Below, piece by piece: positions 1 through 56,868 of a stretch of DNA of 56,868 nucleotides (position 1 is its first letter; each line of letters opens with the position of its first letter). The position numbers and the translations under genes are program-made. The DNA is taken from positions 92,772 to 149,639 of the forward strand of contig LPNY01000209.1 in NCBI GenBank assembly GCA_001655195.1. Direction: 5' to 3'. Origin of the DNA: Arcobacter sp. EP1 (GTDB taxonomy: Bacteria > Campylobacterota > Campylobacteria > Campylobacterales > Arcobacteraceae). The notes beneath the pieces were generated by a model. That model saw only the letters and a list, made by a program, of their open reading frames with translations, searched no databases and was not told the origin of the DNA.

Positions 1-1301
1 TCTAATAAAGAGTTTTTTTGTTTTTGATTCTGTTCTAAATTTTTATCATCAACAACAACTTTTTCCGGAGAGATTTGTGTATTTAATTTCGCTAATTCTG
101 ACGCAACTTGCTCATTTTTAACTGGAGTCGTATTCGTTTTTAATTCAGATGATAAACTTGAAGTTTTTCCTTCATTTACAATATTTTTTGTCTCAAGAAT
201 TTTATTTTCTTTTAAAGAGACACTGTTTTTTTCTTCTTTTGAAGCTCCCTCTTTTTTATCCAATAAGCCCTCATTTTTAACAACCATAGTACTTTTATCT
301 AAAACTTTTTCTTCTTTTAAAATTGAAGTATCTTTATTCGTATTTTTTGACAGGACATTATTCCCATCATGAAGATTTTTTTCACCTTTATTATTAGTTG
401 TGTTTTTCAAACTTTCCGAAATTTGATTTTCACTAGTTTTACTTATATTTTCTTTACTTATTTTACTATCATTTTCATTTATAGTTTGTTTTTCAGTTTC
501 ACTTTTGTTACTATTTTTTAACTTATTTGTATCCATAGCTATTTCAGAGTTTTTAAATTCTTTATTTATAGAAATCTCTTTTAAATTGTTTTCAATACCA
601 TTTTTACCGTTATTTATTTTCTCTTTTTCACTATTTTGAGTTTTTTCCACGTCATTAGTTGTTTGAGTATTCTCCCTATTTTTTATCTCTTTAGTTGTTA
701 AGGTCTCTTCTTTTTGAACTAATTCTTTAGAACTATTATCAATTGTTATTTTTTGACTTTTAACTGTTTTTTCTTCTTTATTCTCTTCTTTTAAAGAATC
801 TTGAGTTTCTTCTTTTTTATTTATTAGATTATTCTCTTTAAGATTTTTTATTGATTCATTATTCATATTAGCTGGAATCTTCGTTGCAGTTTCTTTTTCA
901 AGCGAAACTTTAGCTTCTACAACTAATCGATCAAGAAGACTAGATGAGCTCTTTTTAGCGCTCTCCTCAGAAGTATGCTCTTTTAAAGTATCACTTTTTG
1001 TTTCTACAGATTTCTTTTCATTTTTTACTTCATCATTTCCATTTGTTGTTTTTTTCGAAACTTTTGAAGTATCAGTTTGCGAAGTATTAGGAGTAGTTTC
1101 TTTATTTTCAACTGATGTTTGTTTATTTACAGAAGAGAGGTTTTTAGATGTGTTGTCAGATTTAGTTTCTGTAGTCTCTTTCTTTGCACTACTTAGGATT
1201 GAATCAAAAAGAGAACTACCCTCTTTTTTTGGTGTTGCTTTTCCACCTGATTTTTCTATAATTTTCGTATCACCTGATAATAAATCTACTTCTTTTGTCA
1301 T
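1..1301 (-). CDS. fliK: Flagellar hook-length control protein FliK, N-terminal part (cut by window edge)
   Basis: An open frame runs leftward from an ATG at 1301-1299 to the window edge, about 433 codons without a stop. The start lies 4 bases after the flgC stop, as expected inside an operon. The visible protein is hydrophilic and low in complexity (Asn, Lys, Glu, Ser, Thr), opening MTKEVDLLSGDTKIIEKSGG, with almost no aromatic residues. FliK proteins have such a disordered secreted N-terminal half, which acts as the molecular ruler for hook length, followed by a compact C-terminal domain that binds FlhB; that half would lie left of the window. The name rests on composition and on position after fliE-flgC, so another secreted flagellar protein is possible. 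Confidence 0.7.
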   Translation of the reverse strand, partial: MTKEVDLLSGDTKIIEKSGGKATPKKEGSSLFDSILSSAKKETTETKSDNTSKNLSSVNKQTSVENKETTPNTSQTDTSKVSKKTTNGNDEVKNEKKSVETKSDTLKEHTSEESAKKSSSSLLDRLVVEAKVSLEKETATKIPANMNNESIKNLKENNLINKKEETQDSLKEENKEEKTVKSQKITIDNSSKELVQKEETLTTKEIKNRENTQTTNDVEKTQNSEKEKINNGKNGIENNLKEISINKEFKNSEIAMDTNKLKNSNKSETEKQTINENDSKISKENISKTSENQISESLKNTTNNKGEKNLHDGNNVLSKNTNKDTSILKEEKVLDKSTMVVKNEGLLDKKEGASKEEKNSVSLKENKILETKNIVNEGKTSSLSSELKTNTTPVKNEQVASELAKLNTQISPEKVVVDDKNLEQNQKQKNSLL

Positions 1302-1305
1302 AATC

Positions 1306-1761
1306 TTACGCTTTCAATATCTCTAACGTTTTTGTATCGATAGTTTTATGCGTTGTAAATGCTGCAACATTGGCTTCATAAGAACGCATTGCCTCAATAA
1401 GGTCAACCATTTCAACAACTGGATTAATATTTGGATACGCTACATATCCTTCGTCATTTGCATCGGGATGTTCTGGCTCAAACCTCATAACTGGGTCATC
1501 TTTAGAATTTACAATAGATTGAACACCAACACCACGAACTGCTAGGTTTTGTTCATTTGAAATTTGATGACTTTTATCAGTAACATTTTTCATATTATTT
1601 AAAAGTAACTCTTCAAAAACTACATTTTGTTTTTTATAAGGCCCACCATCTTGAGTATGAGTTGTTTGTGCATTTGCTATGTTTGCACTTACGACATTGA
1701 TTCTTGTTCGTTGTGCACTCATACCTGATGTTGAAACATTATATCCATCAAATAGTCCCAT
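1306..1761 (-). CDS. flgC: Flagellar proximal rod protein FlgC
   Basis: Rod subunit exported through the flagellar type III system and assembled between the MS ring and the distal rod. The 151-residue protein has the rod/hook N-terminal signature, an SANIANAQTT version of the usual SANIANxNT, near residues 25-34, and the C-terminal amphipathic helix typical of axial proteins (LIEAMRSYEANVAAF near 121-135). Its length is normal for FlgC. It follows fliE by 12 bases and precedes the fliK frame by 4 bases, matching the conserved flgC-fliE pairing in which FliE joins the rod to the MS ring. Confidence 0.95.
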   Translation of the reverse strand: MGLFDGYNVSTSGMSAQRTRINVVSANIANAQTTHTQDGGPYKKQNVVFEELLLNNMKNVTDKSHQISNEQNLAVRGVGVQSIVNSKDDPVMRFEPEHPDANDEGYVAYPNINPVVEMVDLIEAMRSYEANVAAFTTHKTIDTKTLEILKA

Positions 1762-1773
1762 ACTATGCTCCTA

Positions 1774-2076
1774 TCACACTTGCATCTTCATAATTTCTTT
1801 GAATCCCATCACTGCCTTGTTTTTTACTTCAAGTGCAAGTTTTAAACTTAAATCAGCTTCTTCAATCTTTTGAACTGCTTCTTGTAAGTTAGGAACAGTA
1901 CCTGTAGCGATACCTTCCATTGCTTTATAACCTTCAATTTGTGTTTTATTAACTTCATTAAGAGATTTTTTTAACATATCTTCAAAAGAGTTACCACTCA
2001 CAGCTTGAACATTGTTAGTATTCATTTGATTATTCATTAAACTTGATAACGAATTAATTCCTGAAATATCCATCAT
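1774..2076 (-). CDS. fliE: Flagellar hook-basal body protein FliE
   Basis: FliE is the junction protein between the FliF MS ring and the first rod subunits and is exported early. The 100-residue protein shows the family layout: a variable polar N-terminus, a SFEDMLKKSLNEVNK helix near residues 31-45, and a C-terminal block ADLSLKLALEVKNKAVMGFKEIMKMQV of which the ALEVKNKAV and EIMKMQV parts are the most recognisable. It sits directly upstream of flgC on the same strand, the usual arrangement for this pair. Confidence 0.95.
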   Translation of the reverse strand: MMDISGINSLSSLMNNQMNTNNVQAVSGNSFEDMLKKSLNEVNKTQIEGYKAMEGIATGTVPNLQEAVQKIEEADLSLKLALEVKNKAVMGFKEIMKMQV

Positions 2077-2091
2077 TTCTCCTTAGTTTTC

Positions 2092-2400
2092 CTAAGTTTT
2101 ATTTACTTCTTGTACGTTGAGTTCATTCATCAACGAATCAATTTTTTCAGAGTGATATTTAAAATCAAGCTCTGCTTTTTTATTATCTAAATTAAATAGC
2201 AAAATTATTAACGACAACATCATATTGGTAATACCTTTAAGAACAATGGTTACACCAATAATTCCTATTACCATCTCCATTGGAGTAAACCAATCAGCAT
2301 TGATAACAAAAAATATTACTGTCGCAAAAAATCCACTTGCTATATAGAGTCTAAACAGACCACTATTAATAACACTTTGTGAGAACTTTTCTACTACCAC
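2092..2400 (-). CDS. Small two-helix inner-membrane protein of the flagellar operon, unknown function
   Basis: I do not recognise this 102-residue protein. Hydrophobic stretches near residues 17-33 and 42-70 suggest two membrane passes, followed by a charged tail (DNKKAELDFKYHSEKIDSL) likely to be cytoplasmic. The start appears to be GTG at 2400-2398, with an AAAGAG ribosome-binding sequence about 7 bases upstream; no in-frame ATG lies nearby. It sits between flhG and fliE, separated from flhG by 68 bases and from fliE by 15, so it is probably co-transcribed with basal-body and polar-placement genes. A role in flagellar placement or assembly is only a guess from this position. Confidence 0.6.
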   Translation of the reverse strand: MVVEKFSQSVINSGLFRLYIASGFFATVIFFVINADWFTPMEMVIGIIGVTIVLKGITNMMLSLIILLFNLDNKKAELDFKYHSEKIDSLMNELNVQEVNKT

Positions 2401-2468
2401 TTGTGGGCTCTTTTAACAAAAATAAAATATAAATACTTCACATATGTAGTTGTCACTAACATATACCC

Positions 2469-3302
2469 TTATTTTATGATGTTAAGTAACGCCTCTACTA
2501 TAGTCTCTAATTCATTCGTGATTGGTTCAGATTTAAACTCTTTTGTAAAGAGTTTTCTTAATCGACCAGTCGTTGAAACATTCTTAGATGTCGTCACATT
2601 ACCTATATATTTTACCATAAATTTGGGATTTAGCCTATTTTTCTTTGCCAAATTCTCTAAAGAATTTGCTATGGTTTGGCCAATTTGGTAGTTTTTTGTA
2701 TGATTAAAGCACAACATAAGCGAACTTTTATCTTTGGATAACATTTTCATTAATGCATAAACATCAGTCAGTGCACTGGGGTCCGGAGTAGTTAATGCAA
2801 GAATATTATCAGAAATTGCAAGAAATTCTTTTACATAATCATTTAACCCCGCACCAGTATCCACAAGAATATAATCAAACTGATTTAATGTAATAACATC
2901 CTGAACAATTCGAGCAAAAACAAAAGAGTTGGAGTGTTTAGAATACTGGTAACCACTCTTACCTGCAATAAGAGTTATGTTTGAGTAAGGAGTGGGGGTT
3001 AAAACCCTATTTAAATTACTTCGTCCATCAATATAATCAAAAAGAGTATATTTAGGTTTAACATCAAAAAGAACTTGCATATTAGCCAATCCAATATCAG
3101 CATCAATAACCGCAACCTTTGCACCTCTAAGAGCTAATAAATAAGCAATATTAGCAGTAAAAGTTGATTTACCCACTCCCCCTTTACCTGAAGTAACGGT
3201 AATAAGTTTACTCTTAGAATCAACTTTTTGTGCTTGTTGCTGTTGATTACGTTTTGTAAGATTTATAAGCTTACTAGCTTGAGTAGAAATAGTATCTAAC
3301 AA
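2469..3302 (-). CDS. flhG: FlhG (FleN/YlxH) MinD-like ATPase, flagellar number regulator
   Basis: FlhG is a MinD/ParA-family ATPase that works with the GTPase FlhF to limit the number of flagella at the pole and, in Campylobacterota, links to division-site placement. The 277-residue protein has the deviant Walker A motif SGKGGVGKST at residues 38-47, the VIDADIGLANMQ Walker A' region near 65-76, and DTGAGLND near 148-155, equivalent to Walker B. The C-terminal tail ELETIVEALLNII is amphipathic and could be a MinD-like membrane-targeting helix. It starts 4 bases after the flhF stop, which supports translational coupling and joint function. Confidence 0.93.
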   Translation of the reverse strand: MLDTISTQASKLINLTKRNQQQQAQKVDSKSKLITVTSGKGGVGKSTFTANIAYLLALRGAKVAVIDADIGLANMQVLFDVKPKYTLFDYIDGRSNLNRVLTPTPYSNITLIAGKSGYQYSKHSNSFVFARIVQDVITLNQFDYILVDTGAGLNDYVKEFLAISDNILALTTPDPSALTDVYALMKMLSKDKSSLMLCFNHTKNYQIGQTIANSLENLAKKNRLNPKFMVKYIGNVTTSKNVSTTGRLRKLFTKEFKSEPITNELETIVEALLNIIK

Positions 3303-3306
3303 TGTA

Positions 3307-4461
3307 TCATCTTCCAGGACATGTACGGTCCATAAAACAATTAATTAAGTAGTTAGCATCTGCAACGATTAAATCATCAGGTACATTTTGACCTATTGAA
3401 AAATAAGTAATAGATTTTTTTGTTTTATGAGCAAAGGATAAAAGGTTTCCAAAGCTTTTTGTCTCATCAAGTTTAGTAAAGGTAAGATAATCAATATTTA
3501 ATCTAGAGTAACTTGCATAGATATCATGTAAATCACTCTGCTTTACATTAGAAGGTAATACCAGTATTTTCTCAATGGGAAGTTCATTCACTTTCTTTTG
3601 ATACTCATTTATTTGTTCAATTTTATCCACATCGTATTGACTTGAGCCTGCTGTATCAATAAAAATATAATTACAATCTTTTAGTCGTAATAAGGCTTCA
3701 ACTAAGTCCTCAGGTTTTTTAACAATTTCTAAAGGCAGTCGCATAATATTTGTATAGGCTTGTAACTGTTCAATTGCTCCCACTCTAAAGGAGTCTAAAG
3801 TAACAATACCCACTTTATTATCTTGTCCAAGTTTATAGGCATAGCGAGCTGCAAGTTTTGCAATTGTAGTCGTTTTCCCAACACCTGTAGGTCCAACCAT
3901 CATTGTGATTTTTCGTTGATGTTGACGCATTGGAATTTCATGCTTTACAGGTATAATCCGTCGTAAAATAAGTTTAAAGAAATCATTGACTTTTTTAGGA
4001 TTTGATTTTAAAGGAACAGGTAGATTTTTTATTGTCTTTTTCATAATGGTATAAGTCATTTCAGGATCAAATTCATTATCCTCAAAAAGATTATACATAT
4101 CAACAAACTCCAATGGAATCGTTAAATCATAAAGTTGACTTTTTGGATCCCAAATTGATTTTTGAACCTTTTCTATAGCCTCTTGCATTTTAAGAATCTC
4201 TTCTTTAAAATCATAAACTGAAGCTGCAAACTTTGTATCCTTTTTAGGATCTGAGGAAACAAGTTTTTTTGTAAATTGAGCAGTGGTAGTTTTCACCTCT
4301 TCATTTTCATCTTCAAGTCCAACGATAACTTCATACATAGGTTCGCTATTTTGATCTGAAATTTTTTTTGTTGAAATTACAATTGCCTCTTCCCCACACT
4401 CCTCTTGAGCATGTTTAAGAGCAATAGATGGGGTTTTACCCAAAAAAGAGAGCATATTCAT
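3307..4461 (-). CDS. flhF: Flagellar biosynthesis GTPase FlhF
   Basis: FlhF is an SRP-type GTPase that marks the pole for flagellar assembly. In the 384-residue protein a variable N-terminal B domain (1-120) precedes an N domain and the G domain: P-loop VGPTGVGKTTT near 189-199, DSFRVGAIEQLQAY near 224-237, IDTAGS near 269-274 and TKLDETKSFGNLLS near 331-344. The last motif is the SRP-GTPase G4/closing-loop region. Together with FlhG and the FlgA-like gene that overlaps its start by 4 bases, it suggests a polar flagellum. Confidence 0.94.
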   Translation of the reverse strand: MNMLSFLGKTPSIALKHAQEECGEEAIVISTKKISDQNSEPMYEVIVGLEDENEEVKTTTAQFTKKLVSSDPKKDTKFAASVYDFKEEILKMQEAIEKVQKSIWDPKSQLYDLTIPLEFVDMYNLFEDNEFDPEMTYTIMKKTIKNLPVPLKSNPKKVNDFFKLILRRIIPVKHEIPMRQHQRKITMMVGPTGVGKTTTIAKLAARYAYKLGQDNKVGIVTLDSFRVGAIEQLQAYTNIMRLPLEIVKKPEDLVEALLRLKDCNYIFIDTAGSSQYDVDKIEQINEYQKKVNELPIEKILVLPSNVKQSDLHDIYASYSRLNIDYLTFTKLDETKSFGNLLSFAHKTKKSITYFSIGQNVPDDLIVADANYLINCFMDRTCPGR

Positions 4462-4859
4462 CGTAACCGCCCATCTTTATAAATTTTTTCAGTTTTTCCA
4501 TTAAGTTTTTTTATAATAATATAATCGTCCGTCTCATTAATTAGCTTTCCCGATTTTTCAATCTGTATTGACCCAAAGTCAAATAATATGCTCTGATTTT
4601 TAAAGGTTTTGAGACTTTTTTCACACAGAATAAACCCTTTATTAATATAATGTTTTGACATATAAGCTTGCTTTTCTAACTTTTTTAGTGTCACTGGAGT
4701 ACAGCTTTTTCGCACCTTTGGAACATTTTTCATAGTAAGGTGTTTAATAGTTAGTTTTGTATTATAAGGAATTGCTTCTTTAGCAACAAGCACGTTAATA
4801 GCATAAGAATTAACAGCAAAAAAGGACAAAAAAATAAAACACTTAAGCTTTAAGTTCAA
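4458..4859 (-). CDS. flgA: FlgA-like SAF-domain periplasmic protein (P-ring assembly chaperone candidate)
   Basis: This is probably the FlgA-type chaperone for P-ring assembly in the periplasm. I place the start at a TTG (4859-4857): a strong GGAGG lies 8 bases upstream, and the resulting protein begins directly with a clean signal peptide (NLKLKCFIFLSFFAVNSYA). The longer frame starting at 4895 would overlap flgN by 53 bases and hide that signal. The mature part has a SAF-like segment (VLVAKEAIPYNTKLTIKHL), as in FlgA/CpaB, and a TEKIYKDGRLR ending. At 133 residues it is shorter than many FlgA proteins, so the family call is moderate. Two or three cysteines are present after the signal. Its end overlaps flhF by 4 bases. 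Confidence 0.6.
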   Translation of the reverse strand: MNLKLKCFIFLSFFAVNSYAINVLVAKEAIPYNTKLTIKHLTMKNVPKVRKSCTPVTLKKLEKQAYMSKHYINKGFILCEKSLKTFKNQSILFDFGSIQIEKSGKLINETDDYIIIKKLNGKTEKIYKDGRLR

Positions 4860-5220
4860 TAATATTCCCTCCGCTTTGAGCTGTGAGTTCATCAACTATC
4901 TCTTTGTACATTTGTTGAATTGGTAAAACAATTGATGCTAATTTTGCATTGAGTTTATACAAAGTTCGCAACTCATCTTCTAAAGAGTCTACCTTTTCTC
5001 GGTACTTATCAACATCTTCTCCATTTTGAATAGCTTCAACAAGTAATCCATTAAGATTTTGTTTTAATGCTGCAATTTGATCCATCATTGATTGTTTTTC
5101 ATCATTTCTTTCTAGTAACTTTTCATTACGTGCAGCTTTAATATCTTCAATATCTAAATTAATTGATTCTTGCATTTTAAGCACTAAATCATGCATCTCT
5201 TTTACTGTTTTTTCAATCAT
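4843..5220 (-). CDS. FlgN-like coiled-coil export chaperone
   Basis: A 125-residue, almost entirely helical protein with heptad-like leucines (LKQNLNGLLVEAI, VDSLEDELRTLYKLNAKLASI). Size, helicity and position directly downstream of the flgJ-like rod gene match FlgN, the cytoplasmic chaperone of the hook-associated proteins FlgK and FlgL; flgK and flgL are not in the window. No catalytic motif is expected or seen. Its stop overlaps the ribosome-binding region and start of the flgA-like gene by 17 bases, consistent with coupled translation. FliT- or FliJ-like function cannot be excluded from the sequence alone. Confidence 0.55.
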   Translation of the reverse strand: MIEKTVKEMHDLVLKMQESINLDIEDIKAARNEKLLERNDEKQSMMDQIAALKQNLNGLLVEAIQNGEDVDKYREKVDSLEDELRTLYKLNAKLASIVLPIQQMYKEIVDELTAQSGGNIIELKA

Positions 5221-5235
5221 TGTATGTCCAATTTT

Positions 5236-5529
5236 TTACTTATTTTCACTCAAATATTTATAGAGTAAATCACTTATTCCCATTGTTCCAGAGGTATGTC
5301 TTGACATTGTTTCTGTATACATCCCTTTGATAATATCCGAACCAGCACCTTCACCTGCAATATTTGTTGTTTTTAAAGATATATCCATTAACTGCTGCAT
5401 AAAAAAAGATTCAAACTCATTGGCAACTTTACGTAAATTTACATCTTCTACATTTTTTGCATCAAAATTATCATACTTTTTTGTATTCATTCTGGCAAGT
5501 TCTAAACCAGTTGTATTTAAATCAATCAT
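5236..5529 (-). CDS. flgJ: FlgJ-like rod-binding protein (N-terminal domain only)
   Basis: The 97-residue protein matches the rod-binding domain of FlgJ: the core VANEFESFFMQQLMDISLK (near 37-55) and GSDIIKGMYTETMSRH (near 63-78) followed by a short amphipathic end. In enteric bacteria FlgJ carries a C-terminal muramidase; here that half is absent, as is usual in Campylobacterota, so cell-wall opening must be done by another enzyme. Start and stop overlap its operon neighbours closely (4 bases with motB), which supports co-expression of the stator and rod-capping genes. Confidence 0.85.
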   Translation of the reverse strand: MIDLNTTGLELARMNTKKYDNFDAKNVEDVNLRKVANEFESFFMQQLMDISLKTTNIAGEGAGSDIIKGMYTETMSRHTSGTMGISDLLYKYLSENK

Positions 5530-6293
5530 TGTTCCAACCTATCGAAGAAGTTCTCTTCTTCTAAAATATCCTCTTGGCTATTATCTGCAAAGAATCGCAT
5601 CTCAACACGTCTATTCTCAGCCGCATTTTCGCTCTTTGGGCGATAAGAACCATAAGCAGCTACCTTTAACTGAGCAGGGTCAATTCGATTACGAATTAAC
5701 TCTTTTACTACAGAAATTGAACGCAATGCAGAATCATCCCAGTTATCCCTTGGAATAGTTGCACTTTGATAAGGACTTCTATCTGTGTGTCCAATTATTT
5801 CAATATTAAATACCTGAGGCATAGTTCTAATAACTCGTGCAATCTTCGCAATAAAACGTTTAGCCGCTTTATTAGTTAATTGATACTCACCCTCTTCAAA
5901 AAGAACCGTTGAAGGAATATCTAGGGTAAACTCATTTTTTCCCTTGGTAATCTCCATAATTTCGCTTTGTTCATTTGCTGCTTCATTAACTTCTTGTACC
6001 ATTTCAGAAATCTCTTCCGCAGCAGTTTCAACATCTTGCGCTGTATCATCACTTTGACTCGAACTCTCCTGTTCAGAGTACTCTTCTGTTTGCTCTTTAA
6101 CATTAGAGTTTTGATCCAAAAATCCCATTGCTTTACGCATTACATCAAAATACTCTTCAACTTTTTTCTTATCCATTACTGCCATAGACAAAAGCAGAAT
6201 AAAAAAAGTTAAAAGCAATGACATAAGGTCACCAAATTGGACAAGCCAACCAGGTAAACACTTAGGACAATCTGGACACTTTTTATCAGCCAT
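5526..6293 (-). CDS. motB: Flagellar stator protein MotB/PomB
   Basis: Stator B subunit that anchors the torque unit to peptidoglycan. The 255-residue protein has a cytoplasmic Cys-rich start (CPDCPKC), a single membrane helix with the ion-binding Asp in QFGDLMSLLLTFFILLLS (near 19-36), a linker rich in Glu and Gln that includes the plug region, and a C-terminal OmpA-like peptidoglycan-binding domain with IIGHTDRSPYQS and NRRVEMRFF. The GDLMSLL context and its partner motA resemble the sodium-driven PomAB type more than enteric MotAB. It follows motA by 8 bases. Confidence 0.95.
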   Translation of the reverse strand: MADKKCPDCPKCLPGWLVQFGDLMSLLLTFFILLLSMAVMDKKKVEEYFDVMRKAMGFLDQNSNVKEQTEEYSEQESSSQSDDTAQDVETAAEEISEMVQEVNEAANEQSEIMEITKGKNEFTLDIPSTVLFEEGEYQLTNKAAKRFIAKIARVIRTMPQVFNIEIIGHTDRSPYQSATIPRDNWDDSALRSISVVKELIRNRIDPAQLKVAAYGSYRPKSENAAENRRVEMRFFADNSQEDILEEENFFDRLEQ

Positions 6294-6301
6294 ATTTTTT
6301 A

Positions 6302-7057
6302 CTACTCTGGAACTTCAACTAAAATTGCATTTAGTTTCATTTTAATATTACCAATTGAATCTTCTGCTGCTATCATTGCAGCTCCCGAAATAATCACTTC
6401 ACAAGAGTTCACTTCAACTTTGTGTTTTTGCGCTAACTTACTTTCAAAAATACCTGCAAATAAAGTACCAATCAATGCACCATACATTGTTGTAAGTAAG
6501 GCAACTGCCATTGCTGGACCAACTGCTGCTGGATCAGAAAGATTCGCAAGCATAGCAACTAATCCAACAAGTGTACCAATCATACCCATCGCACCTGCAG
6601 TTCCACCAATATTCCCAAATACTCCAATCAATGTGCCATGACGCTTATCCATATGTTCTAATTTGATTTCCAATAAAGGAACTAGAACTTCTGGTTTTGT
6701 TCCATCAACAAGCAGTTGAAATGCCTCTTTAAAAAAAGGATTATTCTCTTCTAAAACCTTTTGCTCAATATGCATAACTCCATGCTTTTTGATCTCAGTT
6801 GCATAAAAAATAATTTTTTCAACAAGTTCAGGTAGAGGTTCAACCTTTACAGGATTCATTGCAATTTTAATTCCTGCACTGATACGTTTTAAATCAGCCG
6901 CTTCAAATTGTCCTGCAGTAACAGCGGTAGTCCCACCTACAACAATTACAACAGAGGGAACATCAATATATGGTCCAAAACCAACACCACCTAAAATAAT
7001 AGCTAAGGCAACTAAGGCCCAACCACCAGCTAAACCACCGAGTGTACTTTTATCCAT
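6302..7057 (-). CDS. motA: Flagellar stator protein MotA/PomA
   Basis: Stator A subunit forming the ion channel with MotB and pushing on FliG. The 251-residue protein has four hydrophobic helices (about 8-28, 33-50, 150-170 and 180-202) and the large cytoplasmic loop with charged residues between helices 2 and 3. The region AMGMIGTLVGLVAMLANL and the following DPAAVGPAMAVALLTTMYGA are very close to the Vibrio PomA pattern, which suggests a sodium-driven motor. It is followed by motB in the same operon and preceded by fliY, so the rotor switch and stator are made together. Confidence 0.95.
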   Translation of the reverse strand: MDKSTLGGLAGGWALVALAIILGGVGFGPYIDVPSVVIVVGGTTAVTAGQFEAADLKRISAGIKIAMNPVKVEPLPELVEKIIFYATEIKKHGVMHIEQKVLEENNPFFKEAFQLLVDGTKPEVLVPLLEIKLEHMDKRHGTLIGVFGNIGGTAGAMGMIGTLVGLVAMLANLSDPAAVGPAMAVALLTTMYGALIGTLFAGIFESKLAQKHKVEVNSCEVIISGAAMIAAEDSIGNIKMKLNAILVEVPE

Positions 7058-7060
7058 ATT

Positions 7061-7960
7061 TTATAACCCTATTTGACTCAATCTCATTGAGCCACTACCT
7101 ATACTTTTAATTTTCAGACCAAATTTTCCTTCAACAATAACAGCTTCACCTTCACCAATTTTAACCCCATTTACTAAAACTTCTAAAGGTTCATTTACCA
7201 TCTGCTCAAGTTCAATAATCTCTCCAACATCCCATCGTAAAATATCTTTTAATAAAAAAACTTTTGTTCCTAAACGTACACTTAATTTGAGTTTGATATC
7301 AAAAAGTAGTTTTAGGTTTTTTGAAGAATCATCGGAGAGAACTCCTCCTAGACTGTTATCTAATCCAACAGGTGCAGCTGGTGTTGGTATTGTTGCACCA
7401 CTACCCACAGATGCTGTTTCATTTTGGGCAGATTCTACTTCTTTTCCTGTAATACCAGAAATAAAAGCTAAAATTGCATCATCAAAACTAATAAAAAGAG
7501 TAAGTCGTTCATCCCCTAAAGAGATACTAAATTCGTATAAATTGGTTTTACCTGAACATGAAGAGCAGTCAATAATAGACGAACCTTCCATCTCATTCTT
7601 GATACCACTTACATCAGGAAAACCTTGAGCATTGATCGAAGTAGAGATACTTCCACATATGTTAGAAATAATTTCATTCACAGCATCTGTGATTTCATCA
7701 TCAATATGCTCTTTTAAATCACCCATACCACCCAACATTAAATATTCAAATTTAGTTGCTGTTGCAGTAGGAATAAAAAATTGCCATTTTGAACTTATAT
7801 CTTTGAAGTCAAACTTGACATTACCCTCTATGCATTGCGATGCATCTAAATTCTCTAAGTTTGCCTCATTAACCTCTTCTACTTTAGCGCTATTTGATAA
7901 CAGCTGTTCTAAAGTATTTGCTAACTCGTCTTTTATAATATTTGATAAATCAGATGCCAA
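7061..7960 (-). CDS. fliY: Flagellar motor switch protein FliY
   Basis: FliY is a C-ring component with a CheC-like N-terminal half and a FliN-type (SpoA) C-terminal domain. In the 299-residue protein the CheC-like region spans about 40-175 (DEITDAVNEIISNICGSIS near 89-107), a Pro/Ala/Gly linker follows, and the SpoA domain occupies about 225-295 (LKLSVRLGTKVFLLKDILR, PLEVLVNGVKIGEGEAVIV). An unusual DCSSC cysteine pair lies in the first half. Bacillus FliY starts with a CheY-binding EIDALLNG peptide; none is obvious here. A separate fliN is at 15,411-15,695, so both SpoA proteins coexist. It lies between flaG and motA. Confidence 0.88.
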   Translation of the reverse strand: MASDLSNIIKDELANTLEQLLSNSAKVEEVNEANLENLDASQCIEGNVKFDFKDISSKWQFFIPTATATKFEYLMLGGMGDLKEHIDDEITDAVNEIISNICGSISTSINAQGFPDVSGIKNEMEGSSIIDCSSCSGKTNLYEFSISLGDERLTLFISFDDAILAFISGITGKEVESAQNETASVGSGATIPTPAAPVGLDNSLGGVLSDDSSKNLKLLFDIKLKLSVRLGTKVFLLKDILRWDVGEIIELEQMVNEPLEVLVNGVKIGEGEAVIVEGKFGLKIKSIGSGSMRLSQIGL

Positions 7961-7976
7961 CTACAATACCTTTATT

Positions 7977-8288
7977 TTATTTACTATCTTCGTGCATTGC
8001 TTCCATTAAAAAAGCTTTCATTTTCATCATATCTTCAGTAGGAAACTTATATTCAGCTTCTCCACGTGTAACTTTTACATAGAAGTCTTGTGATTGCTTA
8101 TTGTAGCCAAACTTTACGTTATCAAGGATTACTTCATTTGCTTCATCAGCAGCACTTTTAGGTGAAGCATTCTTGTACTTCTCATCAGGCACAATTTTAT
8201 TATCATTGTCTGTCTCTTTAACTTTTTCAAGTTTTTGAACATGATTTGCTTGCGCATTGTCAATTTCTGGTAGTCTTCCTAATTCCAT
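7977..8288 (-). CDS. flaG: FlaG-family protein
   Basis: The 103-residue protein ends with the FlaG pattern: a strand pair around FGYNKQSQDFYVKVTRG and a closing helix FPTEDMMKMKAFLMEAM. FlaG influences filament length in Campylobacter and other polar flagellates; its exact mechanism is not settled. The N-terminal half is polar and low in complexity, as in relatives. The start ATG has a very good AAGGAGG ribosome-binding site 7 bases upstream and a clear -10 promoter element further up, so it appears to begin the transcription unit flaG-fliY-motA-motB and onward. Confidence 0.75.
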   Translation of the reverse strand: MELGRLPEIDNAQANHVQKLEKVKETDNDNKIVPDEKYKNASPKSAADEANEVILDNVKFGYNKQSQDFYVKVTRGEAEYKFPTEDMMKMKAFLMEAMHEDSK

Positions 8289-8290
8289 AG

Positions 8291-8345
8291 TAGCCTCCTT
8301 TTATATGCATATCTATTAATTATACCAAAAAAAATTTAAATACAA
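8291..8345 (-). promoter_or_regulatory. Promoter and strong RBS of the flaG-fliY-motAB unit
   Basis: On the minus strand TATAAT occupies 8324-8319, preceded by a T-run and by TTGTAT at 8345-8340 with a 15-base spacer. AAGGAGG at about 8301-8295 precedes the flaG ATG. T-rich DNA upstream of a good -10 is the normal housekeeping promoter form in Campylobacterota. No sigma-54 (GG-N10-GC) element is seen. Confidence 0.65.
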
Positions 8346-8382
8346 CAGAATAATTTTATAAAGAAGGCAAAAAGAATAAGTT

Positions 8383-10308
8383 TTATAAAGATTCTAAATA
8401 ATCATCAAATCCAATTAACTCAAAATCAATCAGTGAATCAAAATAAGGTTTTAGAAAATACTGTTTTGCTGAAGAGAGTTTTAAGTCTTGAATTAATTGA
8501 ACACCCGTTAAAAAATCAGCTCCACTATCATTTAAAATAGCTTTAATAAGTGAAATTTGAACAGAGGCTTCATTATATTTTCCAGCTTCTAGTAATCCAG
8601 CAACAATTAAGTACAAGGTATATTTATCTTCTAAGTTATACTTCTCTTGCAGAAACTCTAAAATATCCACAGTAGCTTGGGGGTTCCCCATATGTAAATC
8701 TCTTAAAGCTTTTGTTCGTAAATATGAGGGTGAATGGTCACCTTCAATATTCAAATCAGCTTTAAAAAATAGACCTAAGGATTTTAAGATATCAATATAG
8801 TATTGGGTTACAATTAATGGACCTTCGAGGAAATTATTATTGTAACGAAGTGGAATATTATCTTGAAGTCGTGAGAAATAATCAAAATTTGTCTCACCTT
8901 TTTTTCGTAAAACCATTTTCATTAAATAAACAAAAGGGTCTTTATAGTGTTCTGTTAATAATGGATCATTCTCTTGATTTTCACCTAAATCCATTTTTTG
9001 AAGGTAATTAATCCCTTTATAAAAAACAGTCTCTTTATATTTTGAAGGCTCATCTTTTAATTCAAACTTTTTGTTTAAATAAATTTTATATAAAAGATGA
9101 CCTAAATATTTATAGAGACCATTTTTTGATTTTAAATTAGATTCAATATAATCTCTATCTTTTAAATTAACCCCTAAACGCTCAGCTGCAATTAGTGTCA
9201 TCGCTGAAAACAATTTATTACCAGGATTAAGTTTATAAGCTTTTTCAAAAAACTTTAAGGCATTGTGGTAATCATTAATTTGGGCAAAACAGATAGCAAT
9301 ATTATAGTAAATATAAGACTTGGTATCCTTTAAAAGAAGTTTTTCCAACTCTTTAACCCTTATAATTGGGTCCTTTTTAATAAACCGTAAAAAATTGGCA
9401 TTGTATTCAACCATCTCTTCTAAAGACTCAATACTTTGTTCTTCTTGAAAGATAAATCCTTTTGCAATGTCATAAATTATCTCTTCATTATCAGAGAAAA
9501 CATAAGGAGCAAAATAGAAGAGGTAATCAATTTTTCTATCATGATTAAAACGTGTTACAAAACGGATATATTCTTTTGCAGTATACTTATGTTTATTAAA
9601 AAATATTTTAAGTGGTAACTCTTGATTTGCATTAAAATTGTTCTTCTTAGCATTAATGATATCAAGATGATCTAAAAGTTTATCTATTTGATTCGCTTTT
9701 AAATCACGATAAACCATAAACCAATGAATTTGATCTAGCTTATTGGGATTAATTGTTGTTTCATAGGCCTTTTCTAAATAGACTTCTGCTTGTTGATAAT
9801 CTCTAAGTTTTAAATAAATCAATGCTTTTTTCAAATCCAAAGGGAAATCCATAGAATCCAAAACTTTGAGTGCTTGACGGTACTGTTTTAATACAATCAA
9901 AGTATCTGCGATAAGCCGCTTAGAATGTTCTGATAGTTTTTTATGTTTAGCAGCAATATCAATGATTTTTTCAAGATATTTTTTATTTTTAGTGATTTGG
10001 TAAAGATAATAACAGGCACTCATATAAGAATATGTATTAGTATGTGCAGCTTCTTCATACTCATAGATTCTGTTCAAATAAACACGTGCATTATACATAA
10101 GATCTAATTTATAATAGGCAATTCCAATATTTAAAAAAGAGGGAATTTTCATAATACGAGCAGTACTTTTTAATATCTCAATGGCCAAGGCATATTGCCC
10201 TTTTTCTAAAAGCAAAACTGCCTTATTAAACTCTACTTGCAAAGCAAGGTTACTTTGATTTTTCTTTAACTTATCAAATTTAAAAAGAATTTCTGGTTCT
10301 GATTCCAT
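8383..10308 (-). CDS. TPR-repeat protein of the flagellar locus, probably periplasmic (PflA-like candidate); true start probably at 10401
   Basis: The protein from the ATG at 10308 has 641 residues and consists of TPR-like helix pairs, for example AVLLLEKGQYALAIEILKS near 30-48, a set near 75-215, and IAICFAQINDYHNALKFFEKA near 337-357. That ATG has no ribosome-binding site. The frame stays open for another 31 codons to an ATT at 10401-10399; AGGAG lies 6 bases before it, overlapping the stop of the upstream gene. The added residues look like a signal peptide (KAIKHSCYLILFVILFG, then LYA). In Campylobacter and Helicobacter the TPR-rich periplasmic PflA is a motor scaffold, and this gene could be an analogue; that is inference from fold, export signal and position between hook genes and flaG. 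Confidence 0.7.
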   Translation of the reverse strand: MESEPEILFKFDKLKKNQSNLALQVEFNKAVLLLEKGQYALAIEILKSTARIMKIPSFLNIGIAYYKLDLMYNARVYLNRIYEYEEAAHTNTYSYMSACYYLYQITKNKKYLEKIIDIAAKHKKLSEHSKRLIADTLIVLKQYRQALKVLDSMDFPLDLKKALIYLKLRDYQQAEVYLEKAYETTINPNKLDQIHWFMVYRDLKANQIDKLLDHLDIINAKKNNFNANQELPLKIFFNKHKYTAKEYIRFVTRFNHDRKIDYLFYFAPYVFSDNEEIIYDIAKGFIFQEEQSIESLEEMVEYNANFLRFIKKDPIIRVKELEKLLLKDTKSYIYYNIAICFAQINDYHNALKFFEKAYKLNPGNKLFSAMTLIAAERLGVNLKDRDYIESNLKSKNGLYKYLGHLLYKIYLNKKFELKDEPSKYKETVFYKGINYLQKMDLGENQENDPLLTEHYKDPFVYLMKMVLRKKGETNFDYFSRLQDNIPLRYNNNFLEGPLIVTQYYIDILKSLGLFFKADLNIEGDHSPSYLRTKALRDLHMGNPQATVDILEFLQEKYNLEDKYTLYLIVAGLLEAGKYNEASVQISLIKAILNDSGADFLTGVQLIQDLKLSSAKQYFLKPYFDSLIDFELIGFDDYLESL

Positions 10309-10395
10309 TTGAGAAGGAGTTATGGCATAAAGTTTGTTAAAGTGGTTACCAAATAGTATAACAAATAGTATTAGATAACAACTATGTTTTATCGC

Positions 10396-10413
10396 TTTAA
10401 TATCTCTCTCCTA
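10396..10413 (-). promoter_or_regulatory. RBS and apparent AUU start of the TPR gene
   Basis: Minus-strand reading is TAGGAGAGAGATATTAAA. TAG is the stop of the upstream gene, AGGAG is the ribosome-binding site, and ATT at 10401-10399 is the only plausible initiation codon at correct spacing in the open frame. No ATG, GTG or TTG occurs in that frame between the stop and 10308. Confidence 0.5.
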
Positions 10414-10740
10414 CACCATCGTATTAACTTGTGCATACAACTCTTCAGTACGTTTTTCCAAGATGTCAATTTTATGTTTTAATTCAGTGTTCTCTAATTT
10501 TGCAGCTTGTAAATCATTACGTGCTACATGTAAGTTGTCTTGGTTAGTTTTTAATGTTGCCCCATGAGCTTTGATCTGTTTTTCATACCGTTTTAGTAAT
10601 TCATCATAGTTACTCAGTTCTTCTTGTAAAATATTTTTTTCTTCGTTTACTTTTTTGTAAAGTGATTTATAAACATTTGTACTTGAGAAAAAGTATAGAA
10701 GTAACACTCCTGCTATGATTAAGAGTAAAAAATTCTCCAA
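10411..10740 (-). CDS. Membrane-anchored coiled-coil protein of the flagellar locus, unknown function
   Basis: This 109-residue protein is not one I can name. Residues 3-18 are a hydrophobic N-terminal anchor (FLLLIIAGVLLLYFF) and the rest is a long, heptad-rich helix (ELSNYDELLKRYEKQIKAHG and LKHKIDILEKRTEELYAQV). Such a protein would be an inner-membrane protein with either a periplasmic or cytoplasmic coiled coil. It lies between flgE and the TPR gene, and its stop overlaps the TPR gene's ribosome-binding site, so the two are probably translated together and may act together, for instance as motor accessory parts. Confidence 0.6.
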   Translation of the reverse strand: MENFLLLIIAGVLLLYFFSSTNVYKSLYKKVNEEKNILQEELSNYDELLKRYEKQIKAHGATLKTNQDNLHVARNDLQAAKLENTELKHKIDILEKRTEELYAQVNTMV

Positions 10741-10763
10741 TGGTTATCCTATATTGTAGTTTT

Positions 10764-10796
10764 TAGTAAATAGTGGAAAAATTCCACTATTTACTA
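10764..10796 (-). other. 15-bp perfect stem-loop after the flgE hook gene
   Basis: TAGTAAATAGTGGAA at 10764-10778 and its exact reverse complement at 10782-10796 are separated by 3 bases. No T-run follows on the minus strand, so this is not a typical terminator. Its place just after flgE suggests a barrier that protects the 3' end of the hook mRNA or lowers read-through. Confidence 0.6.
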
Positions 10797-10805
10797 TTAT
10801 ACTCA

Positions 10806-13172
10806 TTATCGTTTTAAATTAATCAATGTATTTAATAATTGATCCGACGTTGTAATTGATTTAGCATTTGCTTCAAAGGCTCTTTGGAATACCATTAGGT
10901 TAACTAAACTCTCAGATAAATCAGCTGTCGAAAGCTCTAACGTACTTCCTTCAATATTCGCTGTTCTTTCATTGTTAGTATTATAAATTGGTTCACCGGA
11001 ACTTGTTGTTTTCGCCATTAAGTTATCACCATAAGGATTTAATCCTCTAGTATTATTAAATAAGGCAATAGAAACTTGTCCAATAGCAAACTCAGCACCA
11101 TCTTGTTTCATGGTAATAAGTCCACTGTTACTAACACTAAACTCTCCAAAAGCACTATCTGAAATACCTAAAGTGTCTAATCGTAGTTGAAGACTTCCTT
11201 GAGATGCCACTTGATCAATTTTATTTACAAGTTCAATAAACTCAGCACCTGCACCTTTTCGTCCAGAGTGATCAGCATTTTTTTCAATGATTTCACTGGT
11301 TGCAAATTCTTTTAATTGAAAGTCTAATGCAGCACTTGCTGTATCATTTGTAATAACTAAATCACCATTACTATCAACGGATGCAGTAATACCTGTACTT
11401 AAACTAATTGCCGTTGCTAAAGCAGTTAAATTTGCTGGGTTACCAGGAACTGTTACAGTTCCAGTATTACCCGAGTTATCATTATAATAGAATGAGTATG
11501 ATTTAGTTGAACCATCTGGAGTTGGCTGAAATGATGCATGGTCAAAAGTCAATGTATTTTCAGAAGAAGAGTTTGTTCCTGTTGTTCCAGAAAATGCTTT
11601 ATTTGTTGCGGTTAATGTTGTATTAAACTCAACATCATAGTTAGCATCATTAGTACCTATAACTAAATGACCATTCAAATTTTCTGCTTTAAAGTAATTA
11701 TTAAATAGTTGTGCTTGAGTTGTATTTGGAGTTGGGGCACCACCAGCTTTTAATCCAGCAATAATCTCATCAACAGTATCCATTCCATCTAAAGTAATAG
11801 GTCCAATATCTACATTTTGTTTTGTATCTTTATCATAAATTGTAAATGCTGCAGTATATGCTTCTCCACCTAATGTTCCAGAAGTAGCGTTTCCTAAATC
11901 TAAATCAGTCGTTGTAAACACATCTCTTTGGTTACCTGTTACTGCCATAGAAAGTGCATCTCTTGAACTTTGTAATGCACCTAAACCACTTCCTTTAACT
12001 GCAGTGGTAGCACTTGCCGTTGTATTAATTTGTCCTTGAACAGTTACTGTTCCAGAAACTTCTGCAACTTCAGTTACAGTAAATGATTCTCCTGGAATTA
12101 AACTTTTAATTTGAATCATTCCTGAAAGTGCATTTAATGTAGCCCCTGAAGCATCACCTGTTACTTCAGTAAATGAGTCACTTGCTTCAAAGGTGCCATC
12201 AGAAGATCCAGAACCTCCTTCATCAGTTACCGTATGAGCAACAATTCCTGGAATCTCAGACAATTGGTTTGCTAAGGCTTTATATGTAGCAATCTTACTT
12301 GCCGCTAAGTTATCTTCTGTCTGTTCTGCAGTTGAAGATGAAGGTAAGTTACCATCACCATCAGCATCTGTTGAGGCAACAACTGATACAAATGATTGTG
12401 TATATTTATTACCGTTGATGTATACATAAATTTGATCACCCTCTTTTTTAAGATCAGTTCCTTCAAATTTAATTTGTGAAATTTGTGCCGTAGAGGAAGC
12501 AGAAGTTCCCTCTGGTTCATCTTGATACTTTTGTAACCATGTACTGTAATTTGAAACAAGTTCTTCAACATCAGCAATTTTTGCAGATTTTGATTTCATC
12601 CCCGCACCGTCATAAATAAGTGACGTATCAGCCCCTGCACTAGTTGCATAATCTGTTGTTTTTGCAGTAATTGTTTCAACATAACTTGAATGACTTACAA
12701 CTTTTGATGCAACTAATTTTGTATAATCAGTTGTAAAAACATTAATATTTGGGTTTGTACTTAATACATCTTCGCTAGGGTCAATTGTAGACATACCCCA
12801 ACCTTGCACTTTGTTTCCTGCAGCATCTTGTAGCGTTCCATCATCCCCCATTCTAAAGTTCCCTGCACGAGTAAAGAATGTTTCAGCAGTACCACTGGCT
12901 CTCTCATTTTTTACAGAGAAAAATCCATCTCCTGAAATTGCCATATCATATGCAACTCCTGTAAGTTTTAAGTTACCTTGAACAAAAAGCTTTTCTGCAT
13001 CTAAAACTTTCGTTCCCTTACCAATTTTATCTTGATAAAGTTGATCTGCAAATGAGATCCGTGATGCTTTATAACCAATAGTATTTACGTTTGCGATATT
13101 ATGAGACTCATTGTCCAGTGCGGTTTGTTGACCTGCAAGACCTGAAATCCCTGTCCATAATGCTCCAATCAT
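10806..13172 (-). CDS. flgE: Flagellar hook protein FlgE
   Basis: Major hook subunit, 788 residues, in the size range of the large Campylobacterota hook proteins. The N-terminus has the axial signature (GISGLAGQQTALDNESHNIA, then NVNTIGYKASRISF), the FlgE/F/G core appears as GDGFFSVKN near 83-91 followed by RAGNF, and the C-terminus ends with the expected helix (LSESLVNLMVFQRAFEANAK, then TLINLKR). The middle 200-640 is Thr/Ser/Ala/Gly-rich and forms the variable surface domains. A smaller hook-like gene precedes it, and long hairpins lie on both sides. Confidence 0.93.
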   Translation of the reverse strand: MIGALWTGISGLAGQQTALDNESHNIANVNTIGYKASRISFADQLYQDKIGKGTKVLDAEKLFVQGNLKLTGVAYDMAISGDGFFSVKNERASGTAETFFTRAGNFRMGDDGTLQDAAGNKVQGWGMSTIDPSEDVLSTNPNINVFTTDYTKLVASKVVSHSSYVETITAKTTDYATSAGADTSLIYDGAGMKSKSAKIADVEELVSNYSTWLQKYQDEPEGTSASSTAQISQIKFEGTDLKKEGDQIYVYINGNKYTQSFVSVVASTDADGDGNLPSSSTAEQTEDNLAASKIATYKALANQLSEIPGIVAHTVTDEGGSGSSDGTFEASDSFTEVTGDASGATLNALSGMIQIKSLIPGESFTVTEVAEVSGTVTVQGQINTTASATTAVKGSGLGALQSSRDALSMAVTGNQRDVFTTTDLDLGNATSGTLGGEAYTAAFTIYDKDTKQNVDIGPITLDGMDTVDEIIAGLKAGGAPTPNTTQAQLFNNYFKAENLNGHLVIGTNDANYDVEFNTTLTATNKAFSGTTGTNSSSENTLTFDHASFQPTPDGSTKSYSFYYNDNSGNTGTVTVPGNPANLTALATAISLSTGITASVDSNGDLVITNDTASAALDFQLKEFATSEIIEKNADHSGRKGAGAEFIELVNKIDQVASQGSLQLRLDTLGISDSAFGEFSVSNSGLITMKQDGAEFAIGQVSIALFNNTRGLNPYGDNLMAKTTSSGEPIYNTNNERTANIEGSTLELSTADLSESLVNLMVFQRAFEANAKSITTSDQLLNTLINLKR

Positions 13173-13193
13173 AACTTATCCTTTATGAATAAT

Positions 13194-13220
13194 CTTATAA
13201 ACTTAATGTTCATATATCAA
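13194..13220 (-). promoter_or_regulatory. Possible promoter of flgE
   Basis: On the minus strand TTGATA (13220-13215) and TATAAG (13199-13194) are separated by 15 bases in the 96-base gap before flgE. The match is modest; flgE may also be transcribed from further upstream. Confidence 0.35.
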
Positions 13221-13254
13221 TACTAAAAAAGTACTGAGATAAAAACACCTATGT

Positions 13255-13296
13255 AAACATTGCAACAGCTATTTTTTTAGCTGTATTGCAATGTTT
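13255..13296 (-). other. Long stem-loop spanning the stop codon of the second hook gene
   Basis: AAACATTGCAACAGCTA and TAGCTGTATTGCAATGTTT form two long arms (one extra base in the right arm) around a T-run. The structure covers the last codons and stop of the 486-residue hook-like gene. Poor T-tract afterwards on the minus strand argues for attenuation or mRNA protection rather than full termination. Confidence 0.6.
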
Positions 13297-14729
13297 AAAA
13301 ATGAGTCTGAAGCAGTAATTGATTTTGCACTAGCTTCAAATGCCCGTTGATAAACCATTAAATCAGTCAATCCAATACTCAAATCAGAATTACTTAGTTC
13401 CAGTGCTGTACCTTCAATTTTATTTAAATTTCCAGCAAATACAGCAACTCCAGATTCTTCATTTGCTTTATAGGTATTACTTCCATTAGCTTCTAAACCT
13501 TCAAGGTTATTAAATATTGCTGTAGAAATTTTACCCATAGCATATTTATTTTCTCCTTGTTTCATATATAAAACACCATTATTTGATTCAAAATCCCCAA
13601 ACCCTTCAGACGACAGTCCTGCGCTATCAAGTTTAAGTTGGATATTTGATGTTGTCAGACTAGCTTGAGTTGATAAGTCAATCACATTTGTTAAGTCCAT
13701 AAACTCTGCTCCTGCAGCTTCTACTGCTGTTTTAAGAGCATCTCTTGAACTTTCCACCATTGCCATTCCAGCACCAACACTTGCAGTTGATGTATTGACT
13801 TGTGTAGGAGCATTGCTATTTAGTTTAGCATTGGTGATTTTTAACTCTTGTCCTGGAATTAATGCACTAATTGTGATCATTCCAGAAGTATCTGCTGTTC
13901 CAACAACACCTTGCATACTAGAAATTTGATCAGCAAGCTTATTCATTGTTGTTTGAACATCAGTATCAAAATATTGGCGAATTGATTGGTCATTTATCGT
14001 TACCTCTAAAACATCGTTGCTATCTGTTAGGTCTGTTAAATAACTTGAGAAACCTAATTGTGTTACTTGTGATGTAGATGCCGTTGATGTTGCTGTTGGA
14101 TCTGAAGCATAAAGAGATAGTTTATTACGATAATCAATTTTTAATGCTTCCACATCAGAAATTAAATCCGACGCTGATTTCAATCCAGAACCACTTACCC
14201 CTGAGGCAACTGCCGTTTCTGTATAATTGGTTGCTTTTGCATTAATTGAAGTTACTCCAGCATCAGTTGTAATGGTTTGAGAAGCTAAAAACTCTTTAAA
14301 GTTATTATCAAACATCGTTTTTGTTGTATCTGTTGAAATAGCTGTAGGTGCAGTAGTAGCAATCCCTTGTACATACATACCATTTGCCATTACAAGTTCA
14401 CCATTGGTACCCATTCTAAAATTTCCTGCACGGGAATAAAGAGTTTCAGTTGGATTTGCAGGATCTTGAACAATAAAAAATCCTTTTCCGTCAATTGCAA
14501 AATCGTAGGCATTGCCTGTCATTTTAAGATTTCCTTGATCAAAATCTTTTTGCACAATTTGTGTTGACGCACCTTTTCCAAAACTTGATTGATACATCAT
14601 ATCTTGAAAAGAGATCTGATCACTTTTATGTCCAACCGTATTAACATTTGAGATATTATTTGACTGAACAGTTAAGCCTTTCTGGTTTGAATTAATACCA
14701 GAGATTCCGTTCCATAATCCACTAATCAT
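13269..14729 (-). CDS. Second, shorter FlgE-like hook protein
   Basis: A 486-residue axial protein closely related to the neighbouring FlgE at both ends: GISGINSNQKGLTVQSNNIS then NVNTVGHKSDQISFQDMMYQ at the start, GKGFFIVQD in the core, RAGNFRMGTNG, and the C-terminal LSIGLTDLMVYQRAFEASAK ending in LKK. It lacks about 300 residues of the middle domains of the 788-residue protein. It could be an alternative or minor hook subunit, or a hook-rod adaptor like FlgE2 reported in other Campylobacterota. It follows flgD by 10 bases. Confidence 0.8.
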   Translation of the reverse strand: MISGLWNGISGINSNQKGLTVQSNNISNVNTVGHKSDQISFQDMMYQSSFGKGASTQIVQKDFDQGNLKMTGNAYDFAIDGKGFFIVQDPANPTETLYSRAGNFRMGTNGELVMANGMYVQGIATTAPTAISTDTTKTMFDNNFKEFLASQTITTDAGVTSINAKATNYTETAVASGVSGSGLKSASDLISDVEALKIDYRNKLSLYASDPTATSTASTSQVTQLGFSSYLTDLTDSNDVLEVTINDQSIRQYFDTDVQTTMNKLADQISSMQGVVGTADTSGMITISALIPGQELKITNAKLNSNAPTQVNTSTASVGAGMAMVESSRDALKTAVEAAGAEFMDLTNVIDLSTQASLTTSNIQLKLDSAGLSSEGFGDFESNNGVLYMKQGENKYAMGKISTAIFNNLEGLEANGSNTYKANEESGVAVFAGNLNKIEGTALELSNSDLSIGLTDLMVYQRAFEASAKSITASDSFLNIAIQLKK

Positions 14730-14738
14730 GTTAGCTCC

Positions 14739-15401
14739 TTAGAATATCTTCGTAATATTTGAAAAAGGAATATCACTTAATTGATCCGAATAAACAGGCA
14801 TAGAACCACCTGCTAATAAATACCCTGAATCTGCTATTGGGTCGTTATTTTCATCTAAAATAATTGGTTTTCCTTCACTTAAAGCAATTTGTCCTGGATT
14901 TGTTAACGTTACTTTTTTTCCAGTTGGATTACCATTTTCATCTAGAATTTCACCTGCTACATTATAATTAACAAGCTTATCATCGGCATCTTTTAACTGT
15001 TGTTCTAAATAAAGAATTTCTTGTCCTTTAACTGTCACGGTCCCATTTTCATTGATGACAGAACGAACAGTATAAGCTTTGTTGATTCCTTGTTGATTAA
15101 TGTTTCCATCTTCAATATTTTTTCCAATCACATTTGCAGCATTTGAAAGGGCTGATTGAGAGTAAGATGTTGTTAAAGCTTCCATCGATTTCACTAAGGA
15201 AAGGTTGGTCTCAATATTTGACATTTGCATTTGAGAATCTAACATTCTTTGCGAATCCATAGGTTTTGTTGGATCTTGCATTTTCAACTCTTCCAGCATC
15301 AACTTTAAGAAATCATCATTATCTAATTTATCATTACTGATTGCCGCTGTATATGAATTTCCATCTATACCTGTTTTTGAATTTACTTGTACTTCTGCCA
15401 T
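14739..15401 (-). CDS. flgD: Hook-capping protein FlgD
   Basis: Scaffold required for hook polymerisation, discarded when the hook is complete. The 220-residue protein has the conserved N-terminal block DDFLKLMLEELKMQDPTKPM near 29-48 and DSQMQMSNIETNLSLVKSME just after, which are diagnostic. The remainder has FLN-like sequence with a GGSMPVYSD turn near the end. It lies between fliN and the two hook genes, which is the logical order for a hook-building unit. Confidence 0.93.
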   Translation of the reverse strand: MAEVQVNSKTGIDGNSYTAAISNDKLDNDDFLKLMLEELKMQDPTKPMDSQRMLDSQMQMSNIETNLSLVKSMEALTTSYSQSALSNAANVIGKNIEDGNINQQGINKAYTVRSVINENGTVTVKGQEILYLEQQLKDADDKLVNYNVAGEILDENGNPTGKKVTLTNPGQIALSEGKPIILDENNDPIADSGYLLAGGSMPVYSDQLSDIPFSNITKIF

Positions 15402-15410
15402 AACTTACTC

Positions 15411-15695
15411 CTATAATCTCTCTTCAAAGAAATATCGAACAACATTGTCTGAATCCATAGCATCTTGAACACGAACTGCTAATCGTTCATCCATTACGAT
15501 AATATCGCCTGTCCCAACAATTCTTTGGTTTACATATATATCTCCACCTGAACCTGCAGCTTTATCCAGTGAGAGGATATCGCCCTCTCCTAAATCTAAA
15601 AACTCTTTGACTGTAATATTAGCACTACCTAACATCACATCAACTACAATTTCAGTGTCGACTAATAAATCATAATCTCTATCACTTATTTCCAT
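15411..15695 (-). CDS. fliN: Flagellar motor switch protein FliN
   Basis: Lower C-ring component and export-ATPase docking site. The 94-residue protein is a single SpoA domain: LLVDTEIVVDVMLGSANITV at the start, LGEGDILSLDKAAG and DIYVNQRIVGTGDIIVMDER in the middle and end, matching FliN. It is the first gene of the unit fliN-flgD-hook genes and has its own promoter in the 129-base gap after fliH. A second SpoA protein, FliY, is encoded at 7,061-7,960. Confidence 0.9.
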   Translation of the reverse strand: MEISDRDYDLLVDTEIVVDVMLGSANITVKEFLDLGEGDILSLDKAAGSGGDIYVNQRIVGTGDIIVMDERLAVRVQDAMDSDNVVRYFFEERL

Positions 15696-15722
15696 AACGT
15701 TTCTTTTCTTTTAAATTATTAG

Positions 15723-15765
15723 ATTATAACATAAAGCATAAGGCATGTTTAGAGGCAAATTGCCT
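15723..15765 (-). promoter_or_regulatory. Promoter of the fliN-flgD-flgE unit with adjacent small palindrome
   Basis: On the minus strand an extended -10, TGTTATAAT, has its TATAAT at 15728-15723, 28 bases before the fliN ATG. No clear -35 is present. About 25 bases upstream lies AGGCAAATTGCCT (15753-15765), a 13-base palindrome in AT-rich DNA that could be a regulator site or a weak hairpin. Confidence 0.55.
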
Positions 15766-15824
15766 ATTTGAGGTAAATTTAAGAATTCAGGTTTTTGGCT
15801 TATCTAATTTTAAGAATTGTATGA

Positions 15825-16490
15825 TTATAAAACAGAATCAAGTGATTCAAGCATTGAAGAGACTTTTGCTTCTACATTTCCATCAAAGTTTCCAAGGTCA
15901 CTTGCGATGACAACACCACCTGCTGTAACATTTGAATCTTCCATCAGATCAATAAAAGGCTCAAGATTTAAATCATCTTTTAGAATTTGATAGTCTTTAG
16001 GATTTAAATGTATTTTAACCTTTGAAGCTGTTTTGATTTTTGCTAATATTGTAGTTATTGTCTCTTTTGCAATTTGAGCAGAGTTTGCTGAAATTTCAAT
16101 ACCTATAATTTTTTGGGCAATATTCATAGAAGTTTTTAGAATCTTTGACTCCATTTGAAATGTTGCTTGTTCAAAAAAAGAGGCATAATGTTTTAAATCT
16201 TTAATAGCCTCAACAACTTGTTTATCAATATCACGCCCTGTTATACCATCATTTTCAATATTAGTAACTTGTGATTGTATGTTTGACACAGCTTGTGCTA
16301 AATTTCTAACTTCAATTAACAAGGGATCGCTGTTTCCATTGATCTCTCTCTCATCTAAAGTAGCAACTTGTTGCATTTGTTGATTTTGATTAGGAGCACT
16401 GTTATTAATAAATGTACCTAACTCATAATTTTGAGTATTATCATCTGATTTAATTACTTTAGCATTTGAGTAGACATTATTTTTTTGCAT
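15825..16490 (-). CDS. fliH: Flagellar assembly protein FliH
   Basis: FliH binds and regulates the export ATPase FliI and links it to FliN. The 221-residue protein has a Gln/Asn-rich N-terminus, a helical stalk (residues 65-115) and a V-ATPase-E-like C-terminal domain with VKIHLNPKDYQILKDDL near 156-172 and GGVVIASDLGNFDGNVEAK near 191-209, typical of FliH. Its start shares bases with the stop of fliG (TAATG). fliI is not in the window. Confidence 0.9.
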   Translation of the reverse strand: MQKNNVYSNAKVIKSDDNTQNYELGTFINNSAPNQNQQMQQVATLDEREINGNSDPLLIEVRNLAQAVSNIQSQVTNIENDGITGRDIDKQVVEAIKDLKHYASFFEQATFQMESKILKTSMNIAQKIIGIEISANSAQIAKETITTILAKIKTASKVKIHLNPKDYQILKDDLNLEPFIDLMEDSNVTAGGVVIASDLGNFDGNVEAKVSSMLESLDSVL

Positions 16491-17497
16491 TATGATTCAT
16501 CCATATCTCTATCAATTACACCCTCTTCAATGAGTTTTTGGGCAACATCAAGCATTTTTCTTTGAGCAGCTTCAATATCTTTTATTTTAACTTTATTAAG
16601 CATCTCATACTCTTCTTTAAACCGATCACTTGCTCGAGAAGACATTGCTCCAGTAATTTTTTCTAAATCCTCTTCCGTTGAGTTTTTCATGGCAACTGCA
16701 ACATCAGCTGTTTCAACATTTTGTAAAATTTTCATTACATATTCACTTTCAAGATTTAATAAATCCTCGAAAACAAACATATTCTCTTTAATCTTAGTTG
16801 CAAGCGTAGTATCAACACCATTAATATTTTTAAGAATATCCTGAGATTTTGGTCCCAATCTATTTAACATATCCGCAACAACTTTAACTCCACCAACATC
16901 TACAATAGATGACAGTAGTGACTCTAGCTTCTTTTCAAGTACCACTGATATAGTACGTACAACATCAGGGGAGACATCTTTAATAGTTGCCATTTGCATA
17001 GTTACTTTTACTTTAACATCTTCATCTAATTGTTCTAATACATCAGCAGCACCTGGTGCTTCCATATGAGATAAAATAACAGCTATAGTTTGAGGAGACT
17101 CATCTTTAATAAAGTCTGATAGTTGCTTTGGATTAATTGCATCAAGATAAGAAAACGATTGAGCTGCTAACTTCATACGAGAGAGTTTTGCTAAAACATC
17201 ATCTGCTTCACCTTTTCCCAAAGATTTATATAAAATGTCTCTTGCGTAATCAAATCCCCCAGAACTAATAAAACCTTTTGAGCGAGTATAGAGATGAAAC
17301 TCATCTAATACAGCCAATGAGGTATCTTTATCAATTGACGTTATTTGAGTAATTGCAGTTGAAATTTGTTCAACAATATGCTTAGGTAAATGTTGAAAAA
17401 TCTTTACAGTAGCTTCTTCTCCAATGAGAACACAAAAAGTAGCTACTTTTTCCAACATTCCCATACCCCTTAGAGCATCATTGTCTACGTCTGCCAT
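16490..17497 (-). CDS. fliG: Flagellar motor switch protein FliG
   Basis: Rotor protein that joins the MS ring to the C ring and receives torque from MotA. The 335-residue length is normal. The N-terminal domain binds FliF, the middle domain contains the surface motif region (ESPQTIAVILSHMEAPGAAD near 132-151), and the C-terminal domain carries the charged torque helix (SSRASDRFKEEYEMLNKVK near 286-304). fliF ends 5 bases upstream and fliH starts on the stop codon, so these three form a tightly coupled block. Confidence 0.96.
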   Translation of the reverse strand: MADVDNDALRGMGMLEKVATFCVLIGEEATVKIFQHLPKHIVEQISTAITQITSIDKDTSLAVLDEFHLYTRSKGFISSGGFDYARDILYKSLGKGEADDVLAKLSRMKLAAQSFSYLDAINPKQLSDFIKDESPQTIAVILSHMEAPGAADVLEQLDEDVKVKVTMQMATIKDVSPDVVRTISVVLEKKLESLLSSIVDVGGVKVVADMLNRLGPKSQDILKNINGVDTTLATKIKENMFVFEDLLNLESEYVMKILQNVETADVAVAMKNSTEEDLEKITGAMSSRASDRFKEEYEMLNKVKIKDIEAAQRKMLDVAQKLIEEGVIDRDMDES

Positions 17498-17502
17498 TAT
17501 CT

Positions 17503-19248
17503 CTACCTACCCTTAAATTTCGTGTTACCCTCAGCTAAGAGAAGTTCAATCATTCTTGCCATCTCTTCTGGGTTATCATTAATCTCTTTATCTAATTCTT
17601 CAATTAGAATCTCATATTTTGCCGCACTCTCTTCATCCAAGCCATCAATATTATTCATGATTTGACTTTTGATTTTTGCTTTAAGTCGACCCTTGGCGCT
17701 ATTCACATCAAATTCATGCTCAAAGTTTTCATCTAAATCAACAATAGTACCATCTTCTAAAACTTTTTTACCATCTTTATTAATCGTACTACCATCACCT
17801 AGAACAACAACTTCATGATTTACAATAAATTTCTTATAAAATATAAAAAGTAAAATCGCTGCAACTAAGTACTGAAAATACTCTGAGAAATCTCTAAGAA
17901 TCGATCGAACCATACTTAAGGTATCAACAGAATCATTAACACTATCCATAACTACTGGTTCACCATTTTCATCTAACTGTGGTTGACTTGGAGTTGTTTG
18001 CAGTTTTTGAAAACCTACAAATTTAAACTCTTTAACGGTGATTTTATCGCCACGTTTAACATCATATCCAACAGTGTCTTCAACAAGTGCAGTAATAGAA
18101 GCTATTTGTTCTTCTTTATTCTGTGCATCTTCTAAAAATGAAGAATCAACTGTTACTGCCGCGGTTATTCTTCGAATAGTTGCATAATTATTATCTTTAT
18201 GGTCAATCACTTTTTTAGAGATTTCATAGTTTACTATGTTTTTTGCACTCTCATTTGAAGATTGTGATGCATTAGAGCCAGACTCATTTTCTGGAGTTTC
18301 AATATTACTCTCAACTCCTGCAACTCCACCAGATCCACTACTTCCACCCGTTGAGTTAGATGTACTTTCAGTTGTCTGCTGACTTCGAATAGTTCCTTCA
18401 GGGTCAAAAATCTCTTCTTGTATGTGTTTTTTTGAAAAATTTAACTCCATAGAGACACGAGCAACTACTCTATCTTTACCTACAATTGGCTCAAGTAGTG
18501 CAACAATCTTCGAAACAAACTCTTTTTCCATCTGTTTTTTATATTTATTTTGGGTAACACTTTGTTGATTTTCAATTTCATCACGTGATTGTTGTAGCAT
18601 AGCACCATCTTGATCAATCAATTTAATATTTTCAACTCTTAAATCAGAAACCGCAGAGGCTATAAAATTTTTTATTCCATCAATTTGTTTTTGGGTTAAA
18701 AAAACGCCAGGTTTTACTGTTAATACAGCTGATGCACTAACAGCTACTTTTCGTTCTGTAAAAATTGTCTCTTTAGGTATTGCTATTTTAACACTTGCGT
18801 TTAAAATTCCTGATAATGACTCTAAAGAACGAGAAAGTTCCCCTTCTAATGCTCTTAAATATTTTACTTTATTTTCAAAGTTAGTTGTTCCTAAAGATGA
18901 CTTTTCAAATATTTCCCAACCTACATGTTTACTCGTTGATGCCTCACTAGTAACTAACTTGATTTTTGCGATATTTATAAACTCTTTTGATGTTTTTAGT
19001 GTTAAAGAGTTCCCACTACCAATAACTGCAAATTCAATGCCTGAGGCCTCTAGTTCATTTGAAGCTGACATCACTTGATTTTTTGTTAAGTTTGAAGCAA
19101 TAGTATAATTTAATTTTTTATCTTGTGCTTTAATATTTGAGTAAACTAATAATCCAACTAATAACACAAAAAGAAGTGAAAACCCTCCAATGATTACCGC
19201 TCGTTGTGCAGAGTTAAGATTATTAACAAACTTAAAAAGTTGATCCAT
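17503..19248 (-). CDS. fliF: Flagellar MS-ring protein FliF
   Basis: Inner-membrane ring that nucleates basal-body assembly. The 581-residue protein has an N-terminal membrane helix (about 17-36, AVIIGGFSLLFVLLVGLLVY), the periplasmic ring-building motifs RBM1-3 (ALEGELSRSLESLSGILNAS near 130-149), a Gly/Ser-rich loop near 298-325, a second membrane helix near 449-467, and an acidic cytoplasmic tail that binds FliG. It follows flgB by 16 bases. Confidence 0.95.
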   Translation of the reverse strand: MDQLFKFVNNLNSAQRAVIIGGFSLLFVLLVGLLVYSNIKAQDKKLNYTIASNLTKNQVMSASNELEASGIEFAVIGSGNSLTLKTSKEFINIAKIKLVTSEASTSKHVGWEIFEKSSLGTTNFENKVKYLRALEGELSRSLESLSGILNASVKIAIPKETIFTERKVAVSASAVLTVKPGVFLTQKQIDGIKNFIASAVSDLRVENIKLIDQDGAMLQQSRDEIENQQSVTQNKYKKQMEKEFVSKIVALLEPIVGKDRVVARVSMELNFSKKHIQEEIFDPEGTIRSQQTTESTSNSTGGSSGSGGVAGVESNIETPENESGSNASQSSNESAKNIVNYEISKKVIDHKDNNYATIRRITAAVTVDSSFLEDAQNKEEQIASITALVEDTVGYDVKRGDKITVKEFKFVGFQKLQTTPSQPQLDENGEPVVMDSVNDSVDTLSMVRSILRDFSEYFQYLVAAILLFIFYKKFIVNHEVVVLGDGSTINKDGKKVLEDGTIVDLDENFEHEFDVNSAKGRLKAKIKSQIMNNIDGLDEESAAKYEILIEELDKEINDNPEEMARMIELLLAEGNTKFKGR

Positions 19249-19264
19249 ATACTATTTATCCTAA

Positions 19265-19672
19265 TTAATTTTTTGCTGATGACTCGATGACTGATCGAAA
19301 TAGTCTTGAATCTTTTTTTACGGCTTGACTTAAAGCATCTATCATTGTTAAGTTCTGATTCATATTACTCATTTGTTGGTCTAAGTTTACATTGTTTCCA
19401 TCATTTTGTTCTTCTAATCCTTGTACAGCAATAAGCTGAGGGTCAGTAGAATTTATGGCACTTTTCCCTTCTGTTATATGACTCTTGTGTGTTGTGTAAA
19501 GTTGTAAATCATTTTTATTACTTGCTTTTTGAAGTTCTTGCTCAAATACTAACTCTTTTGTTTTATAGTTGGGGGTATTAATATTAGCAATGTTACTAGC
19601 AATGATTTTTTGACGTTCACCTCTAAAACTCAACTCTTTAAATAATGTATCTGTTACGGAACTTGCTTTCAT
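19265..19672 (-). CDS. flgB: Flagellar proximal rod protein FlgB
   Basis: Innermost rod subunit. The 135-residue protein has FRGERQKIIASNIANINTPN near 16-35, the axial signature, and a C-terminal helix with MNQNLTMIDALSQAVKKDSR. Unlike the common flgB-flgC-fliE order, here flgB is separated from flgC and fliE by about 17 kb and lies directly before fliF, a rearrangement consistent with a locus assembled from several ancestral clusters. It lies 5 bases after the flgF-like stop. Confidence 0.92.
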   Translation of the reverse strand: MKASSVTDTLFKELSFRGERQKIIASNIANINTPNYKTKELVFEQELQKASNKNDLQLYTTHKSHITEGKSAINSTDPQLIAVQGLEEQNDGNNVNLDQQMSNMNQNLTMIDALSQAVKKDSRLFRSVIESSAKN

Positions 19673-19677
19673 TTAAA

Positions 19678-20394
19678 TTACCTTGCACTTCCAACTTTTT
19701 CAATGGCACTTCTATTAACAGTATCAATAGATGTTACTGCCTTTTGTGCTTGTTCAAAACGTCTGTGAGCATCAATCAGGGCAACCATTGTAGCGACACC
19801 ATTAACATTTGATTTTTCTACAGAACCTTGAACCACATGGTCTTGATTTCCTTCAATAAACTCGATACCAAATATATCTTTTACTTTATAGTTGTTACTT
19901 CCAACTTTCTCTAAATTCTCATAATCAATTTTTACAACACCAATAAGTTCTGCAAAATTATCTTCAATAGCAATAGGCTCATTATCTGACCCTAAAATGT
20001 TGTTTCCTCTTGAGTCAACTAACATACCATTTAAGCTTTTAAAAGCACCATCTCGTGTGTATTGGATATCACCATTTTCAACTTGTACTTTAAAAAAGCT
20101 ATCTTTTGTTTTTAAAGCGAAGTCTAATTCATTTCCTGTTAATACCATAGCACCTTTTTCACTGGAAATATACTTATCGTCCAATTTTGGAATATTATTG
20201 GTCACAGTATTTATAGCCGTTGGGTTAAAACCTTCTTTGGCAGATCGTTCTAGATAGTGATTGAATGTCCCTTCAGACAAACCCTCTTGCTTAAATCCAT
20301 TTGTATTTGTATTAGCTAAATTATTGGCAATGGTATCAACACGATTCAGTTGATTGATCATTGCGGCTGCGAGAGGGTATGTTCCTTGGTTCAT
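19678..20394 (-). CDS. flgF: FlgF/FlgG-type rod protein (FlgF-like)
   Basis: A 238-residue rod protein with the signature AMINQLNRVDTIANNLANTN (residues 11-30) then GFKQEG, and a C-terminal helix MVALIDAHRRFEQAQKAVTS. The core domain shows the FlgE/F/G pattern (NELDFALKTKDSFFKVQ). The separate FlgG at 22,107 is a much better match to distal-rod FlgG, so this copy is best called FlgF-like; some Campylobacterota annotations name such genes flgG1 or flgG2. Confidence 0.8.
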   Translation of the reverse strand: MNQGTYPLAAAMINQLNRVDTIANNLANTNTNGFKQEGLSEGTFNHYLERSAKEGFNPTAINTVTNNIPKLDDKYISSEKGAMVLTGNELDFALKTKDSFFKVQVENGDIQYTRDGAFKSLNGMLVDSRGNNILGSDNEPIAIEDNFAELIGVVKIDYENLEKVGSNNYKVKDIFGIEFIEGNQDHVVQGSVEKSNVNGVATMVALIDAHRRFEQAQKAVTSIDTVNRSAIEKVGSAR

Positions 20395-20403
20395 GATTTA
20401 TCC

Positions 20404-21483
20404 TTAGTTTCCAAACTCTGCAATTAATGCATCTAAATCTTCATCACCTACTAAATCATTTGTTGAATCACCTGCAATATGTTTTGCTACTACAATCTCT
20501 TCATGAGAATTATCATCTTCAAAAATATTGTTTAGGTAAATTGTTAATTTTCGGATTACGGACATTACTCGTTCAATTTTTTGTCGGTTAATATCATGAT
20601 ATTGCATCAATTCCATTGCACTAAACAGTTCATTGTTTTCGTTATTCAGTCTATCCCTAATAGCTTTAGGTTCATCTTTAAGACTATTAAGTAACTCTAA
20701 GTTTGTAGAAAAAACATCCACATTTGGGAACTTTGCATTTAATGTTTGAAGTACATTTTCTTGAGCTTCCATAAACTCTTCAAGTTTTTTAACACTTCCA
20801 TCAATTGCACTATTTTCATCAAGAATATAACTTAAAACATCAAATATTTTACTTGCTTTCTCTTCAGAATCATTAGCTACTGCACTTAATTGACTTACTA
20901 CTTTAGATTCTTGATCTGCAGGCAAGGGGAAAACACCTTTTTGTATTTGATCTTCAACATCATATCTTGCATTTGACTCAACTTCTGGTGCACTTGGAGC
21001 AACTTCAGCAGGCTTTTCCTCTTCTACTCCATCTATACTAGAGAGTAGTTCATCAATATCACTTGAATCAACATCTGATACTGATGATGATTCTTCTACA
21101 TTATCAATAGATGCAAGAAGTTCATCAATATCATCCGTTGAAACAGCTGAGTCAGAGCTGTCAGCCTGTTCAGTTGAACTCTCTACTTCTTTTTCTAAAT
21201 TATTAATTAAATCATCTATTGAACCTTCAGAAGCATCGGGTTCAGGGGCATTATCTTCTATACTTGCTAATAATTCATCTACTTCATCATTTGATACAGG
21301 CTCAGGAGAGGCAGGTTCTTCAACAGGTGCTGGTTCTTCAGAAATCACTTCTTCTACAGGTGCTGGTTCAGCAACTATTGTATCTTCAAGAGCATCTCCC
21401 TCAGATGCCACTTCTGAAGCACTATCCTCTGCAATATCTAACCCATTCATTAGTGATTCTATTTCTTCTTGACTCATACTCAT
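20404..21483 (-). CDS. cheZ: CheZ-like CheY-P phosphatase with an array of CheY-binding-type motifs
   Basis: The C-terminal half (about 190-359) is helical and contains QYHDINRQKIERVMSVI at 294-310. Asp297 and Gln301 align with the catalytic Asp143 and Gln147 of E. coli CheZ (DxxxQ), and the extreme C-terminus (DEDLDALIAEFGN) resembles the CheZ tail that tethers CheY-P. The first 155 residues are acidic and disordered but hold five copies of a short helix motif: EEIESLMNGL at 6-15, DEVDELLASI at 66-75, GSIDDLINNL at 87-96, DDIDELLASI at 117-126 and SDIDELLSSI at 141-150. SQEEIESLMNGL is nearly the FliM N-terminal CheY-binding peptide. cheY is the immediately upstream gene. The phosphatase role is well supported by these residues; multivalent CheY binding is inference. 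Confidence 0.8.
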   Translation of the reverse strand: MSMSQEEIESLMNGLDIAEDSASEVASEGDALEDTIVAEPAPVEEVISEEPAPVEEPASPEPVSNDEVDELLASIEDNAPEPDASEGSIDDLINNLEKEVESSTEQADSSDSAVSTDDIDELLASIDNVEESSSVSDVDSSDIDELLSSIDGVEEEKPAEVAPSAPEVESNARYDVEDQIQKGVFPLPADQESKVVSQLSAVANDSEEKASKIFDVLSYILDENSAIDGSVKKLEEFMEAQENVLQTLNAKFPNVDVFSTNLELLNSLKDEPKAIRDRLNNENNELFSAMELMQYHDINRQKIERVMSVIRKLTIYLNNIFEDDNSHEEIVVAKHIAGDSTNDLVGDEDLDALIAEFGN

Positions 21484-21510
21484 TATGTCAACCTTTATTA
21501 TCTAATGTGG

Positions 21511-21888
21511 TTATGCTTTTAACACACCATCAAGTTTTTCTTTTAAGATTTCTGCATTAAATGGCTTAACAATGTAGTTGTTAACACCTGCTTTAAGTGC
21601 AGTAATTACTTCACCCTTACCACCTTCAGTAGTAATCATAATAATTGGGGTCTTCATATGATTTCCTTCAGATCTAACCTTTTTAACTAAATCTAAACCA
21701 TTCATATTTGGCATATTCCAATCTGTTAAGATAATATCGTATTGACTTTCACCTAATAATTTCCATGCTTTGATACCATCTTCTGCTTCATCAAAGTCTT
21801 CTTTAGAAAATCCTAGCTGCATAACAACATTTCCAATAATTCTTCTCATAGTTGAGCTATCATCAACAATTAATATTCTCATATTCAA
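21511..21888 (-). CDS. cheY: Chemotaxis response regulator CheY
   Basis: Single receiver domain, 125 residues, that carries the chemotaxis phosphate signal to the flagellar switch. Key residues are present: acidic pocket Asp9-Asp10, phosphorylation site Asp56 in ILTDWNMP, Thr86/Thr87 in MITTEGG, and Lys108 in IVKPF. The DWNMPNMNG stretch is typical of CheY rather than of output-domain regulators. It is the first gene of the leftward unit and is followed by the cheZ-like gene, so kinase output and its removal are co-expressed with rotor genes. Confidence 0.95.
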   Translation of the reverse strand: MNMRILIVDDSSTMRRIIGNVVMQLGFSKEDFDEAEDGIKAWKLLGESQYDIILTDWNMPNMNGLDLVKKVRSEGNHMKTPIIMITTEGGKGEVITALKAGVNNYIVKPFNAEILKEKLDGVLKA

Positions 21889-22106
21889 CCTTTTATCAAA
21901 TTGTAAAATTTTACTACATTATATTTAATTTGTTTTAAATTTACACTTATACTCAAAAAGAATTAGAATAAAAACATTTTTAACTTTTCTTATTTTTTTC
22001 TTAATATAATTTTTTCACACATTTATCTGCGCTTAAATTGGGAAATTTTATCTAATTTTAAAAGTTCTTTAATTATAATCGCTAGATATAGTATAAAAGG
22101 ACTGCC
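21889..22106. promoter_or_regulatory. Divergent promoter region between cheY and flgG
   Basis: This 218-base AT-rich gap has no gene. For cheY the minus strand has TATAAT at 21923-21918, about 30 bases before the ATG. For flgG the plus strand has TATAAT at 22074-22079, 27 bases before the ATG, and AAAAGGAC as ribosome-binding site. Both lack a good -35 and have T-rich upstream DNA. No sigma-54 (GG-N10-GC) element was found, so these look like housekeeping-type promoters. Confidence 0.6.
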
Positions 22107-22895
22107 ATGATTAGAGGGCTTTATAGTGCTGCAACAGGTATGAATGCACAACAACATAACCTAGATGTCATCTCAAATAACATCTCAAATGTTAATACCG
22201 CAGGATACAAAAAAGGTCGTGCAGAGTTCCATGATTTAATGTATGAGTCACTTAATTTCACAGCAGGGGCAACCTCTGATTCTACACGAAATCCAACTGG
22301 TATTGATGTTGGACTTGGAGTTCGTATTTCAGGTGTACAGAGAAGTTTTCTACAAGGTGATTTAAAAGAGACAGGAAACACTTATGATATCGCCATAGAA
22401 GGTGACGGTTTTTTTACAATTACCCTGCCAAATGGAGAGAGTGCCTACACAAAAAATGGCGCTTTTAAATTAAATGCAGATGGTGCTTTAGTTAATGGAA
22501 GTGGTTATGAACTTGACCCAGCGATTACAATTCCTGTAAATGTTACTGATGTTGTTATTAGTGAGACGGGATTAGTAACCGCAAAGAATCCAACAACAGG
22601 AGCAACAGTACAATTAGGACAAATCACAATTACAGACTTTACCAATCCTGCTGGACTTACACCATTAGGAGGAACTCTTTACCAAGAGAGTGAAGCTTCA
22701 GGGGCAGGAAATACAGCAAATCCAGGAACAAACCAATTTGGTAGTTTACGACAAGGGATGATTGAACTTTCAAATGTTCAACTTGTAAATGAAATGGTTG
22801 ATTTAATTACTGCACAACGGGGATATGAAGCTAATTCAAAAGCAATTACAACAACAGATTCAATGTTACAAATAGTTAATAGGTTAAAAACATAA
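22107..22895 (+). CDS. flgG: Flagellar distal rod protein FlgG
   Basis: Drive-shaft subunit of the rod. The 262 residues match FlgG along the whole length: MIRGLYSAATGMNAQQHNLD at the start, then VISNNISNVNTAGYKK, the core IEGDGFFTITLPNGE near 98-112, and the C-terminal VNEMVDLITAQRGYEANSKA then TTDSMLQIVNRLK. It is the first gene of a rightward unit, divergent from cheY, and is followed by two genes with no clear assignment. Confidence 0.95.
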   Translation: MIRGLYSAATGMNAQQHNLDVISNNISNVNTAGYKKGRAEFHDLMYESLNFTAGATSDSTRNPTGIDVGLGVRISGVQRSFLQGDLKETGNTYDIAIEGDGFFTITLPNGESAYTKNGAFKLNADGALVNGSGYELDPAITIPVNVTDVVISETGLVTAKNPTTGATVQLGQITITDFTNPAGLTPLGGTLYQESEASGAGNTANPGTNQFGSLRQGMIELSNVQLVNEMVDLITAQRGYEANSKAITTTDSMLQIVNRLKT

Positions 22896-22914
22896 TAATA
22901 TAATCAGGTTTTAA

Positions 22915-23340
22915 ATGGATTTAGAAGAATTAAAAAGAATTCGAGAAGAAAATTTCTCTTCCCACAAAAAAAAGAAAAGAGAATATTATCTTAAAAATAA
23001 ATTAGCAAAGCAGGCAAAAAAGAAGCCTGAACATAAAGAATATGATTATGAAAAAGAGTTAAGTGGGGATAACTTTGACCTTAAGATTAAAGAGATTATT
23101 AAACAGCAAAAAGAGCATGTAGATAGTCGAAAAGATAAAATTATTGCTAAAATCAATGATTATAAAAAGCAAAAACAAGAGTATTACCAACAAAATAGAA
23201 ATAAACGTTTAGAGTATGATAAAGATTATAGAGAGAAGAAAAAAGAAGAGCTAAGAGAGTACCGTAAGCGTTACTATGAAGAGAATAAAGAGAAAATACT
23301 TCAAAAACAGCGCGAAAAAAGAAATAACAATAAAGAGTAA
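22915..23340 (+). CDS. Small, very basic Lys/Glu/Tyr-rich helical protein, unknown
   Basis: I cannot name this 141-residue protein. It is built of long charged helices with many Lys, Arg, Glu and Tyr (KKKREYYLKNKLAKQAKKK, YRKRYYEENKEKILQKQREK) and almost no hydrophobic core, so it is either a single long charged helix or a nucleic-acid- or phospholipid-contacting protein. No signal peptide is seen. It starts 20 bases after flgG and ends 4 bases before the next gene, so it belongs to the flgG unit. The start ATG is preceded by only a weak AGG-type site. Confidence 0.6.
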   Translation: MDLEELKRIREENFSSHKKKKREYYLKNKLAKQAKKKPEHKEYDYEKELSGDNFDLKIKEIIKQQKEHVDSRKDKIIAKINDYKKQKQEYYQQNRNKRLEYDKDYREKKKEELREYRKRYYEENKEKILQKQREKRNNNKE

Positions 23341-23343
23341 ACA

Positions 23344-24555
23344 ATGGCAGAAAACCAAGACGACAAAAACCTAGATGAGTTACTTGAAGATATAGCATTA
23401 GAACCAGAGAGTGATAATTCCAATGACAATGCTAACGAACTGGATGATTTATTATCAGAGTTAGAAGAGAGCACAGAAAATAACAATTCTAATGATTCCC
23501 TAACAGAAGGTTTTGAAGAAGTTCCATTATCTGAAACAAATGATTTACAAACAGAAGATTCAAACAGTGAAAATGAATTTGTTAATGAAGCTGATGTGCA
23601 AGATGAAAAAGAGTACGCTATTCAGAAAAAACAGTCTAAGCTTCAAAAAATACTTATTGGAGTTGTAGTTGGTTTAGTTGTTGTCATTATCATTGGACTC
23701 ATTCTTTATTTAATTGGTTTCTTTGACCCAGAAGAGCCAAAACCACAAGAAAAAGAGGTAATGCCTAAAAAAGAAGTCGTTGTTGAAAAAAAACAAAAAC
23801 CTTCAATCAATGATAAAGATATTAATGTAGATCGTCTTAACAAAAAGCTCAATATGCTTACTAAATATGAAATTTTAGAGAGTGAACAAAAAGAGATTGA
23901 TAAAACAATTGAAAAAGAGAAGCTTTACCAAGAGGCAAAAGAGCAACTTGAGAGGGAAAGAGAAGCAAAAATTGAAAAAATTAAGGCAATTGAAGCTAAA
24001 AAATATGAAGAACAACTTCTTGCACAAAAACGTGAAGAAGCAATTATAAAAGAGGCCGAACAAAAAGTTGAAATGGAAATGCCAACAACTGAGCCTGAAG
24101 CTGAAGAAAAAGTTGAAGTGGTCAAAGAAGTAGCTCAACCTATAGTTGAAGAAAAAGAAGAGATTGTTGAAGAGCCTATCATTGAAGAAAAAGAAGAAGT
24201 CATAGCTGAGCCTGTAACTGAAGAGATAACAGAAGAGCCTAAAACTATTGAAATTACAACCAGCGATGAAATGGTAGAAGAAGAGCCTGTAACAGAAAAA
24301 ATGTTTGTTAAATTTATTGTCATAAATACTAATAAAACGGATATTTTCAAAGCTGACTTAGACAAAATTCTTACTTTAAATGATAAGGTTCAACTCTGTC
24401 GTAATGAAGAAAATCGAATTGAAATTTTTGTGGGACCATTTGAAGATGATCAACGAGATATGGTTCTAAGTAAATTTAAAGAAAATCTAATAGATGAAAA
24501 TCCGGAAGCACTTGATTTTACTCAAGAAGAATTTGATAAAAGGTGTAATTACTAA
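23344..24555 (+). CDS. Single-pass membrane protein with acidic cytoplasmic part and SPOR-like periplasmic end
   Basis: The 403-residue protein has an acidic N-terminal region (1-88), a membrane helix at about 103-127, a Glu/Lys-rich coiled-coil and PxEE-repeat region (about 150-300, with repeats of the type EEPVTEE), and a compact C-terminal domain (about 320-400) whose IEIFVGPFEDD resembles the SPOR-domain core that binds septal peptidoglycan. Two short motifs in the cytoplasmic part, KNLDELLEDI at 8-17 and NELDDLLSEL at 31-40, resemble the CheY-binding-type motifs of the nearby CheZ. Its function is unknown; membrane-to-wall linkage near the flagellar pole is a reasonable guess. Confidence 0.65.
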   Translation: MAENQDDKNLDELLEDIALEPESDNSNDNANELDDLLSELEESTENNNSNDSLTEGFEEVPLSETNDLQTEDSNSENEFVNEADVQDEKEYAIQKKQSKLQKILIGVVVGLVVVIIIGLILYLIGFFDPEEPKPQEKEVMPKKEVVVEKKQKPSINDKDINVDRLNKKLNMLTKYEILESEQKEIDKTIEKEKLYQEAKEQLEREREAKIEKIKAIEAKKYEEQLLAQKREEAIIKEAEQKVEMEMPTTEPEAEEKVEVVKEVAQPIVEEKEEIVEEPIIEEKEEVIAEPVTEEITEEPKTIEITTSDEMVEEEPVTEKMFVKFIVINTNKTDIFKADLDKILTLNDKVQLCRNEENRIEIFVGPFEDDQRDMVLSKFKENLIDENPEALDFTQEEFDKRCNY

Positions 24556-24565
24556 CGCACCTTTT
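24538..24565. terminator. Weak bidirectional hairpin between converging genes
   Basis: AAAAGGTG and CACCTTTT form a perfect 8-bp stem with a 12-base loop, overlapping the stop codon of the SPOR-like gene. T-runs follow on both strands, so it may end transcription of that gene and of the leftward rimM unit. Confidence 0.45.
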
Positions 24566-24628
24566 GCTTCATTAAAATATGTAGATAATTCTTTTTAATA
24601 TTTTACAATAAAGTAGTCGTATTAGAAG

Positions 24629-25153
24629 TTATGAGTTCTCTAAAATATCAAAGGCACCTTGTGTGGTAACCACTTTTTCCTCAACATCCACACTAATAAC
24701 ATATTCATCAATATAAGGAATCAAAAAAGTTTTTGGCAAATCTTTTTTTACAAGTTCTTGAGAAGTTTTGATTTCTAAGTAATCGTCAACTGGGTAGCGA
24801 TGGATTTCAACAACTTCACCTAAAATGGTATCGTCATCTTTTATACTGCAACCAATAATATCAAACCAAAAATATTGATTTTCTTCTAATTGGCAATCCT
24901 CTTTTGTCTGTTCATAGGAAGTAAAAAGTTGAACATTCGTTAACTTTTTAGCAGAGTCTACATCATTAATAGATTCAAAAAGAACAGTTCCTCTTGAAGC
25001 ATTAAATTCTGCTATTGTAAGTGTTTCTTTTTTATTTGTTGTAAATGTAGCACCTTTTTTAAACTGCCCAGGGAAGTCAGACTCAATAAAGAGTTTAACA
25101 TGCCCCTTAAGACCAACAGTTTTCCCAAGCTTTGCTACATATACATTATTCAT
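24629..25153 (-). CDS. rimM: Ribosome maturation factor RimM
   Basis: 16S rRNA processing factor that assists assembly of the 30S head and binds S19. The 174-residue protein opens with the RimM pattern VYVAKLGKTVGLKGHVKLF and contains the PRC-barrel half with YFWFDIIGCSIKDDDTILGEV near 92-112, of which WFDIIG and LGEV are typical, and DYLEIK and FLIPYIDEYV near the end. It is the last gene of ffh-rpsP-khpA-rimM. Confidence 0.94.
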   Translation of the reverse strand: MNNVYVAKLGKTVGLKGHVKLFIESDFPGQFKKGATFTTNKKETLTIAEFNASRGTVLFESINDVDSAKKLTNVQLFTSYEQTKEDCQLEENQYFWFDIIGCSIKDDDTILGEVVEIHRYPVDDYLEIKTSQELVKKDLPKTFLIPYIDEYVISVDVEEKVVTTQGAFDILENS

Positions 25154-25162
25154 AAAAAGACT

Positions 25163-25402
25163 TTAATTTGCTACAACTTGTATCTTATACGATACACCGT
25201 CTTTTGCCTTACAACCATTTGCCATAGTTTTTAAAGCATTAATCATATTACCATTTTTCCCAATTAACTTACCAATATCTTCGCTATTTGCTTTGATGGT
25301 AATCTCTGCAAAAGTTTCATCAATTGATTCTTTTGATACAGTAACATCATCTGGATGACTTACAATTAATTTTGCATAGCTTTCTATGAAATCTGTAATC
25401 AT
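25163..25402 (-). CDS. khpA: KH-domain RNA-binding protein KhpA
   Basis: Small RNA chaperone made of a single KH domain, 79 residues. The GxxG loop appears as IGKNGN within IGKLIGKNGNMINALKTM near 42-59, the functional signature for RNA binding. KhpA homologues work with KhpB/Jag in many bacteria. Position between rpsP and rimM is highly conserved, which strengthens the assignment. Confidence 0.92.
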   Translation of the reverse strand: MITDFIESYAKLIVSHPDDVTVSKESIDETFAEITIKANSEDIGKLIGKNGNMINALKTMANGCKAKDGVSYKIQVVAN

Positions 25403-25416
25403 GGTAGATCGTTTGA

Positions 25417-25647
25417 TTATTTAGAAGCAGCTAACTTAGCAACTTTTTCAGATGGCTTAGCACCAACACCTAACCAATAGTTATATCTCTCTTCATCAAG
25501 TTTTAATACTTTTGGCTCAGATACTGGGTTGTAGTATCCGATTGTTTCAATTGAACCTGAATCTCTTCTTTTTCTTGAGTCTGTTACAACGATTCTGTAA
25601 AATGGTTTCTTGTTTCGTCCCATTCTTGTTAATCTAATTACTGTCAT
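25417..25647 (-). CDS. rpsP: 30S ribosomal protein S16
   Basis: Ribosomal protein needed for 30S assembly, 76 residues. Diagnostic start [20 protein letters not shown] and the following [19 protein letters not shown] match S16. The ATG is preceded by AAAAGGAAAAG as ribosome-binding site. It is followed by khpA and rimM. Confidence 0.97.
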
Positions 25648-25681
25648 ATTCTTTTCCTTTTATTATTTTGTTTTGATAGTA

Positions 25682-25722
25682 TTGAGGTCTAAACTTATTC
25701 ATTAGAAAAGTTTACAACTCAA
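25682..25722 (-). other. Two-step imperfect hairpin between ffh and rpsP
   Basis: TTGAG (25682-25686) pairs with CTCAA (25718-25722), and inside it AAACTT (25691-25696) pairs with AAGTTT (25708-25713), with symmetric four-base internal loops. It lies in the 92-base gap before rpsP and may adjust rpsP expression relative to ffh. Confidence 0.4.
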
Positions 25723-25739
25723 CACTATGAAATATTTAT

Positions 25740-27113
25740 TTACCGAGGTAGTTTAGGCATCCCACCCATTCCACCAGGCATTCCGCCACCTTGCATTTGA
25801 GACATCATATTTTGAAGTCCTTTCATGCCACCCTTACTTGAAAGTTTTTTTGCCATTTTTGAAGCATTTTTAAACTGTTTCAAAATTTTATTAACTTGAA
25901 CTTCTGTTAAACCTGATCCCTTTGCAATTCTTTTCTTTCTACTTGGATTAATTAGTGTTGGAGTTTCTCTCTCTTTAACTGTCATTGAACCAATCATCGC
26001 CTTAATTCGCTTAATCTCATCAGAGTTTTCAAAGTCCATATCTTTGATTTGTCCTGCCATTTGATTAAGTCCGGGAATCATTCCTAAGATTGACTTCATA
26101 CTACCTAGCTTACTCATCATTGAGAGTTGATCTAAAAAGTCATTAAAGTTAAACTCACCTTTTTTAATCTTTTTAGCCACATTTTTAGCAGTTTTTTCAT
26201 CTATTACAGCTGCTGTTTTTTCTGCAAGTCCTTCAATATCCCCTGCACCCATAAGTCGAGATACAATTCTATCTGGAATAAATACTTCTAAGTCTGGCAT
26301 TTTTTCACCAAGACCAATAAATCTTAAAGGAACACCAACTTGATGAGCAATAGAAATAGCAACCCCACCTTTAGTATCACCATCGTATTTCGAAAGTAAT
26401 ACCCCATCAATTCCAATTTGTTCTTTAAATGAAGTTGCTGTTCGTGTTGCATCGTGCCCAGTTAATGAATCGGCTACATAAAAAATCTCATCAGGGTTAA
26501 CCGCTTTTTTAACATCTGCTAATTGTTGCATCAACTCTTCATCTATTGCTAATCGACCTGCAGTATCAACTAATAAAACATCATAATGCTCATCGGCTGC
26601 TTTTTTCTTTGCACCTTGTACAATTTTTACAGGATTTTCTTCATTATCATCAAAGTATAAATCAACTTCAATTTGTTCACAAATTTGTTTAAGTTGCTCA
26701 ACTGCTGCTAAACGCTGTAAATCCGCTGCGGCAATTAATACTTTTTTCTTTCGTAGTTTCAAGTAACTTGCTAATTTACCTGTGGTAGTTGTCTTACCAG
26801 ACCCTTGAAGTCCAGTCATTAAAATTGTTGTAGGAGGAGTGTTAGAGAATACGAAACCTTGGTTTCCGTTTGTAGTTAAAATGTCAGTTAAAGCTTCTTG
26901 AAGTGCCTTTAAAAAAGACTCTTGCCCAATACCTAACTCTTTGGTTCTTAGTTCAACAGCAGTTACAAGCTCTTTTGTTGTCTTATGATGAACATCTGCT
27001 TTTAACAGTGATTTTTTTAATTCCGTTGTTGCTTTTTTTAATGACGCGGCATCATCTTTAAATCTAATTTTATTGACAGCATTTTTTATCGAACCGGTTA
27101 ATACATCAAACAA
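25740..27113 (-). CDS. ffh: Signal recognition particle protein Ffh
   Basis: SRP54-type GTPase that targets membrane proteins to the Sec translocon with FtsY and 4.5S RNA. The 457-residue protein has an N domain (1-90), a G domain with P-loop TGLQGSGKTTT at 100-110, DTAGRLAID near 189-197, and TKGGVAISI, and an M domain ending in a Met/Gly-rich tail (MSQMQGGGMPGGMGGM) that contacts signal sequence and RNA. It heads the unit that includes rpsP, khpA and rimM. Confidence 0.97.
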   Translation of the reverse strand: MFDVLTGSIKNAVNKIRFKDDAASLKKATTELKKSLLKADVHHKTTKELVTAVELRTKELGIGQESFLKALQEALTDILTTNGNQGFVFSNTPPTTILMTGLQGSGKTTTTGKLASYLKLRKKKVLIAAADLQRLAAVEQLKQICEQIEVDLYFDDNEENPVKIVQGAKKKAADEHYDVLLVDTAGRLAIDEELMQQLADVKKAVNPDEIFYVADSLTGHDATRTATSFKEQIGIDGVLLSKYDGDTKGGVAISIAHQVGVPLRFIGLGEKMPDLEVFIPDRIVSRLMGAGDIEGLAEKTAAVIDEKTAKNVAKKIKKGEFNFNDFLDQLSMMSKLGSMKSILGMIPGLNQMAGQIKDMDFENSDEIKRIKAMIGSMTVKERETPTLINPSRKKRIAKGSGLTEVQVNKILKQFKNASKMAKKLSSKGGMKGLQNMMSQMQGGGMPGGMGGMPKLPR

Positions 27114-27167
27114 ACTTCACTCTCCATATTTATAAAGTTCGCAATAGTACATAAAATATTCTTTATT

Positions 27168-27191
27168 TAAGTTTAAACAGTGTCAAAATTA
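27168..27191 (-). promoter_or_regulatory. Possible promoter of ffh
   Basis: TTGACA occurs on the minus strand at about 27191-27186 in the 172-base gap upstream of ffh. A -10 at correct spacing is poor (AAGAAT), so this is a weak call. Confidence 0.3.
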
Positions 27192-27219
27192 AGTTTAATT
27201 TAATTTATTAGAATTTTTC

Positions 27220-27262
27220 AAAAATGACAAAAAGCCCAAAAAATGGGATATTTATCATTTTT
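27220..27262 (-). terminator. Terminator of the purE-to-rluA unit
   Basis: A nested hairpin on the minus strand: outer arms AAAAATGA and TCATTTTT, inner stem CCCA/TGGG followed by CTTTTTG. The position, about 24 bases after the rluA stop and before the ffh promoter region, fits a rho-independent terminator. Confidence 0.6.
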
Positions 27263-27285
27263 TTATTTTTTAAGTAGCTTAAAGT

Positions 27286-28038
27286 TTAGTTAAGTCCAAA
27301 TACTCTGAACTCTTTTGGCTCTTTAGATTCAAAATCGTAATCAAATATCTTCGTTCGTTTTGAATGCAACAGTACTCGAGTAACATTTGAAGAGGGTTTT
27401 CCATAGACACTATCACCAATAATTGGATACCCAGCTGAGTTTAAATGAACTCTAATTTGATGGGTACGTCCAGTATCAATGATAACTTTTACTTTTGATT
27501 TATTCCCTTCTACAAACATAGGGTAAATCGTTGATTTTGCAGGTTTACCATTTTTTGAATCAACTTTTGATCTAGCACTTCCTTTTCTATCACGTGTTGT
27601 CAAAATTGGTTTATCAATCTCAATTTCATCAATTACCTTTCCTTCAACAACGGCAACATACTCTTTATAGACTCTATTGTGCTTAAACTCTTTAATTGCT
27701 TTTGATTGAAAAGCTTCATTTTTAGCAAATAACATCACACCACTTGTCTCTTTATCTAAACGGTTCAGTAAAAAGTAGTCAGGGAATTTTCTTGAAATTT
27801 CATCTGCTGTTAAAAAAGCAGGTTTATCAACCGCAACAATATCCTCATCTTGAAATATCATACGTATTGGTTCAACATCTTTAACATTAAATTTTGTATT
27901 TGTTTTGATTTCACCTCGAGCAATACTAACTTTACGCCCACCAACTCGAACTAAACCCTTGTCAATCAACTCTTTGGCTTTACTATTAGAAATATTCTCT
28001 TGTTTAGCTAACAGCTTATAAGCTTTATCATATTCCAT
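27286..28038 (-). CDS. RluA-family pseudouridine synthase
   Basis: The 250-residue enzyme isomerises uridine to pseudouridine in rRNA or tRNA. An S4-like N-terminal segment (about 1-45) is followed by the catalytic domain: VDKPAFLTAD, the active-site motif LNRLDKETSG with catalytic Asp95, then GRTHQIRVHL and GDSVYGK. The usual HRLDxxTSG has Asn in place of His. RluA, RluC and RluD paralogues cannot be separated with confidence. Its start overlaps the waaA end by 11 bases. Confidence 0.88.
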   Translation of the reverse strand: MEYDKAYKLLAKQENISNSKAKELIDKGLVRVGGRKVSIARGEIKTNTKFNVKDVEPIRMIFQDEDIVAVDKPAFLTADEISRKFPDYFLLNRLDKETSGVMLFAKNEAFQSKAIKEFKHNRVYKEYVAVVEGKVIDEIEIDKPILTTRDRKGSARSKVDSKNGKPAKSTIYPMFVEGNKSKVKVIIDTGRTHQIRVHLNSAGYPIIGDSVYGKPSSNVTRVLLHSKRTKIFDYDFESKEPKEFRVFGLN

Positions 28039-29173
28039 TTATTTCCTTTATTATAGGAGTTAAATCGCCAATCTCTTTTAATGACGATTTCTTTAACTCT
28101 TTTATATTTTTCATTATATCTTTTAAATCACTATTTTCGACAATAGTATACTCATTAACACACTCAAAAAGTGGCTTTTGGTTAAAGTAGTGAACCCCTG
28201 AAACCAAAGTACAATTAAAAAAAGCAGGTTCAACGGGGTTATGCCCACCAATTTTTTCAAAAGCTCCACCTAAAATAACTGCATCACTAACAGCATAAAT
28301 ATTATTCAATTCACCCATCTTATCCACTAACACGATTTGACTATCTAAATTTTCAGTTACTGAAAAACGATGGTACGTCAACGACTTTTTCTTGGCAAAA
28401 TCTTCAAGTAAATTATGTACCTTTTCAAAACGTTCTGGGTGCCGTGGAACAATTATAAGTTTTTCAATAGATTCATTATAAGCATCTAAAATTAAACGTT
28501 CTTCATTCTCATGAGTACTTCCAGCCGTTACGACAAAGGCATTAGGTTTTTCATACTCTTTTGTGACAACTGGAAGTTGAGAAAGTTTAATATTTCCAAC
28601 TACTTCAACATTTTTTGCACCTAACTCTTCAAGTCGTTGTTTATCTAGGTGACTTTGTGCAAAAACTTTATCAATATTTTGAAAAATTTTTGAATAAAGC
28701 CATGAAAAACGTTGATACGATTTATAAGATCGATCAGAGATTCGAGCATTTATTAGCAGTGTTTTAGCACCTTTTCTTTTAGCACATAAAAAAAGCATGT
28801 ACCAAAGTTCAGCTTCCATAACCACAAGTAACTTTTGTCTGTTTACCCAAAAAGGCAATAACAATTCATAAGGAAGATACCTTACATTTGAAGTGAGTTT
28901 TTTTGCTTCTTCAAAACCAGTGTTTGTTGTGATACTAATATTTACAACGCCATCAACAGCATCCACAAGAGGTTTTATTGCGCGTGTTTCACCAAAAGAA
29001 CAACAATGGAACCAAACACCCTCTTTTTTAAAAGAGCTATTCTCTTTTAAAAAAAATCGTGCAGGTAAGGCTTCTTTATATTTCTTAGTACGTGATTTAT
29101 AAACGATAAATGGAAGTGCTAGCACATAAAAAACAAGTGCTAGTAGCGTATAAAAAAGAGAAAAGAGGCTCAA
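28028..29173 (-). CDS. waaA: 3-deoxy-D-manno-octulosonic acid (Kdo) transferase WaaA
   Basis: Adds Kdo to lipid A precursor on the inner membrane during lipopolysaccharide synthesis. I set the start at TTG 29173-29171, one base after the stop of the upstream gene, with AAGAGG 6 bases upstream. The product then begins SLFSLFYTLLALVFYVLALP, the usual WaaA membrane anchor; a longer frame to 29221 would overlap the neighbour by 47 bases. Family motifs include WFHCCSFGETRAIKPLV, the VMEAELWYML acceptor-site region, LINARISDRS, GSTHENEE and the GGHNPVEPAFF sugar-nucleotide site. 381 residues is close to the normal length. Confidence 0.92.
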   Translation of the reverse strand: MSLFSLFYTLLALVFYVLALPFIVYKSRTKKYKEALPARFFLKENSSFKKEGVWFHCCSFGETRAIKPLVDAVDGVVNISITTNTGFEEAKKLTSNVRYLPYELLLPFWVNRQKLLVVMEAELWYMLFLCAKRKGAKTLLINARISDRSYKSYQRFSWLYSKIFQNIDKVFAQSHLDKQRLEELGAKNVEVVGNIKLSQLPVVTKEYEKPNAFVVTAGSTHENEERLILDAYNESIEKLIIVPRHPERFEKVHNLLEDFAKKKSLTYHRFSVTENLDSQIVLVDKMGELNNIYAVSDAVILGGAFEKIGGHNPVEPAFFNCTLVSGVHYFNQKPLFECVNEYTIVENSDLKDIMKNIKELKKSSLKEIGDLTPIIKEINGI

Positions 29174-29174
29174 A

Positions 29175-29897
29175 TTATGCCTCTTCTTGAGTCTCTTCTT
29201 CTTTGTAAAGAATTCTTCCACAGTGTGGACAGTTGATAATCTCTTCTGATTTAATTACTTCAGCAAATGTTTGATCACTAATTTTCATAAAACATCCATA
29301 ACATGCTTGTTTCTTAACAGGTACAACGGCTGAGTCTTTTGCCCATCTTCTAATTTTTTCATAGAATGTTAAAATTTTATTATCAAATTTTTCTAAAAGT
29401 TCACTTCGACTTTGATAAACAACATTTCTATTTTTATTAATATCTTCAATAGCATTATCTACAGCAACTTGTAAATCTTTAATCTCATTCTCTTCTGCTG
29501 TTAACTTTTCTTGAAGCTCTTTAAGTTCTTCTTCTTTTGTTTCAGAAATTGTATCTAATCTCATAATTTCTTCATTTGCAAAGGAAATTTGCTCTTTAGC
29601 AATCTCTTCTTCAAGTTGTAATGCTTTTAACTCTTTTTCAGTTTGAACTTGAGAGTTTTTCTTTGCAATATCTTCTAATTTAGTTTTTAATTCCGCTAAA
29701 TGGATATTGTTTTTTGTTCTTTTTGACTTTACATCATCAATTTCTGCATATGTTGTATTGATAGAGTTCTTAATCTCTTCTGCTATTTCAATAAACGTAG
29801 CAAGTTTTGCTTTTTCATTCTCAATTTGTGGCTCAAATGCACTAATTTGACTATCGAACTTAGATAGTTTTACTAAATCTTCTAAATATTTATTCAA
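29175..29897 (-). CDS. flgZ: Coiled-coil zinc-ribbon protein, FlgZ/HP0958 family
   Basis: Two-part protein: a long antiparallel coiled coil (about 1-175) and a C-terminal zinc ribbon with CYGC and CPHC pairs about 26 residues apart. This is the layout of Helicobacter HP0958 (FlgZ), which chaperones RpoN and binds flagellin mRNA. The best start is TTG 29897-29895 with AAGGAG 6 bases upstream, giving NKYLEDLVKLSKFDSQIS, like HP0958; starting at 29927 would overlap the upstream gene by 20 bases. Whether this organism uses RpoN for flagella cannot be judged here, so the exact role is uncertain. Confidence 0.8.
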   Translation of the reverse strand: MNKYLEDLVKLSKFDSQISAFEPQIENEKAKLATFIEIAEEIKNSINTTYAEIDDVKSKRTKNNIHLAELKTKLEDIAKKNSQVQTEKELKALQLEEEIAKEQISFANEEIMRLDTISETKEEELKELQEKLTAEENEIKDLQVAVDNAIEDINKNRNVVYQSRSELLEKFDNKILTFYEKIRRWAKDSAVVPVKKQACYGCFMKISDQTFAEVIKSEEIINCPHCGRILYKEEETQEEA

Positions 29898-29907
29898 CCG
29901 GTTCTCC

Positions 29908-30648
29908 TTACAGACTATTGTACTCAAATGGATTTTTCGAAGCTGATATTATAGCTTTTAATTCATTTTTTTTCAAATATTCTTTAATCAATCCCAAAAC
30001 TAAGGGACTAAAATGTTGTTCACTTTCATAATGTCGTACATCAATTAATGAAATTCCTCTTGCCTTTGCTTCCATAGCATCATGATATTTTATATCACCT
30101 GTTAAAAAACAGTCAGCATCGATTTCACTAATCATTGACATTCCAGCACCAGTAACTAAAGCAACTTTTTTTATCTTATCATTACATTTCACAGTTTTAA
30201 TATAATTCAAATTTAACCTGTTTGCAATATCTTTTGAAAATGATTCAAAATCACAATCAACATTAGCATAACAAACATAATCTTCACTATCAATAATATC
30301 TAACCCTAAAATATCTTTTGCCACATAACGATTTAAATGTGTTCTATCAATATTAGTGTGCATTGAAATCAACACACAATTTTTTTGAATTAACATCTTT
30401 AAAAGTTTTGTTGCATAAGAGTCATAATTTACTGTTCGTAATGGTGAAAAAATTAAAGGATGGTGAGTGATTACTAATGAATTCTCTTCCATGCTTTCAA
30501 GTAATTGCTTATCTAAATCAATACTAATATATACACGCTCTATCTCATCTTCCATACTACCAACAAGAAGTCCTGAGTTATCCCATTTTTCTTGATAATC
30601 AAAAGGTGAAACTTCATTTAAGAAGTTGTATATATTTGCTACTTTCAT
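29908..30648 (-). CDS. NIF3-like dinuclear metal-centre protein (YbgI/DUF34 family)
   Basis: The 246-residue protein is a widely conserved metal-binding hydrolase-like protein of uncertain activity, often called GTP cyclohydrolase I type 2. It shows WDNSGLLVG near 22-30, THHPLIFSP near 60-68 and HTNIDRTHLN near 97-106, where the His and Asp residues bind the two metals, and a C-terminal HYESEQ. It is located between glyQ and flgZ with short spacing or overlap, as in many Campylobacterota. Confidence 0.9.
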   Translation of the reverse strand: MKVANIYNFLNEVSPFDYQEKWDNSGLLVGSMEDEIERVYISIDLDKQLLESMEENSLVITHHPLIFSPLRTVNYDSYATKLLKMLIQKNCVLISMHTNIDRTHLNRYVAKDILGLDIIDSEDYVCYANVDCDFESFSKDIANRLNLNYIKTVKCNDKIKKVALVTGAGMSMISEIDADCFLTGDIKYHDAMEAKARGISLIDVRHYESEQHFSPLVLGLIKEYLKKNELKAIISASKNPFEYNSL

Positions 30649-31529
30649 TAGTATCCTAAACGCTTAAGTCTTTCTTCTTCTTGGTTCTTATACATCACTG
30701 CACACCCTTGTGCTAACTCTCTAACTTTTAAAATATAATTTTGACGTTCTGTCACAGAGATTGCTTTTCTAGCATCTAGTGTATTAAAGGCATGAGAAGC
30801 TATCATACATTGATCATATGCTGGCAATGGAAGCTCTGCTTCTAAACACTTCTTACACTCATTAAATGCGTCATCGAAATGAGCAAATAACATCTTCGTA
30901 TTGGCAACTTCAAAATTATATTTTGAAAATTGAAACTCACTCTCTTTGTGAATATCTTTATAGGTTGTTACACCATGTTCATTCTCATTCCAAACAATAT
31001 CAAATACAGAATCAACACCTTGTAGATACATCGCTAATCGCTCTGTTCCATAGGTAATCTCAACAGCAACTGGATCACACGGAAGTCCTCCTACTTGCTG
31101 AAAATAAGTAAACTGTGTTACTTCCATTCCATCAAGCCAAACTTCCCATCCTAGTCCCCAAGCTCCTAGCGTTGGCGATTCCCAGTTATCCTCAACAAAT
31201 CGGATATCATGTTTTGAAAGGTCTAATCCTAAGTACTCTAAACTTTGTAAATATAAATCTTGAATATTATCTGGACTTGGTTTGATTAATGCTTGGAATT
31301 GATAGTATGACCCTAGTCTATTCGGGTTTTCTCCATATCTTCCATCAGTTGGTCTTCTACTTGGTGCAACATACGCCACTGACCAAGGTTGTGAATCTAA
31401 ACTTCGTAAAAGTGTTGCAGGATGAAATGTCCCAGCACCAGCTGGAATATCATAAGGTTGTACAATATTACATCCTTGTTCTGCCCAAAATTGTTGTAAT
31501 TTTAATAATAACTGACTAAAGGTAACCAT
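30648..31529 (-). CDS. glyQ: Glycine-tRNA ligase alpha subunit
   Basis: Catalytic alpha subunit of the heterotetrameric glycyl-tRNA synthetase, 293 residues. Signature regions include [20 protein letters not shown] near 13-32, [20 protein letters not shown] near 58-77, and [20 protein letters not shown] near 117-136. The beta subunit gene glyS is not adjacent, so it must be elsewhere, which is usual in Campylobacterota. The stop is one base from the nif3-like start region. Confidence 0.97.
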
Positions 31530-31763
31530 CTATTTAATTCCTAATTCTTTATTAATTTTATTTTTATCAAAACCGCAAATCCATCTATTTCCTATAAGTA
31601 CAACAGGAGCACCCTTGCAACCATGCTTTTGGCAATCTTTCAAGGCTTGCTTGTTCTTCGAAACATCGATGAGATTGTATTTGATTTTTTTGTGTTTAAA
31701 ATAAGCTTTAGCTTCGTTGCACCATTTACAGTTTGGTAGGGTAAACAGTGCAACGGGCTTCAT
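31530..31763 (-). CDS. Glutaredoxin-like protein
   Basis: A 77-residue thioredoxin-fold protein with active site CKWC at residues 12-15 and the cis-proline motif GAPVVLIG near 51-58. The glutathione-site residues follow the glutaredoxin pattern only loosely, and the internal pair of Cys in DCQKHGC is unusual. It probably reduces disulfides in the cytoplasm. It overlaps the stop of purE by one base and abuts glyQ. Confidence 0.8.
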   Translation of the reverse strand: MKPVALFTLPNCKWCNEAKAYFKHKKIKYNLIDVSKNKQALKDCQKHGCKGAPVVLIGNRWICGFDKNKINKELGIK

Positions 31764-32257
31764 TAAAGAATAACTTCAATCTCTTTTGAATCAGTTTCAA
31801 CTTTTTTCGCTTGAACGATTCGATCTTCAGTTAATTTAACCGCTAATTCTTTATCACTAATTGCTAAAATTTGCATTGCTAAGTATGCAGCATTAACCGC
31901 ACCACTTCGTCCTAATGCAACAGTACCAACAGGCATTCCAGCAGGCATTTGAACAGTTGATAACATTGCATCCATACCATCCATAGCTCCACCTTTCATT
32001 GGAACTCCAATAACAGGTTTAGTTGTACTAGCAGCAACAGCACCAGCAAGGTGTGCAGCCATTCCAGCAGCAGCAATAAATACAACAGAACCTTTTTCTT
32101 CTGCATCTTTCATATACTGTTTAGTTCTCTCAGGGCTTCGGTGAGCTGAAGAGATAACAATTTCGTACTTAACATTAAATTTTTCAAATGTATCAGCACA
32201 ATGCTTCATAATTTCATAATCTGATTTACTTCCCATTAAAATAGAAACAAAACTCAT
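31763..32257 (-). CDS. purE: N5-carboxyaminoimidazole ribonucleotide mutase PurE
   Basis: Converts N5-CAIR to CAIR in purine synthesis. The 164-residue protein has GSKSD near 9-13, SAHRSPERTKQYM near 37-49, AAAGMAAHLAGAVAA and the GMPVGTVALGRSGAVNAA region. It is the first gene of a leftward unit of seven genes, with its own -10 element and AAGGAT ribosome-binding site. Confidence 0.96.
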   Translation of the reverse strand: MSFVSILMGSKSDYEIMKHCADTFEKFNVKYEIVISSAHRSPERTKQYMKDAEEKGSVVFIAAAGMAAHLAGAVAASTTKPVIGVPMKGGAMDGMDAMLSTVQMPAGMPVGTVALGRSGAVNAAYLAMQILAISDKELAVKLTEDRIVQAKKVETDSKEIEVIL

Positions 32258-32263
32258 TTAATA

Positions 32264-32295
32264 TCCTTTTTATTTTATGTAAAATTCGCATTATA
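32264..32295 (-). promoter_or_regulatory. Promoter and RBS of the purE unit
   Basis: Minus-strand TATAAT at 32295-32290 lies about 33 bases before the purE ATG, touching the last base of the upstream glycosyltransferase gene. AAAAGGAT precedes the start. A -35 would fall inside the upstream gene and is not clear. Confidence 0.55.
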
Positions 32296-33597
32296 TCAAA
32301 TTGTTTCTAATACTTTCATAACCTTTGAAATTTTTACCTTTTTCCAGCTATCAAATTTATATAAAACCAAAGGATCATTTTCAAATTTAAAACGAGAAAA
32401 ATTTTTGCTTTCATCCACAATATTAATCCCTTTTGTCTGTTGATAATAGGCAATTCGTTTATGACTGATATCATCATTAAAGAAAACAACTGTTGGGATA
32501 AAAAATGCATCAGCAATATGATAAGTAGAGGTATCAACAGTAATAATTTTATTCATATGAGAAACAATATAGATAAAATCCTGTATGGTTTTGGAATAAG
32601 GTGTAAGATTAACAAAATGTTCATCTTTGATGTCTGCTATAGGTAACAGTGTTACAACCGTGTAGTTCTCTGCTTTTTTAATAAGTTTTTTCAAAAGTTT
32701 TTGAGCAATCTCTTTTGGCATTGAGCGATGAGGATCTGCTGAAAATGGATGAAAAAGAATAATCTTTTCTCCACGCTCTTTTAACTCTCGTATTTTTTTT
32801 TGTAAATCATTTTTAATTTTAAAATTAGTAATGTCTAAATCATTATATTTGTTTTTATCGGCGATTTTTTTATAGTCCAATCCAAATTTATATAAATAGG
32901 CATCTACATATGAGAGCTCTTTATAAAACTGACTATATCTTACCGAAGAGTTATCAATATAAAAATCATACTCGCACAACTTTTGTAACGATAAAGAGAG
33001 CGGGTAAACATTGCTAATGTACTTTTGGGTTGAAAGTATCACTTTATCCCTACTATAAAATTTATTTTCAGAAGCCTCAATGTACAAATCTAACCGTACT
33101 TTTTCAAAACTATGGGATAAAAACTCATGCAGTAAGTGAATTGCCGTTAAACTAGCTATCATTTCACCTATGTGCTCACCCACATTTCCAATAATTGCCA
33201 ATGAAATCTCATCCTTATCAAAGTCTTTAAGCTGTTCGTGAATATCTATCCACTCCTCATTCAAATAAAAACGTGGATTTTGATTTTCGTAGTGGTTATA
33301 CTCTTTTAGATATTGTGCTTCATGGGTTTTGATATTTCGGTACTCAAAAGCATTGGAGATTCCTAACTCTTTTGGAAAACTTTTTAATGATCTAAATCGT
33401 TTTTCTAAAATAACATGGGTTTTATACTCATCCCCTACTCGATTAAGCACCTCATTGAGACGTTCAAATTCATCATATGTTGTAATATAAACAGAACTAT
33501 GTATTAACTGCGCAGGGTTACGCAGTTTTAAATACTTAACAACCGTTCCATCTGTTGTTTTGACATTGATATTTTCAGAAACTCTAAAAAAAACCAT
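32296..33597 (-). CDS. Glycosyltransferase-like protein (GT9/heptosyltransferase type)
   Basis: The 433-residue protein has a GT-B layout. Residues 1-100 are a poorly conserved N-terminal part; IGNVGEHIGEMIASLTAIHL near 136-155 resembles the first nucleotide-binding loop, and the second half contains IILFHPFSADPHRSMPKEIA near 278-297 and ITVDTSTYHIADAFFIPTVV near 353-372, which are like the ADP-heptose-LPS heptosyltransferase motifs. The acceptor is unknown, either lipopolysaccharide core or another surface glycan. It shares a TAATG stop-start with the upstream U32 gene. Confidence 0.65.
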   Translation of the reverse strand: MVFFRVSENINVKTTDGTVVKYLKLRNPAQLIHSSVYITTYDEFERLNEVLNRVGDEYKTHVILEKRFRSLKSFPKELGISNAFEYRNIKTHEAQYLKEYNHYENQNPRFYLNEEWIDIHEQLKDFDKDEISLAIIGNVGEHIGEMIASLTAIHLLHEFLSHSFEKVRLDLYIEASENKFYSRDKVILSTQKYISNVYPLSLSLQKLCEYDFYIDNSSVRYSQFYKELSYVDAYLYKFGLDYKKIADKNKYNDLDITNFKIKNDLQKKIRELKERGEKIILFHPFSADPHRSMPKEIAQKLLKKLIKKAENYTVVTLLPIADIKDEHFVNLTPYSKTIQDFIYIVSHMNKIITVDTSTYHIADAFFIPTVVFFNDDISHKRIAYYQQTKGINIVDESKNFSRFKFENDPLVLYKFDSWKKVKISKVMKVLETI

Positions 33598-34886
33598 TAG
33601 TTACAGTACGTTTCCTCTTCCTCATTTTCAACTCTAAGCATAGTTAAATAAGGCAGTTTCCCAGGTAACTTTATTTTATTAGTATTACCACTGTGTACTG
33701 ATTCTAACTCTTTACCTGCTTCGGTCAATATTTTCTTAAAAGAGACATAATATTTACCATCTTCTTTTTGATAAATCTTTCCAATATCATTTTCACACTC
33801 TGTGATTTGTGCATTTAAAGGTGCAAAGATTTCAACATCTTCATTCGGATAGGTTTTATACTTACACATAAAATGTTCTTCATCGCTAGTCACTAAACCA
33901 CTCACTTCATAACTTCCCGTTGATAAGGCGTAATCATGATTTTGTGCATCACTTTTATCAAATGGTCGATGAATTAAATAAGCATCGGTAAACCCTCTGT
34001 TTTTTGTTGTATTAAGTTCTCTTTGGTATTTAGTAGCATCAAATTTATTAGCATAAAAATCATCAATAGCATCACGATATGCATGAGCTGTAACCGCTGC
34101 ATAATAAGGTGATTTTGTACGACCTTCAATTTTAACTGAGTCTACAGCTCCTGAAGAGAGAATCTCATCCACGTGAGAAGCTAAATTCATATCTTTTGCA
34201 TTAAAAATATAAGTACCAACACCTGGTTCTTCTTCTAACCTAAAAAGAGTACTATGGTCTTCATTTGCTGCATACAGTGTATACTCAAAACGACAATCAT
34301 TTGCACAACTACCACGATTTGGAACTCGTCCCATTTGAACAGCACTCACTAAACAACGCCCAGAGTAGGCAAAACACATAGAACCATGTACGAAAATCTC
34401 TATTTCCATATCAGGTAAATGTTTTTTAATTTCAATAACATCTTTTAAACTAATTTCGCGAGCTGCAATTATCCGTCGTACGCCCATATCATAAAAGACT
34501 TGCGCATCCAAATAGTTCATAACATTGGCTTGCGTTGATAGATGAATTGGAATATGAGGTACTAAATCCCTACACAGTTTTACCACTCCTGGAGAAGCAA
34601 CAATAAGTGCATCAGGTCCAAGCTCTGCCATATCAAGAATATGTTTTTTCAACAACTCTATTTGAGAGTTAAAAGGGAATCCGTTAATAGTTGCATAGAC
34701 TTTTTTACCCAATGAATGGGCATAATCAATTCCTTCTTTGAAGGTTTCAAAGGTAAACTCTTTTCCACTTCGAATACGTAAACTAAAGTGACTTACTCCT
34801 CCATATACGGCATCTGCCCCATAGGAAAAAGCAATCTTTAACTTTTCTAAGTTTCCTGCTGGTGATAATAGTTCTACTTTATTCAT
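33597..34886 (-). CDS. U32-family protein, TrhP/YegQ-like tRNA hydroxylation factor
   Basis: The 429-residue protein carries the peptidase-U32 signature as EIFVHGSMCFAYSGRCLVS near 164-182 and the Cys cluster RGSCANDC near 192-199, which likely binds an Fe-S centre. Members such as TrhP/YegQ and RlhA are now known as RNA-hydroxylation factors rather than true peptidases; TrhP acts on uridine 34 of tRNA using prephenate-derived chemistry. It begins MNKVELLSPAGNLEKLKIAF, typical of the family. It heads a two-gene unit with the glycosyltransferase-like gene. Confidence 0.85.
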   Translation of the reverse strand: MNKVELLSPAGNLEKLKIAFSYGADAVYGGVSHFSLRIRSGKEFTFETFKEGIDYAHSLGKKVYATINGFPFNSQIELLKKHILDMAELGPDALIVASPGVVKLCRDLVPHIPIHLSTQANVMNYLDAQVFYDMGVRRIIAAREISLKDVIEIKKHLPDMEIEIFVHGSMCFAYSGRCLVSAVQMGRVPNRGSCANDCRFEYTLYAANEDHSTLFRLEEEPGVGTYIFNAKDMNLASHVDEILSSGAVDSVKIEGRTKSPYYAAVTAHAYRDAIDDFYANKFDATKYQRELNTTKNRGFTDAYLIHRPFDKSDAQNHDYALSTGSYEVSGLVTSDEEHFMCKYKTYPNEDVEIFAPLNAQITECENDIGKIYQKEDGKYYVSFKKILTEAGKELESVHSGNTNKIKLPGKLPYLTMLRVENEEEETYCN

Positions 34887-35251
34887 TATTATCCTAAGTA
34901 ATTATTTATTCGCGAGTATATCTAAATAATGGTATGAAACAGATTTACTCTAAATATTAAAGCATTTTTATAGGCTTTTTTAAGCTTTAAAAAAATATCT
35001 TTATAACACTCAACTATGTTTATGCCATCCTATCAGGCATCAAGGGGAGAGTAAAAAATTATTTTTTATTAAATTTAAAAGAGCAGTTTAGATTTATCTA
35101 AAATTAAACTTGTGATTTCTTCGATAATTTCTTAAGTTTAGCCAAAAAAAATTATCTCAAAAATATAATTATTTTACAAGGTTTTAGTTGACAAAAATTT
35201 ATATTATGATATTATATTCTAGTATTAATTATTAACACATAGGTAGAACAA
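34887..35251. promoter_or_regulatory. Divergent intergenic region with promoters and hairpins
   Basis: No gene is seen. Leftward, TATACT on the minus strand at 34920-34915 could serve the U32 gene. Rightward, TTGACA at 35188-35193 and TATTAT at 35210-35215 with 16-base spacing form a good promoter for the ankyrin gene. Between them are a palindrome TTTTTTAA-GCT-TTAAAAAA (34976-34994) and a GC-richer stem ATGCC/GGCAT at about 35022-35040 followed by AAGGGGAGAG, which could belong to a small RNA; that is not established. Confidence 0.5.
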
Positions 35252-37171
35252 ATGCTCGGTAAATTTTTCAAAAAACATACTCCCGAAGAACTTTTAGAAG
35301 CCCTTAAAGATAAAACCTTTAAAGAATCAAAAGCAAGCTCCATATTAAAAGATGTGGACATTAACCACAAAGATGATAAAAACAGATCATTTTTGCATAT
35401 CGTTTCTGAAGAAAATCTAGTTGAAGCCATCAAATGGCTCATTGAAAACAATGCAAATATCAATACAATTGATACCAATGGGGAAACCCCTTTAATGTAC
35501 GCATCAAAAGTTGGTGCAGTGCAAGCGGTTAGAACGCTACTTAATTATAATGCCAATGCTGATATCAAAAATCATCAAGAGCGATTACCTATACAAGAAG
35601 CAGTAAAAAATAAACACAAAGATGCTTACGTACTTTTACGAAATAAAACATCTAATATAAATAGTAAAGATGAAACAGGAAAAACACTCGTTTATGATGC
35701 TATTGATAGTCAAATCATTGATATCTTTAAAGATGTTATTCGACTTCAAAAAAATAATGTTGACCCTAAAATATTTTTCTATCCAAATACCTATGGAAAT
35801 CCAGAGATTGTTAAATATCTCTCTTCTAAGCTTGACTTAAACTCTGCCGATGATCAAGGTAGAACACCTCTATTTTATTTAGTTAAAAACGGGGCACTCA
35901 ACACAGACTCTTTTACCTTTGCAATTTCGCAAGGTGCTGATATTAATCATGTGGATAAAGAGGGGAATACGGTTTTAATGGCGCTTATTGAAGAGATTTT
36001 AGAAATTGAAAAAATACCTTCTGAAGTAACAAAAGAGGACAAAGAGAGAGTCAATAATCTCATTAAAATGATTCCTTGGCTTGTTGAAGAGAATATTGAT
36101 TCAAATAAATGTAACAATGCAGGTGACAATGCTTTAATGTTAGCAACTAAACAAAAACACCTCAGAGTCGTTGAAACACTTTTAGAATTTGAAGTGGATG
36201 CAAACTATATTAATGATCGAAATGAGACAGCCTTAGGTTTTGCTGCCATTCAAGGGAAATGCAACATTGACGTGGTTTCGTTACTGTTAGATTATGGAGC
36301 TCGACCAAATATTAGTGATGAGAATGGAAAAACCATTATTGAAAAACTTCTTGATACAGAACTTTTTTTACGAAATGGTAAAAAACTCAAAATGAAATTT
36401 CGACAAGAGATAAATGAAAATGAAAACTACAAGGCAGTACTAGAAGAGATTCTACTTAATGGAGAAGTTAACTTAACACAAATGAACTCTGAAGGGAATC
36501 CTTATCTTTTTGATCCAGTGGAACATGGGAATTTTGACTTGGTCAAACTGCTTGTTAAATATGGAGCGGATATCAACCTCAAAAACAAAGAGGGATATAA
36601 TGTTGTTTACTATTACATGTCGCAAAACATCACTTTTAGACGGGTTGTTGATCAAAAAAACTATCTTGTAATGTTACGAAATATCATTAGTTTAGGTGCA
36701 GATGTAAATTCACGAGATGACTTTGGGGGAATTACCCTTCACAAAGCAATTTTGGATAATGATTTACAAACAATTAAAATCCTACTTAATGCGGGTGCTG
36801 ATATTAATGCCGTTGATAACAAGGGTAGAAGTATGATGCACAACTGTATGTGGCAGAATAAAATTAAAATTGTTCGGTTACTATACTCGTACAACAAAAA
36901 ACTTATTAACTTACCAGACAAATTTGGAGTTTTACCAATCAATTATGCGGCGTTTCTAGGATACAATGAATTAGTAATTGAGATGATTGATTCAGGGTCA
37001 TATGTAAATAACCCTTATCGAAAAACACACTATATTTTTAATTTCTTAAAAAAGTTTCATAAAAATCTCAAACCACTGTTGGAAAATACACGTAATCCAG
37101 CAGATCATAAAAAAATGAAAACCTTAGTTGAAAATATGATTAAAGAATTTAATGTAAAAGTAGCCCTATAA
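35252..37171 (+). CDS. Ankyrin-repeat protein, unknown function
   Basis: The 639-residue protein begins MLGKFFKKHTPEELLEALKD and then consists largely of ankyrin repeats, for example NTIDTNGETPLMYASKVGAV near 71-90, NSADDQGRTPLFYLVKNGAL, NHVDKEGNTVLMALIEE, NYINDRNETALGFAAIQGK, NLKNKEGYNVVYYYM, NSRDDFGGITLHKAILDND and NAVDNKGRSMMHNCMW. Roughly ten copies are visible, some degenerate. No signal peptide or catalytic domain is seen, so it is probably a cytoplasmic protein-binding scaffold. It is monocistronic, with its own strong promoter and terminator. Codon use looks like that of its neighbours. Confidence 0.85.
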   Translation: MLGKFFKKHTPEELLEALKDKTFKESKASSILKDVDINHKDDKNRSFLHIVSEENLVEAIKWLIENNANINTIDTNGETPLMYASKVGAVQAVRTLLNYNANADIKNHQERLPIQEAVKNKHKDAYVLLRNKTSNINSKDETGKTLVYDAIDSQIIDIFKDVIRLQKNNVDPKIFFYPNTYGNPEIVKYLSSKLDLNSADDQGRTPLFYLVKNGALNTDSFTFAISQGADINHVDKEGNTVLMALIEEILEIEKIPSEVTKEDKERVNNLIKMIPWLVEENIDSNKCNNAGDNALMLATKQKHLRVVETLLEFEVDANYINDRNETALGFAAIQGKCNIDVVSLLLDYGARPNISDENGKTIIEKLLDTELFLRNGKKLKMKFRQEINENENYKAVLEEILLNGEVNLTQMNSEGNPYLFDPVEHGNFDLVKLLVKYGADINLKNKEGYNVVYYYMSQNITFRRVVDQKNYLVMLRNIISLGADVNSRDDFGGITLHKAILDNDLQTIKILLNAGADINAVDNKGRSMMHNCMWQNKIKIVRLLYSYNKKLINLPDKFGVLPINYAAFLGYNELVIEMIDSGSYVNNPYRKTHYIFNFLKKFHKNLKPLLENTRNPADHKKMKTLVENMIKEFNVKVAL

Positions 37172-37195
37172 AACTATAGAATCTTCTATAGTTTT
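37170..37195. terminator. Bidirectional terminator between the ankyrin gene and recN
   Basis: AAAACTATAG and CTATAGTTTT form a perfect 10-bp stem with loop AATCTT between the two converging genes. T-runs end both arms, so it can serve both strands. Confidence 0.7.
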
Positions 37196-37198
37196 ATA

Positions 37199-38725
37199 CT
37201 AAAGCACTAAGTTTTTTGCAAACTCGTATGCTTCACTTGTAATATTTTCTCCACTAATCATTCGGGAGATTTCATTAACTCTTTCATCTTTATTTAATAC
37301 TTTTACAAAAGAGTTTCCATCAACTTTATCCACTAAGAAATGTTGATCTGCACTAGCAGTTAATTGTGGCTGATGAGAAATTGCAAAAATTTGATACTTT
37401 TTAGCTAACTCTTTTAACACTGTAGCAATAGCATCACTCTCTTTTCCACTTAAATTTGCATCAATTTCGTCTAAGAATAAAATTCCATCATCAACAATTT
37501 GAAATTGACTCATTGAGGTTAAAAGTGCTAGACGTAAACGATTGAATTCACCTGAACTTATGGTATCTAAATTCACACCATTCAGCTCAAAACAGACATC
37601 ATCACAACCTGTTATATCAAACTCTTTAGGCACAAGTGAGATCTTAGCATTGGACAAATAAAGGTACTCTAAATATTTATTCACACTAATTTCAAGGGTT
37701 AATGCACTCACTTCTCGTTTTTGATGCAAGCTTTTAGCTAAAAGGGTTAACTCCTCTTCAAGTTTTATTTTTTTCTTCTCGAGTTGTGATTTTTCAAAAG
37801 AGATATTGTCATAAGAGTCTAACTCTTTTTTCTTTTGCTCTTTATATTCCAACGCCTCTTTAATAGAACCAAAACGTTTTTGTAAGGAAGAGAGTTTTTC
37901 AATACGGTCTAAAACCGATTCAATATCTAAATCTTCTAACTCATATAATGAATCACTAAAGGTTTCAAAAACATTATTTAATTCATTCATACTCTCATCA
38001 AAAAAGCTACTATCTTTGTCTAAAAGTTCCAAAGCTTTGCTCACTGCACTACTGTATTCAAAGATAGGCTGAGCCAGAGTGATTGCTTCTTCTATTTTAT
38101 CTTTTTTAGAGAGTGTTTTTTTGATTTGATTGAGTTCTTCATACTCATCCTCTTTAGGATTTAAGGCTTCAATTTTTTGGATTTCATAGGTTGCGAACTC
38201 TTTAAGCTCTTCAAGTTTCTTTTCATCATTATAAATTTTAGTTAATTCATTTTGCGTTGTTTTTAAAGCTTCATAAACTGTCTCATAAGCAGTTTTGATT
38301 TCATTAAACTCTTTATCCTCTTTTGCCGCAATAGTATCCAATGCAGCTACAAGTTTTGAAGATTCAAAATCGCTGGTATCTTTTAAGTGTAAATGTTTGA
38401 TTAAACTTTTTGAAAACTCTTGTAGATTCTTTTTTGATACTGTCTGATTATTTAAAAAATATCGGATTTTATCTTTTTTAATCTCTTTAATAACAATATC
38501 ATCATCACTCTCAATTCCAAAAGCTTCATTGTTAATACGATTATCCAAAAGGGTTTCGCTCAACGCCGCTTTTGCTTCACTTAAGCCAAAGAGTGCTAAA
38601 AATGAATTCATCAAAATTGACTTACCCGCACCAGAAGGACCTGTAAAGACGACTAACCCTTTTTCAAACTCAATATCAACCTCACGAAAGGAGAGGTAAT
38701 CTTTTAAATAAAATCTATTAATCAA
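37199..38725 (-). CDS. recN: DNA repair protein RecN
   Basis: SMC-like ATPase used in double-strand break repair. The 508-residue protein has a Walker A FTGPSGAGKS near 28-37, a long coiled coil from about 130 to 350 in two arms, the ABC-type signature region ISSGEFNRLRLALLTSM near 388-404, and Walker B ILFLDEIDANLSGKE near 413-427. It is shorter than E. coli RecN (about 550), mostly in the coiled coil. nadK lies 18 bases upstream, so they form a unit. Confidence 0.92.
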   Translation of the reverse strand: MINRFYLKDYLSFREVDIEFEKGLVVFTGPSGAGKSILMNSFLALFGLSEAKAALSETLLDNRINNEAFGIESDDDIVIKEIKKDKIRYFLNNQTVSKKNLQEFSKSLIKHLHLKDTSDFESSKLVAALDTIAAKEDKEFNEIKTAYETVYEALKTTQNELTKIYNDEKKLEELKEFATYEIQKIEALNPKEDEYEELNQIKKTLSKKDKIEEAITLAQPIFEYSSAVSKALELLDKDSSFFDESMNELNNVFETFSDSLYELEDLDIESVLDRIEKLSSLQKRFGSIKEALEYKEQKKKELDSYDNISFEKSQLEKKKIKLEEELTLLAKSLHQKREVSALTLEISVNKYLEYLYLSNAKISLVPKEFDITGCDDVCFELNGVNLDTISSGEFNRLRLALLTSMSQFQIVDDGILFLDEIDANLSGKESDAIATVLKELAKKYQIFAISHQPQLTASADQHFLVDKVDGNSFVKVLNKDERVNEISRMISGENITSEAYEFAKNLVL

Positions 38726-38743
38726 TTAATTTCTCCATCTCTA

Positions 38744-39610
38744 TTAATTACCCCACTGCAGTTTTTCATTGAGAACTTCAAAATAGTTTCTCTCAACACG
38801 GTGAATTAATTTTGCTTTTTTTGAAGCAATCTCAATTTTAATAGAATCATTTTGTTCAATCTCATAAATATCTTGCCCATCAATGATTACAACAGCTCCT
38901 TGATTATCTGAAACGGTAAACTCAATTTCAAAATCAGCAGGTAATACCAGTGGTCGTTGGGTTAAACTATGAGGCGCAATAGGAGTGACAATAAAAGCTT
39001 CAGTCAAAGGGAAAACAACCGGACCACCAAGGGAAAGGTTATAAGCTGTTGAACCCGTTGGTGTTGAGATGATTAATCCATCACCATAATAAGAGTTAAA
39101 TGGCTTTCCATCAATTTTAGCATCAATACGTATCATGGATGAAATTGATTTTCGTGAAATGACAATATCATTAAAGGCAACAAACTTTTTGAGGTTTGCA
39201 TTTCCTCGTATCATCATACGATTATCAATACGATACGTCCCCTCTTTCATTGAACATAAAAAGCTCTCTAATTCACTCAGTTGTATATCTGTTAAAAATC
39301 CTAATGTTCCTTGGTGAATTCCAAGTACGGGAATATCATATTTAAAACTTCTTCGCACAACCGAAATTAGTGTTCCATCACCCCCAACAGCAACTAAAAA
39401 GTCACATTGTGAGCAGAGTTCATCTAAACATAGGCCTTCCTCATCAATCATATCAGCACTATTCTCTTCAAGAAGAACGCTAATATTAGCATCAATAAAG
39501 TGCTGTTTAATTAAATGAAATTCTGATTTCAATTCCGGCGAATTTGGTTTTAATATAAAACCAGCTGTTTTAATACTTTTAAGTTTTTCTGTACTTCGTG
39601 TGATTTTCAT
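38744..39610 (-). CDS. nadK: NAD kinase
   Basis: Phosphorylates NAD to NADP. The 288-residue enzyme has the GGDGT motif at 76-80 within FLVAVGGDGTLISVVR, GIHQGTLGFLTDI, the NDIVISR region, and GDGLIISTPTGSTAYNLS near 176-193, all typical of the family. The start ATG directly follows a -10 element with no ribosome-binding site, so its mRNA may be leaderless. recN follows. Confidence 0.95.
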   Translation of the reverse strand: MKITRSTEKLKSIKTAGFILKPNSPELKSEFHLIKQHFIDANISVLLEENSADMIDEEGLCLDELCSQCDFLVAVGGDGTLISVVRRSFKYDIPVLGIHQGTLGFLTDIQLSELESFLCSMKEGTYRIDNRMMIRGNANLKKFVAFNDIVISRKSISSMIRIDAKIDGKPFNSYYGDGLIISTPTGSTAYNLSLGGPVVFPLTEAFIVTPIAPHSLTQRPLVLPADFEIEFTVSDNQGAVVIIDGQDIYEIEQNDSIKIEIASKKAKLIHRVERNYFEVLNEKLQWGN

Positions 39611-39622
39611 AAGGCGATTATA
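39611..39622 (-). promoter_or_regulatory. Promoter of nadK, predicting a leaderless mRNA
   Basis: An extended -10 (GGTATAAT; TATAAT at 39622-39617) is separated from the nadK ATG by only CGCCTT. Initiation 7 bases after the -10 would fall on the A of ATG. A 7-bp TTAAAAC/GTTTTAA hairpin (39634-39651) just upstream may act as a weak terminator for the secretion operon. Confidence 0.6.
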
Positions 39623-39669
39623 CCAAATCCTATTTAAAACCTCAGTTTTAATTACAATTTGATATATTT

Positions 39670-41010
39670 TTACCTTTCATGCAGTGCATCTTGTTTTGTT
39701 TTTAAAATCGGTTTTAAAATAAAATCAAGAATCGTCTTTTGTCCTGTAATTATATCAATACTCGCAATCATACCTGGAATAATAGGTAATTTTTTGCCAT
39801 CTTTTTCTAAATAGTTTTTATCTGTTTTAACAACAACCTTATAATAACTCTTTTGGTCTTTACTCTCTTTATCAATAATAGAATCGGCTGATATTTCAAC
39901 AATCTTACCATCAAGACCTCCATAAATAGCAAAATCATAAGCAGTGATTTTAACAATGGCTTTTAGTTCAGGTGAGATAAACGCAATATCTTTTGGATCA
40001 ATTTTTGCTTCAACAAGTAGCGTATCACTTTGTGGAACAATTTCAATTAAATCCATTCCTGATTTAATAACTCCACCAATAGTATTAATATTGATAGTTT
40101 TGATAAATCCATTAACAGGAGATTTAACAATAGTTTTATCTAACTTATCCTCTTCTGAAATTAAGATATTTTCAAATTTTCTTAAATCAGTATTGACTAC
40201 TTGAAGCTCTTTTAATGCTTCACTTTTAAAGTTTTTAAGTTTTTCAATGATTCTATTTTTTGCTTCATCCACAGCATATTGCGCTTTTGGAATAGAAATT
40301 TTTGTGGTATTAATATCACCTTTTATGGTATTGAGCTCTTTTTTAGAGTTAATTAAATCAAACTTAGATTTTGCACCAGTTTTAACTAATCGTTTAATGG
40401 TACTGTTCTCTTCCCGCGCTAGCTTTAAAGCCTCTTGCAGTTGATTTCGTTTTGAACGCAGTTCCACTAACTCTTGAATTTTTTGCCCCAATTGTGTCTC
40501 TAAAATATTTAATGCACTTCGAAACTCTTCAACCCTATTTTCAAAAAGACTTTGTTCATTTTGTGCAGATAAAGGTTCATTTTCTAAAAGAATTTTTGGA
40601 AATGTGAGGTTGGGAACTTCTTCTTTAATATTTAAATCATACTCATACTCTAACCGCACTTTTGTTGCAAGCAGACCATAATATGCTTGTTTATTTTCAT
40701 CCACAGAGGCCTGAAAACGAGTTCTATCAACTTTCATTAAAGGTTGATCTATTTTTACAAAAGAACCCTCTTTAACTAAGATCTCTGAAACAATACCCCC
40801 ATCAAGGTTTTGTATGGTTTGTATTTTTTCAGAAGGGATAACCTTACCTTCACCACGAGCTAATTCATCAATTTCAGAAACAGATGCCCAAATAATAAAT
40901 CCTGCAAAAAACAGAACAATTAAAATAAATAAAAAGTCGACCTTTTTATTGGTCGTTGCATTTGCTTGTGCTTGTAAAGTATGTACAAAGTTAATATCAT
41001 CTCTTGCCAT
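39670..41010 (-). CDS. HlyD/LapC-type periplasmic adaptor of a type I secretion system
   Basis: Membrane-fusion protein linking the ABC exporter to the outer-membrane channel. The 446-residue protein has a cytoplasmic start, one membrane helix (about 24-43), a lipoyl-like half (GEGKVIPSEKIQTIQNLDGG near 53-72), a long coiled-coil hairpin (about 150-280), and the second lipoyl and beta-barrel part, including IVKSPVNGFIKTININTIGG near 298-317. Length and motifs match HlyD/LapC. It starts 10 bases after the ABC gene. Confidence 0.92.
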   Translation of the reverse strand: MARDDINFVHTLQAQANATTNKKVDFLFILIVLFFAGFIIWASVSEIDELARGEGKVIPSEKIQTIQNLDGGIVSEILVKEGSFVKIDQPLMKVDRTRFQASVDENKQAYYGLLATKVRLEYEYDLNIKEEVPNLTFPKILLENEPLSAQNEQSLFENRVEEFRSALNILETQLGQKIQELVELRSKRNQLQEALKLAREENSTIKRLVKTGAKSKFDLINSKKELNTIKGDINTTKISIPKAQYAVDEAKNRIIEKLKNFKSEALKELQVVNTDLRKFENILISEEDKLDKTIVKSPVNGFIKTININTIGGVIKSGMDLIEIVPQSDTLLVEAKIDPKDIAFISPELKAIVKITAYDFAIYGGLDGKIVEISADSIIDKESKDQKSYYKVVVKTDKNYLEKDGKKLPIIPGMIASIDIITGQKTILDFILKPILKTKQDALHER

Positions 41011-41020
41011 ATGTTAGCCT

Positions 41021-43183
41021 TTATTTTGCTTTACTTGAAAGTGCTTGAAGAACATCTTCTTTTGGACCATCAGCAATAATTTTACCGTCATCCATAACAA
41101 TCAGTCTATCTTCAAGGGAGAGGACAGAAGGTCTATGAGTAACAAGTAATAACGTTTTATCTTTTACGATATCTTTCATTCGTCGTTTAAATACCTCTTC
41201 TGTTTGCCCATCCATTGAGTTTGTTGGTTCATCCAAAATCATAATATTTGGCTCAGTAATTAAAGCTCGTGCTAAGGTCACACTTTGACGCTCACCACCA
41301 CTTAATCCTTCACCACGCTCACCAACAATCAAGTCATAACCACTATCATGTTTTCCTAAAAAGTCATGAACTCCTGCAATTTTTGATGCTTTTAAAATCT
41401 CAGCATCACTTGCATTTTGCTCCCCAATAGTAATATTATCTTTAATAGTACCCATAAATAAAAATGGCTCCTGAGGAACACATCCAATGGCTCGACGTAA
41501 ATCAACAGGGTCAATTTGCCGAATATCAGATTTATCAATCAAAATTGAACCACTCTTTGGTTCATACAAGTTCATAATCAGTTTCCATAAGGTTGATTTA
41601 CCTGAACCAATTTTTCCAATAATACCTACTTTTTCACCCTGTTTAATAGTAAGATTAATCCCTTTTAAGACTTGGAAGTTTTGATCTTTATATGAAAAAG
41701 TCACATCTTTAAACTCAATATCCCCATTTAGGTTATCTCGACTTAAATAGTTTGCTTGTTCATCTTTTTCTACTGGCATATTCATGATTTCATCAATATT
41801 TTGTAAACTTAACATGGTTCTATCAAATCGAATAATCATACCAACAATTTGTGAAACAGGTGCAATAACACGACCATTTAACATCATTGCAGCAATAATA
41901 GCCCCCATTGTCATATCACCCTCACTAGCTAAATACACCCCAGCAACAACAATAGCTATATTTGAAAACTGTGAAATAAATGCCGTAAAAAACGTTACAA
42001 TCTGCGATAAAAAGTGCGATTTTTTACCATAATACGAAGTTTTTTCAATAGAGTTTTCCCAATGGGTTCGCATTCTATTTTGTGCTCGAACACTTTTAAT
42101 AATCTCTAAACCAGATACCGCTTCAGTCAGTGTTGTCTGTTTTATTTGATCCTCTTTAGCACTTTGTTGTACCATATTTTTAATAGGTCGTTGCATGTAA
42201 TATGAAAAACCAAAGGCAACAATAACCGTAAATATTGAGATATAACCAACTGGTCCACCAATATAAAAGATGATAATAACAAACAGTACAATAAATGGTA
42301 AATCTACAATTGAGGCAACAGTAGCACTAGTAAAAAACTCTCGTACACTTTCAAAAGATTGTAATCGACTTACAAACTGCCCAGTAGAAGCTGGTTTCGC
42401 ATCCAATCGTATGTTCATAAGTTGGTCAAAAATTTTGCTTGACATCAAAATGTCAGAGCGTTTTCCTGCAACTTCAATAAAGTGCGCTCGCATTAGTTTA
42501 AGCGCAAAATCAAATAACATCACCACTAAAATACCAATTGCTAAAACCCATAAAGTGGATAAGGCATTATTAGGTAAAACCCTATCATACACGTTCATCG
42601 TAAACATTGGAGTTGCTAAAATAAACATATTAATAATCAGTGCAGCAACTATCACTCTTCTATAAATAGAAGTGTTCTTTTTCATTGATCCCCAAAACCA
42701 CTCTTTTGGTTTATCAATTAAAACATCTTTACGAATTCGGTTATCAAAATTGTATTCAGGTTTTATAATAATGACGTAACCATTAAAATCTTTATTTAGT
42801 TCATCAAGAGAAATTTGTGTTTCACCCGCTGCAATATCAGGCATGATTACATTTGCAAGGTTTTTATCAACATCAAGATCAACGAGTACGCATGCTCTAT
42901 TACCATCTAACATAACAACAGAGGGTAAAGCGGCTCTAGAAATATCTTTTAAATCACGTTGCACAGTTTTTGTTGTCATACCAATACGGTTTGCTGATTC
43001 AACAAACATTTTAGGTGTCATAACAGAATCATACATAGCAAGACCTGCTATCAAAGACTCCACAGTTGCTTGACGTTCGTGGTACTTAGATAAGAAAACT
43101 AAACACTCTAACAGAGTATCTACTTCTCTTCCTTGAGCCATATTTTCTAACTCTTCATTTTTTAATTCAGTTGCTTCCAACAC
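41021..43183 (-). CDS. LapB-type type I secretion ABC transporter
   Basis: The 720-residue exporter has an N-terminal C39-like domain (about 20-135) without the catalytic cysteine, so it probably only binds substrate, as in LapB and HlyB. Six membrane helices lie between about 165 and 440. The ATPase domain has Walker A GKIGSGKST near 521-529, the signature LSGGERQSV near 630, and Walker B IMILDEPTNSMD near 650-661. Such exporters usually secrete large RTX adhesins or toxins; no such gene is in the window. Confidence 0.93.
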   Translation of the reverse strand: MLEATELKNEELENMAQGREVDTLLECLVFLSKYHERQATVESLIAGLAMYDSVMTPKMFVESANRIGMTTKTVQRDLKDISRAALPSVVMLDGNRACVLVDLDVDKNLANVIMPDIAAGETQISLDELNKDFNGYVIIIKPEYNFDNRIRKDVLIDKPKEWFWGSMKKNTSIYRRVIVAALIINMFILATPMFTMNVYDRVLPNNALSTLWVLAIGILVVMLFDFALKLMRAHFIEVAGKRSDILMSSKIFDQLMNIRLDAKPASTGQFVSRLQSFESVREFFTSATVASIVDLPFIVLFVIIIFYIGGPVGYISIFTVIVAFGFSYYMQRPIKNMVQQSAKEDQIKQTTLTEAVSGLEIIKSVRAQNRMRTHWENSIEKTSYYGKKSHFLSQIVTFFTAFISQFSNIAIVVAGVYLASEGDMTMGAIIAAMMLNGRVIAPVSQIVGMIIRFDRTMLSLQNIDEIMNMPVEKDEQANYLSRDNLNGDIEFKDVTFSYKDQNFQVLKGINLTIKQGEKVGIIGKIGSGKSTLWKLIMNLYEPKSGSILIDKSDIRQIDPVDLRRAIGCVPQEPFLFMGTIKDNITIGEQNASDAEILKASKIAGVHDFLGKHDSGYDLIVGERGEGLSGGERQSVTLARALITEPNIMILDEPTNSMDGQTEEVFKRRMKDIVKDKTLLLVTHRPSVLSLEDRLIVMDDGKIIADGPKEDVLQALSSKAK

Positions 43184-46100
43184 TATTCTCCACTGTTTAC
43201 GTTATATTTTGCATATAACTTTTGATGTTTTGAAATCCTATCTACAAACGGTTGATTGTTTTGTAGTTTTGGATGTAAACCCTCAATTGCCTTTTGAGCA
43301 TCTTTTCGTGTTTCATACACACCGTATAATACTTTATAATATTTTTTTCCATCATTCATTAATTTATATGTGACAACATCCTCGTTTAGACTATATCTAT
43401 TTTTTATTAAATCCGTATTCTTTTTACTATCCAAAGTCAAAATTGAAATAGTATATTTTTTTGTTTGTAAATCTTTGAACTCTTTTTTTAAGGTTAAATA
43501 CGGTGCTCCTTTTTGTAATGTTTGCGTCTCATTAAGACGATACTCTTGTATCTCATCTTTATTCTGTTTTGCTTTAATATCACTGATTAATGATTTTGCT
43601 TTTTCTATTGATTGTTCTTTACGATTTGGTGTTTGTGCTTTGATTTCACTCACCAATGCTTTCGCTTTTGAAACAACTTCATCTGAACTATCAGGCTTTT
43701 TATTTGTTGTTTCTTGACGGTTCACTTTATTTTGTTTTATATCATCAACAATTAATTTTGCTTTTTGAGTAATATCTTCTTGAGCATTATTGGCAACACG
43801 TTTTCTGTTCTCTTCTCGAATTTCATCAACAATTAATTTTGCTTTATCTCGTGCATCATCTTGAGAGACTAACTCTTTTGTTTTAAAATAGTTCCCCTCT
43901 TTTGTAGGATTGATTTGCTCTTTATCTTTTAATTTTATTGCTAACTCTTTTGCTTTTTCTTGACTCTGCTCTTTTTGTTTGTTAGCTTTTATTTCATCAA
44001 CAATTTTTTGTGCTTTTAAAACTGTATCATCGACGGTTTTAATCTCCCTGTTTTGAACTTCTATTGTATTCTCATCCTTAGAGATTTCGTTAGTAGTACG
44101 AATTTCTTCAATAATTGCTTTTGCTTTTGCTCGTGCAGCATCGCCTTTAGCTCGTTCTTCTTTCTCTTTGACAGCTTGTAGTTTTGCTTCTTGACGTAAC
44201 TGTTGTTGTGCTATCTCTTGCTCTTTTTTAATTCGCTCAATTTCGTCTTCTTTATCTTTTAACTCTTTAGCAACTTTAAAAGCCTCTTGTTTTTTACGCA
44301 ATGCTTGCGCTTTTTCTTCTTTGAGTCTCTCTTCTTTAGCTTGAGCTTGTGCTTTTAACTCTTCTTCTCGTCGCTGTTTAATTAATAGCTGTTCTTTACG
44401 TTTAGCCTCTTCTAGTTTTTTTGCGGCTAAAGCTTCTGCTTTTTTAAGAGCCTCTGCTTTAATTTTTTGGGCTTGTTTTTTGGCCTCTATCTCTTTTTGT
44501 TTTTTGGCTTCTTGCTTTTGAATCTCTAATTGTTTAGCTTCTTCTTTTTCTTCTTTCTCTTGTTCAAGTTTTTTTCTATATTTTTCACGTATTAAAGCGG
44601 CAATTCTTCTAGATTCTGCTTGTTCACGAGCTAGTTTTTCAGCCTTTAATTTCGTTTCGTTTTTTGTTTTTTGCGTTTTTTGTTTTTGTGCTTTCTCTTT
44701 TTCTAGGCTAATAGCTTTTGCTTTTTCACTCTTTTCTTTCTCTAAACGTAACTTCTCTTCTTCACGACGCTGTTTTTCTAAAAGTACCTGTGCTTTTGCT
44801 TTTTCAACTCTTAAACGTTCTGTTTCTTGATTTTTAAGTAGCTTCGTTTTTTGTTCAGCCTCTTCTTTTTTCTTCTGTTCTAAGCGCACTTTTTCTTCTT
44901 GTTCAGATTTAAGTTTTTGCGCTTTTTTAATAGCTTCTGCTTTGATACGTTTTGCTTCTTCTTGTTCTTTTAGCCGTTTTTCTTTTTGTGCAGCCTCTTC
45001 TTTTTTCTTCTGCTCTAAGCGTGCTTTCTCTTCTTGTTCAGCTTTTAATATTTGTGCTTTTTTAACAGCTTCTGCTTTGATACGTTTCGCTTCTTCTTGT
45101 TCTTTTAACAGTTTTGCTTTTTGTGCTGCCTCTTCTTTTTTCTTTTTCTCTAATAAAGCGCTTTTTTCTTGTTCGGCTTTTTGTTGTTTTAGTAGAGCAT
45201 CCTCTTTTGCTTGCTTTTTCTTCGCAAGTTTTTCTCGATACTCTTTTCGTATTTTTGCACCCAATCTTCTTGATTCTGCTTGTTTCTCTTTTAGAGTCAT
45301 CTCATCCCAAGATTTTTTAACACTTTTAGATTTGGGTTGTACAACATCAGAGCCGTCAACTTCATTTTCAATTGCTTTGGCCAATTTACGTAATCGCATT
45401 CGCTCTTCAAGAAGTTTATCAATAGCACTTTTTTCTTTTTTTGCTATTGGTGTTTCATCTAACTTTGAAGAACTCTTAGGATTATCTAATTTAAGCGTAG
45501 GTTTCTTTTTAACCTCTTTTTCATTGTTTATCGTTTCATTTTTAGTTGATGGCGTCTCACCATTATTTAATATTTTTTGTGTCTCTTTTTTAATCTGTTC
45601 TTTTAAAGTTTCGTTCTCTTGACGTAACGCTTCTTCTTCTTCAAATTGTCGCTCTTGAATAGTTTTTTGTATGGCTTTTTCTTGAGGAGTTTGTTTAACC
45701 TCTTTTATTTTAACTGGTACTTTTTCTTCTTCAATTACAACACCCTGAGAACTTACATTGATATTCTTGTTTTTTGCATTTGGTGTATAGATTTCATTTA
45801 AAATACGTGATAGTATAGATTGAACTTCTGCATCTTGTTGTTGTTTACTACCTATTACTTCTTGAGAAGGAGTTGCTGAATCATCATTGAAGAGGTCTTG
45901 TAATTCTTGTTCGTCATCTCCACTATCTTTTAGACGAAGTTCACGTTTTTCAATATCAACTTTAATTGGTTTACATATTTGATTCTTTGAAGAGAGCACT
46001 GTTTCACTTAATCGCGACTGCAATGCTAGGAGAGCATAATATGAAGAATAGTAAGTAAACTCTTCCTCAACCAGCTCGGTTTTAGCCCTAAAGATTTCTG

Positions 46101-47259
46101 CTTCATGATTTAAAATATCAATAAAACTTCGAGTACCACCTTCAAACTGTTCTAAATATACTTGTAAAATATTTTTATTTTTTGCGAGATACTCTTTGAG
46201 AAAATTGATTCGCTCTTTTGAGGTTTTAAACTTTGAAAAGTTAATTTTCACCTCTTCTTTTACAGTATCCACAACATTATCAAGTTTTTTTTGAGACTCT
46301 TGTAAAAAAAGACGTTCTCTTTCATAAATTGCTCTGTCTTGAAAACCATTAAAAATATTGTAACTTAAACTTAATCGTACAGTATCTTCAGTTTTTTTAA
46401 CATCTTTTTGGTCAACACCATCATCAATTTCTCGTAATAATCTCGCTTTTATTGTGGGAAAGAACCGAGACTGCTCTTGGGAAAGAACAGAACGTTGGGC
46501 TTTTATTCCTTCTAAGGATTCTAAGATTGTATAGTTAACAGCAACCGCATCTGCAATCAATCTGTCTAAATCACTACCAACGGCACCATTATTTACATTG
46601 GGTCGGCAAATCAGTCCATCAAGTGGTTTTCCATAATATTTAACCAAGTTCGCTTTTGCTTTGTTGCTATCATCTTGAAGTTTTACATATTTGGCTTTTG
46701 CTGAAAAGAGTTTTGACTCAACTTGCATTCGGTCTAAACTATCACCGCTTACATCTTCACTTTGTTGTGCCGTAATCAAATAATCTTCATGAATTGCAAG
46801 GTTGTTTTTTGACAATAGTGTTAACTCTTCATTTTTTACAACGTTTAAATACGCATCAATGGTCTCTTGTAAAATCGTTTCAATTTTTTCAACATTTTTA
46901 ATTCTATTTGATTGGTAATTATGGTCTGCTTCTGAAACACGAGCACTGGTTAATCCACCATCAAAAAGTGTTTGTTCAAGTTTTAACTGAGTATTAACTC
47001 CATCTTGTCGTGTAGTTGTACCTTCTCGTAGTGTCTTTTTTTCTTCAAAATAGGTATCTAAACTCAGTGTTGGTAGGTATTTACCTTGTTCCTCATCCAC
47101 ATATTGTCGATTAGCTTTTGTATTTTTTCGTAATGCTTGGATTTCAGGGTTGTTAATTAAAGTCTCTTTTGCCACAAACTGAAGTGTTTGTGCTGCTGAT
47201 TGAGCAACAAGTGACATTGATAAGAAAAGAGAAATTAGATATTTTATTTTCATGGTCAA
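43183..47259 (-). CDS. Giant TolC-like outer-membrane protein with charged repeat region and SPOR-like domain
   Basis: The 1358-residue protein has a signal peptide (ending near QSAAQ, residues 20-24) and a TolC/LapE-like domain (about 25-425) with the two outer-membrane efflux-protein halves (RQDGVNTQLKLEQTLFDGGL near 83-102 and VRLSLSYNIFNGFQDRAIYE near 295-314). From about 510 to 1250 it is extremely rich in Lys, Glu and Ala, with TolA-like helices, including a 45-residue tandem repeat, and six copies of a KAKxIVDEI(K/R) motif near 1045-1230. The last 95 residues form a SPOR-like domain (YTISILTLDSKKNTD, YYKVLYGVYETRKDAQKAI). Normal LapE proteins are about 450 residues. The extension likely spans the periplasm and binds peptidoglycan. 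It heads the operon with the ABC and adaptor genes. Confidence 0.85.
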   Translation of the reverse strand: MTMKIKYLISLFLSMSLVAQSAAQTLQFVAKETLINNPEIQALRKNTKANRQYVDEEQGKYLPTLSLDTYFEEKKTLREGTTTRQDGVNTQLKLEQTLFDGGLTSARVSEADHNYQSNRIKNVEKIETILQETIDAYLNVVKNEELTLLSKNNLAIHEDYLITAQQSEDVSGDSLDRMQVESKLFSAKAKYVKLQDDSNKAKANLVKYYGKPLDGLICRPNVNNGAVGSDLDRLIADAVAVNYTILESLEGIKAQRSVLSQEQSRFFPTIKARLLREIDDGVDQKDVKKTEDTVRLSLSYNIFNGFQDRAIYERERLFLQESQKKLDNVVDTVKEEVKINFSKFKTSKERINFLKEYLAKNKNILQVYLEQFEGGTRSFIDILNHEAEIFRAKTELVEEEFTYYSSYYALLALQSRLSETVLSSKNQICKPIKVDIEKRELRLKDSGDDEQELQDLFNDDSATPSQEVIGSKQQQDAEVQSILSRILNEIYTPNAKNKNINVSSQGVVIEEEKVPVKIKEVKQTPQEKAIQKTIQERQFEEEEALRQENETLKEQIKKETQKILNNGETPSTKNETINNEKEVKKKPTLKLDNPKSSSKLDETPIAKKEKSAIDKLLEERMRLRKLAKAIENEVDGSDVVQPKSKSVKKSWDEMTLKEKQAESRRLGAKIRKEYREKLAKKKQAKEDALLKQQKAEQEKSALLEKKKKEEAAQKAKLLKEQEEAKRIKAEAVKKAQILKAEQEEKARLEQKKKEEAAQKEKRLKEQEEAKRIKAEAIKKAQKLKSEQEEKVRLEQKKKEEAEQKTKLLKNQETERLRVEKAKAQVLLEKQRREEEKLRLEKEKSEKAKAISLEKEKAQKQKTQKTKNETKLKAEKLAREQAESRRIAALIREKYRKKLEQEKEEKEEAKQLEIQKQEAKKQKEIEAKKQAQKIKAEALKKAEALAAKKLEEAKRKEQLLIKQRREEELKAQAQAKEERLKEEKAQALRKKQEAFKVAKELKDKEDEIERIKKEQEIAQQQLRQEAKLQAVKEKEERAKGDAARAKAKAIIEEIRTTNEISKDENTIEVQNREIKTVDDTVLKAQKIVDEIKANKQKEQSQEKAKELAIKLKDKEQINPTKEGNYFKTKELVSQDDARDKAKLIVDEIREENRKRVANNAQEDITQKAKLIVDDIKQNKVNRQETTNKKPDSSDEVVSKAKALVSEIKAQTPNRKEQSIEKAKSLISDIKAKQNKDEIQEYRLNETQTLQKGAPYLTLKKEFKDLQTKKYTISILTLDSKKNTDLIKNRYSLNEDVVTYKLMNDGKKYYKVLYGVYETRKDAQKAIEGLHPKLQNNQPFVDRISKHQKLYAKYNVNSGE
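43575..44132 (-). repeat. Six spaced KAKxIVDEI(K/R) motif copies in the TolC-SPOR protein
   Basis: The protein carries KAKAIIEEIR, KAQKIVDEIK, KAKLIVDEIR, KAKLIVDDIK, KAKALVSEIK and KAKSLISDIK within about 185 residues, separated by polar linkers of varying length. They probably form short helices of one type and come from duplication. Confidence 0.7.
44858..45180 (-). repeat. 135-bp tandem repeat in the coiled-coil region of the TolC-SPOR gene
   Basis: The sequence GCCTCTTCTTTTTTC recurs at 44858, 44993 and 45128, exactly 135 bases apart, with high similarity between copies (two full copies and part of a third). The unit is 45 codons, so copy number can change without a frameshift. Confidence 0.75.
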
Positions 47260-47889
47260 CTTTAATTATTTTTTTTAAGTTTAAAATTAAGATATTTTAT
47301 CGAAAAAGTATTAATATTCACTAAAAAAGCCCCAAATTTTCACAATTGTTGCATTTTGAATTTTAAAATTTAAACTTAAATTAAGAATGTTTTAATTTGA
47401 TTATAATTTATTTCATTATGAATAAATAATTATTTATCCCGTTTAGTTCCTGATATTATTAAAAAATATTATAACTATAAATAATTAATAGATGATTAAT
47501 AAAGAATAATTTTATACTTTTTAGATAATTTTTAACTAAAAATGAGTCCATATTAGTTTATTAAACGGTCATATGTCATCAAGATTTTTAAATTTTACCT
47601 AAAACAAAATGAATTCTTTTGTTAGTTTTATAATTTTAAATAGTCTTTATTTTTTATTATTTTACTTTTTTTAAAAATAATGTAGTGAGTATAGAAGATT
47701 ATGTGACGTAATATTTTAATGAAAATTACAATCAAAATTAGTAATCAAAAAAATTCTTAAGAAAGAAATTCAGTATCATTATTAGGTATTGTAGTGTTAT
47801 TGTTTTAAGATTGTGGGATTATTTTTCTAATAACTCTAAATTTTTATAAGGGTAAAGTAAAATATTCTCAAAGAAGAGCATTGAGAATA
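47260..47889. other. AT-rich intergenic region upstream of the secretion operon, no gene seen
   Basis: About 630 bases of very AT-rich DNA with stop codons in all frames. It holds a perfect 16-base palindrome ATAAATAATTATTTAT at 47422-47437, several A/T inverted repeats, and ATGACATATGAC (minus strand, 47568-47579), which recurs in the rpsL leader. The promoter of the secretion operon must be here but no single candidate stands out. The length is notable in an otherwise gene-dense window. Confidence 0.6.
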
Positions 47890-47924
47890 AAAAAGCCCCA
47901 GTACATGAAGTACTGAGGCTTTTT
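47890..47924 (-). terminator. Rho-independent terminator of rpsL-rpsG-fusA
   Basis: AAAAAGCCCCAGTAC (47890-47904) and GTACTGAGGCTTTTT (47910-47924) flank a 5-base loop. In the minus-strand RNA the stem is fully paired, using one U-G wobble, and ends in a U-run. On the plus strand the same position is a C-A mismatch, so it is built for the fusA transcript. Confidence 0.9.
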
Positions 47925-47980
47925 CTAAAGAACGAGCATTTTCGGTTCAAAAGAACATCAAAAAAGCTCGTTAATAGCTA

Positions 47981-50089
47981 TTAACCATTTCTCTTTTTAA
48001 TGATTTCGTCAGAAACGTTCTTTGGAACGTCCATGTAGTTATCAAAAATCATAGAGTATGTTGCTCTACCTTGAGACATAGATCTTAAGTCTGTAGAGTA
48101 ACCGAACATTTCAGCTAATGGAATCATTGCAGTAACTAGTTTAACACCAGCTCTGTCATCCATTGAGTTTACTTGTCCTCTTCTTTTGTTAACGTCACCG
48201 ATAACATCTCCCATATAATCTTCAGGAGTTTCGATTTCAACTTTCATGATAGGCTCTAAGATAACTGGTTGAGCAGCATCTGTTCGACAACCTTGTTTGA
48301 ATCCCATAGAAGCAGCAAGTTTAAATGCCATTTCAGATGAATCAACGTCGTGGTAAGAACCATCATACAATGTTACTTCAACGTTAACCATTGGGTAACC
48401 AGCTAAAATACCACCAGCCATAGCTTCTTCACAACCTTTTTGAACAGCAGGGATGTACTCTTTTGGTACAGAACCACCTTTAATTTCGTTGTGGAATAAG
48501 AAGTTATCTTCTGAATCAGAAGGAAGTGGTTTAATATCAAGATATACGTGACCGTATTGACCTTTACCACCAGATTGTTTAGCGTATTTGTACTCTTGCT
48601 TGATAGGGTTTTTAATCGTTTCTCTATAAGCAACTTGTGGAGCACCAACTTCAGCTTCAACTTTAAATTCTCTTTTCATTCTATCTACAAGAATTTCAAG
48701 GTGTAATTCACCCATTCCTGAAATAATAGTTTGTCCAGACTCTTCGTCAGTTGCAACTCTAAATGATGGATCTTCTTGAGCTAATTTACCTAATGCAATA
48801 CCCATTTTTTCTTGGTCAGCTTTAGTTTTTGGCTCAACTGCAACAGAGATAACTGGATCTGGGAAGTCCATTCTTTCTAAAATTACTGGATCTTTTTCAG
48901 AAGCTAATGTATCACCTGTGATTGTTGATTTAAGACCAACAACTGCACCGATTTCACCAGCATATAATTCAGAAACTTCTTCTCTTTTAATAGCGTGCAT
49001 TTTAAGAAGTCGACCGATTCTCTCTTTTTTCATCTTCGTAGCATTCATTACGTATGTACCAGACTCTAAAACACCTCGGTAGATTCTTGTAAATGTTAAT
49101 TGCCCAACAAATGGGTCAGTCATAATCTTAAATGCAAGACCAGCAACTTCACCTTCATCAGTAGACTCAACAACTACAGCTTCACCATCTTGAGTTTCAC
49201 CCTTGATGTCTTCAACTTCTAATGGAGAAGGCATATACATAGCAACAGCGTCAAGTAAAGTTTGAACACCTTTGTTTTTAAATGCAGTTCCACAAGTCAT
49301 TGGAGTAATTTCCATTGCTAAACAACCTTTTTTAAGTCCTTCAACAATTTCTTCTTCAGTTAATTCTTCACCTTCAAGGTATTTTTCCATTAACTCTTCA
49401 TCTTGTTCAGCAGCAGATTCAACCATTTTTTCTCGGTACTCTTCAGCTTTGTCTTGTAACTCAGCAGGAATATCTTCGATGTGGTAGTTAGAACCCATTG
49501 CAGCATCTTGATCCCAAACTACTGCTTTCATTTGTACTAAATCAACAACACCTTGGAAGTTTTCTTCAGCACCAATAGGAATTTGAATAGGAACAGGATT
49601 AGCTTTAAGTCTTGAAGAAACTTGCTCTTCAACCATAAAGAAATCTGCACCAGTTCTATCCATTTTGTTAACAAAAATCATTCTTGGAACTCTATATTTG
49701 TTTGCTTGTCTCCAAACTGTTTCAGATTGAGGTTGAACCCCACCAACTGAACAGAATACTGCAACAGCACCATCAAGAACTCTCATAGATCGCTCTACTT
49801 CAATAGTGAAGTCAACGTGACCTGGAGTGTCAATGATGTTAATTTGTAGTTCTTCGTTTGTTTTTGGGTGAGTCCAGTTACAAGTAGTAGCAGCTGAAGT
49901 AATTGTAATACCTCTTTCTTGCTCTTGTTCCATCCAGTCCATAGTAGCAGCACCATCATGAACCTCACCAATTTTATGCTCAACACCTGTGTAGAATAAA
50001 ATTCTTTCAGTTGTTGTTGTTTTACCTGCATCAATGTGTGCAGCAATACCGATATTTCTAAGTCTATTAAGTGGGGTTTTTCTTGCCAT
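47981..50089 (-). CDS. fusA: Elongation factor G
   Basis: GTPase that drives ribosome translocation. The 702-residue protein has G1 [10 protein letters not shown] near 17-26, [20 protein letters not shown] near 86-105, NKMDRTGAD near 141-149, and domains II-V with normal length, ending [16 protein letters not shown]. It follows rpsG by 9 bases in the str operon; tuf is not adjacent. Confidence 0.98.
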
Positions 50090-50098
50090 TTTAATTTC

Positions 50099-50578
<480 letters not shown>

Positions 50579-50582
50579 CTAC

Positions 50583-50957
50583 TTATTTCTTCGGCTTTTT
50601 AGTACCGTATTTAGATCTTGCAACAGTTCTGTTAGCAACACCAGCAGTATCTAAAGCACCTCGAACAACGTGATACTTAACACCAGGTAAATCCTTAACT
50701 CTTCCCCCTCTAACTAATACGATAGAGTGTTCTTGAAGGTTATGACCCTCACCACCGATGTACGAAATAACTTCGAACCCAGTTGTTAATCTAACTTTTG
50801 CAACTTTTCTTAAAGCCGAGTTAGGTTTCTTTGGTGTAGTTGTATATACTCTTGTACATACTCCTCTTCTTTGTGGACATTTGTCAAGTGCTGGAGACTT
50901 AGACTTTTTAATCACTTTTTTTCGTTCTTTACGAACAAGTTGATTGATTGTAGGCAT
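50583..50957 (-). CDS. rpsL: 30S ribosomal protein S12
   Basis: Decoding-centre protein, 124 residues, with [20 protein letters not shown] near 30-49 and [19 protein letters not shown] near 85-103. Lys43 and Lys88 (counting Met), where streptomycin-resistance changes arise, are both wild type. It is the first gene of the str operon. The gene upstream is a SIR2-TPR gene rather than rpoC, which is the common neighbour in Campylobacterota. Confidence 0.98.
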
Positions 50958-51269
50958 TCTTTCCCTTTTGTTATTTAGAGTAATCTTGTAAAATGTTTTG
51001 AATCGTTTTAAAGATTCTCTATTTATTGGTTTGAGCTTTTAAGCAGGCTCATGCTTCTCGTTACACAAAATTGTGCCATGACATATGACAGGAGTCATAA
51101 TCAAAACGATACTACCATTCTAGAGAAACGTTGAGTGTTTTCTAAAAAAGTTATGGATTATACTTAACATATCCTTAATTATGACTTATACTATAATGCT
51201 TAACTCCTAACATAAACCACTTAGACTCGGATATTCATGATAAGAGATTTTATTTCTTCTAAATTATAA
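50958..51269 (-). promoter_or_regulatory. Promoter and long structured leader of the str operon
   Basis: The minus strand has TATAAT at 51162-51157, giving a leader of about 190 bases before rpsL. Within it are short hairpins: ATGAC/GTCAT, CACAA/TTGTG and AAGCA/TGCTT, all in the stretch at about 51030-51100. A second -10-like TATAGTATAAG is further up. AAAGGGAAAG precedes the ATG. Such a leader could mediate r-protein feedback, but no known fold was recognised. No terminator is apparent after the SIR2-TPR gene. Confidence 0.5.
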
Positions 51270-52919
51270 CTAGGTAGATTTTGATTTAAAAATTTCAACT
51301 ACTTCAAGAAGTTTTTCTTTCATATTTTTATTTTGCATATTCTTAATCCAGTTATCTAATTCACTAAAATTCCAATCAAACTTATCATATTTGTATTTGT
51401 CGAGCCAACTAAATACATCAACTACTTTATCATTGACAATATTTTCCAATATTTTTAACATCTCAAATTCCATACTTGTTGAAAACCTATTAATAAATTC
51501 TTCTTCAATCTGTGAATCTATTTTATTATGTATTATTAGTTGTAATTCAAATAAATTTGTATAACTATGTTTTAAATCTGGATTTAACTTTAGTGCTTTA
51601 TTATAATTTTCAAAAGCAATTTCATACATTTCTTTTGCCGCATATGCTCTTCCTAAAACATCGTACGCATCCGCAAACTCAGAATTAATCTCTATTGCTT
51701 TCATTGAAGATTCTATTGATTTGTTCATATCACCCTCAATATGATGTACTATTGCTAAATTATTATAAGCAGATTCATTATTAGGATCAAACTCAATTGA
51801 CTTTTTATATGACTTAATTGCTTCTTTGTATTCTTTATTCATATGGTATGAAGCACCAATACTATTATAAATCGCTGAATTGTTAGGCTCAAACTCAAGT
51901 GATTTCTTATATGTTTCTATTGCTTTATCATATTCATGTTGAGCGTAATATGTATTAGCTAGAATAACATAATCTATAAATGTTTTATTCTCTTCACGAA
52001 TTGATTCTAAATCTTCAATTTCTTCTTCAATTGCTTTTTCATAACTAGTTTCTAACTTTTTTACAATTTTGTCAAAATTTGGTTTTGATAAATTAAATTT
52101 CGACTTTATTAAACTCATTATTTTATCAAAATCTCGCTCTTCTATAAAAGTTTTTATTGACTGTTTATTCCACCATTCCTCTAATACAATATCTTTGGGA
52201 TGAGACGAAGACAACCAGTACACTTGGTCAATTCTTTTACAACCTTCTAATAGCTTTGCAATACTCACGTCATTTCCTTTATATCCAATAAAAATCACTT
52301 TAGTATTAATAAATAAACCTTGTATTGCTATCCTTAAATCTTCTGGAATATCTTTAGTATCTTTACTATTATTAAATGGATGAAGATGTGCATCACCATG
52401 TATCTTTGTGATTAAAGGAGTATGGTCTCTTTTAATAAATTTTGCCAAATCTTGATGAGTAATTACAAGTGCTCTTTTATTTCCGCTATAAATAAGTGCA
52501 TCTTGTATAAGATTATCAAAATTTGTTGTTATTGCCATATTAAAAGGAGGGAGTTGCATAAGCTCAGAAAGTACGTAATACCCCAAACTTGGAATGCTAT
52601 TTTCTGTAATTCTTTGTATCTCTTTTTGTTGCGCTAAAGGTGTAGGAAATAAGGTTTCAAAAATTTGAAAATACAGATTTCCAAAATTTTGTACATCTTT
52701 ATCAATATTTTTGATTTTATTTAACTTATTAAACCTATTAAATTTTGATTTTTGTTTTTTTAACTTTTCATACCATTCACGAGCAAGTTCACTTGCTAAT
52801 TTTATACCTGAACTTTTTGAACATCCTGCACCTAAAAAAAATATATATTCAGTATCAGGATTTTCTTTATAGTCTTCATATACCTCATCAACAAATTCTT
52901 CCAAACTGATTTCTCTCAT
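51270..52919 (-). CDS. SIR2-TPR protein, putative NADase defence effector
   Basis: Residues about 1-280 form a SIR2-like domain: FFLGAGCSKSSGI (GAGCS near 30-34), TTNFDNLI near 131-138 and KIHGD with the catalytic-type His near 174. The second half (about 310-450) is four to five TPRs, such as YYAQHEYDKAIETYKKSLEF and SYHMNKEYKEAIKSYKKSIE. A C-terminal helical domain follows. SIR2 fused to a sensor part is typical of anti-phage proteins that destroy NAD+ on infection; this architecture fits such a single-gene system but activity is not proven. I take ATG 52919-52917 as start, with GGGGA upstream; a TTG four codons earlier is the alternative. It lies next to the str operon with its own operator-like repeat. 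Confidence 0.75.
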   Translation of the reverse strand: MREISLEEFVDEVYEDYKENPDTEYIFFLGAGCSKSSGIKLASELAREWYEKLKKQKSKFNRFNKLNKIKNIDKDVQNFGNLYFQIFETLFPTPLAQQKEIQRITENSIPSLGYYVLSELMQLPPFNMAITTNFDNLIQDALIYSGNKRALVITHQDLAKFIKRDHTPLITKIHGDAHLHPFNNSKDTKDIPEDLRIAIQGLFINTKVIFIGYKGNDVSIAKLLEGCKRIDQVYWLSSSHPKDIVLEEWWNKQSIKTFIEERDFDKIMSLIKSKFNLSKPNFDKIVKKLETSYEKAIEEEIEDLESIREENKTFIDYVILANTYYAQHEYDKAIETYKKSLEFEPNNSAIYNSIGASYHMNKEYKEAIKSYKKSIEFDPNNESAYNNLAIVHHIEGDMNKSIESSMKAIEINSEFADAYDVLGRAYAAKEMYEIAFENYNKALKLNPDLKHSYTNLFELQLIIHNKIDSQIEEEFINRFSTSMEFEMLKILENIVNDKVVDVFSWLDKYKYDKFDWNFSELDNWIKNMQNKNMKEKLLEVVEIFKSKST

Positions 52920-52949
52920 TAATATCCCCAAAATAAAAACTTTCCAAAT

Positions 52950-52981
52950 AATATAACTTAACTGTCACAGTTTCTGTCACA
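52950..52981 (-). promoter_or_regulatory. Promoter and repeated operator-like site of the SIR2-TPR gene
   Basis: On the minus strand TATATT (52955-52950) lies about 30 bases before the ATG. Directly upstream are two exact 8-base direct repeats, TGTGACAG, with starts 12 bases apart (52962-52969 and 52974-52981). Direct repeats at a promoter of a likely toxic gene suggest a repressor site. Confidence 0.5.
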
Positions 52982-53610
52982 AAAATAGTTTTTTTAAAAA
53001 AGGTTTTAGATTTCTACTTTTTTTAACTACACATGCCAAACTAAAGTTCGGAATCTCTCTTTTGCACGCTTCGCTTAGTCACGCTTTGTTACTTTTTTCA
53101 ACGAAAAAATAAGTAACCAAAAATTCTGTTTTTAGTTACTGACATTGTATTTGTTATATTAGTTTATTCTCTTTATTCATTTGGCATGAGAAGAACTACC
53201 TTTAGCTTTCCCAATTGCTCCGCTATTAGGTTGATATTTCTTTTGTTGTTATTGTTTCCCTTTTTGAAAAGCTGTCTAAAATGGAAGTATTTGAGTATTT
53301 CTTAGATTGAAGATAAAGGGGTTATATTCCTGCCTTTGTCAAAGCCGGAAGTTTTTGATTTATTTTCGGATACGCCCGAAACTGTTTGAGCGTAACAAAT
53401 ATGCTGGGAGCATATTTTAGCGAGTTTTGCAGGGCAGAATATACTTCTAAAACTGTAGGGAAGCTTCGCCTTTGACAACCGGCAGTTTCTTTTGCTTACT
53501 TTTCGTAAACACAAAAGTAAGTAGAGTAAAGAGGTAATCCTCTTTGCGATATCAAGCCAGAATACATAAATCACCCTAACCCACAAACTCACAAAGAGAA
53601 AATAAAAAAG
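52982..53610. other. Noncoding stretch with hairpin repeat elements
   Basis: No convincing gene. GC-richer blocks sit in AT-rich surroundings. A first element at about 53056-53120 includes CACGCTTCGCTTAGTCACGC then GTTACTTTTTTC-AAC-GAAAAAATAAGTAAC. A second at about 53300-53540 ends in CTTACTTTT and AAAAGTAAG arms. The two share the layout of a GC-rich arm plus a TTACTTTT hairpin and look like members of a dispersed intergenic repeat family. A 96-codon leftward frame at 53302-53592 is low in coding character and ignored. Confidence 0.5.
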
Positions 53611-54120
53611 CTATTTAATAAACCCAATCTTATTATCCTCTTCATCCTTCTGATGAATAACCTCCATCAAAACATCCAAAATCTGTTTATCTACTTTTTC
53701 ACCATTTTCCACTCTATTTTCTAAACCCTCAATACGTTTTGCTAACTCCTCATGAGTTAATGCATACTTTCTCATTTCTACAAAGGTACGCATAATTTGA
53801 ATATTAACTTCAATAGCTACCTTACTTCGTAGAACTGATGAAAGCATCAAAATCCCATGTTCAGTAAAAGCATAAGGTGCTCTTCTTAAACCTTGTCTGT
53901 CTTTTTTGGAGGTCACAAATTGTGACCTCCAATTATCAAACTCATTTTCAGACAACTGAAACATAAAATCATCTGGAAAACGTTCTATATTTCTTTTTAC
54001 TGCTTGATTGAAAACTTTTGTTTCAATCTGATAAAGCTTTGCCAAGTCTCTGTCTAACATCACTTTTTCATTACGTATTGTATATATCTTACTATTGATT
54101 GTTGAAATTAAAAGTTCCAT
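53611..54120 (-). CDS. ORF6N-domain protein
   Basis: The 169-residue protein has the ORF6N (KilA-N-related, phage-associated DNA-binding) domain: IYTIRNEKVMLDRDLAKLY near 12-30, then VKRNIERFPDDFMFQLSENE near 41-60 and YAFTEHGILMLSSVLRSKVA near 82-101. A coiled coil ends the protein (ELAKRIEGLENRVENG). Members are common in prophages and genomic islands; the function in host cells is not known. A 27-base DNA palindrome lies within the coding region at 53906-53932. The ATG has GGGGAG upstream and TATAAT at 54144-54139. Confidence 0.8.
   Translation of the reverse strand: MELLISTINSKIYTIRNEKVMLDRDLAKLYQIETKVFNQAVKRNIERFPDDFMFQLSENEFDNWRSQFVTSKKDRQGLRRAPYAFTEHGILMLSSVLRSKVAIEVNIQIMRTFVEMRKYALTHEELAKRIEGLENRVENGEKVDKQILDVLMEVIHQKDEEDNKIGFIK
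53906..53932. repeat. 27-base perfect palindrome inside the ORF6N gene
   Basis: Arms TTGGAGGTCACAA and TTGTGACCTCCAA (13 of 13 matches) flank a single A. It encodes the region around WRSQFVTSKK of the protein. Confidence 0.85.
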
Positions 54121-54230
54121 ATCATACTCCCCATTTTGATTATAAACTTTATCAAAAAAAGGAAAAGAATATAAAAAAATATATCAAATTGTTATTTTTC
54201 ACTTAAAAGTCTCCTTTTACCAACCTATGC

Positions 54231-54243
54231 TATAATCCAACCT
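54231..54243 (+). promoter_or_regulatory. Promoter predicting a leaderless mRNA for the EEP gene
   Basis: TATAAT at 54231-54236 is followed by CCAACCT and then the ATG at 54244. No ribosome-binding site is present, and the expected transcript start is at or within one base of the ATG. Confidence 0.55.
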
Positions 54244-55212
54244 ATGAAACTACGCATCGGAACCTTTAACCTATTTCAATTCTGTTCCCCACCCTACTCC
54301 TACTACATCAGAAAAGACCGCTTCAAAGAAGAGGCTTTTAATACTAAATATGACTGGATAAAAGAGCAGATTAGACAAATGGATTGTGACATCATTGGAT
54401 TTCAAGAGGTCTTTAGTCAAGACGCTCTAAAAAAGCTCTGTTTAGAAATGGGCTTTGAGTATTTTGAAGTTGTGGATACACCCAAACTATTAAATCCTAC
54501 AACAAAAATATATGTGAGTACGACGGTAGCTATTGCATCTAAATATCCTATTGAAAAACTTTATAAAGTCAAAGTTCATCCCAAAGCCTTGAATCAACAC
54601 TTTTTTAAAGGACACTTTGAGTTTTCTCGAATCCCTATTAAAGCCCGTATTAAAATCGGTGAAGATAAAGAAGTTATGACTTATGTGGTGCATTTTAAAT
54701 CGAACCGTCTCAATGAGTTTGAGTATCTGTTTACTAAAGAAGATGGGCTTGCTCATAAAGTAACAACAACCTACACTGCTTTGAAAAATGGTATGTCTCC
54801 TGCACTAAAACAACGTCTTTGTGAAGCTTCATGTTTGTATCACGATATTAAAAAAGTAAAACTTCCTGTTGTGGTTATGGGAGATTTTAATGATAAAGAG
54901 TTTTCTCTAACCCACGATGCCTTGAGTAATAAAAACTACAATGAACTCAAAACGAAAGGTTTTGTATTAAATGATGCCAGCAAGTTTTATAAAGTAAAAG
55001 AGCGTAATCCTCATCCTGAAGCCAAAGAAAAAGGACGAACACCTACGAGTTACTATCAAGGCAAAGGCAATGTTTTAGACTATATTTTTATCTCAAATCA
55101 GACAATCAAAGTTAAGAAATATGAAACTTTTGATGCGCACTTACAAGAAAACAGGGAAGGAAGTCTATTACAAAGTGACCATGCTCAAGTTGTTTGTGAA
55201 ATAAACATATAA
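54244..55212 (+). CDS. Endonuclease/exonuclease/phosphatase-family protein
   Basis: The 322-residue protein is a metal-dependent phosphodiesterase-fold enzyme. Visible motifs are RIGTFNLFQF near 3-12, DIIGFQEVF near 49-57 with the metal-binding Glu, VVMGDFNDKEF near 213-223, and the C-terminal SDHAQVVCEI with the catalytic Asp-His. No signal peptide is apparent. The substrate may be nucleic acid, a phospholipid or an inositol phosphate; the sequence does not decide. It is followed after 4 bases by the DUF1294 gene. Confidence 0.85.
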   Translation: MKLRIGTFNLFQFCSPPYSYYIRKDRFKEEAFNTKYDWIKEQIRQMDCDIIGFQEVFSQDALKKLCLEMGFEYFEVVDTPKLLNPTTKIYVSTTVAIASKYPIEKLYKVKVHPKALNQHFFKGHFEFSRIPIKARIKIGEDKEVMTYVVHFKSNRLNEFEYLFTKEDGLAHKVTTTYTALKNGMSPALKQRLCEASCLYHDIKKVKLPVVVMGDFNDKEFSLTHDALSNKNYNELKTKGFVLNDASKFYKVKERNPHPEAKEKGRTPTSYYQGKGNVLDYIFISNQTIKVKKYETFDAHLQENREGSLLQSDHAQVVCEINI

Positions 55213-55216
55213 ATTC

Positions 55217-55492
55217 ATGAAATTTATTCTTCTTCTTTTTTCACTTATTAATGTTCTAGGTTTTATCATTTTTGCTTTAGACAAACGTTATGCAATAAAA
55301 CATCAACAACGGTTTTCAGAAAAAAGCCTTCATACAATCTCACTGTTAGGTGGTTTTATGGGAAGCAGTTGCGCAATGTTTTTATTTCGTCATAAAACTA
55401 AAAAGCTTAAGTTCATCTACATTCATCTATTTATCTGTCTAAGTTGGTTGATAACACTTGTTATCGTGTATAAATCAATACTTTTCCCTTAA
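55217..55492 (+). CDS. DUF1294 small membrane protein
   Basis: The 91-residue protein has an N-terminal membrane helix (about 3-20), the family centre ALDKRYAIKHQQRFSE near 20-35, LLGGFMGSSCAMFLFRHKTK near 48-67, and a C-terminal membrane helix (about 69-88). DUF1294 proteins have no settled function. It shares the unit with the EEP gene and its 3' end overlaps the convergent methyltransferase gene by 32 bases. Confidence 0.85.
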   Translation: MKFILLLFSLINVLGFIIFALDKRYAIKHQQRFSEKSLHTISLLGGFMGSSCAMFLFRHKTKKLKFIYIHLFICLSWLITLVIVYKSILFP

Positions 55493-56114
55493 AAGATTCC
55501 TCTAAATAATCCTGCGTATTTTCAGGTTTATATTGGGTATGAACAAAACCTAAATCTACCATATTTTTCGAAAACTTATTATAATTTCCTCTTCCTGGGT
55601 CAACAATAATAACTTCACATTTTTGATTTGCATGTCGGTTTATAAAAGAAGAGAGTAAATTAATATGATCTGGTTGATAGAGTAAATCGCTACCTATAAT
55701 TAAATCATAGGTTCCTAGTTGATTATTAGTATCTTCCCAATCTATTCTGATATAAGGTATTTTTTTATCATGATTTAATAGTGTATTTTGTTCTAAAAAG
55801 GATTCCACTTCAGGATGATAATCAGTTGCACTAATATCATCATCTCTATGATTTAACATTAAACTAGTCAGTGCCATACCACACCCTACTTCTAAGATTT
55901 TTTTATTTTTAGTATCAAAATCATGCATATGATGCGCTAGAATTTTAGATGAAGGCCAAATGACCCCAAACAAAGACCAAACTGCCTCATGAATTCCAAG
56001 ATTCGAAGCTACGTTATATTTATCATAATACTCTTGTTTACTGCGTAATGTTTTTACATGGATATCAATCAAACCAAATTCAATTGTTTGGTATTTAAAT
56101 CGTAAGTTAGACAT
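55461..56114 (-). CDS. Class I SAM-dependent methyltransferase (METTL21/METTL23-like)
   Basis: The 217-residue protein has VWSLFGVIWPSSKILAHHM near 46-64, the SAM site ILEVGCGMALTSLMLNH near 73-89, SATDYHPEV near 95-103, and YDLIIGSDLLYQPDHINLL near 135-153. The combination of a Trp-Pro-rich entry and SDLLY is typical of the lysine or nicotinamide methyltransferase-like group, so a protein substrate is possible. Start has AGGAAAACT upstream. It overlaps the DUF1294 gene at its 3' end. Confidence 0.8.
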   Translation of the reverse strand: MSNLRFKYQTIEFGLIDIHVKTLRSKQEYYDKYNVASNLGIHEAVWSLFGVIWPSSKILAHHMHDFDTKNKKILEVGCGMALTSLMLNHRDDDISATDYHPEVESFLEQNTLLNHDKKIPYIRIDWEDTNNQLGTYDLIIGSDLLYQPDHINLLSSFINRHANQKCEVIIVDPGRGNYNKFSKNMVDLGFVHTQYKPENTQDYLEESFKGKVLIYTR

Positions 56115-56478
56115 AGTTTTCCTATTTTTGTTAGCTATTAAAATAATATCAACAAAAAAGGGAAACCCTAAAAGTTAATTTATAAGTAAATGAATATACT
56201 TAATTATATTCATTCGTTCATTATTACACAAACAACTTAAACTAGACTTCCTTCAAAAACTAAATCTATTTTAGAAAATCTTATATAAAGACGATGAGAT
56301 GATTGTTATGGTATTTGATCCAAGGTGAGTCCATTAACAATATGTTGTTTTTGGTTATAGATACAAGCTTAATTAGAACCTACTTATCACAAAAAGCAAC
56401 GGTTGTTAGGGCTTTATGAAGTCATATCATATTTTACTTGAACTCAGTTTTACTTCAATATAATATAAAATGACTTAG
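56115..56478. other. Intergenic region with a 10-bp hairpin, no gene seen
   Basis: About 364 bases without a credible gene. AATGAATATA and TATATTCATT form a perfect 10-bp stem with loop CTTAAT at 56189-56214. The remainder may hold a decayed sequence, but nothing was recognised. Confidence 0.6.
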
Positions 56479-56784
56479 TTATCTATCTGCTGAGTTTTTA
56501 AGCTCATGAAAAACTTTAACTACGGGTATAAGTTTTTCATCTGCTTTTTTTACAGATGCCTGAAGCGTAAAACCCTCTTCAGTGAATTCTTTTATATAAA
56601 GTACTTTTTTGATATTCACATAATCAAACAATTTATTGGCACCACATCTGCCTTCAAGAGAATGAATAATTCCTTTCTCTTCCCAATATCTGAGTTTTCG
56701 TTGATTTATTCCTGTAATTTCTTCAACTCCACCAATACTCAAACGTAGTTTGGATATAAGTTGAAAATCAAAAAGTTCTTCCAT
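56479..56784 (-). CDS. MerR-type HTH regulator
   Basis: The 101-residue protein has a winged helix-turn-helix of the MerR type: LSIGGVEEITGINQRKLRYW near 15-34, EEKGIIHSLEGRCGANKLFD near 35-54, and IKKVLYIKEFTEEGFTLQAS near 58-77. No effector domain with conserved Cys follows, so it resembles the short MerR or HspR/GlnR-like members. AAGGAA precedes the ATG. The target is unknown; an inverted repeat upstream may be its own operator. Confidence 0.8.
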   Translation of the reverse strand: MEELFDFQLISKLRLSIGGVEEITGINQRKLRYWEEKGIIHSLEGRCGANKLFDYVNIKKVLYIKEFTEEGFTLQASVKKADEKLIPVVKVFHELKNSADR

Positions 56785-56823
56785 AAGTTAATTCCTTAAT
56801 TTAGATATATTCTACAAATATTG

Positions 56824-56847
56824 TCTTTAATATACAATTAAGGTCAA
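56824..56847 (-). promoter_or_regulatory. Possible autoregulatory operator and -35 of the MerR-like gene
   Basis: On the minus strand TTGACC (56847-56842) begins an imperfect inverted repeat ACCTTAAT-TGTAT-ATTAAAGA. MerR proteins bind dyads between -35 and -10; the -10 here (ACAATA) is weak. Confidence 0.3.
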
Positions 56848-56868
56848 TAATATTAGTATACAAAAAAC

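Follow-up and report, generated by a model that had tools for sequence, protein, structure and literature searches.

FliM-like motifs on the acidic tail of a CheZ relative from Arcobacter sp. EP1 and their multiplication in Arcobacteraceae

What would a CheY-P phosphatase do with several copies of a peptide resembling the one that concentrates CheY-P at the flagellar motor? The question is raised by a gene of Arcobacter sp. EP1, located in a window of 56,868 nucleotides (the whole stretch of DNA analysed here) from contig LPNY01000209.1. The first-pass annotation had described its product as a CheZ-like phosphatase with five copies of a ten-residue pattern in a disordered acidic region and a sixth at the C-terminus, and had likened them to the CheY-binding peptides of FliM and CheZ. 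The open reading frame of 359 codons, its coordinates and its minus strand were confirmed, and all six segments were present (Table 1). The source genome belongs to the Arcobacteraceae, as judged from its named relatives, and the relatives that we searched include no further species of its genus.

The phosphatase core

Using a profile search, we found that residues 186 to 358 match the NCBIfam family NF041271 (Phos_CheZ) with an E-value of 1.1e-35 and a score of 123 bits, which does not reach the curated cut-off of 350 bits. Across 397 Campylobacterota genomes, a match to this family was detected in 327 and exceeded the cut-off in only 27. Hence, the cut-off marks a Helicobacter-like subgroup, and we have filed the protein as a CheZ homologue outside that equivalog. 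The core shares 58-60% identity with that of some other Arcobacteraceae and 36-44% with those of Sulfurimonas, Helicobacter and Campylobacter. In the AlphaFold2 model it is formed by two long helices (residues 191-251 and 270-322) with pLDDT values mostly between 85 and 97. The active-site motif DINRQ and the DIHRQ of H. pylori-type CheZ are equally far from the C-terminal part, and D297 and Q301 of the former are invariant in the family alignment. Their equivalents in H. pylori CheZ, D189 and Q193, are required for dephosphorylation (PMC11237671). As judged from its sequence, the protein is a Campylobacterota-type CheZ relative, in line with the first-pass annotation, and the core homology together with D297/Q301 suggests that it has CheY-P phosphatase activity. 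Other searches were less specific: the protein gave no CheZ match but only chance-level matches against Pfam-A, phmmer against the PDB returned nothing beyond chance helical matches, and Foldseek and VIA-align of the CheZ model retrieved generic helical hairpins, with no CheZ chain among the matches listed.

The same genome encodes a second, short CheZ-like protein of 120 aa on the minus strand (L002:1495-1857, contig C38), next to a chemoreceptor gene. It contains HQDLHRQ, with the DxxxQ arrangement, and a C-terminal SEDELEELI, has no long tail, and matches NF041271 over residues 55-119 (E 3e-11). Many Arcobacteraceae genomes yield weaker CheZ-like matches of about this size.

Table 1. Position of cheZ, its parts and the neighbouring cheY in the window.
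Feature	Coordinates	Strand	Extent	Basis or remark
cheZ	20404..21483	-	359 aa, acidic tail and helical phosphatase core	ORF, NCBIfam NF041271
Acidic low-confidence tail with five motif copies	20929..21483	-	residues 1-185	composition, pLDDT
N-terminal FliM-like motif SQEEIESLMNGL	21439..21474	-	residues 4-15	near-invariant across Campylobacterota CheZ
Internal copy 2 SNDEVDELLASI	21259..21294	-	residues 64-75	FliM-motif rank 2; predicted helix 65-77
Internal copy 3, weak SEGSIDDLINNL	21196..21231	-	residues 85-96	predicted helix 89-105
Internal copy 4 STDDIDELLASI	21106..21141	-	residues 115-126	FliM-motif rank 5; predicted helix 116-127
Internal copy 5, pre-core DSSDIDELLSSI, then DGV	21034..21069	-	residues 139-150	extended form recurs in Arcobacteraceae
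CheZ core	20449..20928	-	residues 186-345	NF041271 match; two long predicted helices
DxxxQ active site (DINRQ)	20581..20595	-	D297 to Q301	invariant in family alignment
C-terminal motif GDEDLDALIAEF	20413..20448	-	residues 346-357	phylum-wide conservation; predicted helix 347-358
cheY (CheYz type)	21511..21882	-	directly upstream of cheZ	Response_reg E 4.7e-28

Motif copies and their likeness to FliM

The tail ahead of the core is strongly acidic, with 31% D+E, 2% K+R and a net charge of -54. The six segments are EEIESLMNGL (residues 6-15), DEVDELLASI (66-75), GSIDDLINNL (87-96), DDIDELLASI (117-126), SDIDELLSSI (141-150) and, at the C-terminus, EDLDALIAEF (348-357). Although these segments are real, the pattern first printed for them has nine positions instead of ten and misses the N- and C-terminal copies. 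We therefore refer to the corrected ten-position form, [DE]xx[DE]x[LI][LM]xx[IL], as the strict motif. The earlier count of six copies holds in part: three segments (starting at 6, 66 and 117) match the strict motif fully, those at 87 and 141 are without the first acid, and the one at 348 differs at its end. Shuffling the same tail gave an expectation of 0.003 strict internal copies, compared with the 3 observed. Pooling 30 relatives, we counted 25 strict internal copies for an expectation of 0.28, a comparison to which, given the kinship of the sequences, no p-value is attached. Besides, 11 of the 14 L, M or F residues in residues 1-170 fall inside the copies, which span 35% of that stretch. 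Copies 2, 4 and 5 all spell (D)ELL(A/S)SI, but through differing synonymous codons, which rules out a recent DNA duplication as their origin and indicates that their likeness is maintained at the protein level.

Regarding the structure of the tail, AlphaFold2 predicted for CheZ alone (pLDDT 69, pTM 0.37) one helix per motif, at residues 5-12, 65-77, 89-105, 116-127, 141-148 and 347-358. We also modelled a CheY-CheZ read-through chain, in which the stops in the 27-base gap between the two genes were read as residues, and obtained the same helices (pLDDT 70.5, pTM 0.32). Between the motif helices of the tail, pLDDT was mostly below 60 in both models. Each motif is thus modelled as a short helix in a flexible, low-confidence tail, and this agrees, together with the composition, with the disordered acidic region first described. 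In the read-through chain, judged by confidence only, the motif helices were no more confident than in CheZ alone and the N-terminal one was less so, and this model therefore lends no support to docking of the motifs on CheY and speaks no more against it.

In order to contextualize the motifs, we compared them with the FliM of the same genome, which starts with MAEFLSQDEIDALLDIAE and whose CheY-binding motif is SQDEIDALL. This motif was used as a probe on a genome sample made of 400 kb of stretches plus the window (428 ORFs, 133,168 aa, 129,744 9-mers). FliM itself ranked first, and the second, third and fifth ranks were taken by CheZ copy 2, the N-terminal copy and copy 4, respectively, which bears out the FliM-type likeness initially proposed. 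The C-terminal copy had 25 windows of equal or higher score, and copies 3 and 5 are weak when taken alone (76 such windows). Among the 428 ORFs, no protein other than CheZ contained more than one strict motif. The best copies (SQEEIESLM, SNDEVDELL and STDDIDELL) share with FliM the pattern SQ-[DE]-E-I-[DE]-x-L-[LM] of its N-terminal EIDAL motif, with a helix following a Ser N-cap. The difference lies in number and place, since FliM is a C-ring protein with a single copy, while in CheZ, a phosphatase, the tail holds as many as five and the C-terminus one more. By their sequence, the copies are FliM-like motifs of the putatively CheY-binding type.

Two terminal motifs in the phylum and an internal array in one family

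We then looked at CheZ proteins from the rest of the phylum. In the 56 non-Arcobacteraceae CheZ (from Sulfurimonas, Sulfuricurvum, Helicobacter, Campylobacter and others), the tail measures 58-89 residues. By pattern, the N-terminal motif occurs in 55 of them (as MTQEELDALM), and the C-terminal one, DDIEALLAQF, likewise in 55; the phylum-wide form of the latter is D[DE][IL][DE]xL[IL]xxF. Their tails are equally acidic, and we found no strict internal copy in any of them. H. pylori-type CheZ (HP0170, NF041271) follows this scheme: its core is homologous and has the D-x3-Q site, and both of its ends bear a FliM-like motif, DDIEALIASFG at the C-terminus and, as read in close relatives, MTQEELDALMSGG at the N-terminus. 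It differs from the Arcobacter protein in its short tail devoid of strict internal copies. According to these sequences, Campylobacterota CheZ proteins, the H. pylori type included, generally have a FliM-like motif at each of their two ends. The array as a special feature is therefore limited to the internal copies, and the terminal ones, counted with it at first, are common property of the phylum.

The only N-terminal exception was C. jejuni 414 (L097, upstream of 1348). There, TQEELDALMNG is present in frame, preceded by the codon TAG and with no ATG directly in front, which may mean that the start was annotated within the motif or that the record is altered at this point.

The N-terminal region of H. 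pylori-type CheZ has been published as being of unknown function, and H. pylori CheZ lacking it retains phosphatase function (PMC11237671). Hence, the N-terminal motif is dispensable at least in that species, and motifs of this kind would tune the enzyme rather than enable it.

In Arcobacteraceae, the CheZ tail is 112-263 residues long (median 175, n=21). These 21 proteins, a set overlapping that of the 30 relatives, contain 25 strict internal copies, for 0.26 expected from shuffling. Conservation in homologues had been put forward at the outset as a check on the array, and at least one loose internal copy was found in 43 of 44 non-redundant Arcobacteraceae CheZ, most having one to four and the maximum being six (counts that are not independent, owing to kinship). 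Both the number and the position of the copies differ among genera. Still, some places recur: a copy shortly past the N-terminus was present in 27 of the 44 tails (0.15 expected), and the extended pre-core form ([DE]x[IFL]DxLLxxIxG[IV]) in 19 (0.01 expected), so that a copy resembling number 5 ahead of the core is also seen in other genera of the family. One species (L011/L053) has no internal copy and a seemingly intact CheZ. When we compared 45 close pairs, motif residues were 72% identical versus 46% for the rest of the tail, with higher values for the motifs in 44 of them; the motifs are thus conserved although the tail around them evolves fast. In the CheZ sequences compared, the internal array is found only in Arcobacteraceae, usually with one to five copies.

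Gene neighbourhood and possible roles of the array

The cheZ cluster is made of flagellar genes (fliG, fliF, flgB, rod genes, fliY and flhF/flhG-like), and cheY precedes cheZ. The listed cheY ORF starts at a TTG (21888), while its relatives start at the ATG at 21882 (MRILIVDD). This order, with cheY upstream of cheZ, was found in 22 of 22 Arcobacteraceae loci versus 0 of 58 other loci. Such a restriction agrees with a previous report, according to which Arcobacter lost the F3 chemosensory class and acquired F7, leaving a cheYz-cheZ remnant in the flagellar locus (PMC9321776). Arcobacter has five CheY proteins, and CheYz has been argued, from its FliM-binding residues, to be the one that binds FliM (PMC9321776). 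In our sequence, CheYz retains W, Y and K at the FliM-binding positions, and its closest solved structure is that of H. pylori CheY (65% identity). The motif array thus occurs in the family that coupled an old motor to sensory machinery of foreign origin, and its expansion may be connected with the replacement of F3 by F7.

Three further genes deserve mention. A second, stand-alone CheY of the same genome (L141:18035-18424, contig C96, minus strand) is 58% identical to CheYz, and its sequence, too, includes the residues W, T, K, Y and K that serve in FliM binding; CheYz may thus not be the sole CheY able to bind these motifs. In the same cluster as cheZ, and about 3 kb from it in several relatives, a gene for a membrane protein (23344-24555, plus strand) encodes an acidic N-terminus ahead of a single membrane span, with two DELL/DDLL motifs (NLDELLEDI and NELDDLLSEL). 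Its homologue in L188 shows eight [NS]xMDELM-like repeats in this region, whereas the pattern applied detects at most one in other homologues; the protein may be a second carrier of such motifs. Flanked by this gene and a rod gene lies another (22915-23340, plus strand) for a highly charged, lysine/glutamate-rich protein of 141 residues that matched no Pfam family.

We favour, with a probability of roughly 60%, the reading that the gene encodes the Arcobacteraceae version of Campylobacterota CheZ, in which the tail has been turned into a multivalent tether for CheY. This reading takes the motifs, their likeness to FliM, their conservation, their expansion in one lineage and the neighbouring cheY as observed, and adds to them CheY binding, simultaneous binding and effects on kinetics and motor switching, which we infer. 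The idea of the first-pass annotation, that this CheZ may hold several CheY-P at once or compete with FliM, is partly supported in this sense. Each subunit would offer six short helices, about twelve per dimer if the protein is dimeric like E. coli CheZ, and any one of them would catch the CheY-P made by the array kinase. Contact would be made through the surface of CheY on which the FliM N-terminus docks, alpha4-beta5-alpha5 (PMC11528121). Held on a flexible acidic leash, CheY-P would be passed to the D297/Q301 site or would rebind once released, so that the tail would raise local CheY-P at the phosphatase and lower the free CheY-P reaching FliM. The FliM N-terminus is a first, high-affinity site that concentrates CheY-P at the motor (PMC9126983), and the most likely role of the CheZ array is, by analogy, to do the same at the phosphatase.

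One could argue that the tail copies bind CheY-P chiefly to withhold it from FliM, as a sink that sets a threshold. Since the motif is the same as that of FliM, competition is to be expected if binding occurs, and many weak sites per phosphatase fit a buffer; for the isolated FliM peptide and activated CheY, PMC9126983 cites a Kd near 27 uM. However, the copies sit on the phosphatase itself, with captured CheY-P near the active site, a placement that pure storage does not need, and their number varies freely; we regard this role as unlikely. It is rather improbable that the helices serve as a localisation signal, binding another partner (ChePep/CheO-like or a polar array protein) in place of the polar placement of CheZ known from Helicobacter. 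The function and the polar localisation of H. pylori CheZ do depend on ChePep (PMC11237671, PMC7750401), and Arcobacter, from which the ancestral F3 array and numerous accessory genes of the flagellum have disappeared (PMC9321776), perhaps needed a new tether, but the copies resemble FliM, a CheY target, rather than any known localisation motif.

The main rival to CheY as a partner of the motifs is FlhG, the MinD-like regulator of flagellar number, binding of which would tie CheZ to flagellar assembly or to the pole. In polar flagellates, FlhG interacts with FliM via the FliM N-terminus (PMC12826062), and a MinD/FlhG-like gene is located in the same cluster (positions 2469-3302 of the window). 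Yet the neighbour of cheZ in all the Arcobacteraceae loci is cheY, the C-terminal copy corresponds to the element through which CheZ is known to bind CheY in other bacteria, and flhG is expected in flagellated members throughout the phylum, which leaves an array found only in Arcobacteraceae unexplained; we give this alternative a low probability. Finally, drift of a low-complexity acidic linker, with copies arising as by-products of a D/E/S/L-rich composition and having no binding function, would fit a strongly acidic tail of variable length and a copy number that changes between genera, but it is largely refuted and very improbable, as composition-preserving shuffles account for roughly 1% of the copies seen, nearly all close pairs show motif residues better conserved than the residues around them, and the equally acidic tails outside the family hold no strict internal copy.

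Returning to the multivalent tether, parts of it have precedents. E. coli CheZ resembles this CheZ in its D-x3-Q catalysis and in a C-terminal CheY-binding peptide of the same hydrophobic pattern, of which it has one per subunit. To our knowledge, E. coli CheZ has neither a FliM-like N-terminus nor an array. FliY/FliN of the B. subtilis type is a C-ring component with a CheC-type fold and one motif, and is not known to be homologous to CheZ. It nevertheless offers a parallel, namely a CheY-binding peptide (EIDAL) fused to a CheY-P phosphatase (PMC6946799, PMC12826062). Crystal structures of the CheZ peptide with CheY are cited in PMC11528121. CheZ and the FliM-type motif are thus each known already, and what would be new is their combination with multiplied copies. 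Our literature search for CheZ with a CheY-binding or FliM peptide returned no such array among the titles and abstracts listed. Likewise, the papers searched contained no report of an N-terminal FliM-like motif shared by Campylobacterota CheZ or of its multiplication in Arcobacteraceae, although the N-terminal motif may have been mentioned earlier in the work on H. pylori CheZ and ChePep.

In a broader and more tentative version, which we consider possible, an array of substrate-docking motifs grew on a CheY-P phosphatase in a lineage that exchanged F3 for F7 and kept its old cheY-cheZ pair. Such an array would set CheY-P capacity, cooperativity or the motor threshold, and could be a scaffold or condensate-like CheY-P hub competing with the motor.

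For the phylum, these results provide the N-terminal region of epsilon-type CheZ with a concrete candidate function, as it carries a second FliM-like, putatively CheY-binding motif that is nearly phylum-wide. For Arcobacteraceae, the array would offer a natural experiment relating the output of a two-component system to how many docking sites a phosphatase carries, and it may help to explain how the F7 chemosensory array, once acquired, became coupled with an old F3 motor and its CheY-CheZ pair.
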